Of a stretch of 64,000 nucleotides of DNA, positions 1-64,000 are shown piece after piece; positions within the stretch are counted from its first letter, which is position 1, and each line of letters opens with the position of its first letter. The stretch comes from Elizabethkingia miricola (lineage in GTDB: Bacteria > Bacteroidota > Bacteroidia > Flavobacteriales > Weeksellaceae). The notes under the pieces are model-generated. The model saw only the letters and a list, made by a program, of their open reading frames with translations. It had not been told where the DNA came from and did no database searches. The DNA lies in NCBI RefSeq assembly GCF_001675285.1, contig NZ_LSGQ01000030.1, forward strand, positions 1 to 64,000, written 5' to 3'. Made by a program: the position numbers and the translations under genes.

Positions 1-46
1 CTCAATTACCTCCTGCTCCCATCACAACTCTCATTGTTTAGGACTG

Positions 47-78
47 CAAAAGTAGAAAAACTTCTATAACACACCAAA
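47..78 (-). promoter_or_regulatory. Bacteroidota-type promoter reading out of the window
   Basis: On the minus strand there is TTTG, 20 bases, then TACTTTTG, a full match to the Bacteroidota -33/-7 consensus (TTTG / TAnnTTTG). Transcription would start near position 40 and run leftward out of the window. The only reading frame seen in the remaining bases is ten codons from position 34, so the gene it drives is not visible. Confidence 0.6.
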
Positions 79-315
79 CTTTATTGCTCCTTTTTTAACA
101 TAATATACCTAACTAACTGAATACACGCGAGAAAAATTTAATATTATGTTCACATTGAAAAGATTCACCTTCTTTATATATACGCTACATATCATTGTAT
201 ACGCTTTAAAAACCGGGGTTTTGTTGTAAACTTTAGTCTAAAACTGTTCTTTCTAATAACTCAGATGCCATTTTTTAGCTCTAACACATCCTTTATATAT
301 AGAAGAAAAAGAAAA
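79..315. other. AT-rich intergenic stretch
   Basis: This stretch lies between the leftward promoter and the terminator of the metallophosphoesterase gene. I see no coding frame with convincing composition, no strong hairpin and no repeat. Confidence 0.5.
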
Positions 316-334
316 ATCCGGCTTTACGCCGGAT
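316..334 (-). terminator. Rho-independent terminator of the SusC/SusD/phosphoesterase operon
   Basis: A perfect 7-bp stem (ATCCGGC / GCCGGAT) with a 5-base loop is followed, on the minus strand, by a T-rich tract. It lies about 20 bases beyond the stop codon of the metallophosphoesterase gene. Confidence 0.8.
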
Positions 335-355
335 CTTATATACTATATAGATGTA

Positions 356-1273
356 TTAGTAGTGGTGAACGATATATTCATTCTCGAATGTACCATCATC
401 ATAAAACTTTAAGATTGCATACCCAGGAGGTGTTTCCTGATAATAAAAAGGTTTAGCAGATCGCTTATCTCCTTCCCCCCACCAGAATCCGGACATCGCA
501 CCATTACAGAAATAGTACACATCATTGTACCAAGCTCTATCCAAAAGATGCTGATGCCCACTAAGGCATCCTTTTACTTTATCTTTATGTTTATAGAAAA
601 GGTCTTTTAATGCTACATGATCTTTGTGCTGTCCTCCTTCAAAGGTTCCGGTAACCGTAAGTATTGGATAGTGTGACATAATAAGTGCATATTCTCCCTG
701 AGGAATATTCTCCAATTCCTGTTTCAACCAGTTCATTTGTTCTGGATCCAATGTCACACCAGAATTATTACCATCTAACATAATAAAATGCCATTTCCCT
801 TTTCTAGCGCTATAATAGCGATTAGGCATTTTAAGTCTTTTAGCTGCATAAGGCACGCCATACATTTCATCTGATTTGCCGCCGGCCCACCAGATATCAT
901 GATTTCCTACACAACTGTACATATCATAATCTGCAATTTCTTTGATACAGGTATCCCAGGCATTCCACTGATCATAGACCTCCTGACGAGTAGAATTATC
1001 TCTGTCAACAGCCATAATAGAATCTCCGGTATTAAGGAAGAAATCCACTTTCTTTGTTTTCACTTCTTTCAGGCATTTCACAAAGCGTTCCATAACCTTA
1101 GGATCAGCCGGCAAGTGTACATCTGTTATATGAGCTACTGTCAGCAAAAGTTTCTTTTTCAGATTTACATCTTTGTCTTTCTGAGTTGCCGCTAAAAGAT
1201 TGGTAGCTGTTCCACCTAACATAAGAGCTGAAGCTGCTAGCGGAACTTTTGCCAAAAACTTTCTTCTTTTCAT
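356..1273 (-). CDS. Exported calcineurin-like metallophosphoesterase
   Basis: This 305-residue protein is a predicted secreted metal-dependent phosphoesterase. The N-terminus carries a twin-arginine-like signal (RRKFLA followed by a hydrophobic stretch, residues 3-28). The calcineurin-fold metal ligands are all visible: DVH (51-53), GDS (83-85), GNHD (123-126), SHYP (200-203) and GHQH (239-242), so it should be active. It is the last gene of a SusC-SusD-phosphoesterase operon, which suggests that it releases phosphate or trims a phosphodiester from the compound the SusCD pair imports. Given the phosphonatase-like and amine-oxidase-like genes on the far side of the regulator, a phosphonolipid or phosphoethanolamine-type substrate is possible. 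That is inference; the family alone does not fix the substrate. Confidence 0.85.
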   Translation of the reverse strand: MKRRKFLAKVPLAASALMLGGTATNLLAATQKDKDVNLKKKLLLTVAHITDVHLPADPKVMERFVKCLKEVKTKKVDFFLNTGDSIMAVDRDNSTRQEVYDQWNAWDTCIKEIADYDMYSCVGNHDIWWAGGKSDEMYGVPYAAKRLKMPNRYYSARKGKWHFIMLDGNNSGVTLDPEQMNWLKQELENIPQGEYALIMSHYPILTVTGTFEGGQHKDHVALKDLFYKHKDKVKGCLSGHQHLLDRAWYNDVYYFCNGAMSGFWWGEGDKRSAKPFYYQETPPGYAILKFYDDGTFENEYIVHHY

Positions 1274-1328
1274 GGTTTATTGTTATGTTTCTGTAAAATT
1301 AATATTTGTATTTCAGATTTTATATTAT

Positions 1329-3119
1329 CTACCACCCCGGAGATTGTTTAAGCTTAGGATTAAGAATCAATTGACTTGCCGGTATCGGAAGATAGTAATA
1401 TTTAGGGTCAATAAATGTTCTTGGCAGTCGTCTGTCTTTTTCAAACATAATATTACCTGAAGTACCTCCTGAAAGATAGAAAACACCATCGGAAATATAA
1501 AATTTGGTCAGTTTAGCTCTGATATCCGCAGGAATATTACTCAATGGATCTTCTTTCCCAGGAGCTTCAAGAATCGCAATATCCGGTTTACCATCACCCG
1601 TTACATCCATTGCTCCAAGTGCCGGAGTATAAATACCTTTAGAAGCTTGTCCCAATAATGCTCCGGACTTCCAACGGAATAAATCATCCAATCGTTTGTC
1701 TTCACAAGCCAATTCTACACGACGCTCGCGTCTGATTTCTAAAAGAACGCCTCTGTTTCCTCCATTAATATTAGGATATTGTTTTACAAGATAGTTATCA
1801 GGTGTTGCATTGGCTGCCAGCATAGAAAGATCTGGCATCTTCACTCTTCTACGCAAAAGATTCACAGTATTGTCGAGATCTCCCTGCGTTAAAATTCCTA
1901 ATTCTGCTTTTGCTTCTGCATTAACTAATAATACCTCAGCAAACCTATATATAGGAAGGTCTGTATAATTCAGTTCCCATCCTCCTCTTAATGAGGGATC
2001 TCTCGGATAGAATTTAATTTGAAGATATCCACCAAAAGCAGGCTGGAGCATATAAGGATCACCATTCGGAATTGTTGCATACCCCGGAGGCATAATCGTT
2101 TCTGCCATACGTGGATCACGGTTGGCAAATACTTCAGTAAATGTTTTCTTATCATAATCTGTAACTGAAGTAAAAGGCGTTCCGTCATTCATCAGGAATT
2201 CATCTGCAAGGCTTCCACTCAGCGCCCATTGCCATCCCAATACTGTATGAGTATTATTACTTACTCCCTGATCTTTATTATTTTTTTGCAAGAAAATAAC
2301 TTCCTTGTTACCAGCAAGACTATTACTGGCAAACAATGCCCGGAAATCTTCAGCTCCTTTTCCTGTATTATAGATACTGAATCCACCATTACTGATAATA
2401 TCCTGAGAGGCAGTTACAGCACGGTTAAGAAATTTAGCAGCCGTATTCTGCAAACCTAACTCATCATGATATTTTCTAAATGTACCTTCATACAATGCAA
2501 CTCTGGACAACAATGTAAGCGCAGCCCATTTCGTAATCATGGTATTATTTGTTTTTGCCGGCAATACATTAGCAGATGCATATTCCAGGTCACCCATCAC
2601 AGAATCCATCACCAAGACTCTCGGATCTTTAGGCTTATATAATGCATCATCTGTATCCCCTAGTACATTAGAATACCATGGAACATCTCCATACTTTTTC
2701 ACCATATTGAAATAGAAATTGGCTCTGAAAAATTTAGCAACTCCTTTGTAATGTCTTATCAATGATTGATCGCCTTTCGCTTTTACAGAATTTTCAATCA
2801 TATAGTTAATAGACCGAAGCTGTTTCCACTCCCATCCGTCTATATTCGCCGGTGTAATAGACCCTCTTAAAAGATTATCTGTATTACTGGCGCCGGTATA
2901 AACTGATATATTGTCTGAAAACACATCGGTATACGGTGCTGAAATATAACTGTAAAAACCATTGGTATAGGTCTCTAAATCCTGAGGATTATTAAAAAAG
3001 TTTTCTTTTGTAATGTCTGTTATCGGATCTTTTTGCAGAAAATCGCTTTCACAGGACATTAAGGATAAGCTCGCTAGTATAGCTAAAACTCCTGTAGATA
3101 TATAGGTGTTTAGTTTCAT
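1329..3119 (-). CDS. SusD/RagB-family nutrient-binding outer-membrane lipoprotein
   Basis: This 596-residue protein has a lipoprotein signal peptide ending in the lipobox-like LMSC (Cys about residue 23), followed by the SusD-type helical scaffold. The C-terminal region contains the typical RRERRVELACE stretch and the closing FIDPKYYYLPIP segment that marks RagB/SusD proteins. SusD proteins cap a SusC TonB-dependent channel at the cell surface and bind the ligand. The gene lies 27 bases downstream of the susC homologue and is clearly co-transcribed with it. No glycoside hydrolase is linked to the pair; a phosphoesterase follows instead, so the ligand need not be a glycan. Confidence 0.92.
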   Translation of the reverse strand: MKLNTYISTGVLAILASLSLMSCESDFLQKDPITDITKENFFNNPQDLETYTNGFYSYISAPYTDVFSDNISVYTGASNTDNLLRGSITPANIDGWEWKQLRSINYMIENSVKAKGDQSLIRHYKGVAKFFRANFYFNMVKKYGDVPWYSNVLGDTDDALYKPKDPRVLVMDSVMGDLEYASANVLPAKTNNTMITKWAALTLLSRVALYEGTFRKYHDELGLQNTAAKFLNRAVTASQDIISNGGFSIYNTGKGAEDFRALFASNSLAGNKEVIFLQKNNKDQGVSNNTHTVLGWQWALSGSLADEFLMNDGTPFTSVTDYDKKTFTEVFANRDPRMAETIMPPGYATIPNGDPYMLQPAFGGYLQIKFYPRDPSLRGGWELNYTDLPIYRFAEVLLVNAEAKAELGILTQGDLDNTVNLLRRRVKMPDLSMLAANATPDNYLVKQYPNINGGNRGVLLEIRRERRVELACEDKRLDDLFRWKSGALLGQASKGIYTPALGAMDVTGDGKPDIAILEAPGKEDPLSNIPADIRAKLTKFYISDGVFYLSGGTSGNIMFEKDRRLPRTFIDPKYYYLPIPASQLILNPKLKQSPGW

Positions 3120-3146
3120 TTTTATATGCTTAAGAAATTATAGATA

Positions 3147-6143
3147 TTAAAAGTTTAAGTTCATACCAAATGAGTATGTTCTCTGAAAAGGATAAGCTGC
3201 TGTTTGCCCAAGAGTCTCAGGATCAAGTTTTACTTTTAGTCGTGACCATTCGAATATATTTTCTGCACTGAAATAGAAGCGAATCTTATTGAAATGCATT
3301 TTAGAAGTATCTTTCAGCGGCAGGGAGTAACCTAAAGTCACATTCTTTACACGAACATAGGAAGCGTCCTGCATATAACGTTTATTTGGAATGCCCAGCT
3401 GCTGCATGTTATCTTCTGCCGTATAAGCTCTTACTGCAGGGAAGTATCCGTTAGGATTATCCGGTGTCCAATGATCAAGATTTTGCTGTGTTACGTTAGT
3501 CCACGGCTGTGCATAAACACCCCAAAAGTAAATTGTTCCTGCGCCAGGATACCAGTCTCTTTTCCCAACCCCTTGTAAGAAGATTCGCAAATCTATTCCT
3601 TTCCATTCTCCGGATAAATCTAAACTAAATGGAAAACGAGCGGATGTATTCCCAACTACATATAAATCTCCAGGATTATTTACTGTCTTATCGCCCATGT
3701 CTACTTTACCATCACCATTACGATCTCTGAATTTTGGATCTCCCGGATAGAATCTGTAAGATTGATCATCAGTACCCATTGCAGTCTGATTAGGATGATT
3801 TTTAATATCTGCCTCATCTTTAAAGAAGCCCTCTATCTCAGCTCCCCAAATTTCACCGATTTCCTGACCTTCATAATAACGGGCGAAGAATTTTGAAGGA
3901 TTATCAAATCTTGTAATATAGGATCGACTGTCTGCTAATGTAAATGCCACATTATAACGGAAAGGAGAACCTGCCAATTTAAACTGATCATTCCAGCCTA
4001 ATCTAAGTTCCCAGCCTTTAGTCTTAAGGTCTCCAGCATTTACATTAGGCTCAAGTGTTCCAAAAACATTGGGCAGAATTTTCCCCCCAACTAACATGTC
4101 TTTGGTATAACGCGTATATTTATCAAAATTAAGTTGTAACCTGTTATTGAAGAATGCCAGATCAGCACCGAAGTTTACCGTTGAGATTCTTTCCCATGTA
4201 AAATTATCGGAAACTGCACCCGGAGCATATACAGCAGTTGGACGGCCATCTCCCAGAATTTGTCCCACAGTGCCTTTTCCTAAAGTTGGGATATATGGAT
4301 AAGCATTCGTATCCTGCAACTTATCTCTTACATCTTGGTTCCCCAAAGCTCCATAAGATCCTCTGAATTTTAGCAAGTTAAGACCAATTGTATTTTTCAC
4401 TCCTGCAAAGAAGTTCTCATCCGACACTACCCAGCCTGCGGATGCCGATGGAAAAAAGCCCCAACGGTGACCTTTCGGGAATCTGGAAGAACCATCATAA
4501 CGACCATTTAATTCCAACAGGTATTTATTCTTAAAGTTATAAGCTGCTCTATAATAAAATCCTTGTAATGCCCATTCTATAATCCTTTCGGTTTCTTCCA
4601 TCATTCCTGTACTCAATCCAATAGAAGGCAATGAAGGAGATATTATATTATTCCTCTTTGCCATAAAGTAAGAATACTTGTTATATTCCTGATTAAACCC
4701 ACCTAATAGTTGAATGTAATGATCTCCAAAATTCTTATGGAAATCGGTATATACATTATATACATAGTATTTACCTGACACATTTTCATTTTTAGCCCAC
4801 GATGCTGTAGAGCCTGTGTAAGATATCGGCTGTATTGGTCCGGTTTTATAGGCTACAGGAATATCATAAGAACGGGTTAAAGATGATGTATTTTTAAAAG
4901 ATGCTTCCGCTTTTAAGTCCCATATCTTCTTAATAAGAGATGCATTAGCTGTAAAAGAGATTAAGGATTGCCTGAATTCATTCTTAGAGCGTCCGCCATC
5001 CTGCAATCTTCCCAAGATACTGGCTCCGTCCTTTGTCCAGGTACCATCTGGGTTTTTAGGTACACTTAGAGATGGTGTACGGTTTACATTCCAAAAGAAA
5101 AGGTCATCTATAAATACCGGAGAATCATAATCCGAAAAAGTCAAAGCTGTATTTGTAGATAAATCTAACCATGGATTGATATTAAGATCTACCTTACCTC
5201 TCATGTTATATCTGTTATAGATATCATTACCATATCGAAGCATTCCATCCTGGCGGTAGTATTCCCCTGAAAGTAAATAACCAACTTTATCCAACTTTCT
5301 GGATATACTGATGTTATTGGTAAAAGTAGGTGCTGTATCGTTATATGCTTCTTTCAGCCAGTTAGTCGATCCGTAGTAGGCCCATGAATTAGGGTCTGAA
5401 GGACTCAGAATTACACGGGGAAGATTTGGATTATTGGCAATCTGCCTGGCATATTCTCTTTCATTTTCCGGAAAGAGGTTATATAAGGGAGTTGCTGCGT
5501 CATGCTTATACTGCATAACAGTCAGAGGATCCGTTACAAGTTCAGGCAACCTGCCTACCGTTCTGTATGCCGTATTGGTATTTACAGATACATTCAGCTG
5601 ACTTCCTTTAGCACTTTTAGTAGTAATCAATACTACACCAAAAGAGCCTCTCGCTCCATATATTGCAGCTGATGCTGCATCCTTGAGTACGGAAACACTT
5701 TCTATATCCGCTGGATTTAGTCTCGCAAGATCCTGGCCGCTGTAAGGAACATTATCTACCAAAATTAAGGGGTCTCCTCCATTTACACTGGTGAACCCCC
5801 TTACATTAAAGCCAGCAGCAGTAGTTGCTCTACCATTGTCTATGGTAATATTGAGGTTAGGAATAAGTCCTTGCAAACCTGCACCGATATTGGTGATAGG
5901 CCTGTTTTCCAGCTTCTTTGCTGAAACCATATCTACGGCACCGGTAAGGTTAACTTTTTTCTGTTTTCCAAAACCGACAACAACTACCTCATCTATATCT
6001 TTAGATCTGGATAATGTGTCCGTTTTTTTGGAATTTTCTTTCTTTAAAGGTATTTGCTGGGCTATAGCAGTGTAGGAAGTACACAGGAAAAACGCAATAG
6101 CGACCTTCAAAGAGCCTTGGGCAATAATCGAGCTTCTTCTCAT
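3147..6143 (-). CDS. SusC/RagA-family TonB-linked outer-membrane receptor
   Basis: This 998-residue protein has a signal peptide (about residues 1-28), a TonB-box-like IDEVVVVGFG (about 50-59), a plug domain with the family motif LKDAASAAIYGARG, and a long beta-barrel ending in aromatic-rich SFGMNLNF. The N-terminal carboxypeptidase-D-like domain present in most SusC proteins is missing: the signal peptide runs almost directly into the TonB box, so this is a short-form SusC. It is the first gene of the operon with the susD homologue and the phosphoesterase, and it is transcribed divergently from the XRE-cupin regulator, the probable controller. The start codon is ATG, directly followed by MRRSSIIAQG and a hydrophobic core. 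Confidence 0.92.
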   Translation of the reverse strand: MRRSSIIAQGSLKVAIAFFLCTSYTAIAQQIPLKKENSKKTDTLSRSKDIDEVVVVGFGKQKKVNLTGAVDMVSAKKLENRPITNIGAGLQGLIPNLNITIDNGRATTAAGFNVRGFTSVNGGDPLILVDNVPYSGQDLARLNPADIESVSVLKDAASAAIYGARGSFGVVLITTKSAKGSQLNVSVNTNTAYRTVGRLPELVTDPLTVMQYKHDAATPLYNLFPENEREYARQIANNPNLPRVILSPSDPNSWAYYGSTNWLKEAYNDTAPTFTNNISISRKLDKVGYLLSGEYYRQDGMLRYGNDIYNRYNMRGKVDLNINPWLDLSTNTALTFSDYDSPVFIDDLFFWNVNRTPSLSVPKNPDGTWTKDGASILGRLQDGGRSKNEFRQSLISFTANASLIKKIWDLKAEASFKNTSSLTRSYDIPVAYKTGPIQPISYTGSTASWAKNENVSGKYYVYNVYTDFHKNFGDHYIQLLGGFNQEYNKYSYFMAKRNNIISPSLPSIGLSTGMMEETERIIEWALQGFYYRAAYNFKNKYLLELNGRYDGSSRFPKGHRWGFFPSASAGWVVSDENFFAGVKNTIGLNLLKFRGSYGALGNQDVRDKLQDTNAYPYIPTLGKGTVGQILGDGRPTAVYAPGAVSDNFTWERISTVNFGADLAFFNNRLQLNFDKYTRYTKDMLVGGKILPNVFGTLEPNVNAGDLKTKGWELRLGWNDQFKLAGSPFRYNVAFTLADSRSYITRFDNPSKFFARYYEGQEIGEIWGAEIEGFFKDEADIKNHPNQTAMGTDDQSYRFYPGDPKFRDRNGDGKVDMGDKTVNNPGDLYVVGNTSARFPFSLDLSGEWKGIDLRIFLQGVGKRDWYPGAGTIYFWGVYAQPWTNVTQQNLDHWTPDNPNGYFPAVRAYTAEDNMQQLGIPNKRYMQDASYVRVKNVTLGYSLPLKDTSKMHFNKIRFYFSAENIFEWSRLKVKLDPETLGQTAAYPFQRTYSFGMNLNF

Positions 6144-6222
6144 GGTTTAAGTTTAATTATTAGAATTATTGTTTATTAAATTTTTATATAAATAAGCACT
6201 ACTAACAGCAATATACCTTCGG

Positions 6223-6253
6223 CAAATGAAGACGCAATTAAGTCACTTTCCAA
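6223..6253 (-). promoter_or_regulatory. Candidate promoter of the SusC operon
   Basis: On the minus strand TTGG, 19 bases, then TTCATTTG approximates the Bacteroidota -33/-7 pattern with one mismatch in each box. It lies about 80 bases upstream of the susC start in the divergent region shared with the XRE-cupin regulator. Confidence 0.4.
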
Positions 6254-6426
6254 GCAATTTTGTAATACAATATTGACATACTTTAGTATTAAATTGCCCT
6301 CCTCACAGCTCCCTGAAAAACCCTCTTTTTCCGTTTACTTTTTCTGGTTTTATTTGTACAGTAATTCACAGAAAACAATCAAAATTTATATCTTTAAAGC
6401 CCCAATATTTTTTGGAGAGCTGAAAT

Positions 6427-7002
6427 ATGGAAGATTACATTATTACTGTTGGAAAGAGAATCAAACAAATACGAAAGGATAAAAAGCTTACAATTAATGA
6501 CATTGCACAAAGAGCTGATGTAAGCAACGGTCTTATTTCCCGCGTGGAAAATGGACGTACGATTCCCTCCCTGCCCGTATTATTTTCTCTGATTTCCGCT
6601 CTGGAAACAGATATTGCCCTATTCTTCAAAGATCTTCCTGTGCAATCCAAAAACCCTTTCCTTGTCTTTAGGAAAGAAGAAATGACGCTGATTGAAAAGG
6701 AAGAGAATGCTGAAGGTTTTATATATCAGCATATATTCAGTAAGCAATTCCCTTTTGTAGGCTTCGAATGTGTACTATTAGAAGTACATCCAAATTCAAA
6801 AAGAGAACAGGTGGTTACCGATGCATTTGAATTTAAGTTTATAATCTCGGGAGAGTGTACTTATATCATTGGTGAAGAAGAAGTTCTGCTGAAACAGGGC
6901 GATTCTATATTTTTTGACGGAAGAATTCCGCATGTCCCTGTAAACAGAGGAAACCTCTCCTCCACTATGCTCGTTGTTTATTTCTATATTAACCCGGAAT
7001 AA
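6427..7002 (+). CDS. XRE-family transcriptional regulator with C-terminal cupin sensor
   Basis: This 191-residue protein has an N-terminal XRE helix-turn-helix (about residues 8-62; RIKQIRKDKKLTINDIAQRA then VSNGLISRVENG) and a C-terminal cupin_2 barrel (about 115-190; KQGDSIFFDGRIPHVPVN). This architecture is typical of regulators of small-molecule catabolism in which the cupin senses the effector. It sits between, and divergent or convergent to, the two halves of the putative phosphonate locus, so it probably controls both. Its 3' end overlaps the 3' end of the phosphonatase-like gene by 14 bp on the opposite strand. Confidence 0.88.
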   Translation: MEDYIITVGKRIKQIRKDKKLTINDIAQRADVSNGLISRVENGRTIPSLPVLFSLISALETDIALFFKDLPVQSKNPFLVFRKEEMTLIEKEENAEGFIYQHIFSKQFPFVGFECVLLEVHPNSKREQVVTDAFEFKFIISGECTYIIGEEEVLLKQGDSIFFDGRIPHVPVNRGNLSSTMLVVYFYINPE

Positions 7003-7675
7003 TATGATCCAGATCCGCCAGCGAATCCAGAATATAATCCGGATTGGCAGCCTGTAACTGCTCTCGGGTCTGTGCTCCGCTTAATACACCTATTGTAATT
7101 CCGCAACCGGCATTTTTCCCTTCTTCTATATCAATTTCGGAGTCCCCTGCCTTTAACACAGACTGACTATCATCTATGGTTAAATTTTTCATCGCTTTAT
7201 AGATCATATCCGGATGCGGACGACCATTCAGTACATCGTCTGCAGTAATCACAGTGTCTATATCACGTCCATTTTCCCAGCCTACCTGCTGAAGAAGTTT
7301 ATTAGCTGTTTTTGAATCGTAGCCAGTATTAAGTGCTACTTTGATTCCTTTGGATCTTAATCTCGCAAACAATTCAGGTACTCCTTTTACAGGTTTTACC
7401 TGCACTTCATCATATGCCTGTTCCAGAGCCTTCTGGAAGTGTGTAAATATGATCCCTGCCTGCTGTTCCGTATTTTGTTCCCCCGTACAGTTTTCCAGTA
7501 CATCTTTTATGGCTTGTTGTTTTTCTTTTCCTGCTCCATATTGTAATACTTCTTCCAGGCTTACATTATATCCATATTCATTTATTGCCTTCTGTACTGT
7601 TTTATAGACCAGATTATCTTCGTCTATTGTTGTTCCTGCCATATCAAAAACAACCAGTTTTATTTTCTTCTCCAT
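6989..7675 (-). CDS. Phosphonatase-like HAD hydrolase (PhnX-related)
   Basis: This 228-residue HAD-superfamily protein has motif I reading DMAGTT (Asp11 nucleophile). The second Asp of the usual DxD is replaced by Ala, the signature shared with phosphonoacetaldehyde hydrolase. The cap domain and the later motifs (NTGYDS; GDSEIDIEEGKNAG) are present. The position of the Schiff-base lysine of true PhnX is not clearly conserved (GKEKQQ occupies that area). This fits the PhnX-like clade (TIGR03351 type) that is known to co-occur with a FAD oxidoreductase of the next gene's kind. A C-P bond cleavage role is inferred. It is the last gene of the transporter-oxidoreductase-hydrolase operon. Confidence 0.78.
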   Translation of the reverse strand: MEKKIKLVVFDMAGTTIDEDNLVYKTVQKAINEYGYNVSLEEVLQYGAGKEKQQAIKDVLENCTGEQNTEQQAGIIFTHFQKALEQAYDEVQVKPVKGVPELFARLRSKGIKVALNTGYDSKTANKLLQQVGWENGRDIDTVITADDVLNGRPHPDMIYKAMKNLTIDDSQSVLKAGDSEIDIEEGKNAGCGITIGVLSGAQTREQLQAANPDYILDSLADLDHIIPG

Positions 7676-7690
7676 TCTCTATCGCTTATA

Positions 7691-8848
7691 TTACATTAAA
7701 AGTTTATTGATATTTTCTTTGGAATAACCTGCACTTCCAGTCATTCCTTTACCACCGATACCTGTGACAATATGAATTTGTCCGCCAATTGAATGCTCGA
7801 ACACATCGTGGTTTTTACATTGTGAATAAATTCCGAACCATTGTCTCTGAATTTCATAGGTAGGAAGATCTACTATTTTTCTGGCTTCTGCCAGCATAAA
7901 AGCATTGATGTCTTCTTTAATATCATATCCAAGGTCATCCATGTCCTTTACATCTGCATACTCATGAGAATCTCCTATTATGACCGATCCGTCTGCAGCT
8001 TGCTTGAAAAGGATATGCACCCCCCATTTCTTCTCAGGTGTATCTTTCTCTTCTCTTGATTTGATCTCATTAAAAGACGGACACTCGTGGAAGCTTTCAT
8101 ATCTGCGGATACTAAGTCCCGTTAATACTGATCCAGGCAAAATATAATCAGATGGCTGCGGTACTGTCTGCAACATTTGCAGTTTGGTAACCTCCAGATC
8201 ACTTTGTGCAAATAGTTCCGGATATAGTGTTTTGAACTCACTACCATTACAAATGATAACATTGTGTGCTAAAAGCTTATTCCCTAAAGAAGTCAGAACT
8301 TCAGCTTTTCCATTTTGTACCGAACAATTAATTACCTGTTGATATGTTAACAGCTTTAATCCTTTCTCTTGTACCAGATAAGCCTGTAACCTATGAATCA
8401 TAGTGCGAGGCTCTACTGTAATTTCCTCCGGAAAGAACAGTCCGGCTTTTACATAGTCCGTACGAAGTCCCGGATATTTGGACAAACACTCTTCTTTTGT
8501 AAGAAGTACCGACGAATAGTCATTGTTTTTATTGATCTGATACAACTCTTCTATCAGAGCCACTTCTTCATCATTGGAGGCAAAATAAGCCGACCCATTC
8601 TGACGAATTGTAATATCAAATTTACTTTGTAGCTCTTTGTAAATCTGCAAACTTTCTCTTCCATAGTTTTGCCATTTAGTATCCATTCCGGAAGGAACTA
8701 CCTGTCCAAAATTACGGGTTGTAGCACTTTGAGGAGCTTTATCTTTCTCCAGAACTGCTACTTTAAGTCCTTTTTCCAAAGCATGATATGCATGGAAGGT
8801 TCCCAGAACTCCGCCCCCGATTACTATAAGGTCAAATTCGTTTTCCAT
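7691..8848 (-). CDS. FAD-dependent amine oxidoreductase (TIGR03364-like)
   Basis: This 385-residue DAO-fold flavoprotein has an N-terminal dinucleotide-binding motif VIGGGVLGTFHAYHALEKG (about residues 9-27) and a C-terminal GIGGKGMTGSAG that closes the FAD site. The family most like it, TIGR03364, is defined by association with PhnX-like hydrolases and has been proposed to deaminate an aminophosphonate oxidatively. In this model the enzyme would make an aldehyde that the downstream HAD protein cleaves. Its start overlaps the end of the transporter gene by 25 bp and it ends 15 bp before the HAD gene, so the three are translationally linked. The substrate is inferred from this context. Confidence 0.75.
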   Translation of the reverse strand: MENEFDLIVIGGGVLGTFHAYHALEKGLKVAVLEKDKAPQSATTRNFGQVVPSGMDTKWQNYGRESLQIYKELQSKFDITIRQNGSAYFASNDEEVALIEELYQINKNNDYSSVLLTKEECLSKYPGLRTDYVKAGLFFPEEITVEPRTMIHRLQAYLVQEKGLKLLTYQQVINCSVQNGKAEVLTSLGNKLLAHNVIICNGSEFKTLYPELFAQSDLEVTKLQMLQTVPQPSDYILPGSVLTGLSIRRYESFHECPSFNEIKSREEKDTPEKKWGVHILFKQAADGSVIIGDSHEYADVKDMDDLGYDIKEDINAFMLAEARKIVDLPTYEIQRQWFGIYSQCKNHDVFEHSIGGQIHIVTGIGGKGMTGSAGYSKENINKLLM

Positions 8849-10131
8849 TTTTTTTCTTTATGTATATTTTCAGAGTTATTAAATTTACGATTGAGGTAGA
8901 AATATGAATACAGTACAGCTAATAAGGCTATTGCTGACAATATATAGGTACCCGAGCAGAAGAAATCTAACCAGGAGATTCCCCCGACGCTAAAGTTTTT
9001 GTACAACAGAACCAGCATACTTCCTAAATAACCGAAAGAATCGGCCAGGTAGATAAGGAATCCTGCATTCCCTTTAATTTTAAAAGCGGCTATAAACCGA
9101 TCAAAAAACAATGCATTGAAAGGTACATAGCATATATATAATCCAAAACCTGTTGCTACCATCCAGATAAAAGCTCCGATATGATGATACTGAAACAGCA
9201 AAGTAGAAGCGGCTAATGTTACTATTCCCAGCAATAGCAAATAATGGTAGATATATAATGCTTTAATATTATTCTTGATAAAATAGAGTGCTCCGAAAAT
9301 AAGAAGTACAATAAGCGAAACAACGATTTCGGATTTACTGTATACACTTACATCCCCTGTATAACCGATACTGTCCCAAAGCTCTCTTGCGAAATTATCC
9401 CGGAAGTCTCTAAAAGCTGTAAGCAATGTATAAAACAAAATAAGAAAACTAAAAGGCAGTGCAAACTGGCGAAACACTTTCTTCCTCTCCGTACGGTTCA
9501 TTGGTACACGTTCAGATTTTTCAGCAATATCCTCTGCTGTAGGAGCCGGAATTTTTTCCAGTAAAAAAATAAAAACCAGCAAGGGTAAAAGGAATAATGC
9601 ACCTGTTACTACAGGCATCCAAAACTCTGAAACACCCCAGTACTGCATTACCCACATTCCGACAGACTTCACAACACCACTGGAAACTATAAAGCTTGTA
9701 CAAAGAATAATGCCTAATATTTCGGTTGTTTTTCGACCTTCCAGATAGGAAAATACAATTCCCCAGATCATTCCCAACGGCAAACCATTCAGGAACATAA
9801 ATACTACATTATACGGAGCCGGAACGATTGCAAAAAGGAACAGTGCCAGCTCTGCCATCAGAATCAATCCCAGAAAATAGAATTTGCGCTTGTTAGGTGT
9901 GAGTTCCGATATTACTTTAATTCCGATAAACTTAGAAGTTGCATATCCCAGTACCTGCAGTAGAATAAGGGCGATTTTATAATCTACACCCCAAACCTGC
10001 AAATGATCGTAACGGGCAACTGTAAATGGCTTTCGGAAAGCATACATGCAAAAGTATGCTCCGAAAGCGGCTATTGAACTATATAAAAGAAAAGTAAATT
10101 GTTTTGTTTTATTCTCCTGTGATGATTTCAT
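8824..10131 (-). CDS. DUF5690-type inner-membrane transporter (MFS-like)
   Basis: This 435-residue protein has about twelve hydrophobic helices and an MFS-like layout (for example AAFGAYFCMYAFRKPF near the N-terminus and a charged central loop at about 205-225). It resembles the Bacteroidota DUF5690 family, whose substrate is unknown. As the first gene of the operon with the FAD oxidoreductase and the HAD hydrolase, it probably moves their substrate across the inner membrane after SusCD uptake. The C-terminus is short, basic and cytoplasmic. Confidence 0.75.
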   Translation of the reverse strand: MKSSQENKTKQFTFLLYSSIAAFGAYFCMYAFRKPFTVARYDHLQVWGVDYKIALILLQVLGYATSKFIGIKVISELTPNKRKFYFLGLILMAELALFLFAIVPAPYNVVFMFLNGLPLGMIWGIVFSYLEGRKTTEILGIILCTSFIVSSGVVKSVGMWVMQYWGVSEFWMPVVTGALFLLPLLVFIFLLEKIPAPTAEDIAEKSERVPMNRTERKKVFRQFALPFSFLILFYTLLTAFRDFRDNFARELWDSIGYTGDVSVYSKSEIVVSLIVLLIFGALYFIKNNIKALYIYHYLLLLGIVTLAASTLLFQYHHIGAFIWMVATGFGLYICYVPFNALFFDRFIAAFKIKGNAGFLIYLADSFGYLGSMLVLLYKNFSVGGISWLDFFCSGTYILSAIALLAVLYSYFYLNRKFNNSENIHKEKKWKTNLTL

Positions 10132-10238
10132 GGCTATGATATGTTAGTACATTTCATAAAAATGAAGTCCTCGGTATTATTGCATTTGTGATCCAAAACA
10201 ATAGCTCTAAAGAAATGGTTATTAGTTTTCATTTTTAC

Positions 10239-10284
10239 TATTTGTAAATTTTACGTACCAAAATTGATTAAATATTTACAAATA
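10239..10284. repeat. Inverted repeat, candidate operator
   Basis: A perfect 11-bp inverted repeat, TATTTGTAAAT (10239-10249) and ATTTACAAATA (10274-10284), with a 24-base spacer lies in the divergent region between the transporter operon and the TPR kinase. The symmetry and location suggest a regulator binding site. Which regulator uses it (XRE-cupin or the response regulator) is not known. Confidence 0.45.
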
Positions 10285-10412
10285 ATAACTTTTTAAGTAT
10301 TATAAAATTGTTAATCCAATATTAAATTTTCTTATTTCAGGGAACAGACAATTGCGGAATCACGACACAAAAGAAGTAGCCGGACTTTACTCAGAAATTC
10401 ATCTTTATTCTT

Positions 10413-10420
10413 TAAATTTG
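10413..10420 (+). promoter_or_regulatory. Candidate -7 box for the kinase operon
   Basis: TAAATTTG matches the Bacteroidota -7 consensus 47 bases upstream of the TTG start of the kinase gene. No clear -33 TTTG is seen at the right distance, so this may be an activator-dependent or false site. Confidence 0.3.
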
Positions 10421-10467
10421 TCACTCAAGCTGCCTTTTTTAGCCAAAGTACTTTAGCCCTATAAATT

Positions 10468-12156
10468 TTGAAACACTGTTTATTTTTCTTAATTACAGCT
10501 TTTTTTATTGCATCGTGTACTAAAACAACTAGTACCAAGGGCATAACGGCACCACACTCTATCCCAAACGCAGATTATGATAAAGCCTGGAAGTTTATTG
10601 ACAAAGGCGACGACAAAAACGGTTTTATCTATCTGGACAAAGCAAAAGATACCTATATAAAAGCCGGGGATAGTTTTTCTGCAGGAAAAAGCTTTGTAAA
10701 CATGGCTATTATTCAGGAGCGGGTAAGCGATAATATGGGAAGTATAGAAACCAGCATTACTGCATTAAAGTTTCTAAGCGAAAAGAACCCAAATCATCAC
10801 GGCTTCCTTTCCAGTAATTATAATAACATGGGCGTTGCCTCCAATAGTTTAAAAAACTATGCTGATGCTGAGAAATATTACAAGAAGGCTTATCAGTTTT
10901 CTCAGGATAAGATCGAAAAGATTATGATTATGAATAATCTGGCAAACTGCTATCATAATCAGAAAAAATATAGAGAAGCTGCTTCGGTATTCAAAAAAAT
11001 AAAAGACAGCCTTCAAACAAAAGACGATATCTATTATAAAATATCCTCTAACCTAGCTAAAACCTTATGGTATGAAAATACCAAGTACAATCCAACTCCT
11101 GTCTATCTGGAAGCTAAAAAATATTATACAAAGGAAAAAGATGACTGGGGGCTGGATGCTTCCTATGCTTATTTATCAGAATATTATCTTCACACCAACA
11201 AGGACTCTGCAATGTTTTACTCTAACAAGATGTATGATATTGCAAACAAACTAAAATCCCCTGTTGACAGACTGGAAGCCCTACAGAATATGATTGTACT
11301 GGAAAAGGGAGATCAGTCGAAGAAGCATTTTACAGAATATTATAAACTTTCGGACAGTATACAGGAAAGTAATAGTACCTACAAAAATCAGTTTGCGGCC
11401 ATACGATTTGAAAGTGATAAAAACCGCATAGCGAAGCTAAATCTGGAAAAAGATCTGGTACATAACCAATATAAAATAATTCGTCAGCAGGTTTTCATCT
11501 ATTCTGTATCGGGTGTACTTATACTTCTGCTGATTACCGGAATACTATGGTACAAACGGAGAAAAGCTAAACTGGAACTCCTGGCTCAGGATAAAATAAA
11601 AGAAGAACGGCTTATCCTTTCTAAAAAAGTGCATGATGTGGTTGCCAACGGGCTTTATCAGGTAATGTCCAGAATAGAATACAATGATGATTTTAGTAAG
11701 GATGAAATCCTAGATAAACTGGAAATGATGTATCAAAAATCCAGAGATATCTCCCATAATCCTTTATCTTCTTCTGAAAAGAAGTTTAAAGATCGTATCT
11801 CTGAATTATGTTTATCTTTCCAAAACAGCTCGCGAAGAATATTTGTGGTAGGAAACGAAGATGCTATATGGAATACTCTGAACACAGATATTAAGGAAGA
11901 AGTATTTCTTATACTGCAGGAATTTTTAGTAAATACAAAGAAACACAGCCAAGCCGACAGAGTTGTCATAAAATTCAGTTCTGAAGAAGGAAAATTTCAT
12001 CTCAGATATTCTGATAACGGAACCGGACTGGATGAAAAAGTTTCTCACAACAATGGATTACAAAGTATACAACAACGCACAACCCATATAAAAGGAATAT
12101 TACATATATTACCCAATGAAGGAAAAGGATTTCTGGCAGAGATCTCCATACCTTAA
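10468..12156 (+). CDS. TPR-containing sensor histidine kinase (HisKA_3/LytS-NarX-like)
   Basis: This 562-residue protein starts at TTG; the start is supported by a signal/lipobox region (MKHCLFFLITAFFIASC). A periplasmic TPR array spans about residues 30-320, followed by one transmembrane helix (about 342-362; VSGVLILLLITGILW). The phospho-acceptor region contains KKVHDVVANGLYQVMSRIE (His about residue 389), and the ATPase has the N-box QEFLVNTKKHS and the glycine box SDNGTGL. This is the common Bacteroidota TPR-kinase type that pairs with LuxR-like response regulators. The regulator gene follows 12 bp later. The signal sensed is unknown; the operon downstream is a plausible but unproven target. 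Confidence 0.88.
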   Translation: MKHCLFFLITAFFIASCTKTTSTKGITAPHSIPNADYDKAWKFIDKGDDKNGFIYLDKAKDTYIKAGDSFSAGKSFVNMAIIQERVSDNMGSIETSITALKFLSEKNPNHHGFLSSNYNNMGVASNSLKNYADAEKYYKKAYQFSQDKIEKIMIMNNLANCYHNQKKYREAASVFKKIKDSLQTKDDIYYKISSNLAKTLWYENTKYNPTPVYLEAKKYYTKEKDDWGLDASYAYLSEYYLHTNKDSAMFYSNKMYDIANKLKSPVDRLEALQNMIVLEKGDQSKKHFTEYYKLSDSIQESNSTYKNQFAAIRFESDKNRIAKLNLEKDLVHNQYKIIRQQVFIYSVSGVLILLLITGILWYKRRKAKLELLAQDKIKEERLILSKKVHDVVANGLYQVMSRIEYNDDFSKDEILDKLEMMYQKSRDISHNPLSSSEKKFKDRISELCLSFQNSSRRIFVVGNEDAIWNTLNTDIKEEVFLILQEFLVNTKKHSQADRVVIKFSSEEGKFHLRYSDNGTGLDEKVSHNNGLQSIQQRTTHIKGILHILPNEGKGFLAEISIP

Positions 12157-12168
12157 TGACAACAGATT

Positions 12169-12834
12169 ATGTTTAGAAAAATACTTATTGCCGAAGACCA
12201 TGAAAGTGCAAACCTTTCTGTACAGAAAACTCTGGAGGACTACCCCGCTTCGGCTACAGATTTTGTATATTATTGTGATGATGCTCTGGACAGAATTGAA
12301 AAATCGGTTCAGTTGAAAAATCCCTATGAATTACTCATCACAGATTTGTCTTTTGAAGAAGATCAGAATATACAAAGGATAAAATCGGGGTTTGAACTTA
12401 TCACCCTGGCTAAAAGTGTTGCACCAGATTTAGCTGTTATTGTATTTTCTGCAGAAAAGAGAGCCGGAATTATAGACTCTCTGTTCAAAGATTATGGCGT
12501 AGATGCCTATATTCACAAAGGCAGAACAGATGTAAAAGAACTCAGGCTGGCCATAGATGCCATATACAACGGAAAGAAATACCTCTCAGCGGATTCTCAG
12601 CAATCTTTGAAAGAGATTAATGCTTTCGAATTTTCTTCATTCGATGTAAAAGTTATTTCTCTTCTTGCAGAAGGCGTTCTGCAAAAGAATATCCCTATAT
12701 ATCTGCAGCAGGAAAACATCTCTCCAAGCAGCCTTAGCAGTGTAGAAAAACGTCTAAATATATTGAAAGATCAGCTTCAGGTAAACAACAACGAACAGCT
12801 TGTTGCTTTCTGTAAAGATCTGGGAATTATATAA
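12169..12834 (+). CDS. LuxR/NarL-like response regulator
   Basis: This 221-residue protein has a receiver domain (about residues 1-140) with the acidic pair E9/D10, phospho-acceptor Asp59 (LLITDLSF), Ser at SAEKR and the switch Lys in AYIHKG. The C-terminal part (about 155-221; FDVKVISLLAEGVLQKNIP then SSLSSVEKRLNIL) looks like a diverged LuxR/NarL helix-turn-helix. It is the partner of the preceding TPR kinase. A strong terminator follows about 110 bp downstream. Confidence 0.87.
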   Translation: MFRKILIAEDHESANLSVQKTLEDYPASATDFVYYCDDALDRIEKSVQLKNPYELLITDLSFEEDQNIQRIKSGFELITLAKSVAPDLAVIVFSAEKRAGIIDSLFKDYGVDAYIHKGRTDVKELRLAIDAIYNGKKYLSADSQQSLKEINAFEFSSFDVKVISLLAEGVLQKNIPIYLQQENISPSSLSSVEKRLNILKDQLQVNNNEQLVAFCKDLGII

Positions 12835-12845
12835 AAAACTGCTCC

Positions 12846-12863
12846 ATTACGGTTTCCCGTAAG
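12846..12863 (+). other. Small hairpin in the 3' leader after the response regulator
   Basis: TTACGG and CCGTAA can pair around GTTTC just after the response regulator stop. About 80 further transcribed bases precede the strong terminator, so the transcript has a longish structured 3' end. It might be a 3'-derived small RNA, but I do not recognise a known family. Confidence 0.3.
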
Positions 12864-12941
12864 GCTATACAAAATTTCATTCTTAATTTTGCGGCTGAAT
12901 ACAAATGCAGAAAAGTATAATTCTAAATTCATTTCCTATAG

Positions 12942-12970
12942 AGCCCGTCATTATTTTTTAATGACGGGCT
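12942..12970 (+). terminator. Strong rho-independent terminator
   Basis: A perfect 12-bp stem, AGCCCGTCATTA and TAATGACGGGCT, with a 5-T loop is followed by TTTTTTATT. It ends the kinase/response-regulator transcript and separates it from the ATP-grasp operon. Confidence 0.92.
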
Positions 12971-13239
12971 TTTTTATTATCAGAAATATTCTTTTTTCTG
13001 AAAAACAATCTCTTTAAAAAACATAAACAATTTATTATCAGTAACCAACTTATAAAATATTAAATCTGTTTATTCATAAGTATTACAGAGGTTTCCATCT
13101 CTATTTTTCCAATTTTAGTTTAATGTAAATTCAATCTAAAAAAACAGATTTAAAAAGTGAAATAATATTAATTTAACCCGATAAACATTACTATTTTCTA
13201 AATAAACACCTATTTAAAACAAAAATAAACTATAAAGCA

Positions 13240-13269
13240 TTGCATAATTGTATTTTTTATTTAACTTTA
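13240..13269 (+). promoter_or_regulatory. Candidate promoter of the ATP-grasp operon
   Basis: TTGC, 18 bases, then TAACTTTA is an approximate Bacteroidota promoter 38 bases upstream of the first gene. The rest of 12975-13306 is extremely AT-rich and shows no reading frame, so the promoter region must lie here. Confidence 0.3.
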
Positions 13270-13306
13270 AGAGAATTAAACAATTCAGCACAAAAACACA
13301 ATTCTG

Positions 13307-14434
13307 ATGAAGTTTTATTTAAAAACAGACAAAAACGATGAAAGAACGATATTCATCACCGGGAATTTTAACAACTGGAATCCACGGGACAAAAACTATA
13401 GCCTCCAAAAGACTAAAGACGGATACTTTATAGAAATCAGCGATGATAAATTGCCTTCCGAAGTAGAATATAAATTTACCAAAGGAGGCTGGGAAAATGT
13501 AGAGATGGATAACGATGGGCATTTCACTTCCAACAGAAAAGTAAAAAAACAAGCGAAAAAGGCTGAAGATATTGTTGAAGACTGGCGTCTGAATTGGGCT
13601 CCGTTTAAAGAACAGTATTTTCCAAAGATAGAACTGATCTCCGAAAACTTCTATATACCACAACTGAATAAAACCCGAAAAGTATGGGCTCTTCTTCCTT
13701 ATGACTATGAAACCTCTCAAAAAAGCTATCCAGTACTCTATCTGCAGGATGCACAAAATTTATTTAATGAGGGAAGTGCTTATGGTAACTGGGAAATAGA
13801 TAAGAAACTTTCTCTTCTGGCGGAATACGGAATTGGTGATATTATAATTATAGCTGTAGAGCATGGAAGCCAGGACCGTATTCAGGAATATGTATTCGAA
13901 GATGAAAACAAATTTGCCGTAAAAGCCGAGGGCAAAAAGTATATCCGTTTTATTACTGACACACTGAAACCATATGTAGACCAAAACTTCCGGACCATGC
14001 CAGATAGAGAACATACCGGAATTGGGGGAAGCTCATTAGGTGCACTTATCAGTATCTATGGCGGTTTTTTATATCCTGAAGTCTATTCCAAACTGATGCT
14101 GTTCTCACCATCATTATGGTTAAATCCTAATAATAATTTCCCGATGCTTAGTTTCCACCAGCCTTACCACACCAAAGTATATATCTATGGCGGCGAACTG
14201 GAAGGATCTGATATGGTAAAACGAATTAATCTGTTTAAAATAGCCATGAAGCGCTGGGAAGAAAGTAAGTCTATAGAATTTGATATCAGAACCAGCATAC
14301 ACCCGGAAGGGAAACATCAGGAATTCTACTGGTCTCAGGAATTTCCAAGAGCATTAGAATGGTTATTCTTCGATAAGCTGGAAAACCCTAAAGAAAGAAA
14401 GAGAAAATACAATAAAGCGAAACAAAATGTCTGA
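13307..14434 (+). CDS. CBM48-like domain plus alpha/beta-hydrolase esterase
   Basis: This 375-residue protein has an N-terminal E-set domain resembling CBM48/AMPK glycogen-binding modules (about residues 1-85; FITGNFNNWNPRDKNYSL). A putative esterase domain (PF00756 type, about 110-360) has the nucleophile elbow GGSSLG (Ser about 242) and a likely catalytic His in EGKHQE (about 335). No signal peptide is present, so it should act in the cytoplasm. It is the first gene of an eight-gene operon and overlaps the aminopeptidase gene by 8 bp. In context it may hydrolyse or transfer an ester of the pathway product, or remove a carrier. The sugar-binding role of the N-terminal domain is not established. 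Confidence 0.8.
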   Translation: MKFYLKTDKNDERTIFITGNFNNWNPRDKNYSLQKTKDGYFIEISDDKLPSEVEYKFTKGGWENVEMDNDGHFTSNRKVKKQAKKAEDIVEDWRLNWAPFKEQYFPKIELISENFYIPQLNKTRKVWALLPYDYETSQKSYPVLYLQDAQNLFNEGSAYGNWEIDKKLSLLAEYGIGDIIIIAVEHGSQDRIQEYVFEDENKFAVKAEGKKYIRFITDTLKPYVDQNFRTMPDREHTGIGGSSLGALISIYGGFLYPEVYSKLMLFSPSLWLNPNNNFPMLSFHQPYHTKVYIYGGELEGSDMVKRINLFKIAMKRWEESKSIEFDIRTSIHPEGKHQEFYWSQEFPRALEWLFFDKLENPKERKRKYNKAKQNV

Positions 14435-15803
14435 CACTACCCAACATATTTATATTTACTCAGAATCTTCATGGAAAGACAATCTACATCTTTTTCCTGG
14501 TTCTTTACATTCATTTTTTTCAGGGAAAAAGAATGAGAGTTTCGTGGTGGCCTCAGATAATGAAACCTCCTTGTTAATAGGTATTGGAGATTCATATACA
14601 GGAAACAATCTTACAGATGTTGGTCAGAAGTTTTCTTATGATTACAGGGAAAAGTTATCCGCAAAAACTACATTCTTACATGCTGATATTTTAAGTTCTC
14701 AGGAAATCGAAGATCTCTTATTAGGATTTTATCTGGGAACCTATCAGTATCCTTTTCAGGCAACACATCCGCTATGGAATCCTGAATTCCGATGGGCAAA
14801 TATTGAACAATTTAATGAAAAATATGCCCGAATAAAGGCTATTTGCAAAGGTCAGTTTATTTGTATGGATTGGCTGAACAAACCTGCTAATTTTAAAAAA
14901 GCACCACAGCTAAGTAATTTTATACAGGATAAAGCTCAGGAGTACAACTTCAATCTTACTACATATAACCGCAAACAATGCGAAAAGCTTGGACTTGGAG
15001 CTTTTCTGGCAGTTAACCAGGGCAGCCATCAAGAAGCAGCTTTCACTATTATAGAATATAAATCTGAAAAAGAAAATGCTCCAACAATAGGTCTGGTAGG
15101 CAAATGTGTATTATTTGATACAGGTGGAATCTCTATAAAACCAGCTGCCAATCTGCACTATATGAAAAGCGATATGGGTGGAGCTACTGCCGTTCTGGGC
15201 ACATTGATAGCCGCTGCAGAAATGCATTTACCCGTCAATATTACAGCTATACTTCCGATTACCGACAACGCTGTTTCCAACAATGCTTACCTCCCGAGTG
15301 ATGTGATTACTGCCTACAACGGCAAAACAATAGAAGTGATAGATACTGATGCCGAGGGTCGGATGACTCTTGCAGACGGGCTTAGCTATCTTTCAAAAAA
15401 TTATAAAACCGATTATCTGATCGATCTGGCGACTCTTACAGGAAGTGCTGTACGAATGTTCGGAACAACTTGCGGAGCTCTTTTTTCAAACGATAGAAGT
15501 TTGCAGGTACAGCTAGAGGAATCCGGACAGAAAACAGGACAGCGTCTCTGGAGTCTTCCATTATGGGAAGATTGGGAAGACGAGATTAAATCGGATGTAG
15601 CCAATTTAAAAAATATTTCACTGAAACCTGTAGGCGATTGTATAGTTGCCGCTACTTTCTTAAAGCATTTTATCAACGACCATCCTAAATGGGCACACCT
15701 GGATATCGCTGCCATGTGTTTCGGGAATGTAATCTATGCAAAAGAGAAAGCAGCCACTGGTTATGGTGTAAGACTCCTAATAGACTTTATAGAAAAATTG
15801 TAA
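14427..15803 (+). CDS. M17 leucyl-aminopeptidase-family metallopeptidase
   Basis: This 458-residue protein shows the M17 catalytic core: GKCVLFDTGGISIKP (about 224-238), YMKSDMGGA (metal Asp) and the signature DTDAEGR (about 307-313; usually NTDAEGR). The metal-binding Lys, Asp and Glu residues are all retained, so activity is expected. The N-terminal domain is diverged from PepA. Its place in an ATP-grasp/COG2170 operon suggests a dedicated peptidase that trims or recycles the amide-linked product rather than a housekeeping enzyme. It starts inside the preceding gene. Confidence 0.88.
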   Translation: MSDTTQHIYIYSESSWKDNLHLFPGSLHSFFSGKKNESFVVASDNETSLLIGIGDSYTGNNLTDVGQKFSYDYREKLSAKTTFLHADILSSQEIEDLLLGFYLGTYQYPFQATHPLWNPEFRWANIEQFNEKYARIKAICKGQFICMDWLNKPANFKKAPQLSNFIQDKAQEYNFNLTTYNRKQCEKLGLGAFLAVNQGSHQEAAFTIIEYKSEKENAPTIGLVGKCVLFDTGGISIKPAANLHYMKSDMGGATAVLGTLIAAAEMHLPVNITAILPITDNAVSNNAYLPSDVITAYNGKTIEVIDTDAEGRMTLADGLSYLSKNYKTDYLIDLATLTGSAVRMFGTTCGALFSNDRSLQVQLEESGQKTGQRLWSLPLWEDWEDEIKSDVANLKNISLKPVGDCIVAATFLKHFINDHPKWAHLDIAAMCFGNVIYAKEKAATGYGVRLLIDFIEKL

Positions 15804-15820
15804 AAAACTAAAAACACAAG

Positions 15821-17026
15821 ATGAAAACATTCGTTTGCCTTTCCAGCTATTACAAAGGCTATGATTTTATGGATGAATGCAAAAAGCTGGGCAATAAAGT
15901 CATCCTGATTACTTCCGAAAGCCTGAAAGAAAAAAACTGGCCCTGGCATGCCATAGACGAGGTATACTACATGCCGGAAACCCAACCTTCAGTCTGGAAC
16001 TCCGACCATATGATACAGGGATTTGCCTATCTTATGAAAATCCACAATATAGATACCGTTATCGCTTTAGACGATTTCGATGTGGAAAAGGCTGCGCTAA
16101 TTCGGGAAACCTTCCGTATACAGGGAATGGGACAAACCACTTACCGTTACTTCAGAGATAAACTGGCCATGCGCCAGATGGCAAAGGACAGCGGAATTAA
16201 TATCCCTCCTTTTGCTCCGGTTTTTAACGATAGTGTTATTGCAAAGTTTATTGAAGAAAACCCTGCACCATGGGTTCTTAAACCGCGCTCCGAAGCGTCT
16301 GCAAGTGGTATAAAAAAAATACGTTCAGCAGAAGAACTCTGGAAGGTAATGGAAACACTTGGTGAAGACCGCATTCATTTTTTGTTGGAAGTTTTTAAAC
16401 CGGGAGATGTTTTCCACGTCGATTGTTTAGTTTATAACAAAGAAATTAAATTTATTTCCTGCTCCAAGTACCTTTCTCCACCTATGGCGGTATCGCATGA
16501 CGGCGGCATCTTCCGAACCAAGACACTTGCAGAAAATTCAGAAGACTTTAAAGGTCTGGCAGAAATAAATCAACAGGTTCTTTCCAAATTTGGGATTGTA
16601 CATGGTGCTACTCATTCGGAATTTATTAAAAGTAATGAAGACGGGAAGTTCTACTTTCTGGAAACATCTTCCCGTGTAGGTGGCGCTCATATTCCGGATA
16701 TGGTGGAAGCTTCAACCAAAGTCAACCTTTGGCGGGAATGGGTGAAAATTGAAACAGATGTCCTCAATAAGAACAAATATGATCTTAGTTACGATAGAAA
16801 CTATTTTTCAGGGCTCATCATAGCACTGGCAAAAGATAAGCATCCGGACATTACCGATTTCCAAAGAGAAGAATTGATAAAGTCTCTAAATCTGGAACAT
16901 CACGTCAGCCTTCTGTACAGGTCAGATTCTGCAGAAAAGATAACTGAAGCTCTGGATGATGCTGCGGAAAAAATATATACACATCACCTTAATATCCTTC
17001 CGCCACAGGCAAAACCAACATCCTAA
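15821..17026 (+). CDS. ATP-grasp carboxylate-amine ligase (first)
   Basis: This 401-residue protein has a pre-ATP-grasp domain (about 1-110), an ATP-binding segment PWVLKPRSEASASGIKKI (about 150-168) and the Mg-binding segment ETSSRVGGAHIPD (about 280), typical of the carbamoyl-phosphate-synthase-like/biotin-carboxylase-like ATP-grasp group. Such enzymes join a carboxylate to an amine through an acyl phosphate. It lies 17 bp after the aminopeptidase gene, with the leader CTAAAAACACAAG just before the ATG. The substrate is unknown. Confidence 0.85.
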   Translation: MKTFVCLSSYYKGYDFMDECKKLGNKVILITSESLKEKNWPWHAIDEVYYMPETQPSVWNSDHMIQGFAYLMKIHNIDTVIALDDFDVEKAALIRETFRIQGMGQTTYRYFRDKLAMRQMAKDSGINIPPFAPVFNDSVIAKFIEENPAPWVLKPRSEASASGIKKIRSAEELWKVMETLGEDRIHFLLEVFKPGDVFHVDCLVYNKEIKFISCSKYLSPPMAVSHDGGIFRTKTLAENSEDFKGLAEINQQVLSKFGIVHGATHSEFIKSNEDGKFYFLETSSRVGGAHIPDMVEASTKVNLWREWVKIETDVLNKNKYDLSYDRNYFSGLIIALAKDKHPDITDFQREELIKSLNLEHHVSLLYRSDSAEKITEALDDAAEKIYTHHLNILPPQAKPTS

Positions 17027-17043
17027 ACACTAAAAACACAAAT

Positions 17044-17757
17044 ATGCCACAGGTAGAATACACAGACTACTATTCCCATATTTTAGGGAGAAAAATAAAT
17101 ATCCAGATAACGGGGCATTTCGGACATCCTATTATTATGTTCCCAACATCACAAGGAAGTCTTACCCAGAATTCAGATTTTCATCTTAACGGATCTATAG
17201 ATCACTTCACCGACAGTGGAAAAGTAAAGTTATTTAATCTGGAAACATTGGACAAAGAGAACTTCTACAACGATAATATTTCTCCTCAGGAAAGAATATG
17301 GCGTTATGAGAACTACGTTCAGTTTCTTATCCGGGAATATATCCCATTTATCCAGAAAACTCATCAGGTACATCGTGTAGCTATTGCAGGTTGTAGCTTT
17401 GGTGCCTATCATGCTGCTAATTTTGCATTCCGCTATCCGGATGTAATCTCCCACCTTATAGCGATGTCCGGAGCTTTCTCTATCCGGAACTTCATGGATG
17501 GTTTCAGCAATGATACCGTTTATTTCAATTGTCCTGAAGAATTTATGCGGGATGATGCTTCCTGGAAATTCGGGCATATGCATATTGTTCTCAGCACTTC
17601 CGATCAGGATGTTTGTCTGGACAAAAATATTCGAATGTCCAACATTCTACGCTCTAAGGGGATTAATCACTGGTACGATGAAGCTAAATGGATTAATCAT
17701 GACTGGCCGCTGTGGAGGATGGTTTTCCCAAAATTTATAAGTGCTTATTTCTCATAA
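17044..17757 (+). CDS. Esterase-D-like alpha/beta hydrolase
   Basis: This 237-residue single-domain protein has the nucleophile elbow GCSFGAY (Ser about 118) and a probable catalytic His in NHDWPLW near the C-terminus. It has no signal peptide. It resembles the putative-esterase (PF00756) proteins that recur beside ATP-grasp genes. With the esterase at the head of the operon it gives the pathway two hydrolases, which hints at ester- or thioester-linked intermediates (inference). It lies 17 bp after the previous gene with a similar A-rich leader. Confidence 0.8.
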   Translation: MPQVEYTDYYSHILGRKINIQITGHFGHPIIMFPTSQGSLTQNSDFHLNGSIDHFTDSGKVKLFNLETLDKENFYNDNISPQERIWRYENYVQFLIREYIPFIQKTHQVHRVAIAGCSFGAYHAANFAFRYPDVISHLIAMSGAFSIRNFMDGFSNDTVYFNCPEEFMRDDASWKFGHMHIVLSTSDQDVCLDKNIRMSNILRSKGINHWYDEAKWINHDWPLWRMVFPKFISAYFS

Positions 17758-17801
17758 AAACACGATTAACTAAAATATTAACTACTCAAAAAAATACAAT
17801 T

Positions 17802-18755
17802 ATGGCAAAAAAAGTTGGAATATTATTTGGAATGGAAGATACCTTCCCTTGGGCATTTATAGATAAGGTAAACGAGCTGGGAAAAGGCGAGATTATTGCT
17901 GAACCGGTAAAAATTGATGTTCTGGAGCAGGGAGCTGATTATGGTTATGCTGTAATAATAGACAGAATTTCTCAGGATGTTCCTTTCTACCGTGCCTATC
18001 TGAAAAATGCCGCTCTTAATGGCACTTATGTTATCAACAACCCTTTTTGGTGGAGTGCCGACGAGAAATTCTTCAACAATGCACTAATGTCTAAACTGGG
18101 AATTCCTTTACCGAAGACCGTTTTGTTACCATCCAATGACAGACCTGCAAACACAAGTGAAACATCGTTCAGGAATCTTACTTTTCCACATAACTGGGAA
18201 TACATTTTTAATTATGTTGGTTTCCCTGCTTATATGAAACCTCATGATGGCGGTGGCTGGAGAAATGTTTATCGTGTAGAAAGTCCGGAGGACTTGTGGA
18301 ATAAACTTTCGGAAACGGAACAACTGGTCATGATGGTACAGGAGGAAATTATTTTTGAAGACTACTATCGTGTATACTGTCTGGGGAAAAAATATGTTCA
18401 TATCATGCCTTATGAGCCAAGAAACCCTCATCATTTAAGGTATGCAGCAAAATCTCAGTATTCCGGAAAACAACTGGAAGATTTGCTGAAGACTATTCAT
18501 AACTATACCATTAAAATGAATGAAGCTTTAGGATACGACTTCAATACAGTAGAATTTGCTGTAAGAGATGGTATTCCTTATGCTATCGACTTCTGCAACC
18601 CTGCACCAGATGCGGATAAAAATTCTGTAGGAGAAGAAAACTTTGCATGGATTGTTGAACACGCAGCTAAGCTGGCTATAGAAAAAGCGAATGAATATGT
18701 TCCTGGAAAACCTAATATTTCTTGGGGAACATTTGTAAAAGACTCTGTTAAATAA
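17802..18755 (+). CDS. ATP-grasp ligase (second, RimK-like)
   Basis: The ATG at 17802 is chosen because it starts MAKKVGILFGMEDTFP at the natural first strand of a pre-ATP-grasp domain, giving 317 residues; a longer upstream frame would run back into the esterase gene. The ATP-binding segment is YMKPHDGGGWRNVYRV (about 143-158), with LVMMVQEEI downstream. The metal-binding end reads EFAVRDGIPYAIDFCNPAPD (about 250-269). It probably forms an amide bond in the same pathway as its neighbours. The family differs enough from the first ATP-grasp protein that the two likely act on different bonds. Confidence 0.85.
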   Translation: MAKKVGILFGMEDTFPWAFIDKVNELGKGEIIAEPVKIDVLEQGADYGYAVIIDRISQDVPFYRAYLKNAALNGTYVINNPFWWSADEKFFNNALMSKLGIPLPKTVLLPSNDRPANTSETSFRNLTFPHNWEYIFNYVGFPAYMKPHDGGGWRNVYRVESPEDLWNKLSETEQLVMMVQEEIIFEDYYRVYCLGKKYVHIMPYEPRNPHHLRYAAKSQYSGKQLEDLLKTIHNYTIKMNEALGYDFNTVEFAVRDGIPYAIDFCNPAPDADKNSVGEENFAWIVEHAAKLAIEKANEYVPGKPNISWGTFVKDSVK

Positions 18756-18802
18756 ATCCGCAGCATGCGGGCTTCTCAAACTAAAAATTAAAAACACACA
18801 AA

Positions 18803-19903
18803 ATGCACAAATTCACAATAGGTATAGAAGAGGAGTACCAGATTATCGATGCGGAAAGCCGGGATTTGGTTTCACACGTTTCTAAAATTATAGAAAGTGG
18901 AAAGGCAATATTGAGTGAAAACCTCAAGCATGAAATGCATGAATCCATGGTAGAAATGGAAACAGGCATTTGCCAGAATGTAGCACAGGCACGTGATGAA
19001 CTCACGAGTCTGCGACGCCAGCTGGTAAAAATAGCACACGATCAAGGTCTTCGTGTTTCAGGTGGAGGAACTCACCCTTTCTCTCACTGGAAGGACAACA
19101 TTATTACCAAAGCCGAGCGTTACAACAAAATTGTAAATGATATGGGTGATGTTGCCCGTTCTAACCTGATCTTTGGACTGCACGTCCATATTGGTATTCC
19201 GGACAGAGAAGAAGGAATCCGCATTCAGAATGTAATGCGATATTTTTTGCCCCATGTCTATGCGCTTTCTACCAATTCTCCTTTTTGGGTAGGTCGCCTT
19301 ACAGGTTTTAAATCTTACCGTCAGGAAGTTTTTGCTAAATTCCCAAGAACAGGTATTCCGAGTTATTTCAGCAGTGTTGCAGAGTTTGATGCTTATGTTA
19401 ACCTGATGATAAAAACCGGTACTATAGACAATGCTAAAAAGATATGGTGGGACCTTCGCGTCCATCCTTTTTATCCGACTATAGAATTCAGGATTTGCGA
19501 TATGCCTTTTACAATAGATGAGACAACATGTCTGGCCGCGATCATGCAGTCTCTTGTTGCTAAAATCTATAAAATGCACAGACAGAATATCAGTTTCCGT
19601 TCTTACCGCAGATTATTGCTGAGTGAAAATAAATGGCGGGCTTCTAAAGATGGTATACATGCAGACCTTATAGACTTTGGTAAAGAAGCCAGCGTTCCTT
19701 ATGCAATTTTATTGGAAGAATTACTGGAATTTATAGATGATGTTGTTGATGAACTGGGATGTCGCAAAGAAGTGGAATATGCCCGTGAGATTATAAAGAT
19801 GGGAACCGGTGCCGATAGACAACTAAAGGTTTTTCACGAGACAGGTGACATCAAGAAGGTCGTAGACTATATGATTCGTGAAACCGAAAAATCCGTACTC
19901 TAA
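18803..19903 (+). CDS. Carboxylate-amine ligase of the COG2170/YbdK (GCS2) family
   Basis: This 366-residue protein matches the glutamate-cysteine-ligase-2 fold: the N-terminal metal-binding GIEEEYQIID (about 6-15), ETGICQNV, SGGGTHPF (about 88-95), LHVHIGIPD (about 127-135) and EFRICDMPF (about 230). YbdK-type enzymes ligate a carboxylate, classically the Glu side chain, to an amine. In this operon it is the second class of amide-forming enzyme, beside the ATP-grasps. All GCS2 signature residues look intact. Confidence 0.9.
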   Translation: MHKFTIGIEEEYQIIDAESRDLVSHVSKIIESGKAILSENLKHEMHESMVEMETGICQNVAQARDELTSLRRQLVKIAHDQGLRVSGGGTHPFSHWKDNIITKAERYNKIVNDMGDVARSNLIFGLHVHIGIPDREEGIRIQNVMRYFLPHVYALSTNSPFWVGRLTGFKSYRQEVFAKFPRTGIPSYFSSVAEFDAYVNLMIKTGTIDNAKKIWWDLRVHPFYPTIEFRICDMPFTIDETTCLAAIMQSLVAKIYKMHRQNISFRSYRRLLLSENKWRASKDGIHADLIDFGKEASVPYAILLEELLEFIDDVVDELGCRKEVEYAREIIKMGTGADRQLKVFHETGDIKKVVDYMIRETEKSVL

Positions 19904-19964
19904 TATCCCAGAACACTGAAAAACAACTTTTTACTTTATTACATTTGTAGAAAATATACAGATT

Positions 19965-20798
19965 ATGAACCACGAAATAAGAATCGCAATACTCGACATG
20001 AACAACAATCATCCTAACCAAGGGATGCGAAATATAAAGGATATATCGGAAACTTTCAAAGCCAGTTCCGGATATCAGGTTAGTATTGAGATTTTTGATA
20101 TTCGTCATCAATACGAAATGCCTAAAATTGAAGACTTTGATATTTTCATTTCCTCCGGTGGTCCAGGAAATCCTCATAAAGAAGGTTTTGTATGGGAAGA
20201 GAATTACAATCGTTTCTTAAATACTATATGGAAACACAACAAAGAACATGAATCCAAAAAATACCTGTTCCTTATTTGCCATTCATTCCAGCTAGCCTGC
20301 ATTTATTGGGATTTGGCAGAAGTTACCCAAAGAAAATCTTATTCTTTCGGAGTTATGCCTATCCATAAGACAGAAGCCGGTGAAAAAGATTTTTTACTGA
20401 AAAACCTTCCCGAACCTTTTTATGCAGTAGATTCCAGAGCTTATCAGGTTATCCAGCCTAAAACGGATCATCTGGAGAAGCATGGTATGCAGATTCTGGC
20501 ATTGGAAAAAGAGCGCCCGTATGTTGATCTGGAAAGAGCTGTAATGGCAATCAGATTTTCAGAAGAGATATTCGGCACCCAATTCCACCCGGAAGCAGAT
20601 CCGGAAGGATTTTTGGAATCTTTGAAAGTCGAAAAATACAAGAATAGTATTATAGAGGATTACGGATTGGATAAATATCAGGAAACAATAGACCGTATTG
20701 ACGACGAAGATAAAGTAGTACTCACAAGAAAAGAAATCCTGCCAGTATTTTTGGAGTTTGCTGCACAGCAGATTTCCAAAACTGTTTCTCTGGCCTAA
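19965..20798 (+). CDS. Class I glutamine amidotransferase-like protein
   Basis: This 277-residue GATase-1 fold protein has oxyanion-side motif ISSGGPGNP (about 63-71), nucleophile region LFLICHSFQLA (Cys about 104) and the His-Glu pair in GTQFHPEAD (about 205-213), so the triad is complete. The elbow is CHSFQ instead of the usual C-x-G-x-Q, which is atypical. Such a domain would supply ammonia from glutamine or cleave a gamma-glutamyl amide. As a stand-alone protein between ligases it may feed one of them. It starts about 60 bp after the COG2170 gene. Confidence 0.82.
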   Translation: MNHEIRIAILDMNNNHPNQGMRNIKDISETFKASSGYQVSIEIFDIRHQYEMPKIEDFDIFISSGGPGNPHKEGFVWEENYNRFLNTIWKHNKEHESKKYLFLICHSFQLACIYWDLAEVTQRKSYSFGVMPIHKTEAGEKDFLLKNLPEPFYAVDSRAYQVIQPKTDHLEKHGMQILALEKERPYVDLERAVMAIRFSEEIFGTQFHPEADPEGFLESLKVEKYKNSIIEDYGLDKYQETIDRIDDEDKVVLTRKEILPVFLEFAAQQISKTVSLA

Positions 20799-20813
20799 AA
20801 ACATAAATATGAT

Positions 20814-22007
20814 ATGATTCCTAATCTCAGAAAGCAGTTTAATGATGCTTTCTCACCAGAGAAATATCAAAAACTAAAAGATACCTGTCAACAACATTCA
20901 TCCACAGAAATTGGATTCAGACTTTCAGAAAGTCCAATTTTTGTTGATAAGGTTTTTCAGGAAAAACTATTTAATGCAGCCGAGTCTATTATTCAGCAAA
21001 TAGATTCTTTTTCTGCTGAGGAACTAAACAAAGCGATTCCTTCTCAATCTTTAGTTCCCGGTGATGATTCCCATTATCATTTTCTGGCAATTGATTTCGG
21101 AATTTGCAGAAATGAATCCGGAGAACTGGAACCTCAGCTAATCGAATTACAGGCTTTTCCTTCGCTTTTTGGTTTTCAACGCCAATACGAGGAAGACTTA
21201 AGATCCGTATATCCTTTTCTGGATACGTTCAAAAGACGTATCCCGTTGGATGATTACATCGAAAAGTTGAAGAATATTATTATCGGAAATGAGAACCCGG
21301 AGAATGTTATTCTATTGGAAATTTTCCCTGAGCAGCAAAAAACAGCTGTAGACTTCGGTGTAACCGAAAGCTTCCTGGGTATAAAAACCATTTGCCTGAC
21401 CAAGCTTATAAAAGAAGATCGCCAGATTTTCTACGAAGACAACGGCAGAAAGATAAAAATAAACCGTATTTACAATCGGGTAATTTTTGATGAACTTGAT
21501 AATATTCCGGATCTGAAAACTGATTTTCATTTTACAGATGATGTAGATGTAACCTGGGTAACACATCCTAACTGGTTTTTCAAGGTTTCTAAATTTATCC
21601 TTCCAAAGCTGAGCCATGCTTATGTTCCGAAAAGTTATTTTCTGAATGAAGCTCCCGATGACTTAGATTATAGCCAGTATGTATTAAAACCTCTTTTCTC
21701 TTTCGCAGGAAGTGGTGTAAACATACATCCCAAGCAGGAAGATATTGACAGTATAAGTGACAAAGAAAATTATATACTACAGAGAAAAGTGAACTATGCT
21801 CCAATATTTGAAGATATCAACGGTGAATTTTCTAAAGCAGAAATCCGTCTATTGTTTGGTAAAGCAGAAGGAAGTAACAAATTAGAATTCCTTGTAAATC
21901 TTGTAAGAATGACCAAAGCGGAAATGGTGAATGTAAATTTCAATAAGAAAGATGCTATTTGGATTGGCAGTACCATGGCCTTTTTCGAAAGTGATCTTCA
22001 AAAATAA
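20814..22007 (+). CDS. Probable ATP-grasp-fold protein, function unknown
   Basis: This 397-residue protein is not matched to a named family by eye. The C-terminal half has features of a diverged ATP-grasp: YVLKPLFSFAGSGVNIHP (about 290-307), NYILQRKV and KAEIRLLF. The N-terminal half contains PQLIELQAFPSLFGFQ (about 110-125). It is the last gene of the operon, 15 bp after the amidotransferase, and is followed by a repeat element and terminators. A third amide-forming ligase of the pathway is the best guess. The alternative is a catalytically dead scaffold, because the acidic metal ligands are not obvious. Confidence 0.65.
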   Translation: MIPNLRKQFNDAFSPEKYQKLKDTCQQHSSTEIGFRLSESPIFVDKVFQEKLFNAAESIIQQIDSFSAEELNKAIPSQSLVPGDDSHYHFLAIDFGICRNESGELEPQLIELQAFPSLFGFQRQYEEDLRSVYPFLDTFKRRIPLDDYIEKLKNIIIGNENPENVILLEIFPEQQKTAVDFGVTESFLGIKTICLTKLIKEDRQIFYEDNGRKIKINRIYNRVIFDELDNIPDLKTDFHFTDDVDVTWVTHPNWFFKVSKFILPKLSHAYVPKSYFLNEAPDDLDYSQYVLKPLFSFAGSGVNIHPKQEDIDSISDKENYILQRKVNYAPIFEDINGEFSKAEIRLLFGKAEGSNKLEFLVNLVRMTKAEMVNVNFNKKDAIWIGSTMAFFESDLQK

Positions 22008-22018
22008 TTAAATTAAGT

Positions 22019-22177
22019 GCCTGTTTAAATTTTGATTAAAAAAATATTAGACTTCGACAGGCTCAGCCTGACACTCCTAAAAGGAAGATATATTGGACGA
22101 GCAATGTCACTCTGAGTTAAGTCTATAGTGAGCTTGACGAACTATCGAAGAGTATTAACTATAAAATTTAAACAGGC
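22019..22177. repeat. 159-bp palindromic intergenic repeat element
   Basis: Perfect 15-bp terminal inverted repeats (22019-22033 and 22163-22177; GCCTGTTTAAATTTT) flank internal segments containing CTTCGACAGGCTCAGCCTG and GTGAGCTTGACGAAC. A degenerate reverse-oriented copy lies at 40566-40669. The layout is that of a non-coding dispersed MITE- or REP-like element. No reading frame is seen. Confidence 0.75.
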
Positions 22178-22201
22178 TCTTATATTCATTTAAATAGCTA
22201 T

Positions 22202-22236
22202 AAAACCTTATAGGTCTTGAAGACCTATAAGGTTTT
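22202..22236. terminator. Bidirectional terminator with 16-bp stem
   Basis: The perfect stem AAAACCTTATAGGTCT (22202-22217) pairs with AGACCTATAAGGTTTT (22221-22236) around a 3-base loop, with T-rich flanks on both strands. It separates the ATP-grasp operon from the convergent fucose operon. Confidence 0.88.
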
Positions 22237-22260
22237 TATTTTACAATCAGTGAAAAATAA

Positions 22261-22288
22261 AAGAGCGCTATCCGAAGACAACGCTCTT
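22261..22288. terminator. Second hairpin terminator between convergent operons
   Basis: AAGAGCG (22261-22267) pairs with CGCTCTT (22282-22288) and is followed by T's on the plus strand and preceded by A's. It lies about 40 bases beyond the last gene of the fucose operon on the minus strand and can serve either direction. Confidence 0.7.
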
Positions 22289-22328
22289 TTTTTGAAAAGT
22301 TAAAATAATAATATTTGTGATGAAGTTT

Positions 22329-23108
22329 TTATAAAGCTCTGTCGAGATGCACATAACCACCATCGACATGAATCAATTGCCCTGTTGTATGGCTCGATTT
22401 TTCTGATAGCAGAAATACAACCATATTGGCAATCTCCTCAGGTGTAGTCATTCTTTTTTCAAACGGAATTTTATCTGTTATAGATTTCAATTTAGCCTCC
22501 GGGTCATCAAAAGTTTTGATCCACTTTTCATATAACGGTGTATAGGCTTCAGCAACAATTACGGCATTTACACGAATGCTATAGGGCAATAACTCCACAG
22601 CCCATTCTCTGGTCAATCCACTTCTTCCGCCATTGGATGCTGCATAAGCAGAAGTTCCGCCTTGTCCGGTTTCAGAAGTTTTGCTTCCTATATTTACAAT
22701 AGATCCTTTGCTTTCTTTCAGTGCAGGAAGTGCATAGTGTGCCAGAAGATAATAATGAACAAGGTTCTTATGTAATGACTGCATAAAAGCCTCGTAACTT
22801 CCATTCTCCAACCCTACTCCATCATTAACTCCTGCATTGTTTACCAGTCCATCAATTCTTCCGAACTTTGTAATAATTTCATCTATAGCTTTTCTGCATT
22901 CCTCAGGCTGAGTCAATTCTGCAACCACAGCATGAGCTGTCAGGCTTTTCTCGGCCAAATCATCAATAAGTTTCTGATTGTCCTCAGCACTTCTTCCGAT
23001 GATAACAGGAATTGCTTTTTCCTGAGCCAATACCCGTACAATACCTTCACCAATACCTTTGGCTCCGCCACTTACAATGATAATTTTATTTTCAAGTTGT
23101 AAATCCAT
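22329..23108 (-). CDS. SDR, probable L-fucose dehydrogenase, with altered active site
   Basis: This 259-residue short-chain dehydrogenase has the nucleotide-binding motif GGAKGIGEG (14-22) and the structural NNAG (90-93). A Ser142/Tyr155 pair is present, but the catalytic YxxxK reads YAASN: the Lys is Asn159, confirmed in the DNA as AAT. The C-terminal GGYVHLDRAL is SDR-like. Its place in the fucose operon makes NAD(P)-dependent oxidation of L-fucose to the lactone the most likely job. The Asn substitution means that this or the exact role needs testing. It is the last gene of the operon, 3 bp after the lactonase gene. Confidence 0.72.
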   Translation of the reverse strand: MDLQLENKIIIVSGGAKGIGEGIVRVLAQEKAIPVIIGRSAEDNQKLIDDLAEKSLTAHAVVAELTQPEECRKAIDEIITKFGRIDGLVNNAGVNDGVGLENGSYEAFMQSLHKNLVHYYLLAHYALPALKESKGSIVNIGSKTSETGQGGTSAYAASNGGRSGLTREWAVELLPYSIRVNAVIVAEAYTPLYEKWIKTFDDPEAKLKSITDKIPFEKRMTTPEEIANMVVFLLSEKSSHTTGQLIHVDGGYVHLDRAL

Positions 23109-23111
23109 GTT

Positions 23112-23933
23112 CTATAAATTATAAAAATCAACAGCATTTCCTCTTAGGATTTGTTGCTGTTCTTCTTTACTAAATCTTTGTATATAGTTTTTTACCAGCT
23201 GTATCCATTCTGTATAATTCGTGTTCAGAAGCATTACCGGCCAGTCACTACCAAACATGATTCTGGATGTTCCGAAATGTTCGAAAATTACATCTAAATA
23301 AGGCTCCAGCATTTCTTTTGTCCACTTTCCTTTTTCAGCTTCTGTAACCAGTCCTGATAATTTGCAGTATACATTTTCAGATTTTGACAATGCTGCAATA
23401 TTCTTTTTCCAAAGAGCTATCTCTGGTATTTTTAAATCCGGTTTCCCCATATGATCCAAAACCAGTTTTTGCTCAGGAAGTTTTTCAGCAAAACTAATGG
23501 CCTCTCCCATTTGCGAATAATAAACCAGAATATCGTAGGTATGATTATACGCTTTCAGCTTTCTTACATTATCCACAAACTGTGGATAAGTTAAAAAGCC
23601 TTCCGGTTCTGCCTGTACAATGTGTCGCCAGCCTTTTAGTTTAGAATATTTTCTATAGGCATGCAACTGCTCTTCGAAATTATCACTAAGGAAATCTATC
23701 CAGCCTACAACTCCTAATATTTTAGGATTATTTTCTGCAAGATCCAGCAAAAAACTGGTTTCTGTAAGACTCTGATCTGCCTGTACAGCAACGATTCCCT
23801 CAACGCTGTTACTTACCAGCAATTCTTCGATATCGGAGGGCAGAAAGTCTTTGCGGATAACTTCCATACTCTCATCGATCCAGCCATCGCGGACCTCATC
23901 ATATTGCCAAAAATGAACGTGAGTGTCTATCAT
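23112..23933 (-). CDS. L-fuconolactone hydrolase-like amidohydrolase (COG3618)
   Basis: This 273-residue metal-dependent TIM-barrel hydrolase has the N-terminal DTHVHFW (3-9), the LVLDHMGKPD segment (about 155-164) and FGSDWPV (about 228-234), all typical of COG3618 lactonases. It would open L-fucono-lactone to L-fuconate. It is separated from the mutarotase gene by 3 bp and from the SDR by 3 bp. Confidence 0.85.
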   Translation of the reverse strand: MIDTHVHFWQYDEVRDGWIDESMEVIRKDFLPSDIEELLVSNSVEGIVAVQADQSLTETSFLLDLAENNPKILGVVGWIDFLSDNFEEQLHAYRKYSKLKGWRHIVQAEPEGFLTYPQFVDNVRKLKAYNHTYDILVYYSQMGEAISFAEKLPEQKLVLDHMGKPDLKIPEIALWKKNIAALSKSENVYCKLSGLVTEAEKGKWTKEMLEPYLDVIFEHFGTSRIMFGSDWPVMLLNTNYTEWIQLVKNYIQRFSKEEQQQILRGNAVDFYNL

Positions 23934-23936
23934 TTT

Positions 23937-24266
23937 CTACAGACTAAATATTTTGTCCATTAACACCCATTTTTCGCCAGGCTTAGATTTGGGTAGTGCC
24001 TGCTGATAATCCCACATCAGATTTTCCCATTCCTGAACTTTCGGGTTTCCTGCATCTGCTTCAGTCTTTGCGTCGAAGGAAAAATCGTCTCCAACCTCCA
24101 TTATCATAAAAAGTCGGTTATCCGTACGGTAGATTTCCATATTCTGTATTCCGGAATTTTTGATGCTTTCCAGAATTTCAGGCCATACCTGCTTGTGGTA
24201 TTCTTCATATTGACGAATTAACTCGTCGTCGTCTTTAAGATCTAAAGCTAGTGCATATTTTCTCAT
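23937..24266 (-). CDS. Sugar mutarotase of the RhaM family
   Basis: This 109-residue protein of the L-rhamnose mutarotase family (COG3254) has the N-terminal RKYALALDLKDD, an HKQVWPEI segment with the family's His/Trp, and NMEIYRTDNRLFMIMEV. It interconverts anomers; in this operon the sugar is most likely L-fucose. Its ATG shares one base with the stop of the FAH-family gene (TAATG), so translation is coupled. Confidence 0.87.
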   Translation of the reverse strand: MRKYALALDLKDDDELIRQYEEYHKQVWPEILESIKNSGIQNMEIYRTDNRLFMIMEVGDDFSFDAKTEADAGNPKVQEWENLMWDYQQALPKSKPGEKWVLMDKIFSL

Positions 24267-25114
24267 TAGGAATAAGCTTTTACATTTTGTTTACTTGTTC
24301 CCAGTCCTTCTATTCCTAATTCAACTACATCTCCCGGATTCAGATACCATGCTTCAGGTTTCTGTCCCATTCCCACTCCTGCAGGTGTTCCGGTAGAGAT
24401 TACATCTCCCGGAAGTAAGGTCATAAACTGACTGATATAACTTACGATATAAGCTACATCAAAGATAAAGTTTGAAGTATTACCATCCTGAACCTTTTTG
24501 TCATTTACTTTCAGCCAGAGTCTCAGGTTATTAACATCTTTTATTTCATCTTTTGTGGCGATAAAAGGGCCTATTGGTGCAAATGTATCTGCACTTTTTC
24601 CTTTTACCCATTGCCCGTTTCTTTCGATCTGGAAAGCTCTTTCGCTGTAATCATTGTGCAAAGCGTAGCCTGCAATATGATCAAATGCATCTTCCATTTC
24701 TACATAGCTGGCTTTTTTTCCTATTACAATAGCCAGTTCAACCTCCCAGTCTGTTTTAGTGCTGTTTTTGGGAATTATCAGATCGTCGTTAGGACCAACT
24801 AAGGCTGAAGTAGATTTAAAAAACAAAATAGGTTCAGATGGTATAGGCATATTAGTTTCTTCGGCGTGGTCCTTATAGTTAAGTCCTACGCAAACAATTT
24901 TTGAAGGTCTTGCCAGTGGTGCACCCAATCTTACATTCTGATCTACTTCGGTAAGTCCGCCGGTAGCAATTTTTTCCTTTAACTCTTCAATAGCATTCCC
25001 GGAGAAAAACTTTTCATCATAATCATTCACCAGGTGAGAAACATCGTAGTATTTCTCATCAATAATAACACCTGGTTTTTCCTGTCCTTCTGCTCCGTAT
25101 CTTATTAGTTTCAT
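24266..25114 (-). CDS. FAH-family hydrolase, probable 2,4-diketo-3-deoxy-L-fuconate hydrolase
   Basis: This 282-residue fumarylacetoacetate-hydrolase-fold enzyme contains VCVGLNYKDHAEE (about 72-84), metal ligands in DWEVELAIVIG (about 117-127) and STGTPAGVGMG (about 240-250). In the non-phosphorylating fucose route this fold cleaves 2,4-diketo-3-deoxy-L-fuconate to pyruvate and L-lactate. That explains why LutABC is part of the same unit. Confidence 0.82.
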   Translation of the reverse strand: MKLIRYGAEGQEKPGVIIDEKYYDVSHLVNDYDEKFFSGNAIEELKEKIATGGLTEVDQNVRLGAPLARPSKIVCVGLNYKDHAEETNMPIPSEPILFFKSTSALVGPNDDLIIPKNSTKTDWEVELAIVIGKKASYVEMEDAFDHIAGYALHNDYSERAFQIERNGQWVKGKSADTFAPIGPFIATKDEIKDVNNLRLWLKVNDKKVQDGNTSNFIFDVAYIVSYISQFMTLLPGDVISTGTPAGVGMGQKPEAWYLNPGDVVELGIEGLGTSKQNVKAYS

Positions 25115-25129
25115 TGTCTTTGTTTAAAA

Positions 25130-25894
25130 TTAGTTATTTAATGTTGTAAAACCTCCATCAATAGGGTAATCGCATCCTGTAATAAAAGAAGCTTCGTCAC
25201 TGCATAAATACAATGCCAGTGCTGCAATTTCTTTTGGATTCGCCATTCTTCCTATTGGTTGAGTTTTGGAAAGGTTCTGAAACATTTCCTCTATTCTGTC
25301 AGGATAATTTTTCTGTAAAAATCCGTCTACAAAAGGTGTATGTACTCTTGCCGGAGAAATAGAATTACAACGGATATTATCGTGAATGTAGTCTTTAGCG
25401 ACACTCATCGTCATCGCTTTTACAGCTCCTTTTGCAGTACTGTAAGCAAATCTGTCCGGAATACCTACCAATGCAGCAATAGATGCAAGATTAAGAATAA
25501 CCGCATTTCCGGATTCTTTTAATTGTGGAATTGCTGCATGCAAACAGTTGTATACTCCCTTAATATTTACATTTACTATTTTATCGAAATCTTCTTCTGA
25601 GGTATTATCTGCTTTACCAACATGGGCAATACCGGCATTATTCACCAATATATTAATGGCTCCTATGTTTGTAAACAAGTCTTTTATCTGCTGATGATTG
25701 GATACATCACAAACATGAACATAGGCTTTCCCGCCTTTTGCTTCTATTTCGGATAATGCCTCTGCTCCGTTGGCTTCACTAATCTCCAGGATATGAACTT
25801 CTGCTCCCTGCTCGGCAAATAATTCAGAAATAGCTTTTCCTATACCACTTCCTCCTCCTGTAATTACTGCTTTTTTATTTTTTAATGAAAACAT
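25130..25894 (-). CDS. SDR, probable 2-keto-3-deoxy-L-fuconate dehydrogenase
   Basis: This is a 254-residue classical SDR when started at the ATG at 25894 (MFSLKNKKAVITGG). The longer frame adds ten residues that are unlikely to be translated. GGGSGIGKA, NNAG and an intact YSTAK catalytic motif are visible, in contrast to the other SDR of this operon. It would oxidise 2-keto-3-deoxy-L-fuconate to the 2,4-diketo acid. It lies 15 bp upstream of the FAH-family gene. Confidence 0.82.
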   Translation of the reverse strand: MFSLKNKKAVITGGGSGIGKAISELFAEQGAEVHILEISEANGAEALSEIEAKGGKAYVHVCDVSNHQQIKDLFTNIGAINILVNNAGIAHVGKADNTSEEDFDKIVNVNIKGVYNCLHAAIPQLKESGNAVILNLASIAALVGIPDRFAYSTAKGAVKAMTMSVAKDYIHDNIRCNSISPARVHTPFVDGFLQKNYPDRIEEMFQNLSKTQPIGRMANPKEIAALALYLCSDEASFITGCDYPIDGGFTTLNN

Positions 25895-25950
25895 TTTATA
25901 TTTTTTTAAACGCAAAACGCGCAACGTTTTTCTAACTTCTAATTTCGTAC

Positions 25951-27588
25951 TTATAAGCTCACTCCTCTTTTCCAGGGGATAAAATCATCCTGATTGAGTA
26001 AAACAGCTTTTGGTGTAATTCTTCCGCTTGCTACTTCTATACAATAATCGAGAATGTCTTCTCCCATTTCTGCAATAGTCTTGCTTCCTTCTATAATTGG
26101 TCCTGTATCAATATCTATAATATCAGACATTCTAATTGCCAATGATGTATTGGTTGCTACTTTTATAGTAGGACAAACCGGATTCCCTGTTGGTGTTCCC
26201 AGTCCTGTTGTAAATAATATTAAAGTAGCTCCTGAAGCTGCTTTTCCTGTAGTTGCTTCTACATCATTTCCGGGAGTACAAACTAAACTCAGTCCGGGCT
26301 TCGTTGCTTTCTCAGTATAATCCAAGACATCAGCTACCGGGGAGAGACCTCCTTTTCTGGCTGCTCCGACAGATTTTATAGCATCAGTAATAAGACCGTC
26401 TTTTATATTTCCTGGTGAAGGGTTCATATAAAAACCTGAACCAACTTTATGTGCTAATGTATCATATTCTGTCATCAGTTTGATAAATTTCTCTGCTGTT
26501 TCTTTATCCACAGAGCGGTCTATCATTTCCTGTTCGGCTCCGCACAATTCCGGAAACTCTGCCAGTAATACTTTTCCGCCTAATCCTACTAACAAATCGG
26601 CAGTATATCCTACAGACGGATTTGCAGAGATTCCGCTGAATCCATCACTTCCGCCACATTTAACACCCAATACCAATTTATCCAGGCCTGCCGGCTTTCT
26701 TTCTATTTTATTAATTTCTGTAAGCCCGATAAAGGTATCATGAATCGCTTGTCTAATTAAAGCCTCTTCACTTTGTGTCTTCTGCTGTTCAAATACCAGA
26801 AGGGGTTTATCGAAATTATGATTTCTCTCTTTTAAATCCTTCTTAAAGTTATCTACCTGAAGATGCTGACAACCGAGACTAAGCAAAGTAATTCCGGCAA
26901 CATTCGGATGGTCTGCATAGGATGCTAATAGCTTACTAAGCGTTGCAGAATCCTGTCTGGTTCCGCCACAGCCACCACTATGATTCAGGAATTTTATACC
27001 ATCTACATTTTTGAAAACACGATTCTTTACTTCCACAACCGGATTTAAAGATATGTTTTCTAAATCTTCACCTTTCTGATAGGCTTCCAGTAAATGATGG
27101 GCATAGTCTTTATATTTATCTCCCACAGCATATCCGAGTTCGTTGTGCAAGGCTTCTTTAATAATGTCCAGGTTCCTGTTTTCACAAAAGACCGTAGGAA
27201 TAAACAACCAATAGTTAGCTGTTCCTACTTCGCCATTGCTGCGGTGATAGCCATCAAACGTTTTATTTTCAAACTTTGATGTATCAGGCGCCTGCCATAC
27301 ATATTCCACATCGCGGTATGCATAAGGCTCTGCAGCATGCTTGGTATTTTCTACATTCATCCTTGTTCCTTTCTTCACATCGAACTGCGTTTTTCCAACC
27401 AGAACGCCGTACATCATTACTTCACTTCCCTGCGGAAGATCATGCATGAAGAATTTATGCTTTGCGGGAATTTTCTCTAAAGTCTCATATTCCAGTCCTT
27501 CAAAAAGGACTTTCTCACCCTGTTCAATGTCCTGTAGTGCCACTAAGACATTGTCCTTTGGGTTAATTCTCAATATTTTATTTTTCAT
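25951..27588 (-). CDS. UxaA-family dehydratase, probable L-fuconate dehydratase
   Basis: This 545-residue protein has an N-terminal SAF domain (about 1-95) and a long UxaA/altronate-dehydratase domain with GCGGTRQDS (about 203-211), LSLGCQHLQ, LGVKCGGSDGFSG (about 307-319) and TTGLGTPTGNPVCP. The conserved Cys residues are those expected to bind the metal or Fe-S site. Altronate and galactarate dehydratases belong here. In a fucose operon without an enolase-superfamily fuconate dehydratase, it most likely dehydrates L-fuconate to 2-keto-3-deoxy-L-fuconate. Confidence 0.8.
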   Translation of the reverse strand: MKNKILRINPKDNVLVALQDIEQGEKVLFEGLEYETLEKIPAKHKFFMHDLPQGSEVMMYGVLVGKTQFDVKKGTRMNVENTKHAAEPYAYRDVEYVWQAPDTSKFENKTFDGYHRSNGEVGTANYWLFIPTVFCENRNLDIIKEALHNELGYAVGDKYKDYAHHLLEAYQKGEDLENISLNPVVEVKNRVFKNVDGIKFLNHSGGCGGTRQDSATLSKLLASYADHPNVAGITLLSLGCQHLQVDNFKKDLKERNHNFDKPLLVFEQQKTQSEEALIRQAIHDTFIGLTEINKIERKPAGLDKLVLGVKCGGSDGFSGISANPSVGYTADLLVGLGGKVLLAEFPELCGAEQEMIDRSVDKETAEKFIKLMTEYDTLAHKVGSGFYMNPSPGNIKDGLITDAIKSVGAARKGGLSPVADVLDYTEKATKPGLSLVCTPGNDVEATTGKAASGATLILFTTGLGTPTGNPVCPTIKVATNTSLAIRMSDIIDIDTGPIIEGSKTIAEMGEDILDYCIEVASGRITPKAVLLNQDDFIPWKRGVSL

Positions 27589-27640
27589 GATTATGTTCTC
27601 TGATTATTAACGAAGTTTTATCAGCAGCAAAGCTACCTGA

Positions 27641-28921
27641 CTATGCTTCGGTTGGTTTCCAGCCATATTTACCAAAGGCAAATACAACAATGAAACATAT
27701 AAATGGTACGATGTAGCCATACTGTATACTATGGGTAACATCTGAAATATAACCTAATCCTAATGGCAATATTGCCCCTCCTACAATAGACATTACAATA
27801 AGAGAAGATGCTATCTTGGTATCTTTACCCAAATCTGCTATTCCCAGTGAAAAAATTGTAGGGAACATTATCGACATAAAGAAAGCTACTCCAATCAGCG
27901 CATAAATGGTAATATCACCTTTTCCGAATACTGCTACCAAAGTGAGAAGCATACTCAGAACTGCATAGATCATTAAAAGTTTATTAGGCTTTACATATTT
28001 CATAAAGAAGGTTCCGACAAATCTCCCAACCATAAAGGCCAGGCCTGCCAATCCTGAATAAAATGCAGCATTTTTTTCCGTAATTCCTGCTGAAACAACA
28101 ACAAAACGTATAAAAAAGCTTAGTACACATACCTGCGCTCCCACATAAAAGAATTGTGCAACAACTGCCCAGCGAAGATGTTTGTGTCTCCACGCATGAG
28201 AAATTTTAGATTTATCACCATCGTCTTCATGCTTAATATCCGGCAACTTTGTAAAGACAAACAAAAGCATTACAATGACAATAATAACTCCCAGAACCAG
28301 ATATGGCCCTTTTACACTGGCTGCTTCCTGAGCAATGTAAGCACTAAGCTCATGTGGAGGTAATGCTTTTAGTTGTGCATCAGTCAGAGATTGTTCACTC
28401 AGAATATATTTACCTCCAACGATTGGCGCTATAAAAGCTGCGAGTCCGTTGAAAGATTGTGAAAAGTTTAATCTGCGTGTTGCTGTTTCTTCAGGGCCTA
28501 AAATAGTTACATAGGGATTAGCTGCTGTTTCCAGAAAGGCCAATCCACAGGCTATTACAAATAATGCTCCTAAAAAGAAAATGTACATCTGGGTATTGGC
28601 TGCCGGAATAAAAAGGAAAGCTCCTAATGCAAACAGGCAGAGCCCAAATATGATTCCACTTTTATAGCCATACTTACGCATAACATTTCCGGCAGGTATT
28701 GCCATAAGAAAATAGGCAATAAATATAGAAAAATCCACAAGGGAAGATTCTAAATCTGTCAGCTGAAAAGCCTTTCTCAGGTGCGGAATCAGCACCGGAT
28801 CCAGGTTGTGAACAAAGCCCCAGAAGAAGAAGAGACTCGTAACGAGAATCAGTGGGAAAAGGTAGCCTCTCCTCCTTTCTGATGAAGCTTTTGTTGATTG
28901 CTCTGTTGTTATGTTTTGCAT
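27641..28921 (-). CDS. fucP: L-fucose:H+ symporter
   Basis: This 426-residue MFS protein has about twelve membrane helices. It resembles FucP: the N-terminal FFFWGFVHNLDPVLIPHLRK (about 31-50), LFVIACGLAFLETAANPYV (about 119-137) and the second-half VGGAILPLGLGYISDVT. The central loop (about 222-240) is charged. It would import L-fucose across the inner membrane. It lies downstream of lutC and upstream of the dehydratase. Confidence 0.88.
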   Translation of the reverse strand: MQNITTEQSTKASSERRRGYLFPLILVTSLFFFWGFVHNLDPVLIPHLRKAFQLTDLESSLVDFSIFIAYFLMAIPAGNVMRKYGYKSGIIFGLCLFALGAFLFIPAANTQMYIFFLGALFVIACGLAFLETAANPYVTILGPEETATRRLNFSQSFNGLAAFIAPIVGGKYILSEQSLTDAQLKALPPHELSAYIAQEAASVKGPYLVLGVIIVIVMLLFVFTKLPDIKHEDDGDKSKISHAWRHKHLRWAVVAQFFYVGAQVCVLSFFIRFVVVSAGITEKNAAFYSGLAGLAFMVGRFVGTFFMKYVKPNKLLMIYAVLSMLLTLVAVFGKGDITIYALIGVAFFMSIMFPTIFSLGIADLGKDTKIASSLIVMSIVGGAILPLGLGYISDVTHSIQYGYIVPFICFIVVFAFGKYGWKPTEA

Positions 28922-28940
28922 GGTCTATAAAGTAAAGGTC

Positions 28941-29048
28941 TTCGTGGTTATTAGTTTTTCGTTTTTCACTTAAATTTTCATGGTTATTAGTTTGTTAGTT
29001 TTTATTTAAGCTTTCATGGTTATTGGTTATTCATTATAAATATGTGGT
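28941..29048. repeat. 36-bp tandem repeat, about three degenerate copies
   Basis: The core TTCRTGGTTATTRG recurs at 28941, 28977 and 29013, exactly 36 bp apart, with diverging remainders. The third copy runs into the 3' end of lutC. It fills the lutC-fucP gap. It may be a replication-slippage repeat or hold spaced RNA elements; no function is known. Confidence 0.6.
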
Positions 29049-29610
29049 GGCTGCGTGCACCATGTGCACCAATCACCAGTGATTGTTCTATATCCGCCGT
29101 TTTAGACGGTCCTGAAATAAAAGATGAAAATCCACCTTCTATCTCTATTATTTTATATGCATCATGCATCAGAGCTACTATTTTATCGGCCGCTAATATC
29201 ACAAATAAATGCTGAGTGATAAAAGGTAATGCCCTATATTTCATTTGATTTTCTGTGATCCAGATTGCAGCATTCTCTGCTACTCCTATGCTCCCTTCAA
29301 TAAGAGCAACTTCTACATTTTCCAGTTCATGCGGATCTGTTATTTCATCGCTGTCACTGTACAAATTTTCTTTTAATGCATTGATATTAGAGATTATTCT
29401 TTTATCAGATGCTATATTCTCTTTGAGGTATGTTAAAACCTCGTCTGTATTCTCTACAAATGTAACCTGCGAACCATTATTCCGGGCTGTTTGCACAAAA
29501 GACTCCAGAAGGTTTCCGGTTCCCGGTATAAATGATAAGTCTTCAGGCAATTCATTTCCGGCAGGCTTTACTTTTGCAATTCTGGATAAAATTTCTTCTC
29601 TACTTCCCAT
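29020..29610 (-). CDS. lutC: LutC, L-lactate utilisation LUD-domain protein
   Basis: This protein of about 196 residues starts at the ATG at 29610 (MGSREEILSRIAKV); another ATG lies three codons upstream. It has the LUD fold with AIWITENQ (about 130), ALPFITQHLFVIL and GPSKTADIEQSLVIGAHG near the end. LutC works with LutA and LutB to oxidise L-lactate to pyruvate. Its start overlaps the end of lutB by 11 bp. Confidence 0.88.
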   Translation of the reverse strand: MGSREEILSRIAKVKPAGNELPEDLSFIPGTGNLLESFVQTARNNGSQVTFVENTDEVLTYLKENIASDKRIISNINALKENLYSDSDEITDPHELENVEVALIEGSIGVAENAAIWITENQMKYRALPFITQHLFVILAADKIVALMHDAYKIIEIEGGFSSFISGPSKTADIEQSLVIGAHGARSHHIFIMNNQ

Positions 29611-30970
29611 TCTCAACATTCTTTTTATACCATTCTTTAAAGCTTTCCTCTGGCATTTCAGGCATCTCCCGATGCTTATACCATGGATTCATACCACTTT
29701 TAAGAAGGAATGGTGTGTAGCGATATCCAAATTTCACTTTCTTTCTAAGCTTCTCATACTTTTTTGCATTGGAAAGTGATCTTGCCATCAGCTTCATAGA
29801 AAAGTTTTTCACCGGCTCTCCCAATCCTGAAGCAATAACCTCTTGTCTTAATTCATACAGCTGATTATGCAAATCAATCTGTACCGGACATACATTGGTA
29901 CATGAACCACATAATGTAGATGCAAAAGGCAAATCCTTGTACTCTTCAATATTTCGTGCCGGGCTTAATACTGAGCCTATCGGCCCTGCAACTGCCGTAT
30001 GATAGCTATGTCCGCCACTCCGTCTGTATACAGGACATGTATTAAAACAGGCACCGCAACGTATACACTTCAGTGAATTTCGGAATTTCTCTCTGCCTAA
30101 CTGCTCAGATCGACCGTTATCCACGATTACCAGATGCATTTCCTGTCCTTCTCTTGGCTTTCTGAAATGACTGGAATATGTAGTAATCGGCTGCCCCGTA
30201 GCACTTCTTGTAAGAAGACGAAGAAAAACACCCAGATGTTCACGCTTCGGAATTATTTTTTCCAATCCCATACAGCCAATATGCACATTTGCCAGATGCG
30301 CCCCCATATCTGCATTTCCTTCATTGGTACATACCACAAACTCTCCGGTTTCTGCAACAGCAAAGTTAACTCCCGTTAAAGCTGCCTGACTTTGCAAAAA
30401 TTTCTTTCTAAGATCCTGGCGCGCTATTTCCGTTAGCTGCTGCGGATTGGAAAGGCCTTTTGGGGTATTCAGATACTCATGGAAAATCTCACCGATTTCC
30501 TCTTTCTTCTTATGAATACACGGCAGCACAATGTGACTTGGTGGTTCTTTAACCAACTGAACAATACGCTCTCCCAGATCGGTATCGGTTACTTCTATTC
30601 CGTTTTTCTCCAGATAATCATTCAGGTGACATTCTTCTGTAAGCATAGACTTACTTTTCACCATCTTTTTTACCTGATTTTTCTCCAGAACAGAAAGTAC
30701 AATAGCATTATGTTCTGCAGCATCTTTAGCCCAGTGTACCTTTATACCGTTTTCTAAAGCATTCTTCTCGAACTCTATTAAATAGGTATCAAGATTGGAA
30801 AGCACATTTAATTTTATTTTAGATGCAGTTTCTCTTAGCTTCTCCCAGTCAGGAATAGGTTTACTCTGTCGGTCGCGCTTCTCGCGGACAAACCACAACG
30901 TTTTGTTGTGCCAGTCTACACGGTCTTCATCCCGGTTAAATTGTTCTGCTAAAGCGGCGTGATTCTTCAT
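29600..30970 (-). CDS. lutB: LutB, L-lactate oxidation iron-sulfur protein
   Basis: This 456-residue protein has a LUD-type N-terminal domain and two ferredoxin-type 4Fe-4S motifs, CIRCGACFNTCPVYRR (about 300-315) and CGSCTNVCPVQ (about 350-360). Its length and layout match LutB/YkgF. It forms the electron-transfer core of the LutABC complex at the cytoplasmic side of the membrane. It is coupled to lutA upstream (11-bp gap). Confidence 0.92.
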   Translation of the reverse strand: MKNHAALAEQFNRDEDRVDWHNKTLWFVREKRDRQSKPIPDWEKLRETASKIKLNVLSNLDTYLIEFEKNALENGIKVHWAKDAAEHNAIVLSVLEKNQVKKMVKSKSMLTEECHLNDYLEKNGIEVTDTDLGERIVQLVKEPPSHIVLPCIHKKKEEIGEIFHEYLNTPKGLSNPQQLTEIARQDLRKKFLQSQAALTGVNFAVAETGEFVVCTNEGNADMGAHLANVHIGCMGLEKIIPKREHLGVFLRLLTRSATGQPITTYSSHFRKPREGQEMHLVIVDNGRSEQLGREKFRNSLKCIRCGACFNTCPVYRRSGGHSYHTAVAGPIGSVLSPARNIEEYKDLPFASTLCGSCTNVCPVQIDLHNQLYELRQEVIASGLGEPVKNFSMKLMARSLSNAKKYEKLRKKVKFGYRYTPFLLKSGMNPWYKHREMPEMPEESFKEWYKKNVENGK

Positions 30971-30981
30971 TAATTTACTTG

Positions 30982-31719
30982 TTAATTATTCAAAATCTCT
31001 GCTATGTGCATCACTTTTACAGTACTTTTCTCTCTTTTCAGAATTCCTTCCAGGTGCATAAGGCAAGACATATCACAAGCTGCAATATATTCTGCACCAT
31101 GTTTTATATGATCGTCTACTCTGTCTTTACCCATTTTGGATGATACTGCCTCTTCAGCAACACAAAATGTTCCGCCAAAACCACAGCACTCATCCTGTTT
31201 ATCTAATTCTATAAGTTCTATTCCTTTCACCTGATTTAATAATTGTTCAGGTTTTGAAAAATAAGGAGCTGTTAATTCGCTCATACCGGAAAGCTTTAAA
31301 CCTCTTTGCCCATGACAACTTTGGTGAAAGCCTACTTTATGAGGAAAAGAAACTTCAAGATTTTCAACTTTCAATACATCTGTCAAAAATTCTGTCAGCT
31401 CATAAATATTCTCACGAATACGTATTGCTGTATCTTCATTCTCCTTTCCTTCGCCCTTCAGATGTTCTTTAATATGTAAAACACAACTTCCTGAAGGAGC
31501 TACAATAGCATCATAATCTTTGAATTGCTGAATAAAATTCCTGTCAGTATCGCATGTAAGATGCTGATAACCTGAATTGGCCATTGGCTGACCACAGCAG
31601 GTCTGACCAGTCGGATAACTAACATCTACACCAAGCTTTTTTAATAAAGAATAAGTTGCTATCCCAACTTTAGGATACAATATATCTATATAACATGGCA
31701 CGAATAATCCAACTTTCAT
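30982..31719 (-). CDS. lutA: LutA, L-lactate oxidation CCG-domain subunit
   Basis: This 245-residue protein has two cysteine-rich CCG domains: TCCGQPMANSGY (about 40-51) and DECCGFGGTFCV (about 175-186), with SCHGQRGLKLSG (about 133) and SCLMHLEG near the end. It belongs to the LutA/YkgE family. It is the first gene of the long fucose operon and starts 155 bp from the divergent AraC regulator. Its presence at the head of a fucose unit fits lactate as a pathway end product. Confidence 0.9.
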   Translation of the reverse strand: MKVGLFVPCYIDILYPKVGIATYSLLKKLGVDVSYPTGQTCCGQPMANSGYQHLTCDTDRNFIQQFKDYDAIVAPSGSCVLHIKEHLKGEGKENEDTAIRIRENIYELTEFLTDVLKVENLEVSFPHKVGFHQSCHGQRGLKLSGMSELTAPYFSKPEQLLNQVKGIELIELDKQDECCGFGGTFCVAEEAVSSKMGKDRVDDHIKHGAEYIAACDMSCLMHLEGILKREKSTVKVMHIAEILNN

Positions 31720-31737
31720 AATAATTCAATAAAGAAT

Positions 31738-31768
31738 CAAATATTTTTTTAAACTTTATTAACACAAA
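31738..31768 (-). promoter_or_regulatory. Candidate promoter of the lut-fuc operon
   Basis: On the minus strand TTTG, 19 bases, then AATATTTG matches the Bacteroidota promoter with one mismatch in the -7 box. It lies about 20 bases before the lutA start. Confidence 0.5.
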
Positions 31769-31803
31769 TTAAGGTTTTATTTAGAAAATAAAATTTCAGT
31801 ATT

Positions 31804-31832
31804 TTATCCAATTATTAAGCTATATTATCCAA
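31804..31832. promoter_or_regulatory. Direct-repeat operator, candidate AraC half-sites
   Basis: TTATCCAA occurs at 31804-31811 and again at 31825-31832, exactly 21 bp apart (two helical turns). This is the classic spacing of AraC-family half-sites. The pair lies 36 bp upstream of the lutA -33 box and just upstream of the divergent AraC gene. Confidence 0.5.
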
Positions 31833-31874
31833 AAAGGTTTAATTTTATGTTTTAGATACTGATATAACTAAATA

Positions 31875-32741
31875 ATGAAGCCACAGTTCCTGAAAATCTC
31901 CTCGGATACGCTCCATTCCTTCAATGCCAGAAAGGATATAATGCCCGATGTAAATAACAAATGGCACTACCATATGGTATTGGAACTTATCTATTTCCGA
32001 AAGGGTTCCGGGACTCAGTATGTAGGCAATAGTATTGAGCGTTTTAAAGAAGGAGATGTTGCTCTTATTGGCAAAAACCTTCCACATTATTGGCTATTTG
32101 ATGCAAAATACTTTGAAAACCCTAAAAGAAATAAGGTTGAAATTTTTGTAATACATTTTGGAGAACATTTCTGGGGTGAAGATTTTTTAAAGCTACCCGA
32201 GAATCAGACATTGAAAAAGACCCTGGCACTTAGTTCCAGAGGGTTCCAAATTAAGGGAGATGCTAAAGAGAAACTTACACAACTCATTCCGGAAATTGTA
32301 GAAAGCGACGGAACTCTGAAAATCATACGCCTATTGGAGGCCTTACACAGCATTAGTGAATCTGCTGAATACGAATTTTTAACTTCAGCCAATTTTAAAT
32401 ATCATTTTGATGAAGATGAAAGACATCGGATTCTTGACATTTATAATTACACCTTATCTAACTATACCCAAAAAATAACGTTGGAGGATGTATCTGAAAT
32501 AGCGAACCTTAGTCCTAACTCATTTTGTAAATTTTTTAAATCCCGTACAGGGAAAACTTATACACAATTTGTTAATGAAATCCGGATTGGTGATGCTTGT
32601 CAGAAGCTTATCGAAAACCAAATGTCTGTAAAGGAGGTTTGTTTTGCGAGTGGGTTCAATAATTTCACCAGCTTTCATGAGTGTTTCAAGAACATTACAG
32701 GCAAAAGTCCTTTAAAATATCAACAGCTTTACAGAAAATAA
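31875..32741 (+). CDS. AraC-family transcriptional regulator of the fucose operon
   Basis: This 288-residue protein has an N-terminal cupin-like sensing domain (about 1-110; KWHYHMVLELIYFRKGSG) and a C-terminal double helix-turn-helix (about 190-288; LEDVSEIANLSPNSFCKFF and VKEVCFASGFNNFTSFHE). It is divergent from lutA-fuc and most likely activates that operon in response to fucose or a pathway intermediate. Confidence 0.88.
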   Translation: MKPQFLKISSDTLHSFNARKDIMPDVNNKWHYHMVLELIYFRKGSGTQYVGNSIERFKEGDVALIGKNLPHYWLFDAKYFENPKRNKVEIFVIHFGEHFWGEDFLKLPENQTLKKTLALSSRGFQIKGDAKEKLTQLIPEIVESDGTLKIIRLLEALHSISESAEYEFLTSANFKYHFDEDERHRILDIYNYTLSNYTQKITLEDVSEIANLSPNSFCKFFKSRTGKTYTQFVNEIRIGDACQKLIENQMSVKEVCFASGFNNFTSFHECFKNITGKSPLKYQQLYRK

Positions 32742-32777
32742 TATTTTTCGTAACTTCTCTGGCAAAACACAAGTGTT

Positions 32778-33932
32778 ATGCTGAGGATGACTGAGGTTAC
32801 TGATAGAATAACGCGAAAAGAGTTTCTTGAATTTCCTGTAAGGCTCTATCGGCTAGATAAAAATTTCATCCGAAACATGGACAAAGATGTTGACGACATC
32901 TTTAACCCTGTTAAGAATAAGTTTTTTAGCTCCGGAGAAGCTTCCAGATGGCTATGCATTAATGAAAAGCGGGAAACGATTGGTCGTGTAGCTATATTCT
33001 ATACTAATAAATATAAACAAGATCAGCCAACTGGTGGAATTGGCTTTTTTGATTGTATTAATGATCAAATAACAGCTAATTTCATTTTCGATTTTTGTAG
33101 AGAATGGCTACAACAGAAAGGTATGGAGGCTATGGACGGGCCTATTAATTTTGGTGAAAGAGATCAGTTTTGGGGATTACTGACAGAAGGTTTTACAAAA
33201 CCTCTTTACAGGATGAATTACAATTTCCCTTATTATCAGACACTTTTTGAGAGTTATGGTTTTCAGCCATATTTCCAACAGTTATGTTTTTCCCGAAAAA
33301 CAACCAGTGAAGTAGACTCCAGCTTTATAAATGCACATACACGTCTTAGTCAAAACCCGGATATTCATGCGGAAAGAATGCAGATAAAACATCTTGATCG
33401 TTATGCCGAGGATTTTACACATATTTATAATGCTGCATGGGCGAACCACGGTGAAGGAAAACAACTGGATGTAAAACAGGTAAAAAAAATGTTTCATATT
33501 ATAAAACCTGTAATCAATGAACATATCTCCTGGTTTGTATATGAAAAAGGGAATCCGGTTGGCATGTGGATAAATCTTCCGGATCTGAATGAATGGTTCC
33601 GATACCTGAACGGAAAATTTGGAATATGGGAGAAAATAAAGTTTTTGTTTATCCGGCAATTTGTACCGAATAAAAAAATGATTGGGCTGGTTTTTGGTGT
33701 TGTACCCGAATGGCAAAAAAAGGGTATAGATGGTTATATGATATGGGAAGGAACACAGCATCTAAGAAAATATACTCATTTTGAGGAAATAGAAATGCAG
33801 TGGATAGGGGATTTTAACCCCAAAATGATTAAAATTGCAGAAAACTTAGATACAAAAATCACAAGAAAACTCACAACTTATCGTTATTTATTCGACAGAA
33901 ATAAAATATTTAAGAAACATCCAACGTTATAA
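32778..33932 (+). CDS. GNAT-fold hypothetical protein
   Basis: This 384-residue protein is likely of an acyl-CoA N-acyltransferase fold, as suggested by GVVPEWQKKGIDGYMIWEG (about 300-318) and YRLDKNFIRNMDKDVDDIF near the N-terminus. It resembles uncharacterised Bacteroidota proteins of this length. The ATG at 32778 or the one nine bases downstream could be used. There is no pathway context: it sits alone between the fucose regulator and a small membrane protein. The substrate is unknown. Confidence 0.6.
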   Translation: MLRMTEVTDRITRKEFLEFPVRLYRLDKNFIRNMDKDVDDIFNPVKNKFFSSGEASRWLCINEKRETIGRVAIFYTNKYKQDQPTGGIGFFDCINDQITANFIFDFCREWLQQKGMEAMDGPINFGERDQFWGLLTEGFTKPLYRMNYNFPYYQTLFESYGFQPYFQQLCFSRKTTSEVDSSFINAHTRLSQNPDIHAERMQIKHLDRYAEDFTHIYNAAWANHGEGKQLDVKQVKKMFHIIKPVINEHISWFVYEKGNPVGMWINLPDLNEWFRYLNGKFGIWEKIKFLFIRQFVPNKKMIGLVFGVVPEWQKKGIDGYMIWEGTQHLRKYTHFEEIEMQWIGDFNPKMIKIAENLDTKITRKLTTYRYLFDRNKIFKKHPTL

Positions 33933-33947
33933 CGAAAATATATTACA

Positions 33948-34439
33948 ATGAACTCAATTTTTATACTTTTGATCGTCTTTATTATTGCCTTTTTAGGCTT
34001 TATCGGACTTATTTTCCTTATTGCATTTCTGGCTTCTCAAAGTAGAAAGAAAAAACAGGAAGCTGTACTTGCTACATTACCAGAAGGTGCCAAGCTTAAA
34101 GCTATTGTACGTTACAATAAGGGCAAGCAACAAACTAAAATATTAAAAATGAAAGCCTTCCAGGGAAGTGGCGTTCTTTATATTCTGGATAACAAGATTA
34201 TTTTTCAGGATACCCTGAATCAGAATCCATATAGCTTTGATCTAAAAACAGCAGCAGTTAACTGGGTTGGGATCAATGCAGCTAACGGAGCCCTTAACTG
34301 GTTTAAAGTTTCGGACGAGCAGACAGAATACTACTTTAATGTAGAAAGCGGAATGTTTATCTGGCACACATCTTCAGGAAAACCTACAACAGAACAAATT
34401 TGCAACAACCTAAAGTCTTTGCAATTAGAGGCTGTTTAG
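33948..34439 (+). CDS. Small membrane-anchored hypothetical protein
   Basis: This 163-residue protein has one N-terminal transmembrane helix (about residues 4-32; very hydrophobic, Phe/Ile/Leu rich), a basic cytoplasmic segment SRKKKQEA, and a small beta-rich domain. I do not recognise a family. It lies 15 bp after the GNAT-like gene, probably in the same transcript, and is followed by a strong terminator. Confidence 0.65.
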   Translation: MNSIFILLIVFIIAFLGFIGLIFLIAFLASQSRKKKQEAVLATLPEGAKLKAIVRYNKGKQQTKILKMKAFQGSGVLYILDNKIIFQDTLNQNPYSFDLKTAAVNWVGINAANGALNWFKVSDEQTEYYFNVESGMFIWHTSSGKPTTEQICNNLKSLQLEAV

Positions 34440-34458
34440 CCATTTCGTATAGAATTAC

Positions 34459-34497
34459 AAAAGCCTTATCAAGATTTCAAAATTTGATAAGGCTTTT
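34459..34497 (+). terminator. Terminator with 14-bp stem
   Basis: AAAAGCCTTATCAA (34459-34472) and TTGATAAGGCTTTT (34484-34497) form a perfect stem followed by TAAAAGG. It ends the GNAT/membrane-protein transcript. Confidence 0.85.
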
Positions 34498-34515
34498 TAA
34501 AAGGTATAGATACTC

Positions 34516-34541
34516 AAAAGGCGGACTGTTGTCCGCCTTTT
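34516..34541. terminator. Terminator with 11-bp stem, bidirectional
   Basis: AAAAGGCGGAC and GTCCGCCTTTT pair around TGTT and are followed by TATTTTTAT on the plus strand. On the minus strand it lies 18 bases after the metF stop, so it ends the methionine operon too. Confidence 0.88.
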
Positions 34542-34558
34542 ATTTTTATAAAGTATTC

Positions 34559-35518
34559 TTAGAAAAATTCACTTACAATTTTCTGGATATTATCACTTTT
34601 ACCCATTGTATAGAAATGTAGTGCAGGAACACCAAAATCTAATAACTCTTTGCATTGCTGAACACACCATTCAATTCCCACCTGCTTTACAGCTTCATTA
34701 TTCTTGCATTGTGACACAGCATTTACCAAATCTTCAGGAATATCTATTTTGAATACCTGAGGAAGCAGCTGCAAGTGTTTTTTTACAGCAAGAGGTTTTA
34801 TACCCGGGATAATAGGAACATCTATACCAGCTTCACGGGCTAGTTTTACAAATTCAAAGTATTTCTGATTATCTAAAAACATTTGAGTTACCACATAATC
34901 TGCACCCAAGTCTACTTTCTGTTTCAACATTTTCAGATCATATTGCATAGAAGGTGCCTCCAGATGCTTTTCAGGGTAACCTGCTACACCAATGCAGAAA
35001 CTATTGTTGAGATCGTTACCTGAAATTTCGCCATGCAGAAACTTCCCTTTTCCAAGATCATTAATCTGAGTAACAAGATCTGATGCATAACGGTTTCCGC
35101 CTTTAGTTGGCTCAAAATACTTTTCACCTTTCATCGCATCGCCACGTAGTGCCATTATATTATCAATTCCCAGATAAAGACAGTCTACCAGCAGGTATTC
35201 TGTTTCTTCTTTAGTAAAGCCACCACATAGTACATGGGGAACAGTATCTACATTATATTTATACTGAATTGAAGCACAAATCCCTAGTGTTCCTGGTCTC
35301 ATTCTGGAAATTTTACGCTCCATAAGCCCATTGCCTTTTTCAAGGTAAATATATTCTTCCCGGGAGGTAGTTACATCTATAAAAGAGGGTTTAAACTCCA
35401 TTAACGGGTCTATATTTTTGTACAAATCTCCAATTCCGTGTCCTTTCTGAGGTGGAATAATTTCGTAGGAGAGAAGTGTTTTTCCTTTACTTTGAGCAAT
35501 ATGTTCGGTTACTTTCAT
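34559..35518 (-). CDS. metF: 5,10-methylenetetrahydrofolate reductase
   Basis: This 319-residue MTHFR has its TIM-barrel motifs: SYEIIPPQKGHG (about 18-29), VTTSRE (about 50), NIMALRGDA (about 118-126), IGVAGYPEKH (about 175) and DYVVTQMFLDN (about 206-216). It makes 5-methyl-THF for MetH. It is the last gene of the SAM-riboswitch-headed methionine operon, directly downstream of metH. Confidence 0.93.
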   Translation of the reverse strand: MKVTEHIAQSKGKTLLSYEIIPPQKGHGIGDLYKNIDPLMEFKPSFIDVTTSREEYIYLEKGNGLMERKISRMRPGTLGICASIQYKYNVDTVPHVLCGGFTKEETEYLLVDCLYLGIDNIMALRGDAMKGEKYFEPTKGGNRYASDLVTQINDLGKGKFLHGEISGNDLNNSFCIGVAGYPEKHLEAPSMQYDLKMLKQKVDLGADYVVTQMFLDNQKYFEFVKLAREAGIDVPIIPGIKPLAVKKHLQLLPQVFKIDIPEDLVNAVSQCKNNEAVKQVGIEWCVQQCKELLDFGVPALHFYTMGKSDNIQKIVSEFF

Positions 35519-35581
35519 AGTTTTTTAATGTAATAATCTAAGGATGTAATTGTTTTAACAATATGTGATTTGGTGAAATTT

Positions 35582-38239
35582 CTAGGCGAGATTAGGACTC
35601 AACCATTTCTTAGCAAGATCATAATCGATGCCTTTACGTTCGGTATAATCCCGAAGCTGGTCTTCTTTTATTTTACCCAGTCCAAAATATTTACTCATAG
35701 GGTGGGCAAAATAATAACCACTAACGCTGGCTGCCGGCCACATTGCCAGACTCTCTGTTAGTTTTACACCGATATTTTCTTCAACTTTCAGAACATCCCA
35801 GATCATATTTTTTTCCAGGTGATCCGGACAAGCCGGATATCCCGGTGCGGGACGGGTTCCTTTATATTCTTCCTTAATCATCTGTTCGTTGTTCAGATTT
35901 TCATCGGAAGCATACCCCCAGTATTCTTTACGTATTTTATAGTGTAAAAATTCAGCATAAGCTTCGGCAAAACGATCGGCTAAGGCTTTTACCATAATGG
36001 AATTATAATCGTCGTTTTCTTCGTTATATTTTGCTGCTACTTCGTCTGCTCCAAAACCAGCAGTTACACAGAAGCACCCTACATAATCCTGAATTCCGGT
36101 TTCTTTTGGTGCTATAAAATCGGCCAAAGCCAAATATTCCTTTCCTTCGGATTTTTTAGCCTGTTGACGCAGCGTAATAAATTTGCCTATATCTTCACCT
36201 TGCTCATTTTGCAGAAAAATATCGTCTTTCACAGCATTAGCCGGGAATAATCCAAAAATAGCTTTAGCAGTTAAGCTTTTATCTTCAATCAGCTTTTTCA
36301 GAATTTTCTGAGCATCATGAAAAAGTTCCGTTGCCTGTACCCCCACTACTTCATCTTTCAAAATATCCGGATATCTTCCGTGAAGATCCCAGCTTCTGAA
36401 AAATGGTGACCAGTCGATATAATCTAATAAATCTTCCAATGGCTGATCTTCGATAATGGTAATTCCCGGTTTAGCAGGTTTTATGATATCTTCAGACTTA
36501 AAATCTATTTTATATTTATTTTCTCTTGCGAATTCTAATGCTACATATTCTTTGTGCTCGCCTCTGTTTAAGAATTTTTCTCTGAAATCTTCATATTCAG
36601 TTTTCAGGTCCAGTGTATAAACATTAGATTTTTCTTTGTTCAGCAAACTGGAAACCACATTTACAGCACGGGAAGCATCGTTTACATGTACTACAGCATT
36701 AGAATATGACGGATCAATTTTCACTGCGGTATGCGCTTTAGATGTTGTAGCACCACCTATAAGAAGTGGAAAATCCAGATTCTTTCGTTCCAATTCACTG
36801 GCAACATGAACCATTTCATCCAAACTCGGTGTAATAAGACCACTAAGACCAATAATGTCTACCTTTTCATCTATAGCTGTCTGAATAATCTTTTCAGCCG
36901 GAACCATTACGCCAAGATCTATAATCTCGTAGTTGTTACAACCTAATACCACACTTACAATATTTTTCCCGATATCGTGTACATCTCCTTTTACAGTTGC
37001 CATCAATACTTTTCCGGCGGCCGGACGGCCTGTATCTTTTTCAGCTTCAATATAGGGTTGTAAATACGCCACTGCTCTCTTCATTACACGGGCAGATTTC
37101 ACTACCTGTGGCAGGAACATTTTCCCGCTTCCAAACAAGTCTCCAACAACTCCCATTCCGGTCATCAGATTAATCTCAATAACATCTAACGGGCGCTTGG
37201 CCTGTTGACGGGCTTCTTCTATATCTTCTTCAATAAATCGGTCTATACCTTTTACCAAGGCATGAGTAATACGATCCTGAAGCGGTTGCTCTCTCCAGGC
37301 CAGGTCTTCAGTTTTTTCTTTTCTGACAGATTTTACTCTTTCGGAAAAATCCAGAAGTCTTTCTGTTGCATCATCCCTGCGATCCAGCATTACATCTTCT
37401 ATCAGCTCCAGTAGATCTTTTGGAATTTCATCATAAACTTCCAACATTGTTGGATTCACAATTCCCATATTCATTCCTGCTTTAATAGCATGGTAAAGGA
37501 ATACAGAGTGCATTGCTTCTCTCACTGCATCGTTTCCTCTGAAAGAGAAAGACACATTGGAAACACCCCCACTTACTGATACATAAGGAAGATTGGTTCT
37601 TACCCAACGGGTAGCTTCTATAAAATCGATAGCATTCCGTCTGTGCTCATCCATACCAGTAGCTACCGGGAATATATTAAGGTCGAAAATAATGTCCTCC
37701 GGCGGAAAGTCTATTTGATTAACAAGAATATCGTATGACCTCTTAGCAATCTCTATACGGCGCTCATAATTATCTGCCTGTCCTACCTCATCAAATGCCA
37801 TTACAATAACAGCAGCACCGTAACGCTTTATTTTCTTTGCCTGATCGATGAAATTGGCTTCACCTTCCTTCAAGCTTATTGAGTTCACTACAGGTTTTCC
37901 CTGAACAACCTGCAAGCCAGCTTCCAGGATTTCCCATTTAGAGCTGTCTACCATAATAGGAATCCTCGCAATATCCGGTTCGGAGGCAATAAGATTCAGG
38001 AACTTCACCATAGCATATTTACCATCCAGAAGACCATCGTCCATATTAACATCCAGAACCTGAGCACCCCCTTCTACCTGATGGCGGGCAATATCTAAAG
38101 CCTCAGCATATTTTTCTTCTTTGATTAATCTCAGAAATTTTTTAGATCCGGCAACGTTCGTCCTTTCCCCTACGTTTATAAAGTTACTTTCCGGTGTAAT
38201 CACCAATGGCTCAAGCCCCGATAGCTTTAGATATTTCAT
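35582..38239 (-). CDS. metH: Methionine synthase, C-terminal part (pterin, B12 and activation domains)
   Basis: This 885-residue protein lacks the homocysteine-binding module. It begins with the pterin-binding domain ([14 protein letters not shown], about 22-35). The B12 cap and Rossmann modules follow, with the cobalt-ligand motif DVHDIGKN (about 408-415), and the AdoMet activation domain with [12 protein letters not shown] (about 829-840) closes the protein. With the separate 336-residue N-terminal protein at 39538-40548 it makes a two-piece cobalamin-dependent MetH. The two halves are separated by a desaturase gene. Confidence 0.92.
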
Positions 38240-38315
38240 TCGTCTACTTTTAATTTACCGCTTTGCGGTATTTTTATTGAACGGAATGCTTTTTACAGAC
38301 ATCTCTCATTCTTAA

Positions 38316-39422
38316 TTAGGAATCCAGTTCCTCGAAGACATGCCTCAGAGGAACGTTATTCGCATTATATTTTAATAATTGATAATGTTTGCCCAATGCT
38401 GTGAGTAACGGAAATCTTTTGTAAACAAAACCATTCTCGTGAGCAAAATTTTCTATTTCTTCAGTAATCTCATTATAGTATACATAGCTGTAGTTGGGAA
38501 ATAAATGATGTGCCACATGGAAATTAAAATTCCCTAATACATGACGGATAAACCAATTGTTATTGCTTAAATCATTTGTTACTTCCAACTGATGTCTCAG
38601 CCAGCTAAATGGCAGATTATTATGTTCATCCGGAACCGGGAACTCATTATCCGGCAGCGGATGCAGTGGCAACAATACAAATAATGCAAATACACTTGCT
38701 ACCAATATTTCCAGAGCCCACGCCCCAAAAGCCAATCCAAAAGATACTTTCAGAAATAAAACCGGAACTGCTATCTGATAGAAAAGGTAAAGTAATTTGT
38801 AAAGGATCAGTTTCACTTTTTCTGCTTTAGGAGCTTCTCCATGCGTTTTATAAATAACTCTTTCTCTATCAAAAAAATCCCTGAAGTCTCTAACCAACAT
38901 CCAGTTGAACAGATAGAACGGATAAGCAAAAATGAAGTATCTGTCCTGATATTTCTGAATTCCCTTTGCTTCCACGTGTGGGAAAATTTTTATTGGTCCG
39001 CTCTGTTCCACATCGGTATCCCAACCATCTACATTAGGAAAAGCATGATGGCTTACAATATGCCTTTTCTGCCATATATAGCTATTCGCACCAATAAAGT
39101 CGAATAACCTCAGAATCCATTTATTATATTTTTTGGTTTTATATATATTGTTGTGAGCTGCTTCATGAATCAGATTCAGATAGATTAAAACCAGTGTAAA
39201 GCCCATTACAACATAACAGGTTATATAAAGCCATGGTTTATTTCCATTAAAAATCGCAAGGAAATAACTGCCAAAATATACAATTGGCAGAAGAATGGCT
39301 TTAATCTGGATATACCTATCCCGATTTTCCGGTATTTCCTCTATTCTCTGGTTCACTCGTTTTCTCAGTTCGTTGAATAAATGTATCTCATCAGTATTCT
39401 TAGGATAAGCCGGATGTTTCAT
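38316..39422 (-). CDS. Membrane fatty-acid desaturase (acyl-lipid/acyl-CoA type)
   Basis: This 368-residue membrane desaturase has all three histidine boxes: HEAAH (about 108-112), HIVSHH (about 140-145) and HVAHH (about 303-307). Paired hydrophobic helices lie at about 48-100 and 205-250. No cytochrome b5 domain is fused. It introduces a double bond into an acyl chain using a diiron centre. It lies in the same direction between the two metH pieces, an unexpected companion that may share the methionine operon's transcript. Confidence 0.85.
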   Translation of the reverse strand: MKHPAYPKNTDEIHLFNELRKRVNQRIEEIPENRDRYIQIKAILLPIVYFGSYFLAIFNGNKPWLYITCYVVMGFTLVLIYLNLIHEAAHNNIYKTKKYNKWILRLFDFIGANSYIWQKRHIVSHHAFPNVDGWDTDVEQSGPIKIFPHVEAKGIQKYQDRYFIFAYPFYLFNWMLVRDFRDFFDRERVIYKTHGEAPKAEKVKLILYKLLYLFYQIAVPVLFLKVSFGLAFGAWALEILVASVFALFVLLPLHPLPDNEFPVPDEHNNLPFSWLRHQLEVTNDLSNNNWFIRHVLGNFNFHVAHHLFPNYSYVYYNEITEEIENFAHENGFVYKRFPLLTALGKHYQLLKYNANNVPLRHVFEELDS

Positions 39423-39537
39423 ATGTAATTATTTGTGATGTTCTAACAAATTTACAAAAAATGAAAACTCGGATCTACCCTCTAACTATCTATGTTACTA
39501 TACTTTAAATTAATAATTATTATTTATAAAATCTACT

Positions 39538-40548
39538 TTACGACTTTACAGATATCTCTCTAGGCTTATAGTTTTTAGCCAAATCTGCAATAGCTTTAAT
39601 ATGTTCCGGTGTTGTTCCGCAACATCCACCGATAATATTGATTAGCCCTTTGTCAACAAACTCTTTAATCTGTTCTGCCATGTCTTCCGGCGTTTCGTCA
39701 TATTGCCCGAATGCATTTGGTAAACCTGCATTTGGATAAGCAGAAACTGCAAAATCCGTATTATGTGACAATACTTCCAGATAAGGTGTTAGCTGCTGAG
39801 CTCCTAAAGCACAGTTGAAACCAACACTTAGTAAATTAAGATGCGAAACAGAAATAAGGAAAGCTTCAGCAGTTTGCCCTGAAAGGGTTCTTCCCGAGGC
39901 ATCTGTAATTGTCCCACTCACCATAATTGGTACACGGATATTTCTTTCATCCTGAATCTCATCAATAGCAAAAAGTGCCGCTTTAGCATTCAGGGTATCG
40001 AATATAGTTTCTACCAATAAAATATCAGAACCTCCATCCAATAAAGCTTTAGCCTGTTGTTTATAAGCCTCTTTAAGTTCGTCAAAGGTAATAGCACGAT
40101 ATCCTGGATCATTCACATCCGGAGAAAGACTTGCTGTTTTATTAGTAGGACCTATAGCTCCTGCAACAAATCGGGGTTTATCCGGTGTTTTTGCCGTATA
40201 TTCATCTGCAACTTTTCTGGCAATTCTTGCTGATTCATAGTTAAGCTCTGTTACCAGCTCTTCCATCCCATAATCTGCCATTGCAATTGTAGTTCCGGAG
40301 AATGTATTGGTCTCGATGATATCTGCACCAGCTTCAAAATATTGTCTGTGTACATCTTCAATAGCTTGTGGCTGTGTTAAAGAAAGCAAATCATTATTCC
40401 CTTTTAAAGGACTTGGCCAGTCTTTGAAGCGATCTCCTCTGAAGTCTTCTTCTTCAAATTTGTGCCGCTGTAGCATTGTCCCCATAGCGCCATCCAGAAT
40501 AAGGATTCGCGCGTTCAATGCTTTATATAATGCTTCTATGTTACTCAT
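39538..40548 (-). CDS. metH: Homocysteine S-methyltransferase domain protein (N-terminal piece of MetH)
   Basis: This 336-residue protein matches module 1 of Met[11 protein letters not shown] (about 18-27), [31 protein letters not shown] (about 131-150) and the zinc ligands [11 protein letters not shown] and [13 protein letters not shown] near the C-terminus. It binds homocysteine through zinc and must cooperate with the B12-carrying protein encoded downstream. The gene order is metZ, this gene, desaturase, metH. Confidence 0.9.
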
Positions 40549-40565
40549 GTTCGTTTATTTTTGCT

Positions 40566-40669
40566 CTTCGGTTCGTCAGGCTCACTACAAGCTAAGCTTA
40601 GAGTGACACTTCTAATACTTAAAATTGTCAGGCTGAGCTGGGTCGAAGCCTTATAAAATTTAAGCAGAC
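40566..40669. repeat. Degenerate copy of the intergenic palindromic repeat
   Basis: The segments CTTCGGTTCGTCAGGCTCAC and TGTCAGGCTGAGCTGGGTCG, ending in AAAATTTAAGCAGAC, match the reverse complement of the element at 22019-22177. The first terminal repeat is missing or decayed. It fills the gap between metZ and the MetH N-terminal gene and abuts the metZ stop. Confidence 0.6.
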
Positions 40670-41832
40670 TAAGCTTCTAAAGCTTGTTTTAGGTCTGCAA
40701 TAATATCATTTACATTTTCCAATCCAACAGAACATCTTACTAATCCCGGAGTAATAGCTACTTCCAATCGTTCTTCTTCTGTAAGCTTGCTATGTGTTGT
40801 AGATGCCGGATGCACAATAATAGTTCTGGTATCTCCTAAATTTGGTGATAGTGAGCATAGCTTTATGTTATCCATAAATGCTCTTCCTTTTTCCAGTCCT
40901 CCTTTTACTTCAAAAGCAATAATATTTCCGCCTAATTTCATTTGCTTTTTAGCAATTTCATGACTAGGATGTGATTTAAGGAAAGGATATTTCACTGTTA
41001 CTACATTCGGGTGTGATTCTAAAAACTCCGCAACTTTCAGTGCATTTTCACAATGTCTTTCTACGCGGATCGCCAATGTCTCCAAACTTTTGGATAACAC
41101 CCATGCATTGAATGGAGAAAGTGATGGTCCTGTATTTCTTGCAAAAAGATAAATCTCGCGAACAAGATCTGCTTTTCCGACAACTACCCCTCCTAATACA
41201 CGTCCTTGTCCGTCGATTAGTTTGGTTGCAGAATGCACGACTAAGTCGGCACCGTATTTTATAGGCTGCTGCAAATAAGGTGTTGCAAAACAGTTATCCA
41301 CTATAAAGATCAGATTATGTTTTTTAGCAATTTGCCCTAATACTTCCAGATCAAGAATTTCTATAGCCGGGTTTGTTGGCGTTTCTGCATAAAGAATCTT
41401 AGTTTCCGGTGTTATATATTTCTCGATATCATTTACCTCATCAGCTTTGAAGTAAGTAGTATTGATATTCCACTTCGGAAAATACTTTGTAAAAAGTGTG
41501 TGAGTAGATCCAAATATAGACTGACAGCTCAATACATGGTCACCACTATTTAAAAGAGGAGCCAAAGTACTGTAAACAGCTGCCATCCCTGATGAAAAGG
41601 CATAACCAGCCTCACCTCCTTCCAGCTTCACCATTTTATCGGTAAATTCATTCACCGTAGGATTGCTGTAACGGCTATAAATATTCTTTTCTTTTTCTTC
41701 AGCGAAAGAAGCTCTCATATCTTCTGCATCCTGAAATATAAAACTGGATGTTAGAAATAACGGAGTTGAATGTTCGTCGTACTGCGTTCTTTCTGTTTGA
41801 GTTCTTATCGCCTGAGTTTCAAAATTTTCCAT
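40669..41832 (-). CDS. metZ: O-acetyl-/O-succinylhomoserine sulfhydrylase
   Basis: This 387-residue PLP enzyme of the Cys/Met-metabolism family is started at the ATG at 41832 (MENFETQAIRTQTER); the longer frame adds an unlikely N-terminus. The PLP lysine is in VVHSATKLIDGQGRVLGG (Lys about residue 204). It should convert the acyl-homoserine made by MetX plus sulfide directly to homocysteine, consistent with the lack of metB/metC here. It belongs to the methionine operon. Confidence 0.88.
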   Translation of the reverse strand: MENFETQAIRTQTERTQYDEHSTPLFLTSSFIFQDAEDMRASFAEEKEKNIYSRYSNPTVNEFTDKMVKLEGGEAGYAFSSGMAAVYSTLAPLLNSGDHVLSCQSIFGSTHTLFTKYFPKWNINTTYFKADEVNDIEKYITPETKILYAETPTNPAIEILDLEVLGQIAKKHNLIFIVDNCFATPYLQQPIKYGADLVVHSATKLIDGQGRVLGGVVVGKADLVREIYLFARNTGPSLSPFNAWVLSKSLETLAIRVERHCENALKVAEFLESHPNVVTVKYPFLKSHPSHEIAKKQMKLGGNIIAFEVKGGLEKGRAFMDNIKLCSLSPNLGDTRTIIVHPASTTHSKLTEEERLEVAITPGLVRCSVGLENVNDIIADLKQALEA

Positions 41833-41938
41833 TTTCAAAAAGTTTACCAATATAACAATGTAACAGTCTAACAATCCATATTGTAGTTGAATTTTGGTAC
41901 ATTGCTAAATTGTTATATTGTTACATTATATATAATAT

Positions 41939-44365
41939 TTATTTATTCTCACTTACTCTTAAAATATCACCAAAGACACCTCGTGCAGTTACTTCTGCTC
42001 CGGCCCCGGCTCCCATAATTACAATAGGATTCTCACCATAAGATTCTGTATAGATTTCGAAAATAGAATCCGATCCTTTTACCTGACCTAAACTTGCAGA
42101 TTTTGGTACCGAAACTAATTTCACCTCCAGTTGTCCTTTTTCTTTCTGTAAATCTCCTTTCAGTTCTCCTACATAACGCAATACATGATCTTCCGGAAGA
42201 GATTTTTTCAGCTGTTCATATTCAGTATTGAGTTCTTCCAAACGGGAAAGGAACTCATCTTTAGCAATACTCTGAAGATTTTCAGGAATCAGATTCTGAA
42301 TATTGATATCTGAGAATTCATTTACCAAATCCAGCTCACGAGCCAAGATCAATAATTTTCTTGCAACATCATTTCCGGAAAGGTCTTCACGTGGATCCGG
42401 CTCGGTATAACCTTTATCCATTGCTTCTTTTATAATCGTACTAAAGGCATCTTCTCTTACAGAGAAATTATTGAAAATATAACTAAGAGATCCTGAGAAT
42501 ACCCCTTTTACACGGGTAATATTTTCGCCAGAAAGATGCAGAAGTTTAATCGTATCTATCAATGGTAAACCTGCTCCCACATTCGTCTCATACAGGTATT
42601 TCTTATTTTTATCTTCCAGTACCTTACGCAGATTTTTATAGCGGTCAATCGGCAGGGTATTGAAAATCTTGTTGGAAGAAACTAAGTCGAATCCATTTTC
42701 AGCCAGTAGCTCGTAGTTTTCTACAAACACACTGCTGGCAGTATTGTCTACTGCAATTAAGTTCTCTAAATGATTTTCTTTAGCGTACTTTAATAATGTT
42801 TCGATATTTGCAGGAACTGCACTCGTCTGCAATTGTGTTTCCCAGTCTTTTCCAATTCCTTTTTTATCAAGGATCAAATTTTTGGAATTACTGATGGCAA
42901 ATATTTTAATGTGTGTATTCTTACGGTTTACAATATCATGAGTAGAATTCAGAATCTGATTAATCAACGCGCGCCCTACTGTTCCGTGTCCGATAATAGC
43001 CAGATGGATTTGTTTCGGATTTTCGAACAACTCTCCATGAATAATATTCAGAGCTTTGCTTGTATCTTCTTTGCTTATTACGATACTAACATTAGCACCA
43101 GAAACCGTATTACTTATTAATAAAGGTTCTACATGGTTTTTGATCAGAGCATTGTACGACTGATTAAAATGAGACATTTTCTGTCCGATAATAGAAATCA
43201 CACTTAATCCATCAATACTGTGGATACTTTGTACATCTTTGGTATCATAGTCTCTTGCAAACTCCTTACGCAAAGCTTCCAATGCTCTTGGTGCATCTTT
43301 CTCATCTACCACTACTCCCATTCCTCTTTCAGAAGATCCCTGAGAGATAATTCCGGCACTAACTCCTGCACGGTGTAATGCACTGAAAAATCTTGCGTCA
43401 ATTCCTACTTTTCCCAATAATCCTCGTCCTTCGAAAACTACAAGTGATTTGTTTTCCTGCAGCATCAGAGATTTTACAGAAGTATTGTTCTTATCATTGG
43501 AAATAAGAGTACCTGTCTGATCTATTCCTTTGAAGGTGTTCAATATCTTAAGCGGAATGTTTTTATCTATAAGAGGCAAGATCGTTTTATCATGAAGAAC
43601 ATTCATTCCGAAGTTTACCATCTCATTTGCTTCCTGGAATGACAGATTTTCTATATGGCGGGCATCTTCTACCAGCTCAGGATTTACAGAGAAAACACCA
43701 TCTACATGTGTATAGTTTTCTAAGATCTCTGCATTGATAAATTTAGCCACTAAAGCCGCTGAATAGTTACTTCCGTTTCTTCCTAATGTTGTGGTCTCTC
43801 CTTCTTCGGTTACACCAATAAATCCTGTTACAACCGGAATAGCTCCGTTGTTATAGAACTCCTCGAACGCAGCTTGTGCGTTTTTTTCAGAGATTTCGTC
43901 TTTAGGGATAGCATTACCAAAACGATCATCAGTAATCAAGAAACTACGGGCATCTACAAACTTGGCAGAAAGTCCTTCATTGATAAGAACCTGCACCAAC
44001 GTTTTAGCCGAAATAACTTCACCAAAGCTTAGTACTTCATCTTTGGTTTTCAAAGAATAATCCTTTAACAACTTAACGCCTGCAAAGAAGTTTTTCAAAT
44101 TATGAAAATCAGTATCCAAAATATCCTGCTGTTGCGGAATTGCTTTTAACTGATTTTCCTTAAAGTTAATCCAGTCTTCTTCTTCCCACTGTCCGTTTCT
44201 GGCATTTTCCAATAGCGCAATCAGCTCATCTGTCGCATTTCCTCTTGCAGAAACTACTACGCAAATATCTTCTTCATTCGCTTTTTTATGCTTGATAATT
44301 TCTAATGTCTTTTCCAGACCTAATCCGTTTGCCAGAGATTTTCCTCCAAATTTTAAAACCTTCAT
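41939..44365 (-). CDS. thrA: Bifunctional aspartokinase / homoserine dehydrogenase
   Basis: This 808-residue fusion has an N-terminal aspartokinase (VLKFGGKSLANG, about 3-14; ATLGRNGSNYSAALVA-like region near 195), central ACT domains (about 315-455) and a C-terminal homoserine dehydrogenase (IGHGTVGRALINQ about 466-478; YETNVGAGLPLI about 598-609). It supplies homoserine for MetX. It lies 1 bp downstream of metX under the SAM riboswitch, which dedicates it to methionine synthesis. Confidence 0.92.
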   Translation of the reverse strand: MKVLKFGGKSLANGLGLEKTLEIIKHKKANEEDICVVVSARGNATDELIALLENARNGQWEEEDWINFKENQLKAIPQQQDILDTDFHNLKNFFAGVKLLKDYSLKTKDEVLSFGEVISAKTLVQVLINEGLSAKFVDARSFLITDDRFGNAIPKDEISEKNAQAAFEEFYNNGAIPVVTGFIGVTEEGETTTLGRNGSNYSAALVAKFINAEILENYTHVDGVFSVNPELVEDARHIENLSFQEANEMVNFGMNVLHDKTILPLIDKNIPLKILNTFKGIDQTGTLISNDKNNTSVKSLMLQENKSLVVFEGRGLLGKVGIDARFFSALHRAGVSAGIISQGSSERGMGVVVDEKDAPRALEALRKEFARDYDTKDVQSIHSIDGLSVISIIGQKMSHFNQSYNALIKNHVEPLLISNTVSGANVSIVISKEDTSKALNIIHGELFENPKQIHLAIIGHGTVGRALINQILNSTHDIVNRKNTHIKIFAISNSKNLILDKKGIGKDWETQLQTSAVPANIETLLKYAKENHLENLIAVDNTASSVFVENYELLAENGFDLVSSNKIFNTLPIDRYKNLRKVLEDKNKKYLYETNVGAGLPLIDTIKLLHLSGENITRVKGVFSGSLSYIFNNFSVREDAFSTIIKEAMDKGYTEPDPREDLSGNDVARKLLILARELDLVNEFSDINIQNLIPENLQSIAKDEFLSRLEELNTEYEQLKKSLPEDHVLRYVGELKGDLQKEKGQLEVKLVSVPKSASLGQVKGSDSIFEIYTESYGENPIVIMGAGAGAEVTARGVFGDILRVSENK

Positions 44366-44366
44366 G

Positions 44367-45332
44367 TTACTTCTTAAATATATTGTGTAAGATGTTATTC
44401 AATTGTTCGTATTCCATCAGGAAAGCATCGTGCCCATGAACAGAGTTTATGATGAAATGCTTTATGTTATTTTTTATTTTACTCAGTTCAGTATATGTCT
44501 GGTGATCTTCCGATGCCGGAAAGAACAGATCACTGTCTACTGAGACGATAAATATATTTGCTTTTATGGCCGCTAATTGTTCGAAAGATGTGCTGTTTAC
44601 CTCAACGGTTTCAATAGTCGAAAGAAGTTGATTCATCATATTATAGGCAGACAACGTAAATCTTTCATTCAGCCTCTCTCCATGAAAGTTAAGCCAGTCT
44701 TCAGACTTTCTAAGTTCCTTATCTTCATGGATTTTATTACCAAATCTTTCGTTTAAAGATTGCGGTGTTCTATAGCAAAGCATCGCGTGAATACGTGCTT
44801 TTTGTAAAGGCTTATCAGATTGTGTAAGTAAAAAATCCTGAACCAGACATTGTGCATATAACCAATCTGAGGTTTTCCAATCTGTTGCTACAGGGATAAA
44901 ATTCTGAGCCAGAGTATTATTCAATCCCAACATTTCCCAACCTATTCCGCCTCCTAATGATCCGCCGATAATAGCATAGAGTTCGTTAATATTCAACACT
45001 TCTAATCCTTGCAGGAATAATCGTGCAATATCTTTAGTTACAAAATCTTTAGGATTGTCTATTAGAAAACCATCATATCCGTTACCCGGAATATTAAATG
45101 CCAGAATTGTATAAGTGTTGGTATCTACGGGCTTCCCTTCACCAATAGCTTCTTTCCACCAACCCAATTCTCCGGTTACTGCAGAATTTCCGGTTAGTGC
45201 ATGATTAACTAACACTACAGGAGCCGTATACAAATCTTGTCCGAAAACTTCATAGGTTAACGGAATATCATATACTTTCCCTGATTGGGTAGTAAAGTTT
45301 TTAATATTAATGGTTTTAAGATAATCTTTCAA
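44367..45332 (-). CDS. metX: MetX-like homoserine O-acyltransferase
   Basis: This 321-residue alpha/beta-hydrolase-fold protein has VLVNHALTGNSAV (about 40-52), nucleophile elbow GGSLGGG (Ser about 140), DSDLFFP (acid) and SVHGHDAFL (His about 302). The start is TTG at 45332-45330 and fits the expected N-terminus (MKDYLKTINIKNFTTQSG). The TTG lies in the 3' arm of a hairpin (45330-45360). It activates homoserine for sulfhydrylation and is the first gene after the SAM riboswitch. Acetyl versus succinyl specificity cannot be read by eye. Confidence 0.85.
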   Translation of the reverse strand: MKDYLKTINIKNFTTQSGKVYDIPLTYEVFGQDLYTAPVVLVNHALTGNSAVTGELGWWKEAIGEGKPVDTNTYTILAFNIPGNGYDGFLIDNPKDFVTKDIARLFLQGLEVLNINELYAIIGGSLGGGIGWEMLGLNNTLAQNFIPVATDWKTSDWLYAQCLVQDFLLTQSDKPLQKARIHAMLCYRTPQSLNERFGNKIHEDKELRKSEDWLNFHGERLNERFTLSAYNMMNQLLSTIETVEVNSTSFEQLAAIKANIFIVSVDSDLFFPASEDHQTYTELSKIKNNIKHFIINSVHGHDAFLMEYEQLNNILHNIFKK

Positions 45333-45360
45333 TTTTATATTTTTTGATCCTATAAAATTG
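45330..45360 (-). promoter_or_regulatory. Hairpin occluding the metX start codon
   Basis: Perfect 10-bp inverted repeat CAATTTTATA and TATAAAATTG with the 11-base loop GGATCAAAAAA on the transcript. The last three bases of the 3' arm are the TTG start of metX. The A-rich loop may carry the ribosome-binding determinant. It lies downstream of the SAM-I riboswitch. Confidence 0.6.
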
Positions 45361-45393
45361 AAAATGCCCAGAAAAGGCTGAAAGAAATTCAGT

Positions 45394-45497
45394 AACGTTA
45401 TCTATCCCATAGTGGTAGAATGTAGCACCTTCTTCGGCAAGCGAAGGGTTGCTAAGGCGTCATAGGGTCTATTCCCTCGGCCTTTCCTGATAACATT
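45394..45497 (-). ncRNA. SAM-I (S-box) riboswitch
   Basis: On the minus strand the S-box core is clear: a 9-bp P1 helix (AATGTTATC with GATAACGTT), then GAGGGAATAGACCCTATGA, GCCTTAGCAACC, and GGTGCTACATTC, closing with the P1 3' strand. It lies about 60 bases upstream of metX, downstream of a consensus promoter, and should turn off the methionine operon when S-adenosylmethionine is abundant. Confidence 0.93.
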
Positions 45498-45528
45498 TTC
45501 AATCGTGTTAAAGAACTAATCTTGGCTG

Positions 45529-45559
45529 CAAAGATACAAACAATATAGATTTTTGCAAA
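45529..45559 (-). promoter_or_regulatory. Promoter of the methionine operon
   Basis: On the minus strand TTTG, 19 bases, then TATCTTTG is a perfect Bacteroidota promoter. The start site would be about 20 bases upstream of the SAM riboswitch. Confidence 0.8.
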
Positions 45560-45581
45560 AAAAAGATAAAAATACTTGTTA

Positions 45582-45645
45582 ATTGCCCATAATAAGTAAT
45601 GGGCAATAAGTAATTCTAAAAGTATTAATCACCTATTGCCCATTA
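45582..45645 (-). terminator. Nested hairpins, probable osmC terminator
   Basis: Three copies of the ATTGCCCAT core (45582-45590 direct, 45599-45607 inverted, 45635-45643 direct) allow two mutually exclusive hairpins. The 12-bp stem TAATGGGCAATA/TATTGCCCATTA is the longer one. On the minus strand a T-rich tract follows. It ends osmC and abuts the methionine promoter. Confidence 0.6.
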
Positions 45646-45668
45646 TTATTTCAATACAAAATGTATTT

Positions 45669-46091
45669 CTATTTTGTTGAAGTTCCGTTTACCAAAACTT
45701 CCCATGTAACTTTAATTTGCGGATCAAGCGATTTAGAAACCGAGCAATATTTTTCAAATGAAAGTTCAGCAGCTCTGTTTGCTTTTTTACCATCAATCTC
45801 TCCTTCCAGTTTGAATATTACATGAATGTTACGGAAAGGCTTAGCATCCTCTACCTGTACACGTACTCCCTCTACATCAGCTGAAAAAGAGGTAATCTCC
45901 TGTCTTTGTTTCTTCAGAATAGAAACCATATCTATACTACTGCATCCTGCCAATGCCATTAGCACCGACTCCATTGGGCTAACTCCCTGTGGATCGTCTT
46001 CAGACGTATTATCTAAAATAATTTTATGCCCTCTCTGATTGGTTAATTCAAACAGATAATTATCATCAATTCTGTTCAGTTCTATTTTCAT
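45669..46091 (-). CDS. OsmC-family peroxidase-like protein
   Basis: This 140-residue OsmC/YhfA-type protein has the conserved GVSPMESVLMALAGCSSIDMV (about 36-56) with one catalytic Cys (about 51) and KYCSVSKSL (second Cys, about 115). Such proteins reduce organic hydroperoxides or bind small ligands. It is divergent from the SDR gene downstream. Confidence 0.88.
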   Translation of the reverse strand: MKIELNRIDDNYLFELTNQRGHKIILDNTSEDDPQGVSPMESVLMALAGCSSIDMVSILKKQRQEITSFSADVEGVRVQVEDAKPFRNIHVIFKLEGEIDGKKANRAAELSFEKYCSVSKSLDPQIKVTWEVLVNGTSTK

Positions 46092-46124
46092 TATTTAAGA
46101 TTTTTTAAAATTCTTTTTGATGAA

Positions 46125-46161
46125 CAAATTTATACATTTGTTATGGTATTTGGTATCCAAA
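46125..46161. promoter_or_regulatory. Back-to-back -7 boxes and a small palindrome between osmC and the SDR gene
   Basis: CAAATTTA (the minus-strand box TAAATTTG) directly abuts TACATTTG (plus strand) at 46125-46140, giving divergent -7 elements. TTTGGTATCCAAA (46149-46161) is a 13-bp palindrome just beyond. Clear -33 boxes are lacking, so an activator may be needed. Confidence 0.4.
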
Positions 46162-46223
46162 TTTTACATACGATCTGTAAAATTGTATCTCAGGCCTCAC
46201 CAACAAACACAAATTATAAAAAT

Positions 46224-47033
46224 ATGGAACAGAAGCTCCAAAATCAAATTGCTATTATTACAGGTGCCAGCAGTGGTATCGGTAGTGGCATCGCCAAATG
46301 TATTGCAGCATCGGGTGCTACAGTTATTATCAATCATTCTTCCCAATCATCTAAGCCCTCTGCTGAAGCAATTTTAAAAGAAATTACTGATGATGGTGGC
46401 TCCGGAATAACTTATCAGTGTGATGTAAGTAAGGAAGAAGAAGTTATAAAAATGTTTCAGGATGTTACCACACAATATGGTACCGTGGATATCCTGATCA
46501 ACAATGCCGGTGTACAGAAAGATGCAAAGTTTACGGAAATGACTCTGCAGCAATGGCAACAGGTTATAGACATCAATCTTACCGGACAGTTTCTTTGTGC
46601 CCGTGAAGCCATCAGAGAGTTTTTAAGAAGAGATATAGATCCTGCAAAATCTGTAGCAAGAGGAAAAATAATCCATATCAGTAGTGTTCACGAAATTATT
46701 CCCTGGGCCGGGCACGCTAATTATGCAGCCAGCAAAGGTGCTATAAGAATGTTGATGCAAACTCTGGCTCAGGAATATGGAGCTGATAAAATACGGGTAA
46801 ACAGCATATGTCCCGGAGCGATTCAGACTCCCATTAACACCAATGCATGGAATACTCCGGAAGCATACAATTCACTGATGAACCTGATACCATACAACAG
46901 AATCGGGAAACCTGAAGATATTGGAAAACTAGCTGTTTTTCTGGCCAGTGATGACTCCGATTATATCACAGGTGCCAGTATTTTTATAGACGGTGGCATG
47001 ACCACTTTTGAAAGCTTTTCAACCGGAGGATAA
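46224..47033 (+). CDS. SDR, glucose 1-dehydrogenase-like
   Basis: This 269-residue SDR starts at the ATG at 46224 (MEQKLQNQIAIITG); the longer frame upstream is an artefact. The motifs ASSGIGSGIA, NNAGVQKD and intact YAASK are visible, with C-terminal FIDGGMT. It resembles glucose-1-dehydrogenase-type SDRs. It lies 99 bp upstream of a large glucosidase in the same direction, so it may oxidise the released glucose (inference). Confidence 0.82.
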   Translation: MEQKLQNQIAIITGASSGIGSGIAKCIAASGATVIINHSSQSSKPSAEAILKEITDDGGSGITYQCDVSKEEEVIKMFQDVTTQYGTVDILINNAGVQKDAKFTEMTLQQWQQVIDINLTGQFLCAREAIREFLRRDIDPAKSVARGKIIHISSVHEIIPWAGHANYAASKGAIRMLMQTLAQEYGADKIRVNSICPGAIQTPINTNAWNTPEAYNSLMNLIPYNRIGKPEDIGKLAVFLASDDSDYITGASIFIDGGMTTFESFSTGG

Positions 47034-47132
47034 CTTTAAGTACAAGTAGGTATTATGAAGTTAGAAAAAGTATTAATAACTTTATAATTAATGACTTGAG
47101 ACTAACTACTATGATGAACTATAAATAAAAAC

Positions 47133-49733
47133 ATGACACAAGAATATAACCGATTAAAAAATCCTGACTGGAAAATATGGGGCCCTTATGTAAGTAACAG
47201 GCAATGGGGAACAGTAAGGGAAGATTATAGTGCAAATGGTGATGCATGGAACTATACGGGACATGACTCGGCTGAAGCATTAACATTCCGCTGGGGAGAA
47301 GAAGGTATTGCAGGAATAAGTGATCAGGATCAAACTTTATGTTTTGCCTTAGGCTTCTGGAATCACCGGGATAAAATGATAAAAGAACGCTTCTTTGGAC
47401 TAAGTAACAGCCAGGGAAACCATGGTGAAGATATAAAAGAACTTTTCTATTATCTGGAAAGCAGCCCCACGCACAGCTACATGAAAATGCTTTACAAGTA
47501 TCCGCAGAATGCCTTCCCTTACGAGGATCTTATAATAACCAACAGGAATAGAGGAAAGGCCGAACGGGAATATGAAATTATAGATACAGGTATTTTTGAT
47601 AACAATGAATATTTTGACATTACAATAGAATATGCTAAAGCCGATATTCATGATATTCTGATTCAAATCACTGTTGAGAACAAAGGACCTAAGGAATCTC
47701 CACTGAGTATTTTTCCGACATTATGGTTTCGGAACACCTGGTGTTGGGGATACGACAATTACAAACCTGAGCTTTCGGTGGATTTTAACGGAATTAAAGT
47801 TGATCACCAGGAAATACTGATTAAAAAGTTATTTACAGAAATACCTTGCGAGAGCATGTTTTGTAATAATGAAAGTAATACAGAAAAGCTTTATAAGTGG
47901 AATGATTCTGAACCTTTTGCCAAAGACGGAATAAACCAGTATATCCTGACAAACAATGCTGCGACTATTAACCCTGAGAAGAAAGGAACAAAGGCAGCTT
48001 TAAAGATTGAAACGTCTTTGCTTCCGGGTGAAAAGAAATCCTGGCGTTTCCGGTTAGGTACCGAACAGGAAAATCCTTTCGCAGATTTTGATCAGATATT
48101 CGGAGACAGAGTAACAGAAAATGAAGACTATTATAACCAGCTTCAGAAAGATGTAACGGATGAGGATAAACGCAGAGTTCAGCGGCAAGCCTTTGCCGGA
48201 TTAATGTGGAACAAGCAGTTCTATCATTACAATGTCTCCAAATGGCTAAAGGGCGATCCTAATGAAATCCATCCACCGGAATCCCGCTACTATATACGGA
48301 ATGAAGACTGGCAAACTCTAAATAATAAAGATATTATTTCCATGCCTGATAAATGGGAATATCCCTGGTATGCAACCTGGGATTTAGCTTTTCATTGTGT
48401 GGGACTAAGTCTTGTAGATTCTTATTTTGCTAAAGAACAGCTTTTACTGCTTACCCGCGAATGGTACATGCACCCCAACGGACAGCTGCCGGCGTATGAA
48501 TGGAATTTCAGTGATGTAAATCCGCCAGTACATGCATGGGCAACTTTCAGGGTATTTAAAATTGATGAAAAGAAACACGGCAAGCCAGATCTGTACTTTC
48601 TGGAATCTGTATTCCAGAAATTGTTATTGAACTTCACCTGGTGGGTTAACCGTAAGGATATGAACGGAAATAACATTTTCGGAGGAGGGTTCCTTGGTCT
48701 GGATAATATTGGTGCTTTCGACCGTAACACGGTATTTCCTAATGGAGAACACCTGGAGCAAGCTGATGGTACGAGCTGGATGGCTATGTTTTCTCTGAAT
48801 ATGCTGCGTATTTCACTGGAATTAGCACTATACAATCCTGTATATGAGGATATGGCCACAAAATTCTTTGAGCACTTCCTGTATATCGCGGAAGCAATGA
48901 ACAGCCTTGGGGATGACAAACAGGGATTGTGGAATGAAGAGGATGGTTTCTTCTATGATGTCTTACAGCTTTCCGACGGAACAAGTTTCGATCTTCGTTT
49001 GCGTAGCATTGTAGGACTTATCCCCATGTTTGCAGTAGAAGTAATTGAACACCACTATCTGGAAAAGCTTCCTAATTTTGCCAAAAGAATGGATTGGGTT
49101 TTATCTCATAAACCTGAACTGGCAGCATTGGTTTCACACTTCGATGTTGAAGGACAGGGACGCAAACATTTGCTGAGTATTTTACGTGGCCATCGTTTGA
49201 AAAAGATCCTGGAAAGAATGGTTGACCCTGAAGAATTTCTGAGTGACTACGGAATCAGGGCACTGTCTAAAGTTTATGAAAAAGAGCCTTTTCAGTTGAA
49301 TGCGGGCGGAAATGATTACACTGTAAAATATCTGCCTGCAGAAAGCGACAGTGATATGTTTGGTGGTAACAGCAACTGGCGCGGCCCAATCTGGTTTCCG
49401 ATAAACTTTCTGATTATAGAAAGTCTGCAGCGCTTTCATTTCTACTTTGGGGATGATTATAAAATCGAATACCCTAAAGGAAGCAATGAAATGCATCATC
49501 TGAATGAAATTGCGGAGGATGTGAGTAAAAGACTTTGCAAAATTTTTCTTCGTGATGAGAACGGAAGAAGAGCTTTTAATGGTGACTATGAAAAATTACA
49601 AAGTGATCCTGAATTCAGGGATTATATTCTTTTTTATGAATATTTCCATGGTGATACCGGGCGTGGCGTAGGTGCATCGCACCAGACTGGCTGGACTGCA
49701 TTAGTTGCTAAATTACTACAGCCAAGAACCTAA
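47133..49733 (+). CDS. GH63-like glucosidase (MGH1 type)
   Basis: This 866-residue cytoplasmic-looking protein (no signal peptide) has the long (alpha/alpha)6-barrel seen in the mannosyl-oligosaccharide-glucosidase-like family: WKIWGPYVSNRQWGTVREDY near the N-terminus, EYPWYATWDLAFHCVGL (about 408-424), LPAYEWNFSDVNPPVHAWA (about 450-468) and NSNWRGPIWFPINFL (about 749-763). Bacterial members cleave alpha-glucosides such as glucosylglycerate or glucosyl-trehalose-type compatible solutes. Its substrate here is unknown. It pairs with the upstream SDR. Confidence 0.82.
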   Translation: MTQEYNRLKNPDWKIWGPYVSNRQWGTVREDYSANGDAWNYTGHDSAEALTFRWGEEGIAGISDQDQTLCFALGFWNHRDKMIKERFFGLSNSQGNHGEDIKELFYYLESSPTHSYMKMLYKYPQNAFPYEDLIITNRNRGKAEREYEIIDTGIFDNNEYFDITIEYAKADIHDILIQITVENKGPKESPLSIFPTLWFRNTWCWGYDNYKPELSVDFNGIKVDHQEILIKKLFTEIPCESMFCNNESNTEKLYKWNDSEPFAKDGINQYILTNNAATINPEKKGTKAALKIETSLLPGEKKSWRFRLGTEQENPFADFDQIFGDRVTENEDYYNQLQKDVTDEDKRRVQRQAFAGLMWNKQFYHYNVSKWLKGDPNEIHPPESRYYIRNEDWQTLNNKDIISMPDKWEYPWYATWDLAFHCVGLSLVDSYFAKEQLLLLTREWYMHPNGQLPAYEWNFSDVNPPVHAWATFRVFKIDEKKHGKPDLYFLESVFQKLLLNFTWWVNRKDMNGNNIFGGGFLGLDNIGAFDRNTVFPNGEHLEQADGTSWMAMFSLNMLRISLELALYNPVYEDMATKFFEHFLYIAEAMNSLGDDKQGLWNEEDGFFYDVLQLSDGTSFDLRLRSIVGLIPMFAVEVIEHHYLEKLPNFAKRMDWVLSHKPELAALVSHFDVEGQGRKHLLSILRGHRLKKILERMVDPEEFLSDYGIRALSKVYEKEPFQLNAGGNDYTVKYLPAESDSDMFGGNSNWRGPIWFPINFLIIESLQRFHFYFGDDYKIEYPKGSNEMHHLNEIAEDVSKRLCKIFLRDENGRRAFNGDYEKLQSDPEFRDYILFYEYFHGDTGRGVGASHQTGWTALVAKLLQPRT

Positions 49734-49751
49734 CAAATCAACTTATTATAA

Positions 49752-51506
49752 TTATAACTGCAGGTTTTGTATAAAAGCCTGCAGATCTTCTTCTTTTCCC
49801 AAACCTATTTTCTGTTTTAGTCTGTATTTAGTCATTCTAACTGTTTTAGGATCTGCTTTCAGAGCACTCGCAATCTGCAGGTTATCCATGTTCAGATAAA
49901 TATAAGCTGCATATCTAAGATCCTGATTTGTCAGTTTACTTTTAGACACTTCATTCAAACGCTTGAAGAAATTAGGATGAACTTCCTGCACAATGTTTTG
50001 TATTGCACTAAAGTTGGTATCAGAAGATTGCTCTTCCTTCAGAATACGATCCAGATTAAAATCTTTTATGTCTTTGGCCTTTTCCTTCAACTCATTGATG
50101 AAAGTATTTTTCTGGTTCAGTTGAAGAGACGTTGCCAATGCCTGCTTCTGCAGCTGCTCCTGTTGTATCGCCCACAACTCCTGCTCTGCTTTCATACGGG
50201 CTTTTTCTTCCTGCTCAAGCTGTAAAAGAAGTTCTGATTCATTTCTTTCGGCTACCAGCAGGTTTTGTTTATATCTAAGGGTATAAATCAGAAATATTAT
50301 AGTAGCTATAGAAAGGAGAATAATTCCCAGATAAAGAAATTTCCGTTTATTAAATATTTTATTCTTTTCCTCCAGTTGCTTTATCTGTTGATTCTTCTGT
50401 TGTGCCTGATAAAATACGTCCAGTGTTTTGGCCGTATTATGAGACTGTTCCTCACTGTAATGTTTAATCAGATTTTTGGCATCCCGTTCATAAACAAGGG
50501 CTTTTTCCGGCTGACCTATCTTTTCATGCAGTCGTGAAAGATTTTCAAGGATCTCCATTTTATCACTCAGAAATATTTCCTTGTCATTCTTTGACAAAGA
50601 ATAAGCTTTTAAATAATACTCTTTTGCCAGTTCATTTTTTCCCATTGCCTCATATACATAGCCAATATTATTGTAGGCAAATGTTGTAAACTGCTCAAAA
50701 TTGTCATCGTCTTTATTCAGTGATAGTACCTTATTGTACAATTCCAGGCATTTATTATAATCTACAGGTTTCACAGTATTAACCATTACACCATAATTCA
50801 GATAATAAGCAATCAACGACCTTTTCTGGGCAGCTGGTTCTTTTATCAGCAAAGCATATTGGTAAGATTTCTGATAACTTTCCTGTGCAGAAGCAAGAAA
50901 TTTCTTTTCGTTCGATAACTCATATCTCTTCCGGTAATAATATCCAAGGTTATTATAAGTAGAGTTGATTAATAAATTATTTTTAGATTTTAATGCATAT
51001 TGATTCGCTTTGGTATAGTCTTCTTCACCATACTTATTGAGCATTTTTTTGGTGGAGTAATTATATTTAAGAAAATACAATGTGGCAAGAATGAAATTCT
51101 CATTGGGATATTTGCTAAAAGTAATGATGCTTTCATTAACTGATTTTACAAATAACTCGTCCTTATCTAGCTTCTGATAATATTTAGCATAGCCCTGATC
51201 GACATAAGCTTTGTCTATAGGATCCTTCGTTTTTGAAGCTATATCTTGAGCTTTTTCCAAAGCCTCTGTTCTTTTCACCACATCTTTTAGTAAAGCATAG
51301 TAGTCTGCCAAATAAACATAACCAATAACTTTTCTGGAGTCATTATCCGATTTTAAGAACTCTGATTCTATAACTTCTTTTGCCTTGGCTTTCTCATTAC
51401 CATATAAAAGGGTATAAACAAGTTGTTGATTAACATCCTTATCACTTTGGGCAAAATATAAGCAGGACATTAATAATAAAATAACAGATAATACAACTTT
51501 ATTCAT
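49752..51506 (-). CDS. TPR-LuxR-type transcriptional regulator
   Basis: This 584-residue protein starts at the ATG at 51506 (MNKVVLSVILLLMSCLYFAQ, a signal/lipobox region); the longer frame is unlikely. A periplasmic TPR array occupies about 25-380, one transmembrane helix about 393-415 (FLYLGIILLSIATIIFLIYT), then a coiled coil (about 420-490). The C-terminal LuxR-like helix-turn-helix (LTNQDLRYAAYIYLNMDNLQ then IASALKADPKTVRMTKYRLK) completes it. This is a Bacteroidota one-component membrane regulator. It is encoded just beyond the small-peptide locus and could control it. Confidence 0.85.
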   Translation of the reverse strand: MNKVVLSVILLLMSCLYFAQSDKDVNQQLVYTLLYGNEKAKAKEVIESEFLKSDNDSRKVIGYVYLADYYALLKDVVKRTEALEKAQDIASKTKDPIDKAYVDQGYAKYYQKLDKDELFVKSVNESIITFSKYPNENFILATLYFLKYNYSTKKMLNKYGEEDYTKANQYALKSKNNLLINSTYNNLGYYYRKRYELSNEKKFLASAQESYQKSYQYALLIKEPAAQKRSLIAYYLNYGVMVNTVKPVDYNKCLELYNKVLSLNKDDDNFEQFTTFAYNNIGYVYEAMGKNELAKEYYLKAYSLSKNDKEIFLSDKMEILENLSRLHEKIGQPEKALVYERDAKNLIKHYSEEQSHNTAKTLDVFYQAQQKNQQIKQLEEKNKIFNKRKFLYLGIILLSIATIIFLIYTLRYKQNLLVAERNESELLLQLEQEEKARMKAEQELWAIQQEQLQKQALATSLQLNQKNTFINELKEKAKDIKDFNLDRILKEEQSSDTNFSAIQNIVQEVHPNFFKRLNEVSKSKLTNQDLRYAAYIYLNMDNLQIASALKADPKTVRMTKYRLKQKIGLGKEEDLQAFIQNLQL

Positions 51507-51632
51507 TTTTTGCAAACTCATAAAACCTTTATATACAAAAATACATATATATAAACATATAATAATTAGGTTTTTACAAAAAAATGTAGACATTTTGTAT
51601 ACGTGAAAAAAAAATTATGTAGGCGCATTGTA

Positions 51633-51722
51633 ATGCAGAGAAACGCAACCATTAAAAAAAATAACAGGAAATTTGTAGTCAGAAACATACATGATAAAAA
51701 GAAACAAAAACACACTAGTTGA
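51633..51722 (+). CDS. Possible 29-residue basic peptide before a hairpin
   Basis: A short plus-strand frame (ATG at 51633, stop TGA at 51720) encodes a Lys/Arg-rich peptide beginning MQRNATIKKNNRKF. It is followed by a hairpin (AGAATGG/CCATTCT) with a T run. It may be a tiny gene or a small terminated RNA; no promoter is certain. Confidence 0.25.
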   Translation: MQRNATIKKNNRKFVVRNIHDKKKQKHTS

Positions 51723-51725
51723 AAG

Positions 51726-51757
51726 AGAATGGACATTGTTGCCCATTCTTTTTCTTT
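51726..51757 (+). terminator. Hairpin followed by T-rich tract
   Basis: AGAATGG and CCATTCT pair around about ten bases and are followed by TTTTCTTTTT on the plus strand. It would end any transcript that crosses 51633-51722. Confidence 0.55.
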
Positions 51758-51807
51758 TTACATACAAGTATTAAGAGAGCAATGTATTTATAAGAATATA
51801 TAAATAA

Positions 51808-51942
51808 TTAATTCGCATTTAAAGCAACATCTTTTCCATATAAATAAGCCACATATAATATAACAATTAATAGAATTGCAAATTCAATAAGGTTTTTATT
51901 GGTGTAACAAAGTGTTCTTTTTTTTGTTTTTCTAATAATCAT
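51808..51942 (-). CDS. Small membrane peptide, 44 residues (peptide 6)
   Basis: The start is the ATG at 51942 (MIIRKTKKRTLCYTNKN); a single hydrophobic helix follows (FAILLIVILYVAYLY), with tail GKDVALNAN. The helix-then-GK tail resembles the other peptides of the locus. Its ATG lies inside the 3' end of peptide 5, an operon-like overlap. Too short for family assignment. Confidence 0.5.
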   Translation of the reverse strand: MIIRKTKKRTLCYTNKNLIEFAILLIVILYVAYLYGKDVALNAN

Positions 51943-52065
51943 TTTTCTTAATTTTATGACTATCTTTTTTCTCTTTCAGCTGCAGCTTTATCAGGTTATT
52001 TTCCTTTTTCAAAATTAGAATGCAAATACACAAAATAACTAATAAAAAAGCCAGATAAATTTCAT
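51932..52065 (-). pseudogene. Small membrane peptide interrupted by a frameshift (peptide 5)
   Basis: From the ATG at 52065 the frame (MKFIWLF...) stops after eight codons, just past a run of six T. One extra T would give a 44-residue peptide with a hydrophobic helix (LFLLVILCICILIL) and a Lys-rich tail ending KIKKNDY, whose stop overlaps the next start. It is either a decayed gene, a homopolymer sequencing error, or a site of slippage. Confidence 0.4.
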
Positions 52066-52163
52066 ATTTATGTTTTTTTAGTATGTGAAGTATTTTTGAC
52101 TTTAAAACAAATCTACTCTAGTAACTGGAACAGATTTTAATTTTATTAAAGTTATAGAAAGAT

Positions 52164-52334
52164 TTATAAACCGTAAAATCTCCCTACCTTCCATCCGATT
52201 CTAAAAAGAATGAATGCAATCAAAGTAATTGCTAAAACAGACATTGCTAAATTATCATTAAAGCTCTTGTCTATTTTATTCAAAAAGGATTGAATGCTAA
52301 TATTAGGTAACTTAGGATGCAGATTCTTTTTCAT
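52164..52334 (-). CDS. Small membrane peptide, 56 residues (peptide 4)
   Basis: The intact frame from the ATG at 52334 starts MKKNLHPKLPNISIQ. One hydrophobic helix (AMSVLAITLIAFILF) is followed by RIGWKVGRFYGL, which resembles the G-K-x-x-G-K tails of peptides 1 and 3. No double-glycine leader is visible. I do not recognise a family. Confidence 0.5.
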   Translation of the reverse strand: MKKNLHPKLPNISIQSFLNKIDKSFNDNLAMSVLAITLIAFILFRIGWKVGRFYGL

Positions 52335-52373
52335 ATTTTTCTATAATATACGAAATTAAGTATAATTGAAAGC

Positions 52374-52520
52374 CTAGTTAACCAAATAATAGATAGCTTT
52401 ACCAATAACTTTACCACTGAAATACACAAAAATTATTAACGTAACCGAAGCAACTATAATTTCCGACTTGATATTCATTTTCATATTTTTAATTTTATTT
52501 TTTGTCATTTCTCTTTCCAT
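52374..52520 (-). CDS. Small membrane peptide, about 48 residues (peptide 3)
   Basis: The start at 52520 follows the peptide 2 stop by four bases; other ATGs in frame are possible. One hydrophobic helix (IIVASVTLIIFVYF) is followed by SGKVIGKAIYYLVN. This C-terminus closely resembles peptide 1 (GSKEVGKAAYLLTH), so the two are probable paralogues. Where peptide 1 has Gly-Gly this one has Ser-Glu. Confidence 0.5.
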   Translation of the reverse strand: MEREMTKNKIKNMKMNIKSEIIVASVTLIIFVYFSGKVIGKAIYYLVN

Positions 52521-52524
52521 TTCT

Positions 52525-52623
52525 TTATATCCCATACAAAGACTTAGCATAAAGCAAAAGATCTCCGCCATTAGTATTTTCCTGCTCTTCGTAAGATAAT
52601 TCTTTTAATTTTATAATCTTCAA
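52525..52623 (-). CDS. Double-glycine leader peptide, 32 residues (peptide 2)
   Basis: The TTG start at 52623 immediately follows the peptide 1 stop. The sequence KLKELSYEEQENTNGG is a near-ideal double-glycine leader (L-x-x-L-S-x-E-E then GG), followed by a 12-residue core DLLLYAKSLYGI. Such leaders are cut by C39 peptidase-ABC exporters. The 12-residue core is very short for a bacteriocin; a signalling peptide is an alternative. No exporter gene is seen in the window. Confidence 0.55.
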   Translation of the reverse strand: MKIIKLKELSYEEQENTNGGDLLLYAKSLYGI

Positions 52624-52787
52624 TTAATGAGTTAATAAATAAGCAGCTTTACCGACTTCTTTACTTCCATAATAAGTTGCGCTTGTTATCGCAATTATAC
52701 TTAAAACTACAAGTAATATTCCCCCTTTATGTTTTTTTTCATTTCCTGAGTATTAAACCCAACTAGATTTAAATTTTGTAAATTCAT
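52624..52787 (-). pseudogene. Double-glycine peptide interrupted at an A8 tract (peptide 1)
   Basis: From the ATG at 52787 the frame (MNLQNLNLVGFNTQEM) passes a run of eight A and stops after 26 residues. One extra A would join it to HKGG, then the hydrophobic helix ILLVVLSIIAITSATYY and tail GSKEVGKAAYLLTH, giving 54 residues with a double-glycine leader. Possible causes are gene decay, homopolymer miscall or transcriptional slippage. Both the leader and the mature part look conserved in style, so decay is recent if real. Confidence 0.5.
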
Positions 52788-52866
52788 CTTTTCAATTTTT
52801 AAAATTTGTATTAATCTTTGTCATATTATAATCCCTGACATTGGTTTTACAGATCTGTTATAAAAA

Positions 52867-52898
52867 CAAATATGACCCTGATTAATATTATGAGCAAA
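52867..52898 (-). promoter_or_regulatory. Candidate promoter of the small-peptide operon
   Basis: On the minus strand TTTG, 20 bases, then CATATTTG matches the Bacteroidota promoter with one mismatch. Transcription would start about 75 bases upstream of peptide 1. Confidence 0.5.
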
Positions 52899-53127
52899 TG
52901 AAGCTTGTCCTTATTCTTTAAATTTTGACAGATTACATTATAAAAGCACTAAAATGAAAGTAAATGAAATAAGAATCGTAATAAAAAGGATACAGTATTG
53001 TCTATGAATATTTAAGACTTAATATAAAATTATAGCATTATCTCTTTCCTGAAAGTTTAAAAACCTGAGGAGATAAAAAAATTAAAAAACAATCATTTTA
53101 AATTGAAGAAACGAAATGACGATTATC
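52899..53127. other. AT-rich gap between MutS-like gene and peptide operon
   Basis: Apart from the promoter just inside it, I see no coding frame, convincing terminator or repeat here. The end of the MutS-like transcript is not marked by a strong hairpin. Confidence 0.4.
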
Positions 53128-54900
53128 TCAATCTATAATGTTATAGGCCTTCATTAACCTTAGCGCATTCATGGTTTGGGTGACACCGGATTTTAATTTG
53201 TAGTCGGATATAAGCTCACCATTTTTTTCATCCAATTCAAAACAAAGATTGGAAACATTTTCAGGGTAAGTTATATCCATATCTGTGAGTGGCAAATCAT
53301 GGGTAGCAATAATACAAGTAAAGTCTGTATTAATATCCATTATTTTCTTCAGGAACAAACGAGAACCCTCCAACTTATCTGTAGAATTTGTTCCCTTCAG
53401 AATTTCATCGAGAATAATGTAAAGTGGAATCTTTTCTTCCAATGTCTCCACTAAACTTTTTAATCTTTTTATTTCTGCATTAAAATAAGAACTTCCATCC
53501 GATAAGGAATCGCTTGTTCTCATACTTGTAAATATATGCATCGGTCTAAAAGAAAACTCTTCGGCTCCGACCGGGCAACCATTCATTGCCAGCACAAGAT
53601 TTACACCTATAGTTCGGAGAAAAGTACTTTTACCTGTCATGTTAGCCCCTGTAACGATACAGATATTCTTAGTATTTCCAATAATAAAATCATTACCGAT
53701 TGCTTTTCCGGAGTCCAATAATGGGTGAACTATATCTTTACATTGTAATGAATCTATATCTTCCCTACAAACCGGATAATTGTATTGAGGATTTTTATAA
53801 GCAAAAATGCCAAAAGATATTAATGCTTCATACTCAGCAAATGCCTCAAACCAGTTATCAATATGCTCGTTAAGCATATTCATTAATTTCGCCAGCTCTA
53901 CTGTATATCTAAGATTCCATAGAAACAAAAGATTGGCAATTGATCCAAACAATGGTGTATGTCCGTTATCCAGATTTCTTTTTATACCGGATAATTTGTT
54001 AATACATGAAGAAGCCAACGGATGAGTAAGCTTTGCCTGAAGGTTTTTATTTAATGCTGTATCGAAAGCTTCTTTCTCTATTAACTGAAAAATTTCTGAA
54101 AACCTGCTATATTGTCCTGATCTTAGATTGACAACACTATAAGCTTTTTTAAGTTGTTTACTGTATTTACTATTAACAACAAGCAAGCTAATAATAGAAA
54201 AGGCTAAAAATACCCCCAGAAAAACAGGTGAAAAATCCTTCAAAATAGCCAATATCAGTAATAAAATATTAATTACCGGAATCACTATCAGTATTGTACT
54301 AACAAGCTTCCATGGAAAATCTACAGATAGTTTGTTTGTCAACAGACTTTTATCTTGTAATTCAAGCGACTTTGCATTTGCCAGAAAGCGTATGTTCCAT
54401 TCCGGCTTCTGAGATAACTCTTTAATAGCATCCTGCCTTTCTTCAATTTCTTTGCATTGTGTAAGTGGATTAGACAGGTAATCTCTCAGTGTATCTGCTC
54501 CCAGACAGGTTGATGTCTTATCTATTTTAGTAAACAGGGAACGTTCACCGAAAATATCCAAATCTTTATTATAGGAGTGATAATTGTTTATATCAGATCC
54601 TTCAATTTGGGCATTCTTTGAAAACTCTTCAGTAATCTGATTACAAACTTCAATAACTCTTTTACTATAATTTATTTTTTGCTGATAGTGAGATGATATA
54701 AATAGTAGTACTAAAAAAAGTATAAATGACAGGCCAGTTAAAAACAGATACAAAGCTTCCTTATCCTGAAAATACTTAATTACCGAAAAAACAGAGGCAA
54801 GAAATGTCAGAACCCTAAATACACTAATTAAATTTTTGATCTTTTCAGAGGATTTTATATTAGCCTGCTCTTGCTCGATTGAGTACTCTATTTCTTTCAT
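53128..54900 (-). CDS. Membrane-anchored MutS-like ATPase
   Basis: This 590-residue protein has two pairs of transmembrane helices in its N-terminal half (about 28-72 and about 198-240), a MutS core/lever-like helical region (about 250-400), and a MutS domain V ATPase with Walker A GANMTGKST (about 420) and Walker B LYIILDEILKGTNS (about 495), then IIATHDLPL. It lacks the mismatch-recognition domain, so classical repair is unlikely. This membrane MutS class is known in Bacteroidota but its function is unknown. It lies 77 bp downstream of the DUF58 gene and may belong to that operon. Confidence 0.82.
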   Translation of the reverse strand: MKEIEYSIEQEQANIKSSEKIKNLISVFRVLTFLASVFSVIKYFQDKEALYLFLTGLSFILFLVLLFISSHYQQKINYSKRVIEVCNQITEEFSKNAQIEGSDINNYHSYNKDLDIFGERSLFTKIDKTSTCLGADTLRDYLSNPLTQCKEIEERQDAIKELSQKPEWNIRFLANAKSLELQDKSLLTNKLSVDFPWKLVSTILIVIPVINILLLILAILKDFSPVFLGVFLAFSIISLLVVNSKYSKQLKKAYSVVNLRSGQYSRFSEIFQLIEKEAFDTALNKNLQAKLTHPLASSCINKLSGIKRNLDNGHTPLFGSIANLLFLWNLRYTVELAKLMNMLNEHIDNWFEAFAEYEALISFGIFAYKNPQYNYPVCREDIDSLQCKDIVHPLLDSGKAIGNDFIIGNTKNICIVTGANMTGKSTFLRTIGVNLVLAMNGCPVGAEEFSFRPMHIFTSMRTSDSLSDGSSYFNAEIKRLKSLVETLEEKIPLYIILDEILKGTNSTDKLEGSRLFLKKIMDINTDFTCIIATHDLPLTDMDITYPENVSNLCFELDEKNGELISDYKLKSGVTQTMNALRLMKAYNIID

Positions 54901-54977
54901 AAATCTATTTCATCATTAATAAATAAAACATGCTTCCATGGAAAGGAAACAAATAATGGATATCTAAATTAATATAG

Positions 54978-56303
54978 CTAGAGTATTCCCCTGGCTTTAA
55001 TTTCCAGATATTTGTTGATAACTTCTATACTTAGGTTTTCAGGAAGTGTATAGACAGAATAAATACCATATTTCTGAAGCTCCTGACGAATCAGCTTTTT
55101 CTCGTACTCGAATTTTTCTGCTATAATCTGGTCATAAACATCCTGAGTTTTCTGTGCATTTTTATGATCCATCATTTTCATTACCTCAGCATTCTTAAAG
55201 AATACAACCACCAATAAATGGCTTTTAGCAATTCCCCTGAGATATGGAAGCTGGCGTTTCAGCGCATCCAGTGTCTCAAAATTGGTAAAGAGAAGTATCA
55301 AGCTTCGTTGCGTTACTTTTCTTTTCAGATCAGTATAAAGCCGGCTGAAATCAGATTCGTAAAAATTGGTATTAATATTATACAGAGCTTCGGCAATTTT
55401 CTTTATCTGCCCTGCTTTCAGTTCAGCAGCAACAGTATTCTCCATTTTTTTGGAGAAAGTCATTACACCAGCACGGTCTTGTTTTTTAAGGATAATATGA
55501 GCTAAAGCCATAGATGCATTAATAGAATAATCCAGCAATGACAACCCATTAAACGGCATTTTCATCGTCCGCCCTTTATCTATAAGCATATATACCCTTT
55601 GTGCTCTTTCTTCCTGGTACTGATTGATCATCAGTCTATTTTGCTTTCCAGTTGCTTTCCAGTTAATACTACGGATATCGTCACCGGTTACATACTCACG
55701 GATTTGTTCAAATTCCATAGTATGCCCAATTTTACGGATCTTTTTTATTCCTCCTAACAAAAACTCATTCTGCATAGCCATGAGCTCATATTTTCTGAGG
55801 TGAATAAATGATGGATAACTTGGTACCATTTGTCCATCCTGAGTTTTATACCTTTTTGCAACGAGTCCTAATGGAGAACGGACATATATATTAAGATTTC
55901 CGAATAGGTATTCTCCCCTCTCTTTTGGTACAAGAGGATATTCAAACAGAGTATTCCCGTAAGGTTTTATATCCTTATGAATCTCGAAATTACGAAGCTG
56001 AAACTGAAATGGTATTTCATCGATAACCTTTACTTTTATAGTAAACGGATAGTTGTTCCGAAGGTCAATTTTAGTAAGGTTTTCATCTCCATTCGATAAT
56101 TTTTCAGGGAGAATTCTGTTACTTTTCACTCCATTTTTCTCTCTGAATAGAATAAAAGTATCAATACAGGTCATTAACACCAATAACAATAATCCTGCAT
56201 GTGCTACCCACATTACAAATGGGAAGAAAAATGCAAAAACATATACCACTGCTATAATACCAAGCAGCAGAAAAAAAAGATTATTGATATATAATTTTTT
56301 CAT
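54978..56303 (-). CDS. DUF58 (vWA-like) membrane protein
   Basis: This 441-residue protein starts at the ATG at 56303 (MKKLYINNLFFLLLG); the longer frame is unlikely. It has two N-terminal membrane helices, a beta-rich domain and a C-terminal DUF58 domain with YVTGDDIRSINWKATGKQN (about 205-223). DUF58 proteins act with MoxR ATPases in membrane or periplasmic protein maturation and stress tolerance. It is downstream of the MoxR gene. Confidence 0.85.
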   Translation of the reverse strand: MKKLYINNLFFLLLGIIAVVYVFAFFFPFVMWVAHAGLLLLVLMTCIDTFILFREKNGVKSNRILPEKLSNGDENLTKIDLRNNYPFTIKVKVIDEIPFQFQLRNFEIHKDIKPYGNTLFEYPLVPKERGEYLFGNLNIYVRSPLGLVAKRYKTQDGQMVPSYPSFIHLRKYELMAMQNEFLLGGIKKIRKIGHTMEFEQIREYVTGDDIRSINWKATGKQNRLMINQYQEERAQRVYMLIDKGRTMKMPFNGLSLLDYSINASMALAHIILKKQDRAGVMTFSKKMENTVAAELKAGQIKKIAEALYNINTNFYESDFSRLYTDLKRKVTQRSLILLFTNFETLDALKRQLPYLRGIAKSHLLVVVFFKNAEVMKMMDHKNAQKTQDVYDQIIAEKFEYEKKLIRQELQKYGIYSVYTLPENLSIEVINKYLEIKARGIL

Positions 56304-56431
56304 AAAATTTATTGAGAGTTTACAGTACACAGATAATAGCTATTTACTCAAAGATTTGATTATTTCTTTTAAAATTCTGGAAATCTCCAGAATACTATTA
56401 ACTGTAAACTGACAACCGCACACTACATAAT

Positions 56432-57457
56432 TTATCTCGGAATTTCTATGGATTCCAGTATTTGTTTAATTACCTCTTCTACACCCAGTCCCTCCATTTC
56501 ACGCTCCGGAGTAACAATTACTCTGTGTCTCAGTACTGCTACTGCAGCTTCTTTTATATCATCCGGAGTTACAAAATCACGACCATTAATCGCTGCGAAA
56601 CCTTTAGATGCCGTTAGCAATGCTAAAGAAGCACGAGGCGAAGCACCTAAATATAGGAAAGGGTTCTCTCTTGTGTTCACTACAATTCTGGCAATATATT
56701 CCAGAAGATTTTCTTCAACAATGATATCTTTTATCAGCGTCTGATACGTTTTTAATTCTTCAGCTGTTAGTACAGGCTGAACTTGTTCGGTTTTATCATC
56801 TACTTTTAGCTGATGCTGATTCTTAATAATCTGAACTTCCTGCTCTGGTGTTGGATATCCAACATTTACTTTGAATAAGAATCGATCTAACTGTGCCTCC
56901 GGTAATCTGTAAGTACCTTCCTGCTCTATTGGGTTTTGAGTGGCAATAACTAAGAAAGGTTCTTCCATTATATATTTCCGTCCGTCCATAGTAATCTGCC
57001 TTTCTTCCATTACTTCGAAAAGTGCCGCCTGAGTTTTCGCAGGAGAACGGTTGATCTCATCAATTAAAATAAAATTGGAAAATATAGGTCCTTTCTTAAA
57101 TTCAAATTCTGTTGTTTTAGCGTTGAATACTGCCGTTCCCAAAATATCAGAAGGCATAAGATCTGGTGTAAATTGTATTCTGCTAAAATCTACTGCAATT
57201 GTTTTCGCCAATAATTTAGCCGTAATTGTTTTAGCAACTCCCGGCACTCCTTCAATCAGTACATGTCCGTTAGATAATAGTGCAACCAACAAATGTTCTA
57301 TCATGGAATCCTGACCAACAATTACTTTATTGATTTCCGCTTTTACTCTATCCAGACTATTCTTTAGTGCAGTCATATCAATTCTGGATTGAAATTCAGG
57401 ATTTTGTGATTCTGCTGAAGTACTCTCAGGTATTGGGTTATATTGATTTTCTTCCAT
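56432..57457 (-). CDS. MoxR-family AAA+ ATPase
   Basis: This 341-residue AAA+ protein has Walker A EGVPGVAKT (about 73-81), Walker B ILIDEINRSPAKTQAALFEV (about 131-150), the sensor ATQNPIEQEGTYRLPEAQLD (about 172-191) and a C-terminal lid. MoxR ATPases are chaperone-like partners of vWA/DUF58 proteins. It is central to the operon. Confidence 0.93.
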   Translation of the reverse strand: MEENQYNPIPESTSAESQNPEFQSRIDMTALKNSLDRVKAEINKVIVGQDSMIEHLLVALLSNGHVLIEGVPGVAKTITAKLLAKTIAVDFSRIQFTPDLMPSDILGTAVFNAKTTEFEFKKGPIFSNFILIDEINRSPAKTQAALFEVMEERQITMDGRKYIMEEPFLVIATQNPIEQEGTYRLPEAQLDRFLFKVNVGYPTPEQEVQIIKNQHQLKVDDKTEQVQPVLTAEELKTYQTLIKDIIVEENLLEYIARIVVNTRENPFLYLGASPRASLALLTASKGFAAINGRDFVTPDDIKEAAVAVLRHRVIVTPEREMEGLGVEEVIKQILESIEIPR

Positions 57458-57461
57458 ATTC

Positions 57462-58628
57462 TTATTTGTATATTTTGTCTAATATTTCGTTTAGTTTAAT
57501 CAGATCCTGTTCTGTTATCTTCGAAGAAGGATTATTACTTCTTTGCATTAGTACAACAGCTTGCTCTATTAATTCTTTGGGTTTCCCTGTTTTCAGTTGT
57601 AATCTGTTGACAAAGACATCGTCTATGACAGAAGTATCTATCAGAAGATCTGTACGCACTTTATTTAGAAAATAGGTAACTTTCTTCTGCATCATATCTT
57701 TTGCGTCTCCTTCATTCAGATAAAGATTGCCTATACTTCTCACAAATTCTACAGAGGTATTTTCCAATGGCTTTATTATAGGAATAATACGCTGTTTTCT
57801 TTTAGCATGGAATATTATGAATACAAAAAAACCAACTAAAAATATATACCAGGCATAGCGTAATGGAGGATTTCTTAAGATAAAACGTAATGGTGATATA
57901 GATTGCAAATTTTGGTTTTCCATAAACCATAAAGTATCTCTGTCTTTCGGCAGATATGAGAACATTTCCTCCACATATTTTTCATTTCCTTTTTGTAAAA
58001 GGTAATAATTAGTCAAAACTAATGGCTCTGTGTGAATAAAAATATTTCCCTTACCTGTTTTTACCTTTACAAAGTTCGCATAGGATTGATTACGACCTTT
58101 CAAAAGGTTACTTCCAAGAATCTCTGTCGTTTTTATATCAATCATCGGGATCACATTTCCGTTTGGAAGTCTATTGAGTTTTATGCTTCCTTTGCGGTTT
58201 TTATCTGTAAATGTCAGATAATTTATAGTGTCAGAACTTAGAAGTCTTGTTGTGAGATTTAAAGTATCTACTAAATCATATGGTATATTTTCGGAAACAA
58301 CCATCACATCACTTCCTCTTTTAGCCTGTTTCAGTATCTTAATCCATGATTGTTTATCCAGCTCTCTTTCAATAATCAATATATTATGCGGACGCTGAAG
58401 AGAGTCCTTAGTGTAGTAACGATAAGGCGACAGACCAATTTTTTTTAATTTCTTATTGAATAAAAGGTTAGCTTCCTGATTAAATATATATAAATCGAAA
58501 GGTTTTTTATCTATCACAGAATAAGTTTTCCGCCAGTCAATCAGCGGTTTTTTATTCACCTGTAATACTGCCAGAAGTCCTACAACCACAGCAAAAATAA
58601 TAAGATATAACTTTAGTGTCTTATTCAT
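57462..58628 (-). CDS. DUF4350-type membrane protein
   Basis: This 388-residue protein has an N-terminal membrane helix (about 5-24), a Rossmann-like soluble domain with the family's SENIPYDL segment (about 103-110), and a second helix (about 257-278; YIFLVGFFVFIIFHAK). The C-terminal cytoplasmic helical part is Lys-rich. DUF4350 proteins accompany MoxR-DUF58 operons. Its start overlaps the upstream gene by four bases (ATGA). Confidence 0.82.
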   Translation of the reverse strand: MNKTLKLYLIIFAVVVGLLAVLQVNKKPLIDWRKTYSVIDKKPFDLYIFNQEANLLFNKKLKKIGLSPYRYYTKDSLQRPHNILIIERELDKQSWIKILKQAKRGSDVMVVSENIPYDLVDTLNLTTRLLSSDTINYLTFTDKNRKGSIKLNRLPNGNVIPMIDIKTTEILGSNLLKGRNQSYANFVKVKTGKGNIFIHTEPLVLTNYYLLQKGNEKYVEEMFSYLPKDRDTLWFMENQNLQSISPLRFILRNPPLRYAWYIFLVGFFVFIIFHAKRKQRIIPIIKPLENTSVEFVRSIGNLYLNEGDAKDMMQKKVTYFLNKVRTDLLIDTSVIDDVFVNRLQLKTGKPKELIEQAVVLMQRSNNPSSKITEQDLIKLNEILDKIYK

Positions 58629-59413
58629 ATTTTTTGTTGTGTCTGTTGATATTGTCTTCTAAAAACAGCATACTCATGCTCGGTAATACTTCGCTCTCCA
58701 TACCATACATTCTCGAATACGAAAGAAAGCTTCTGAAAATCCGATTGCAGAGCATTACCATTAAGCATACGGATATAATCCCTGTTTGTCTTTTCCGGAT
58801 CCCATTCCAGCATATTCTTATCAGTCATAAGCTTCAGCAGGTAGAGGAACTGATATCTTATAGCAGATCTGTATTCCTTTTTTTCTTCATAGTTTTTAAT
58901 TAAAGAAGGAATGTCCAATTCATGAATATTTTCTGTTATTGTTCTGTCTTCAGGATTTAGTTTTTTACTTTTCTTACTGAATACCCAATTACCATTTCGG
59001 GAAAGAACAAACTTCACAATAAGATACAATGCAAAACCGAGAAGAACTATAGCGACAATTCTTAACAAAATATATAAGGCATCATTAGCCCCCTGTAAAC
59101 TTTTACTTTGGATCCAGTCACTCAATAACTCCCCCAACCATTTTTTGAATTTTTGCCATAAAGATTCTTTTGGCTTATTTAAAGAATAATCAAAATCACT
59201 TCCCCGGTATTTTTCTTTAAACTTTGCATCAAATGTTCCCGGATAGACAGCATTTTCAGTAGCATATCCTTTTCGGAGCAGAGAATCTGTTTTTAGCTGA
59301 TCTTTACCTTTTATATTCTTCTCTAATACCTCAGCGGATACAATGGTATCTACTTGCTGCGCATGTACAGAAAGTGTAAAAAGAAAAATAATATAAAGGA
59401 TTCTATTATTCAC
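58625..59413 (-). CDS. DUF4129-type membrane protein
   Basis: The GTG at 59413 is chosen as start because it overlaps the upstream stop by eight bases and gives a typical signal peptide (MNNRILYIIFLFTLSVHAQQ), 262 residues; the longer frame reads back through the upstream gene. A single membrane helix (about 115-135) is followed by the DUF4129 domain (AIRYQFLYLLKLM; RDYIRML; FVFENVWYGE). It is part of the MoxR operon. Confidence 0.82.
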   Translation of the reverse strand: MNNRILYIIFLFTLSVHAQQVDTIVSAEVLEKNIKGKDQLKTDSLLRKGYATENAVYPGTFDAKFKEKYRGSDFDYSLNKPKESLWQKFKKWLGELLSDWIQSKSLQGANDALYILLRIVAIVLLGFALYLIVKFVLSRNGNWVFSKKSKKLNPEDRTITENIHELDIPSLIKNYEEKKEYRSAIRYQFLYLLKLMTDKNMLEWDPEKTNRDYIRMLNGNALQSDFQKLSFVFENVWYGERSITEHEYAVFRRQYQQTQQKI

Positions 59414-60350
59414 CAGACCCAATAGTATCAATTTCGGAAAAAGTAACATTGCGGTGTAAATCTGTTCTGCTGTCATAATACATAAAACCAGCATTCACAT
59501 AAATCAGATTATTGAGTACAATAGTACAGGCAATTGATACAGCATACACAATGGCCATAAGTGTCATAAAAAATGAGGAATCTGATCCAAGTGCATCCGG
59601 AGTAGTTCTTACAGTGGTAAGAATATATCCATATAAAAACATCATAGGAATAAAAGCAAAAATACTTGTCACTACATTAATCAGTAAGTAAATGATAAAG
59701 GTAGAACCTATATATTTCCAGAAGCTTTTGGAAAACTGCATGCGAAATGCTTTACCAATGGACGCAAAAAAACCATCATTGGTATTGTACATATTGAACA
59801 GGGTGAAGTTTATAATATTAACCATTACCGGAATACAAGCCATAATCAACAAGAAACCGATAAGAATAATCATAAGAAAGGATGAAATAATAAATGCAAA
59901 AATAAATAATGGTGTCAGGATAAAAATAGAACCAATGAAGAAGACAAAAAACTTCTTCAGATTTTTTTTCATATCCTCGATCATTTCATTCATAGTCACT
60001 TTAGAATTACCTGTCTCGGCAAGTCGCTTCATGTAGAGCACAGGAAATGAATATGAAATTAGTGACAACAGAATAATTAATACAATTGAAAGTACCGAAG
60101 CCCCTATTAATAGACCTTGATTTTGTTGAAAATAATCCTGAAACAAATAGGCTTCACCGTTTATATTGGATCCGAAAGCCTGCTTAAAAAAATCACCAAA
60201 ACCTATTACAATTACAACAACCAGTAGAATAATAATTCCACCGTTCAGTGTAAGGTAATTTTTGAAATAATTTTTCCCATATAGCTTGAAGAAATTAAGC
60301 GTATCTGATACCAGCGCTCCAAAATCTCTTTTTTTATAAAATTGCATCAT
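59406..60350 (-). CDS. Multi-pass membrane protein of the MoxR operon
   Basis: This 314-residue protein has about six hydrophobic helices and the N-terminal DTLNFFKLYGKNYFK, resembling the glycerophosphoryl-diester-phosphodiesterase membrane-domain-like proteins of Bacteroidota. No catalytic motif is visible. It overlaps the SpoIIM gene by 17 bp and the DUF4129 gene by 8 bp, so it is a fixed member of the operon. The role is unknown. Confidence 0.72.
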   Translation of the reverse strand: MMQFYKKRDFGALVSDTLNFFKLYGKNYFKNYLTLNGGIIILLVVVIVIGFGDFFKQAFGSNINGEAYLFQDYFQQNQGLLIGASVLSIVLIILLSLISYSFPVLYMKRLAETGNSKVTMNEMIEDMKKNLKKFFVFFIGSIFILTPLFIFAFIISSFLMIILIGFLLIMACIPVMVNIINFTLFNMYNTNDGFFASIGKAFRMQFSKSFWKYIGSTFIIYLLINVVTSIFAFIPMMFLYGYILTTVRTTPDALGSDSSFFMTLMAIVYAVSIACTIVLNNLIYVNAGFMYYDSRTDLHRNVTFSEIDTIGSGE

Positions 60351-61308
60351 GTTTTAGTTTTTTATGAACCCTGTAAGGGAAAATAGCGTAGTAAAAGATT
60401 ATAAATCCTAGTGTTCCGAAGATAATTACCAGATCAATAATTAGCGGCATTTGCAGTGCGTATCTTGTTACAAAACCTTCTAAAATTCCGGCAAATATGG
60501 TAAACGGAATAGTACTTACAAATATTTTAAATGAATTCCTAAATCCTATTTTAAATGAATTCAACCTCGAATAAGTTTTTGGAAAAAGCAAAGAAGCACC
60601 AAGTATAAAACCTGCAGTAGCCTCTATCACCATTGCTGATATTTCAAAAGCACCGTGTATCCATATTCCACGCATACTGTCTCCTAGTACACCTTGCTGC
60701 TGAAAAAAATACTGAAAGGTCCCCAGCATAATACTATTCTGCATTAACACTAATAGTGTTCCAATACCACCGAAAATACCATAAGCATAAAGCTTGGCAC
60801 CTACTTCTAGGTTATTCTGAATAATTCCAATGGCACTTCCCCAGTTAGATCCACTTCCGTAAATAGCAACAGCATTGCCTTTTTTAATATTCTCCAAGGT
60901 TTGATTGACATAATCTTCCCCTAATATCAATTTGACAAAATCCAGATCATAATGGGTAGAAGTAGCACCTATAGTAGTAAACATAGCAAAAACCAAAAAG
61001 GCAAGCAATAAATACTTTCTGTATTCATACATGATCAGAGGAACCTCTTTCATAAAAAATGCTTTTAGCCTGTTTTGCTGTATTCTTTTGGTTTTATAGA
61101 TCTTTTGGAAAATCTGTGATGAGAGATAGTTAAGATATACCGTTGTTTTACTTTTGGGATAATAAGTCTGAGAAAAAGACAGATCATTAATCAGGTTAAT
61201 ATATAGCGAAGACAGGTCATCAGGATTTTTTTTAATTTTTCCTAATACCACCTGCTCTATATCCAGCCATTTTTCTTTATTTTGTTTGATGAAAGCGATT
61301 TCTCTCAT
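60334..61308 (-). CDS. Stage II sporulation protein M-like membrane protein
   Basis: The ATG at 61308 (MREIAFIKQNKEKWL) gives 324 residues. A longer frame would run into the divergent RDD gene. Cytoplasmic N-terminal helices (about 1-90) are followed by five or six membrane helices, with IWIHGAFEISAMVIEATAGF (about 209-228) characteristic of SpoIIM. The organism does not sporulate; this family is a standard partner of MoxR-DUF58 operons. It is the first gene of the operon. Confidence 0.87.
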   Translation of the reverse strand: MREIAFIKQNKEKWLDIEQVVLGKIKKNPDDLSSLYINLINDLSFSQTYYPKSKTTVYLNYLSSQIFQKIYKTKRIQQNRLKAFFMKEVPLIMYEYRKYLLLAFLVFAMFTTIGATSTHYDLDFVKLILGEDYVNQTLENIKKGNAVAIYGSGSNWGSAIGIIQNNLEVGAKLYAYGIFGGIGTLLVLMQNSIMLGTFQYFFQQQGVLGDSMRGIWIHGAFEISAMVIEATAGFILGASLLFPKTYSRLNSFKIGFRNSFKIFVSTIPFTIFAGILEGFVTRYALQMPLIIDLVIIFGTLGFIIFYYAIFPYRVHKKLKHDAIL

Positions 61309-61333
61309 ATATTTGCTAATGTAACAAAAAATT

Positions 61334-62068
61334 ATGAATTCAATAGATATAAATACATCACAAAATGTAAATATCAGTTTCGATCCTGCCAGTATTGGCG
61401 AGAGAATTCTTGCATTCATAATTGACAATATAATTAAAATTGCCTATTCCGTTATTATCTACATTATTATCGCTTATGTATTCGGGTTTAAACTTTTAAA
61501 AATAACCGATCAATGGTCATTGATAGCTATTTTTGCTATTATATCTCTTCCTGTAAATCTTTATACACTTTTGTTCGAAAGTTTTATGGAAGGGCAAACC
61601 CCGGGAAAAAGAATAATGAAAATAAAAGTTGTAAAAACGGATGGCTACCAAGCCAGTTTCGGCGATTATTTTATGCGGTGGTTTTTCAGGATTATTGATA
61701 TTGGCATTATTGGTATTATAACGATAGTAGTCAATAAACACAATAAACGTTTGGGAGACCTGGCGGCTGGTACTGCTGTTATTACACTAAAAAGTAAATA
61801 CAATATCAATCATACAATACTTGTAAATTTATCACAGGATTATATTGCAAGATATCCGCAGGTTATAGCCTTATCCGATAATGACATGCGGATTATTAAG
61901 GAAAATTATGTTAAAGCCAAGAATACCTTCGACCAAGGTATCATCAAAAAATTAGCTGAAAAAATACGCCAGACTACCGGCATTACATACAACACTCAGG
62001 AGATTACAGATCAACAGTTTATCACTATCGTTATTCAGGACTACAACTATTATACAGGTATACAATAA
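61334..62068 (+). CDS. RDD-family membrane protein
   Basis: This 244-residue protein has three or four membrane helices and RDD features: GERILAFIIDNIIK (about 22-35), GQTPGKRIMKIKVVKTDG (about 87-104) and KRLGDLAAGTAVI (about 140-152). The function of RDD proteins is largely unknown; some are ion transporters. Its start lies only 25 bp from the divergent SpoIIM start, so the two promoters must overlap coding sequence. Confidence 0.88.
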   Translation: MNSIDINTSQNVNISFDPASIGERILAFIIDNIIKIAYSVIIYIIIAYVFGFKLLKITDQWSLIAIFAIISLPVNLYTLLFESFMEGQTPGKRIMKIKVVKTDGYQASFGDYFMRWFFRIIDIGIIGIITIVVNKHNKRLGDLAAGTAVITLKSKYNINHTILVNLSQDYIARYPQVIALSDNDMRIIKENYVKAKNTFDQGIIKKLAEKIRQTTGITYNTQEITDQQFITIVIQDYNYYTGIQ

Positions 62069-62097
62069 TTTCGTATATTTAGTAAAACATGTTGTAT

Positions 62098-62394
62098 ATG
62101 GAAAATCTAAGATTTGAAAAGACACAAAGCCAGAACGGCGGATTCATCAGTGCCTTTAACCAGAATAATGAAGAAATAGGGAAATTAACATATACCATTC
62201 AGCCTGAAAAAAGTATTCTTATTATTTCCTATGTAATGGTATTTCCTAAGCATGAAGGAAATGGATATGGACAAATGCTCGTAGCTGAGGCCATAAGTTT
62301 TGCCAGAGAAAATAATTGGAAGATATATCCACATTGCAGCTTCTCACGAAGTGTATTGGTCAATATGAAAGATGTTAGTGATGTATATCCTTAG
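62098..62394 (+). CDS. Small GNAT-like N-acetyltransferase
   Basis: This 98-residue protein (ATG at 62098; another ATG lies three codons upstream) belongs to the short GNAT type (Acetyltransf_CG/YjdJ-like): MVFPKHEGNGYGQMLVAEAI contains the acetyl-CoA loop, and YPHCSFSRSVLVN the conserved C-terminal Cys-Ser. The substrate is unknown. A terminator follows at once. Confidence 0.82.
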   Translation: MENLRFEKTQSQNGGFISAFNQNNEEIGKLTYTIQPEKSILIISYVMVFPKHEGNGYGQMLVAEAISFARENNWKIYPHCSFSRSVLVNMKDVSDVYP

Positions 62395-62401
62395 AAAAAA
62401 C

Positions 62402-62429
62402 AAAAGAGCCTGAAAAATCAGGCTCTTTT
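62402..62429. terminator. Terminator with 12-bp stem
   Basis: AAAAGAGCCTGA and TCAGGCTCTTTT pair around AAAA with T-rich flanks on both strands. It serves both the GNAT gene and the convergent yebC gene. Confidence 0.9.
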
Positions 62430-62449
62430 TAGTTATATAAAATCACTTC

Positions 62450-63187
62450 TTAGCTCTGAAGTAATTCTTCTGTCATTTCCATGTTATGGTAAACGTTTTG
62501 TACATCATCATCCTCTTCAAAACGATCTAACATTTTCAGGTTAGCTAAGCCTTGCTCCAGGTTTACACCTTTATGCATGTTAGGAATTCTTTGCAATTCT
62601 GCATTCTGAACTTCTAATTTCATCTCTTCAAGCTTATGAGACATTGTACCAAAGTCTTCAAAAGCTGTTGTAACCATTACGATCTCTTCGTCCTGATCTA
62701 TTTCTTCAGCTCCACCATCAATCATTTCCATTTCGAAATCATCCCACTCCATTTTGATCTGAGATTTTTCTATGGTAAAAATACCTTTTCTATCAAATAG
62801 AAAAGAAAGCTCTCCGTTCTTACCAAGATTACCATCAAACTTATTGAAGATAGCTCTTACATTGGCAACTGTCCTTGTAGGATTATTTGTTGTACATTCA
62901 ATGAAGAAAGCCACACCTCCTTGTCCATATCCTTCATATGTGATTTCTTCATAGGTTTCTGCATCTGCACCAGAAGCTTTTTTAATAGCTCTTTCAACAT
63001 TATCTTTCGGCATGTTAGCTCCTTTAGCATTCTGAATACACCTTCTTAATGCAGGGTTGGAATCCGGGTCAGTTCCTCCGGCTTTTACTGCCAAAGCAAT
63101 ATCTTTTCCTATTCTGGAAAATGTTTTTGCCATTTTATCCCATCTGGCCATCTTAGAGGCCTTTCTATATTCAAATGCTCTTCCCAT
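62450..63187 (-). CDS. yebC: YebC/PmpR-family protein
   Basis: This 245-residue protein has GRAFEYRKASKMARWDKMAK at the N-terminus, GGTDPDSNPALRRCIQNAKG (about 38-57), MPKDNVERAIKKA and YEGYGQGGVAFFIECTTNNP (about 84-103), all YebC signatures. YebC proteins act as transcriptional regulators or, as more recent work suggests, in relieving ribosome stalling. It is a stand-alone gene with its own promoter. Confidence 0.95.
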   Translation of the reverse strand: MGRAFEYRKASKMARWDKMAKTFSRIGKDIALAVKAGGTDPDSNPALRRCIQNAKGANMPKDNVERAIKKASGADAETYEEITYEGYGQGGVAFFIECTTNNPTRTVANVRAIFNKFDGNLGKNGELSFLFDRKGIFTIEKSQIKMEWDDFEMEMIDGGAEEIDQDEEIVMVTTAFEDFGTMSHKLEEMKLEVQNAELQRIPNMHKGVNLEQGLANLKMLDRFEEDDDVQNVYHNMEMTEELLQS

Positions 63188-63206
63188 TTCTGAATTTATT
63201 TACGTG

Positions 63207-63237
63207 CAAAAATATCACTAATCAGCAAATTATACAA
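63207..63237 (-). promoter_or_regulatory. Promoter of yebC
   Basis: On the minus strand TTGT, 19 bases, then TATTTTTG matches the Bacteroidota promoter; the -7 box is perfect. The start codon is about 20 bases downstream. Confidence 0.6.
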
Positions 63238-63252
63238 CGTACATACATAAAA

Positions 63253-63279
63253 AAACACCCCCACTAGGTGGAGGTGTTT
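63253..63279 (-). terminator. Terminator of the OmpA-family gene
   Basis: AAACACC, C, CCAC and GTGG, A, GGTGTTT pair with one mismatch around a TAG loop, followed on the minus strand by a T run. It lies just beyond the stop codon of the OmpA-family gene. Confidence 0.8.
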
Positions 63280-63300
63280 ATTATATTGAAAAAATTTTAA

Positions 63301-64000
63301 TTATTTTTTCTTTTTGATAACTTTTTTAGAAGATTTTTTCACTCCTTTTTTTACTGGTTTAGCAACAGTAACGTCATCTTTTTTGTAAGTAGCCCATTCA
63401 GTATCAGCAGAGATAGCTCTTACTTCAACTTTTCTGTCTGCTTGTCTAGCCTCGTTAGAAGCAGTAGCTGGTACAGTAGCTTCTTTAGCACCTACACCTA
63501 CAGATTTCAATTGAGATCCGTTTACACCTCTAGCTTCAAGAGCTTTAACTACAGAAGCAGCTCTTTCTCTTGATAGTTTCAAGTTGTAAGCAGCATTACC
63601 TTTAGCATCTGTGTGACCAGTTACTAAGAAGTTTTCAGCTTTAGCTCCTTTAATAATTGTAGCGGCAGCATCTACTTTAGATAGAGATCCAGACTGGATA
63701 GTAGCTTTGTTGAAATCGAATAAGATATCTTTAAGCTCAGCTTTTACTCTATCATCAGTTCTTGGACATCCGTTGTATTCTGGAAGACCTGGTACATCTG
63801 GACAAGCATCATCTTTATCAGGGATACCATCACCATCTCTATCTGGCCAAGGACAACCGTTGTTTTCTTTTGGACCTGGTACGTTAATACACTGATCGTC
63901 TTTGTCTAACACACCGTCACCATCTGTATCTGGCCAAGGACAACCTTTGTTTTCTTTTGGACCAGCGACCTCAGGGCAATTATCATCGATATCTGGAATA
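63301..64000 (-). CDS. OmpA-family outer-membrane protein with TSP3-type calcium repeats (3' part)
   Basis: The gene runs off the right edge of the window; only its C-terminal 232 residues or so are visible. They contain repeated thrombospondin-3-like Asp-rich repeats (DRDGDGIPDKDDACPDVPG type), then an OmpA peptidoglycan-binding domain with FDFNKATIQ, VTGHTDAKGNAAYNLKLSRE and the RQADRKVEV end, then a Lys-rich tail. It anchors the outer membrane to peptidoglycan. The N-terminal beta-barrel lies outside the window. Confidence 0.9.
   Translation of the reverse strand, partial: IPDIDDNCPEVAGPKENKGCPWPDTDGDGVLDKDDQCINVPGPKENNGCPWPDRDGDGIPDKDDACPDVPGLPEYNGCPRTDDRVKAELKDILFDFNKATIQSGSLSKVDAAATIIKGAKAENFLVTGHTDAKGNAAYNLKLSRERAASVVKALEARGVNGSQLKSVGVGAKEATVPATASNEARQADRKVEVRAISADTEWATYKKDDVTVAKPVKKGVKKSSKKVIKKKK

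Follow-up and report, generated by a model that had tools for sequence, protein, structure and literature searches.

The window, a 64,000-nt stretch of Elizabethkingia (Weeksellaceae) DNA, contains between a MutS-like gene and the gene for a TPR protein a gap of about one kilobase (positions 51800-52900) that had been predicted, despite a seemingly non-coding appearance, to carry a run of about six short minus-strand frames for tiny membrane peptides behind a promoter. The minus strand of 51800-52900 has a surplus of open frames relative to dinucleotide shuffles, which confirms that it is coding DNA. It holds three ATG frames of at least 40 aa relative to a shuffle mean of 0.33 (1 of 1,000 shuffles reached three) and seven ATG/GTG/TTG frames of at least 30 aa relative to a mean of 1.83 (0 of 1,000 reached seven), and no such excess was detected on the plus strand of the same interval. 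The features of the site, read along the minus strand, are as follows.

53128..54900, minus: MutS-like ATPase, a flank outside the insert (PF00488 and PF05192); conserved in the congeners G001-G004
52849..52858, minus: 10-nt palindrome ACAGATCTGT with covarying arms (GCTGATCAGC in most relatives, ACAAATTTGT in L012)
52819..52844, minus: leader block CCAATGTCAGGGATTATAATATGACA with TGTCA/TGACA arms and a possible hairpin with a 12-nt loop, 31 nt before the ATG of P1
52707..52787, minus (ATG at 52787): P1 leader frame MNLQNLNLVGFNTQEMKK..., ending early and homologous to GG-peptide leaders (best leader match score of 51, 0 of 200 shuffles)
52624..52725, minus (GG-core at 52627-52725): P1 core GGILLVVLSIIAITSATYYGSKEVGKAAYLLTH and its stop, in a frame other than that of the P1 leader and without an ATG/GTG/TTG start
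52525..52623, minus: P2 leader frame with a TTG start and the leader KLKELSYEEQENTNGG (52564-52611), ending 12 residues past GG
52485..52550, minus: P2 core piece in a different frame, without its own stop and continuing into the frame of P3
52374..52484, minus: P3, intact 36-aa leaderless single-TM peptide MKMNIKSEIIVASVTLIIFVYFSGKVIGKAIYYLVN, its frame open from 52571; putative immunity peptide
52164..52334, minus: P4, open 56-aa leaderless TM peptide with C-terminus GWKVGRFYGL
51932..52114, minus: P5, open frame with a TM segment and no ATG/GTG/TTG start before that segment
51808..51942, minus: P6, open 44-aa leaderless TM peptide
49752..51593, minus: TPR protein with a weak LuxR-type HTH, a flank outside the insert (PF13424 above cut-off, GerE below cut-off)

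Peptide genes and their genomic site

The predicted run of six peptides stood only in part, as P3 is intact (maximum mean hydropathy of 2.02 over 17 residues) and P4 and P6 are open, but P1 and P2 are broken in frame and P5 lacks a start codon. Peptide 1 does not form an ORF: a break just before GG separates its leader from a startless core in another frame. The leader described for peptide 2 is present, but the frame stops soon after GG, where the break falls, and the rest of the core lies in another frame that has lost its own stop. Because the P1 break lies beside homopolymer runs, an assembly error at P1 is possible; the bigger lesion in P2 and the missing start of P5 make an error across the whole locus unlikely. 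The predicted tail common to the P1 core frame (GSKEVGKAAYLL) and P3 (GKVIGKAIYYL) was upheld by a local score of 47 that 0 of 500 shuffles reached. Peptide 4 fits the layout that it was said to share with peptide 6, but peptide 6 fits it just loosely.

We compared the site in five congeners (G001-G005). The MutS-like and TPR genes directly adjoin each other in G003 and G004 with no insert, which marks some 1.3 kb of the window (roughly 51780-53124) as an insert. The site in G002 is occupied by an exporter operon of about 6 kb, to which window positions 52733-53130 are homologous at 89% identity, a match that includes the control region and the first leader. After the shared part, the G002 operon encodes a GG-leader peptide, a protein with an HExxH-type stretch (peptidase match below cut-off only), a 63-aa membrane protein, HlyD, a C39-peptidase ABC exporter (TIGR01193 above cut-off), and a MutS_V protein. 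In G001, a solitary leader-like peptide precedes a MutS-like gene with 52% identity to the one in the window, and a DNA search of G005 with the window region yielded no match. For one flanking protein, the closest matches among named loci come from Elizabethkingia sp. YR214 (98% identity) and E. occulta (97%). A candidate DNA relative at C32 of the window's own genome was discarded because the match spans 76 bp and no peptide locus surrounds it.

MutS-type ATPases recur near peptide loci, with a MutS_V gene after the exporter in G002 (L012:7442-8665) and the MutS-like gene downstream of the lone leader peptide in G001 (L042:6122-7897). We do not claim the TPR neighbor as a regulator of the peptides; TPR proteins of 570-600 aa are encoded near eight sister loci without a BLAST match to the TPR protein of the window, and the two of these that were scanned contain an AraC-type HTH.

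Intact counterpart and exporter genes

An intact cluster of P1, P2, P3, HlyD, and C39-ABC genes, in that order, is found at locus L039 of G244, a genome of another genus (g21) in the same family and the only genome in which the full intact P1-P2-P3 set was found. In L039, P1 is MNLKKLNVQELNNKELQETEGG-ILPLIMGIATVTAAVYYGGKEIGKAAYYLTH, P2 is MKNIKELTLQEQKDINGG-GLLVFALMLGIYVGYKETQYEHSKK, and P3 is MVFSKKVSIIVACILSFIFILICGKVIGKALFYLLN. L039 P1 scored above the NCBIfam cut-offs for class IIb bacteriocins (TIGR03949, 26.2 versus 21.5 bits) and for bacteriocin leaders (TIGR01847, 16.2 versus 15.7), and L039 P2 scored below the TIGR03949 cut-off. Together with the position of P1 shortly before HlyD and C39-ABC, these matches support the bacteriocin-type reading in the original prediction.

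The first three peptides of the window align piece by piece with this cluster. L039 P1 as a query matched 14 of 320 family genomes at E 0.001, mostly via the leader, and its best match outside G244 was the P1 core frame of the window (E 3.8e-9); identities with L039 P1 amount to 7 of 18 residues in the leader and 20 of 33 in the core. For P2, 12 of 24 residues are identical in the leader piece and 8 of 17 in the core piece (0.005 by shuffles for the latter), and P2 also differs from its L039 counterpart by a longer gap. P3 is identical to L039 P3 at 18 of 36 residues, with a score of 87 with L039 and L040 (0 of 200 shuffles). Summed over the pieces, differences from L039 number 52, 28, and 65 at codon positions 1, 2, and 3, respectively, and synonymous codon changes occur at 27 identical residues. 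Since differences are fewest at position 2 and most frequent at position 3 and are accompanied by synonymous changes, the pieces were once coding sequences evolving under constraint.

Of 246 family genomes searched with the 65-aa frame of P3, nine had a match at E 0.01, counting the genome of the window itself. Six of the eight other genomes had stops in the match and poor scores, and the matches in G244, where a stop sits before the P3 start, and in G091 are sound. In L040, where homologues of P1 and P2 are missing, a P3 homologue is present, a second case of P3 alone. Conservation of the frames in relatives, on which the original prediction had been staked, therefore extends to frames 1-3, kept in one relative, but frames 4-6 lack convincing relatives.

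The search for a C39-peptidase exporter that had been suggested as a check found two such genes in the window's genome, but both are at other loci: one on C1, beside several Cys-rich GG-peptides of another leader type, and one on C27, beside other large genes. Between the flanking genes of the window, we detected neither a C39-peptidase ABC exporter nor an accessory protein. The cognate HlyD was found at E 1e-30 in 32 of 320 family genomes, with no match at this threshold in the window's genome, for which 6 of 20 candidates were scored.

The C1 gene is part of a second C39-ABC locus (G000:C1, L045 3879-9107) with approximately five short Cys-rich peptides having GG- or GS-leaders of the other type. 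Plasmid carriage of the HlyD subfamily was considered and rejected, as all 81 records were below 60% identity and were mostly from Rhizobium and Bradyrhizobium. We also observed in L087 (6929-7213) and its near copy L088 a gene for a YbaB/EbfC-like small protein, just under the Pfam cut-off, overlapping the HlyD start; a gene resembling it precedes HlyD in L109.

A working class IIb GG-leader locus would combine in-frame leader-core precursors with a C39-ABC exporter and accessory protein at the locus. Because P1 and P2 are broken and both exporter genes are missing from the site, the window locus is not a working member of this class, and these lesions, the startless P5, and the absence of a cognate HlyD match at E 1e-30 leave the live, cryptic six-peptide locus originally proposed without support. 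Homology of its pieces to the intact locus instead identifies a remnant. We conclude with high confidence that a decayed class IIb-like (GG-leader) bacteriocin locus lies between the MutS-like and TPR protein genes in Elizabethkingia.

Leftover membrane peptides and competing readings

The P3 homologue in L039 is the last gene before HlyD, and by its position in L039 and L040, P3 is a small membrane protein encoded beside bacteriocin genes. In the stretch before HlyD in sister loci, 10 of the 11 larger membrane proteins scanned matched the Rce1-like/CAAX family (PF02517) above cut-off, a count in which the L107 protein lies further upstream and outside which fall the similar-looking proteins of L100 and L105; the eleventh protein, in L108, had no family match. 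Short leaderless TM peptides occupy this stretch instead of a CAAX-type protein in L039, L040, and L097, and L094, L101, and L107 contain both the larger proteins and the short peptides. One study places some immunity proteins for two-peptide bacteriocins in the Abi/CAAX family and calls the way they work a mystery (PMC6957408). From its position before HlyD, P3 is most likely an immunity peptide.

P4 had no credible relative in 320 family genomes. Its five matches at E 0.01, its own included, otherwise fell inside or across large frames or contained stops, and we rejected them as chance, as we did the 27 matches of P6 (of 320 genomes at E 0.01, its own included), which were otherwise weak and mostly ran across stops at the end of a large protein. 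Compared with 35 leaderless peptides of exporter loci, P4 and P6 showed weak similarity to one L129 peptide (shuffle P of 0.04 and 0.007, respectively), and the best match of P5, compared with exporter-locus peptides only, had a P of 0.06-0.09. L129 (G336:C1:157700-163300), the source of these best matches to P4 and P6, is a single exporter locus encoding four leaderless TM mini-peptides, of which three have a GxxxG tail. A different arrangement was observed in L138 (G448:C1:2256450-2262100), where a tandem GG-leader peptide array lies upstream of HlyD; 18 of its peptides passed our filter, many near-identical, with the core TSPLCIGVIIGLTITIYAD.

Judging by the protein families involved, the C39-ABC and HlyD proteins of the intact relative presumably cleave and export the two GG-leader peptides encoded beside them, which would act on the membranes of neighboring cells, and the position of the leaderless 36-aa single-TM peptide beside them suggests that it protects the producer. 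In the window, where both GG-peptide genes are broken and the exporter is missing from the site, P3 and, less surely, P4 and P6 have stayed open. If expressed, these three peptides would most likely be orphan inner-membrane immunity peptides against a bacteriocin of the same kind made by rivals. We assign a probability of about 0.7 to this overall reading of a decayed bacteriocin locus with surviving putative orphan immunity peptides; for the immunity function itself to have survived in the leftover peptides, we consider the odds even.

One alternative is that all six frames are relics drifting after exporter loss, with P3, P4, and P6 open merely because they are short. The absent exporter, the broken P1, P2, and P5, and the lack of relatives of P4-P6 are consistent with such debris. 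However, the breaks hit P1, P2, and P5 and spare P3, P4, and P6, which with so few genes may be luck, and P3 retained its tail and open frame although the preceding precursors are broken and has a homologue in L040 that also occurs without P1 and P2. We find this alternative rather unlikely. That the peptides are instead live, with homopolymer frame slippage or an assembly error concealing a P1 (and P2) that is really made and exported, would suit the otherwise good preservation of each half of P1 and P2, but P2 also lacks its own stop and has the longer gap relative to L039, and no cognate exporter was found, making live peptides highly improbable. The original prediction had also allowed for a peptide-signaling locus. 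GG-leaders serve pheromones too, and a TPR regulator next door could be counted in favor of signaling, but the TIGR03949 match, the hydrophobic GxxxG cores, and the CAAX-type neighbors fit bacteriocins, and the TPR gene is present without the peptides in G003 and G004; we view a signaling locus as very unlikely.

Immunity could also work by mimicry, with a leaderless peptide copying the C-terminal GxxxG helix of its own bacteriocin and capping it in the membrane. The P3 tail and P1 core tail of L039 (GKVIGKALFYL and GKEIGKAAYYL) resemble each other, as do those in the window, and 13 of 18 residues are identical in L097, with a weaker likeness in L107. A GxxxG motif occurred in the last 24 residues of 9 of 35 leaderless peptides versus 1 of 143 opposite-strand hydrophobic ORFs (shuffle mean of 0.87, 0 of 200 as high), or 8 of 34 once L130, a GG-peptide missed by the filter, is removed. 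Our mimicry set contained 28 loci, 24 with recognized GG-peptides and 12 with leaderless TM peptides (23 in total); L088, as a near copy of L087, was left out, and the leader filter was relaxed once before the count, known leaders having been missed. Against mimicry, the core of the own locus was the best among 24 loci for only 3 of 23 leaderless peptides (L039, L097, and L107), and when 14 independent loci belonging to other families in the order were examined, the own core ranked first among nine loci for 2 of 12 peptides, which is the chance level. Furthermore, two of the GxxxG peptides are homologous to each other. We thus rejected locus-specific mimicry as a general rule, since it was seen in two or three loci only and was unconfirmed in the independent set, and we judge it an improbable explanation.

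Returning to the decayed locus with putative orphan immunity peptides, its intact relative resembles the class IIb lactobin A/cerein 7B family (TIGR03949) in having a GG-leader, a short hydrophobic core, and a C39-peptidase exporter. It is unlike this family in its Gram-negative host and in the tiny single-TM peptide in the immunity slot, and the window locus departs from it further in its broken precursors and missing exporter. The Moraxella catarrhalis mcbABCI locus likewise pairs a Gram-negative GG-leader bacteriocin and exporter genes with an adjacent very short immunity ORF, but the 74-aa McbI comes after just one bacteriocin, and the likeness is one of description, not sequence (PMC2761928). 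The Caulobacter CdzC/CdzD/CdzI system is a Gram-negative two-peptide glycine-zipper bacteriocin with type I secretion and a small inner-membrane immunity protein, but its N-termini are RTX-like, not GG-leaders, and CdzI has three TM domains (PMC5380434). Immunity genes outnumber toxins and remain after toxin displacement in the pneumococcal blp locus (PMC4860687) and in Vibrio T6SS immunity arrays (PMC5361080), which are live systems with unrelated proteins. An Elizabethkingia outbreak paper devotes a single sentence to bacteriocin synthesis (PMC5458099), and a search of a graspetide paper for the word "promoter" found none (PMC8939145). We found no description of the P1-P3 peptide family or the leader element in a search of open-licence literature.

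The locus illustrates an easily overlooked end state of Bacteroidota bacteriocin loci in which precursors and exporter decay and tiny membrane peptides remain open. If still protective, these would be very small immunity proteins (36-56 aa) that explain resistance invisible to gene callers, and a 36-aa single-helix case would make immunity to two-peptide bacteriocins directly testable.

The leader element

The predicted minus-strand promoter was only partly borne out. Matches to a sigma-70 promoter were at chance (12 versus 10.7 in shuffles, sd of 2.9) and we rejected it, but a conserved non-coding element does lie upstream of the peptides. Over its full length (52819-52858, minus strand), this element reads ACAGATCTGT-AAAA-CCAATGTCAGGGATTATAATATGACA. 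Of 22 relative loci tested, 10 have it ahead of their first GG-peptide, and it also occurs in L106 and L109, which were outside that test; a stricter pattern detected it in 3 of 59 relatives, each belonging to the same genus as the window. We observed 19 copies in seven genomes, relative to none for a reversed-pattern control, although these genomes were chosen for carrying the element and 8 of the 19 are the bacteriocin-locus copies behind that choice. Downstream of the 19 copies are 13 GG-leader peptides, one GS-leader peptide, and five other small frames, and the 11 remaining copies precede five, one, and five of these, respectively. The distance to the ATG is 25-36 nt for 18 of the 19 copies. 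Three peptides following the element resemble TIGR04139 modification targets, below cut-off, and in G001 the element also precedes a lipoprotein-like gene outside the peptide loci.

The TGTCA/TGACA arms change to TGCCA/TGGCA in 4 of 19 copies, a single covarying pair in rows retrieved by sequence pattern. Arm pairing was complete (95 of 95 cells, 1 of 500 shuffles as high, and slid versions lower) in an alignment without the window and L012, whose loops are 3 nt longer. Pairing between CCC and GGG in the element was rejected because CCC varies and GGG does not. Because the stem is kept with a longer loop in the window and G002, the sequences favor an element that acts as RNA rather than as a DNA operator, but one covarying pair is not decisive.

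We tentatively propose, at somewhat less than even odds, that this palindrome and short hairpin with a GGGAUU-type loop form an undescribed 5'-leader control element that marks a shared exported-peptide regulon in Weeksellaceae. This regulon, proposed with the same reserve, would take in TIGR04139-like modification targets as well as class IIb-like bacteriocins and further small peptides that are secreted or have a GG-leader, with the element about 25-36 nt before their starts. If so, a single signal would turn on several peptide systems that are unrelated to each other, and the element would offer a sequence-based means of detecting exported peptides in Weeksellaceae; in the window, it still precedes the putative orphan immunity peptides. 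Rfam had no match to the element, also at a relaxed threshold on four element-bearing loci. The sole above-threshold Rfam match in the window is a SAM riboswitch (RF00162, 75.4 bits) at 45395-45496 on the minus strand.
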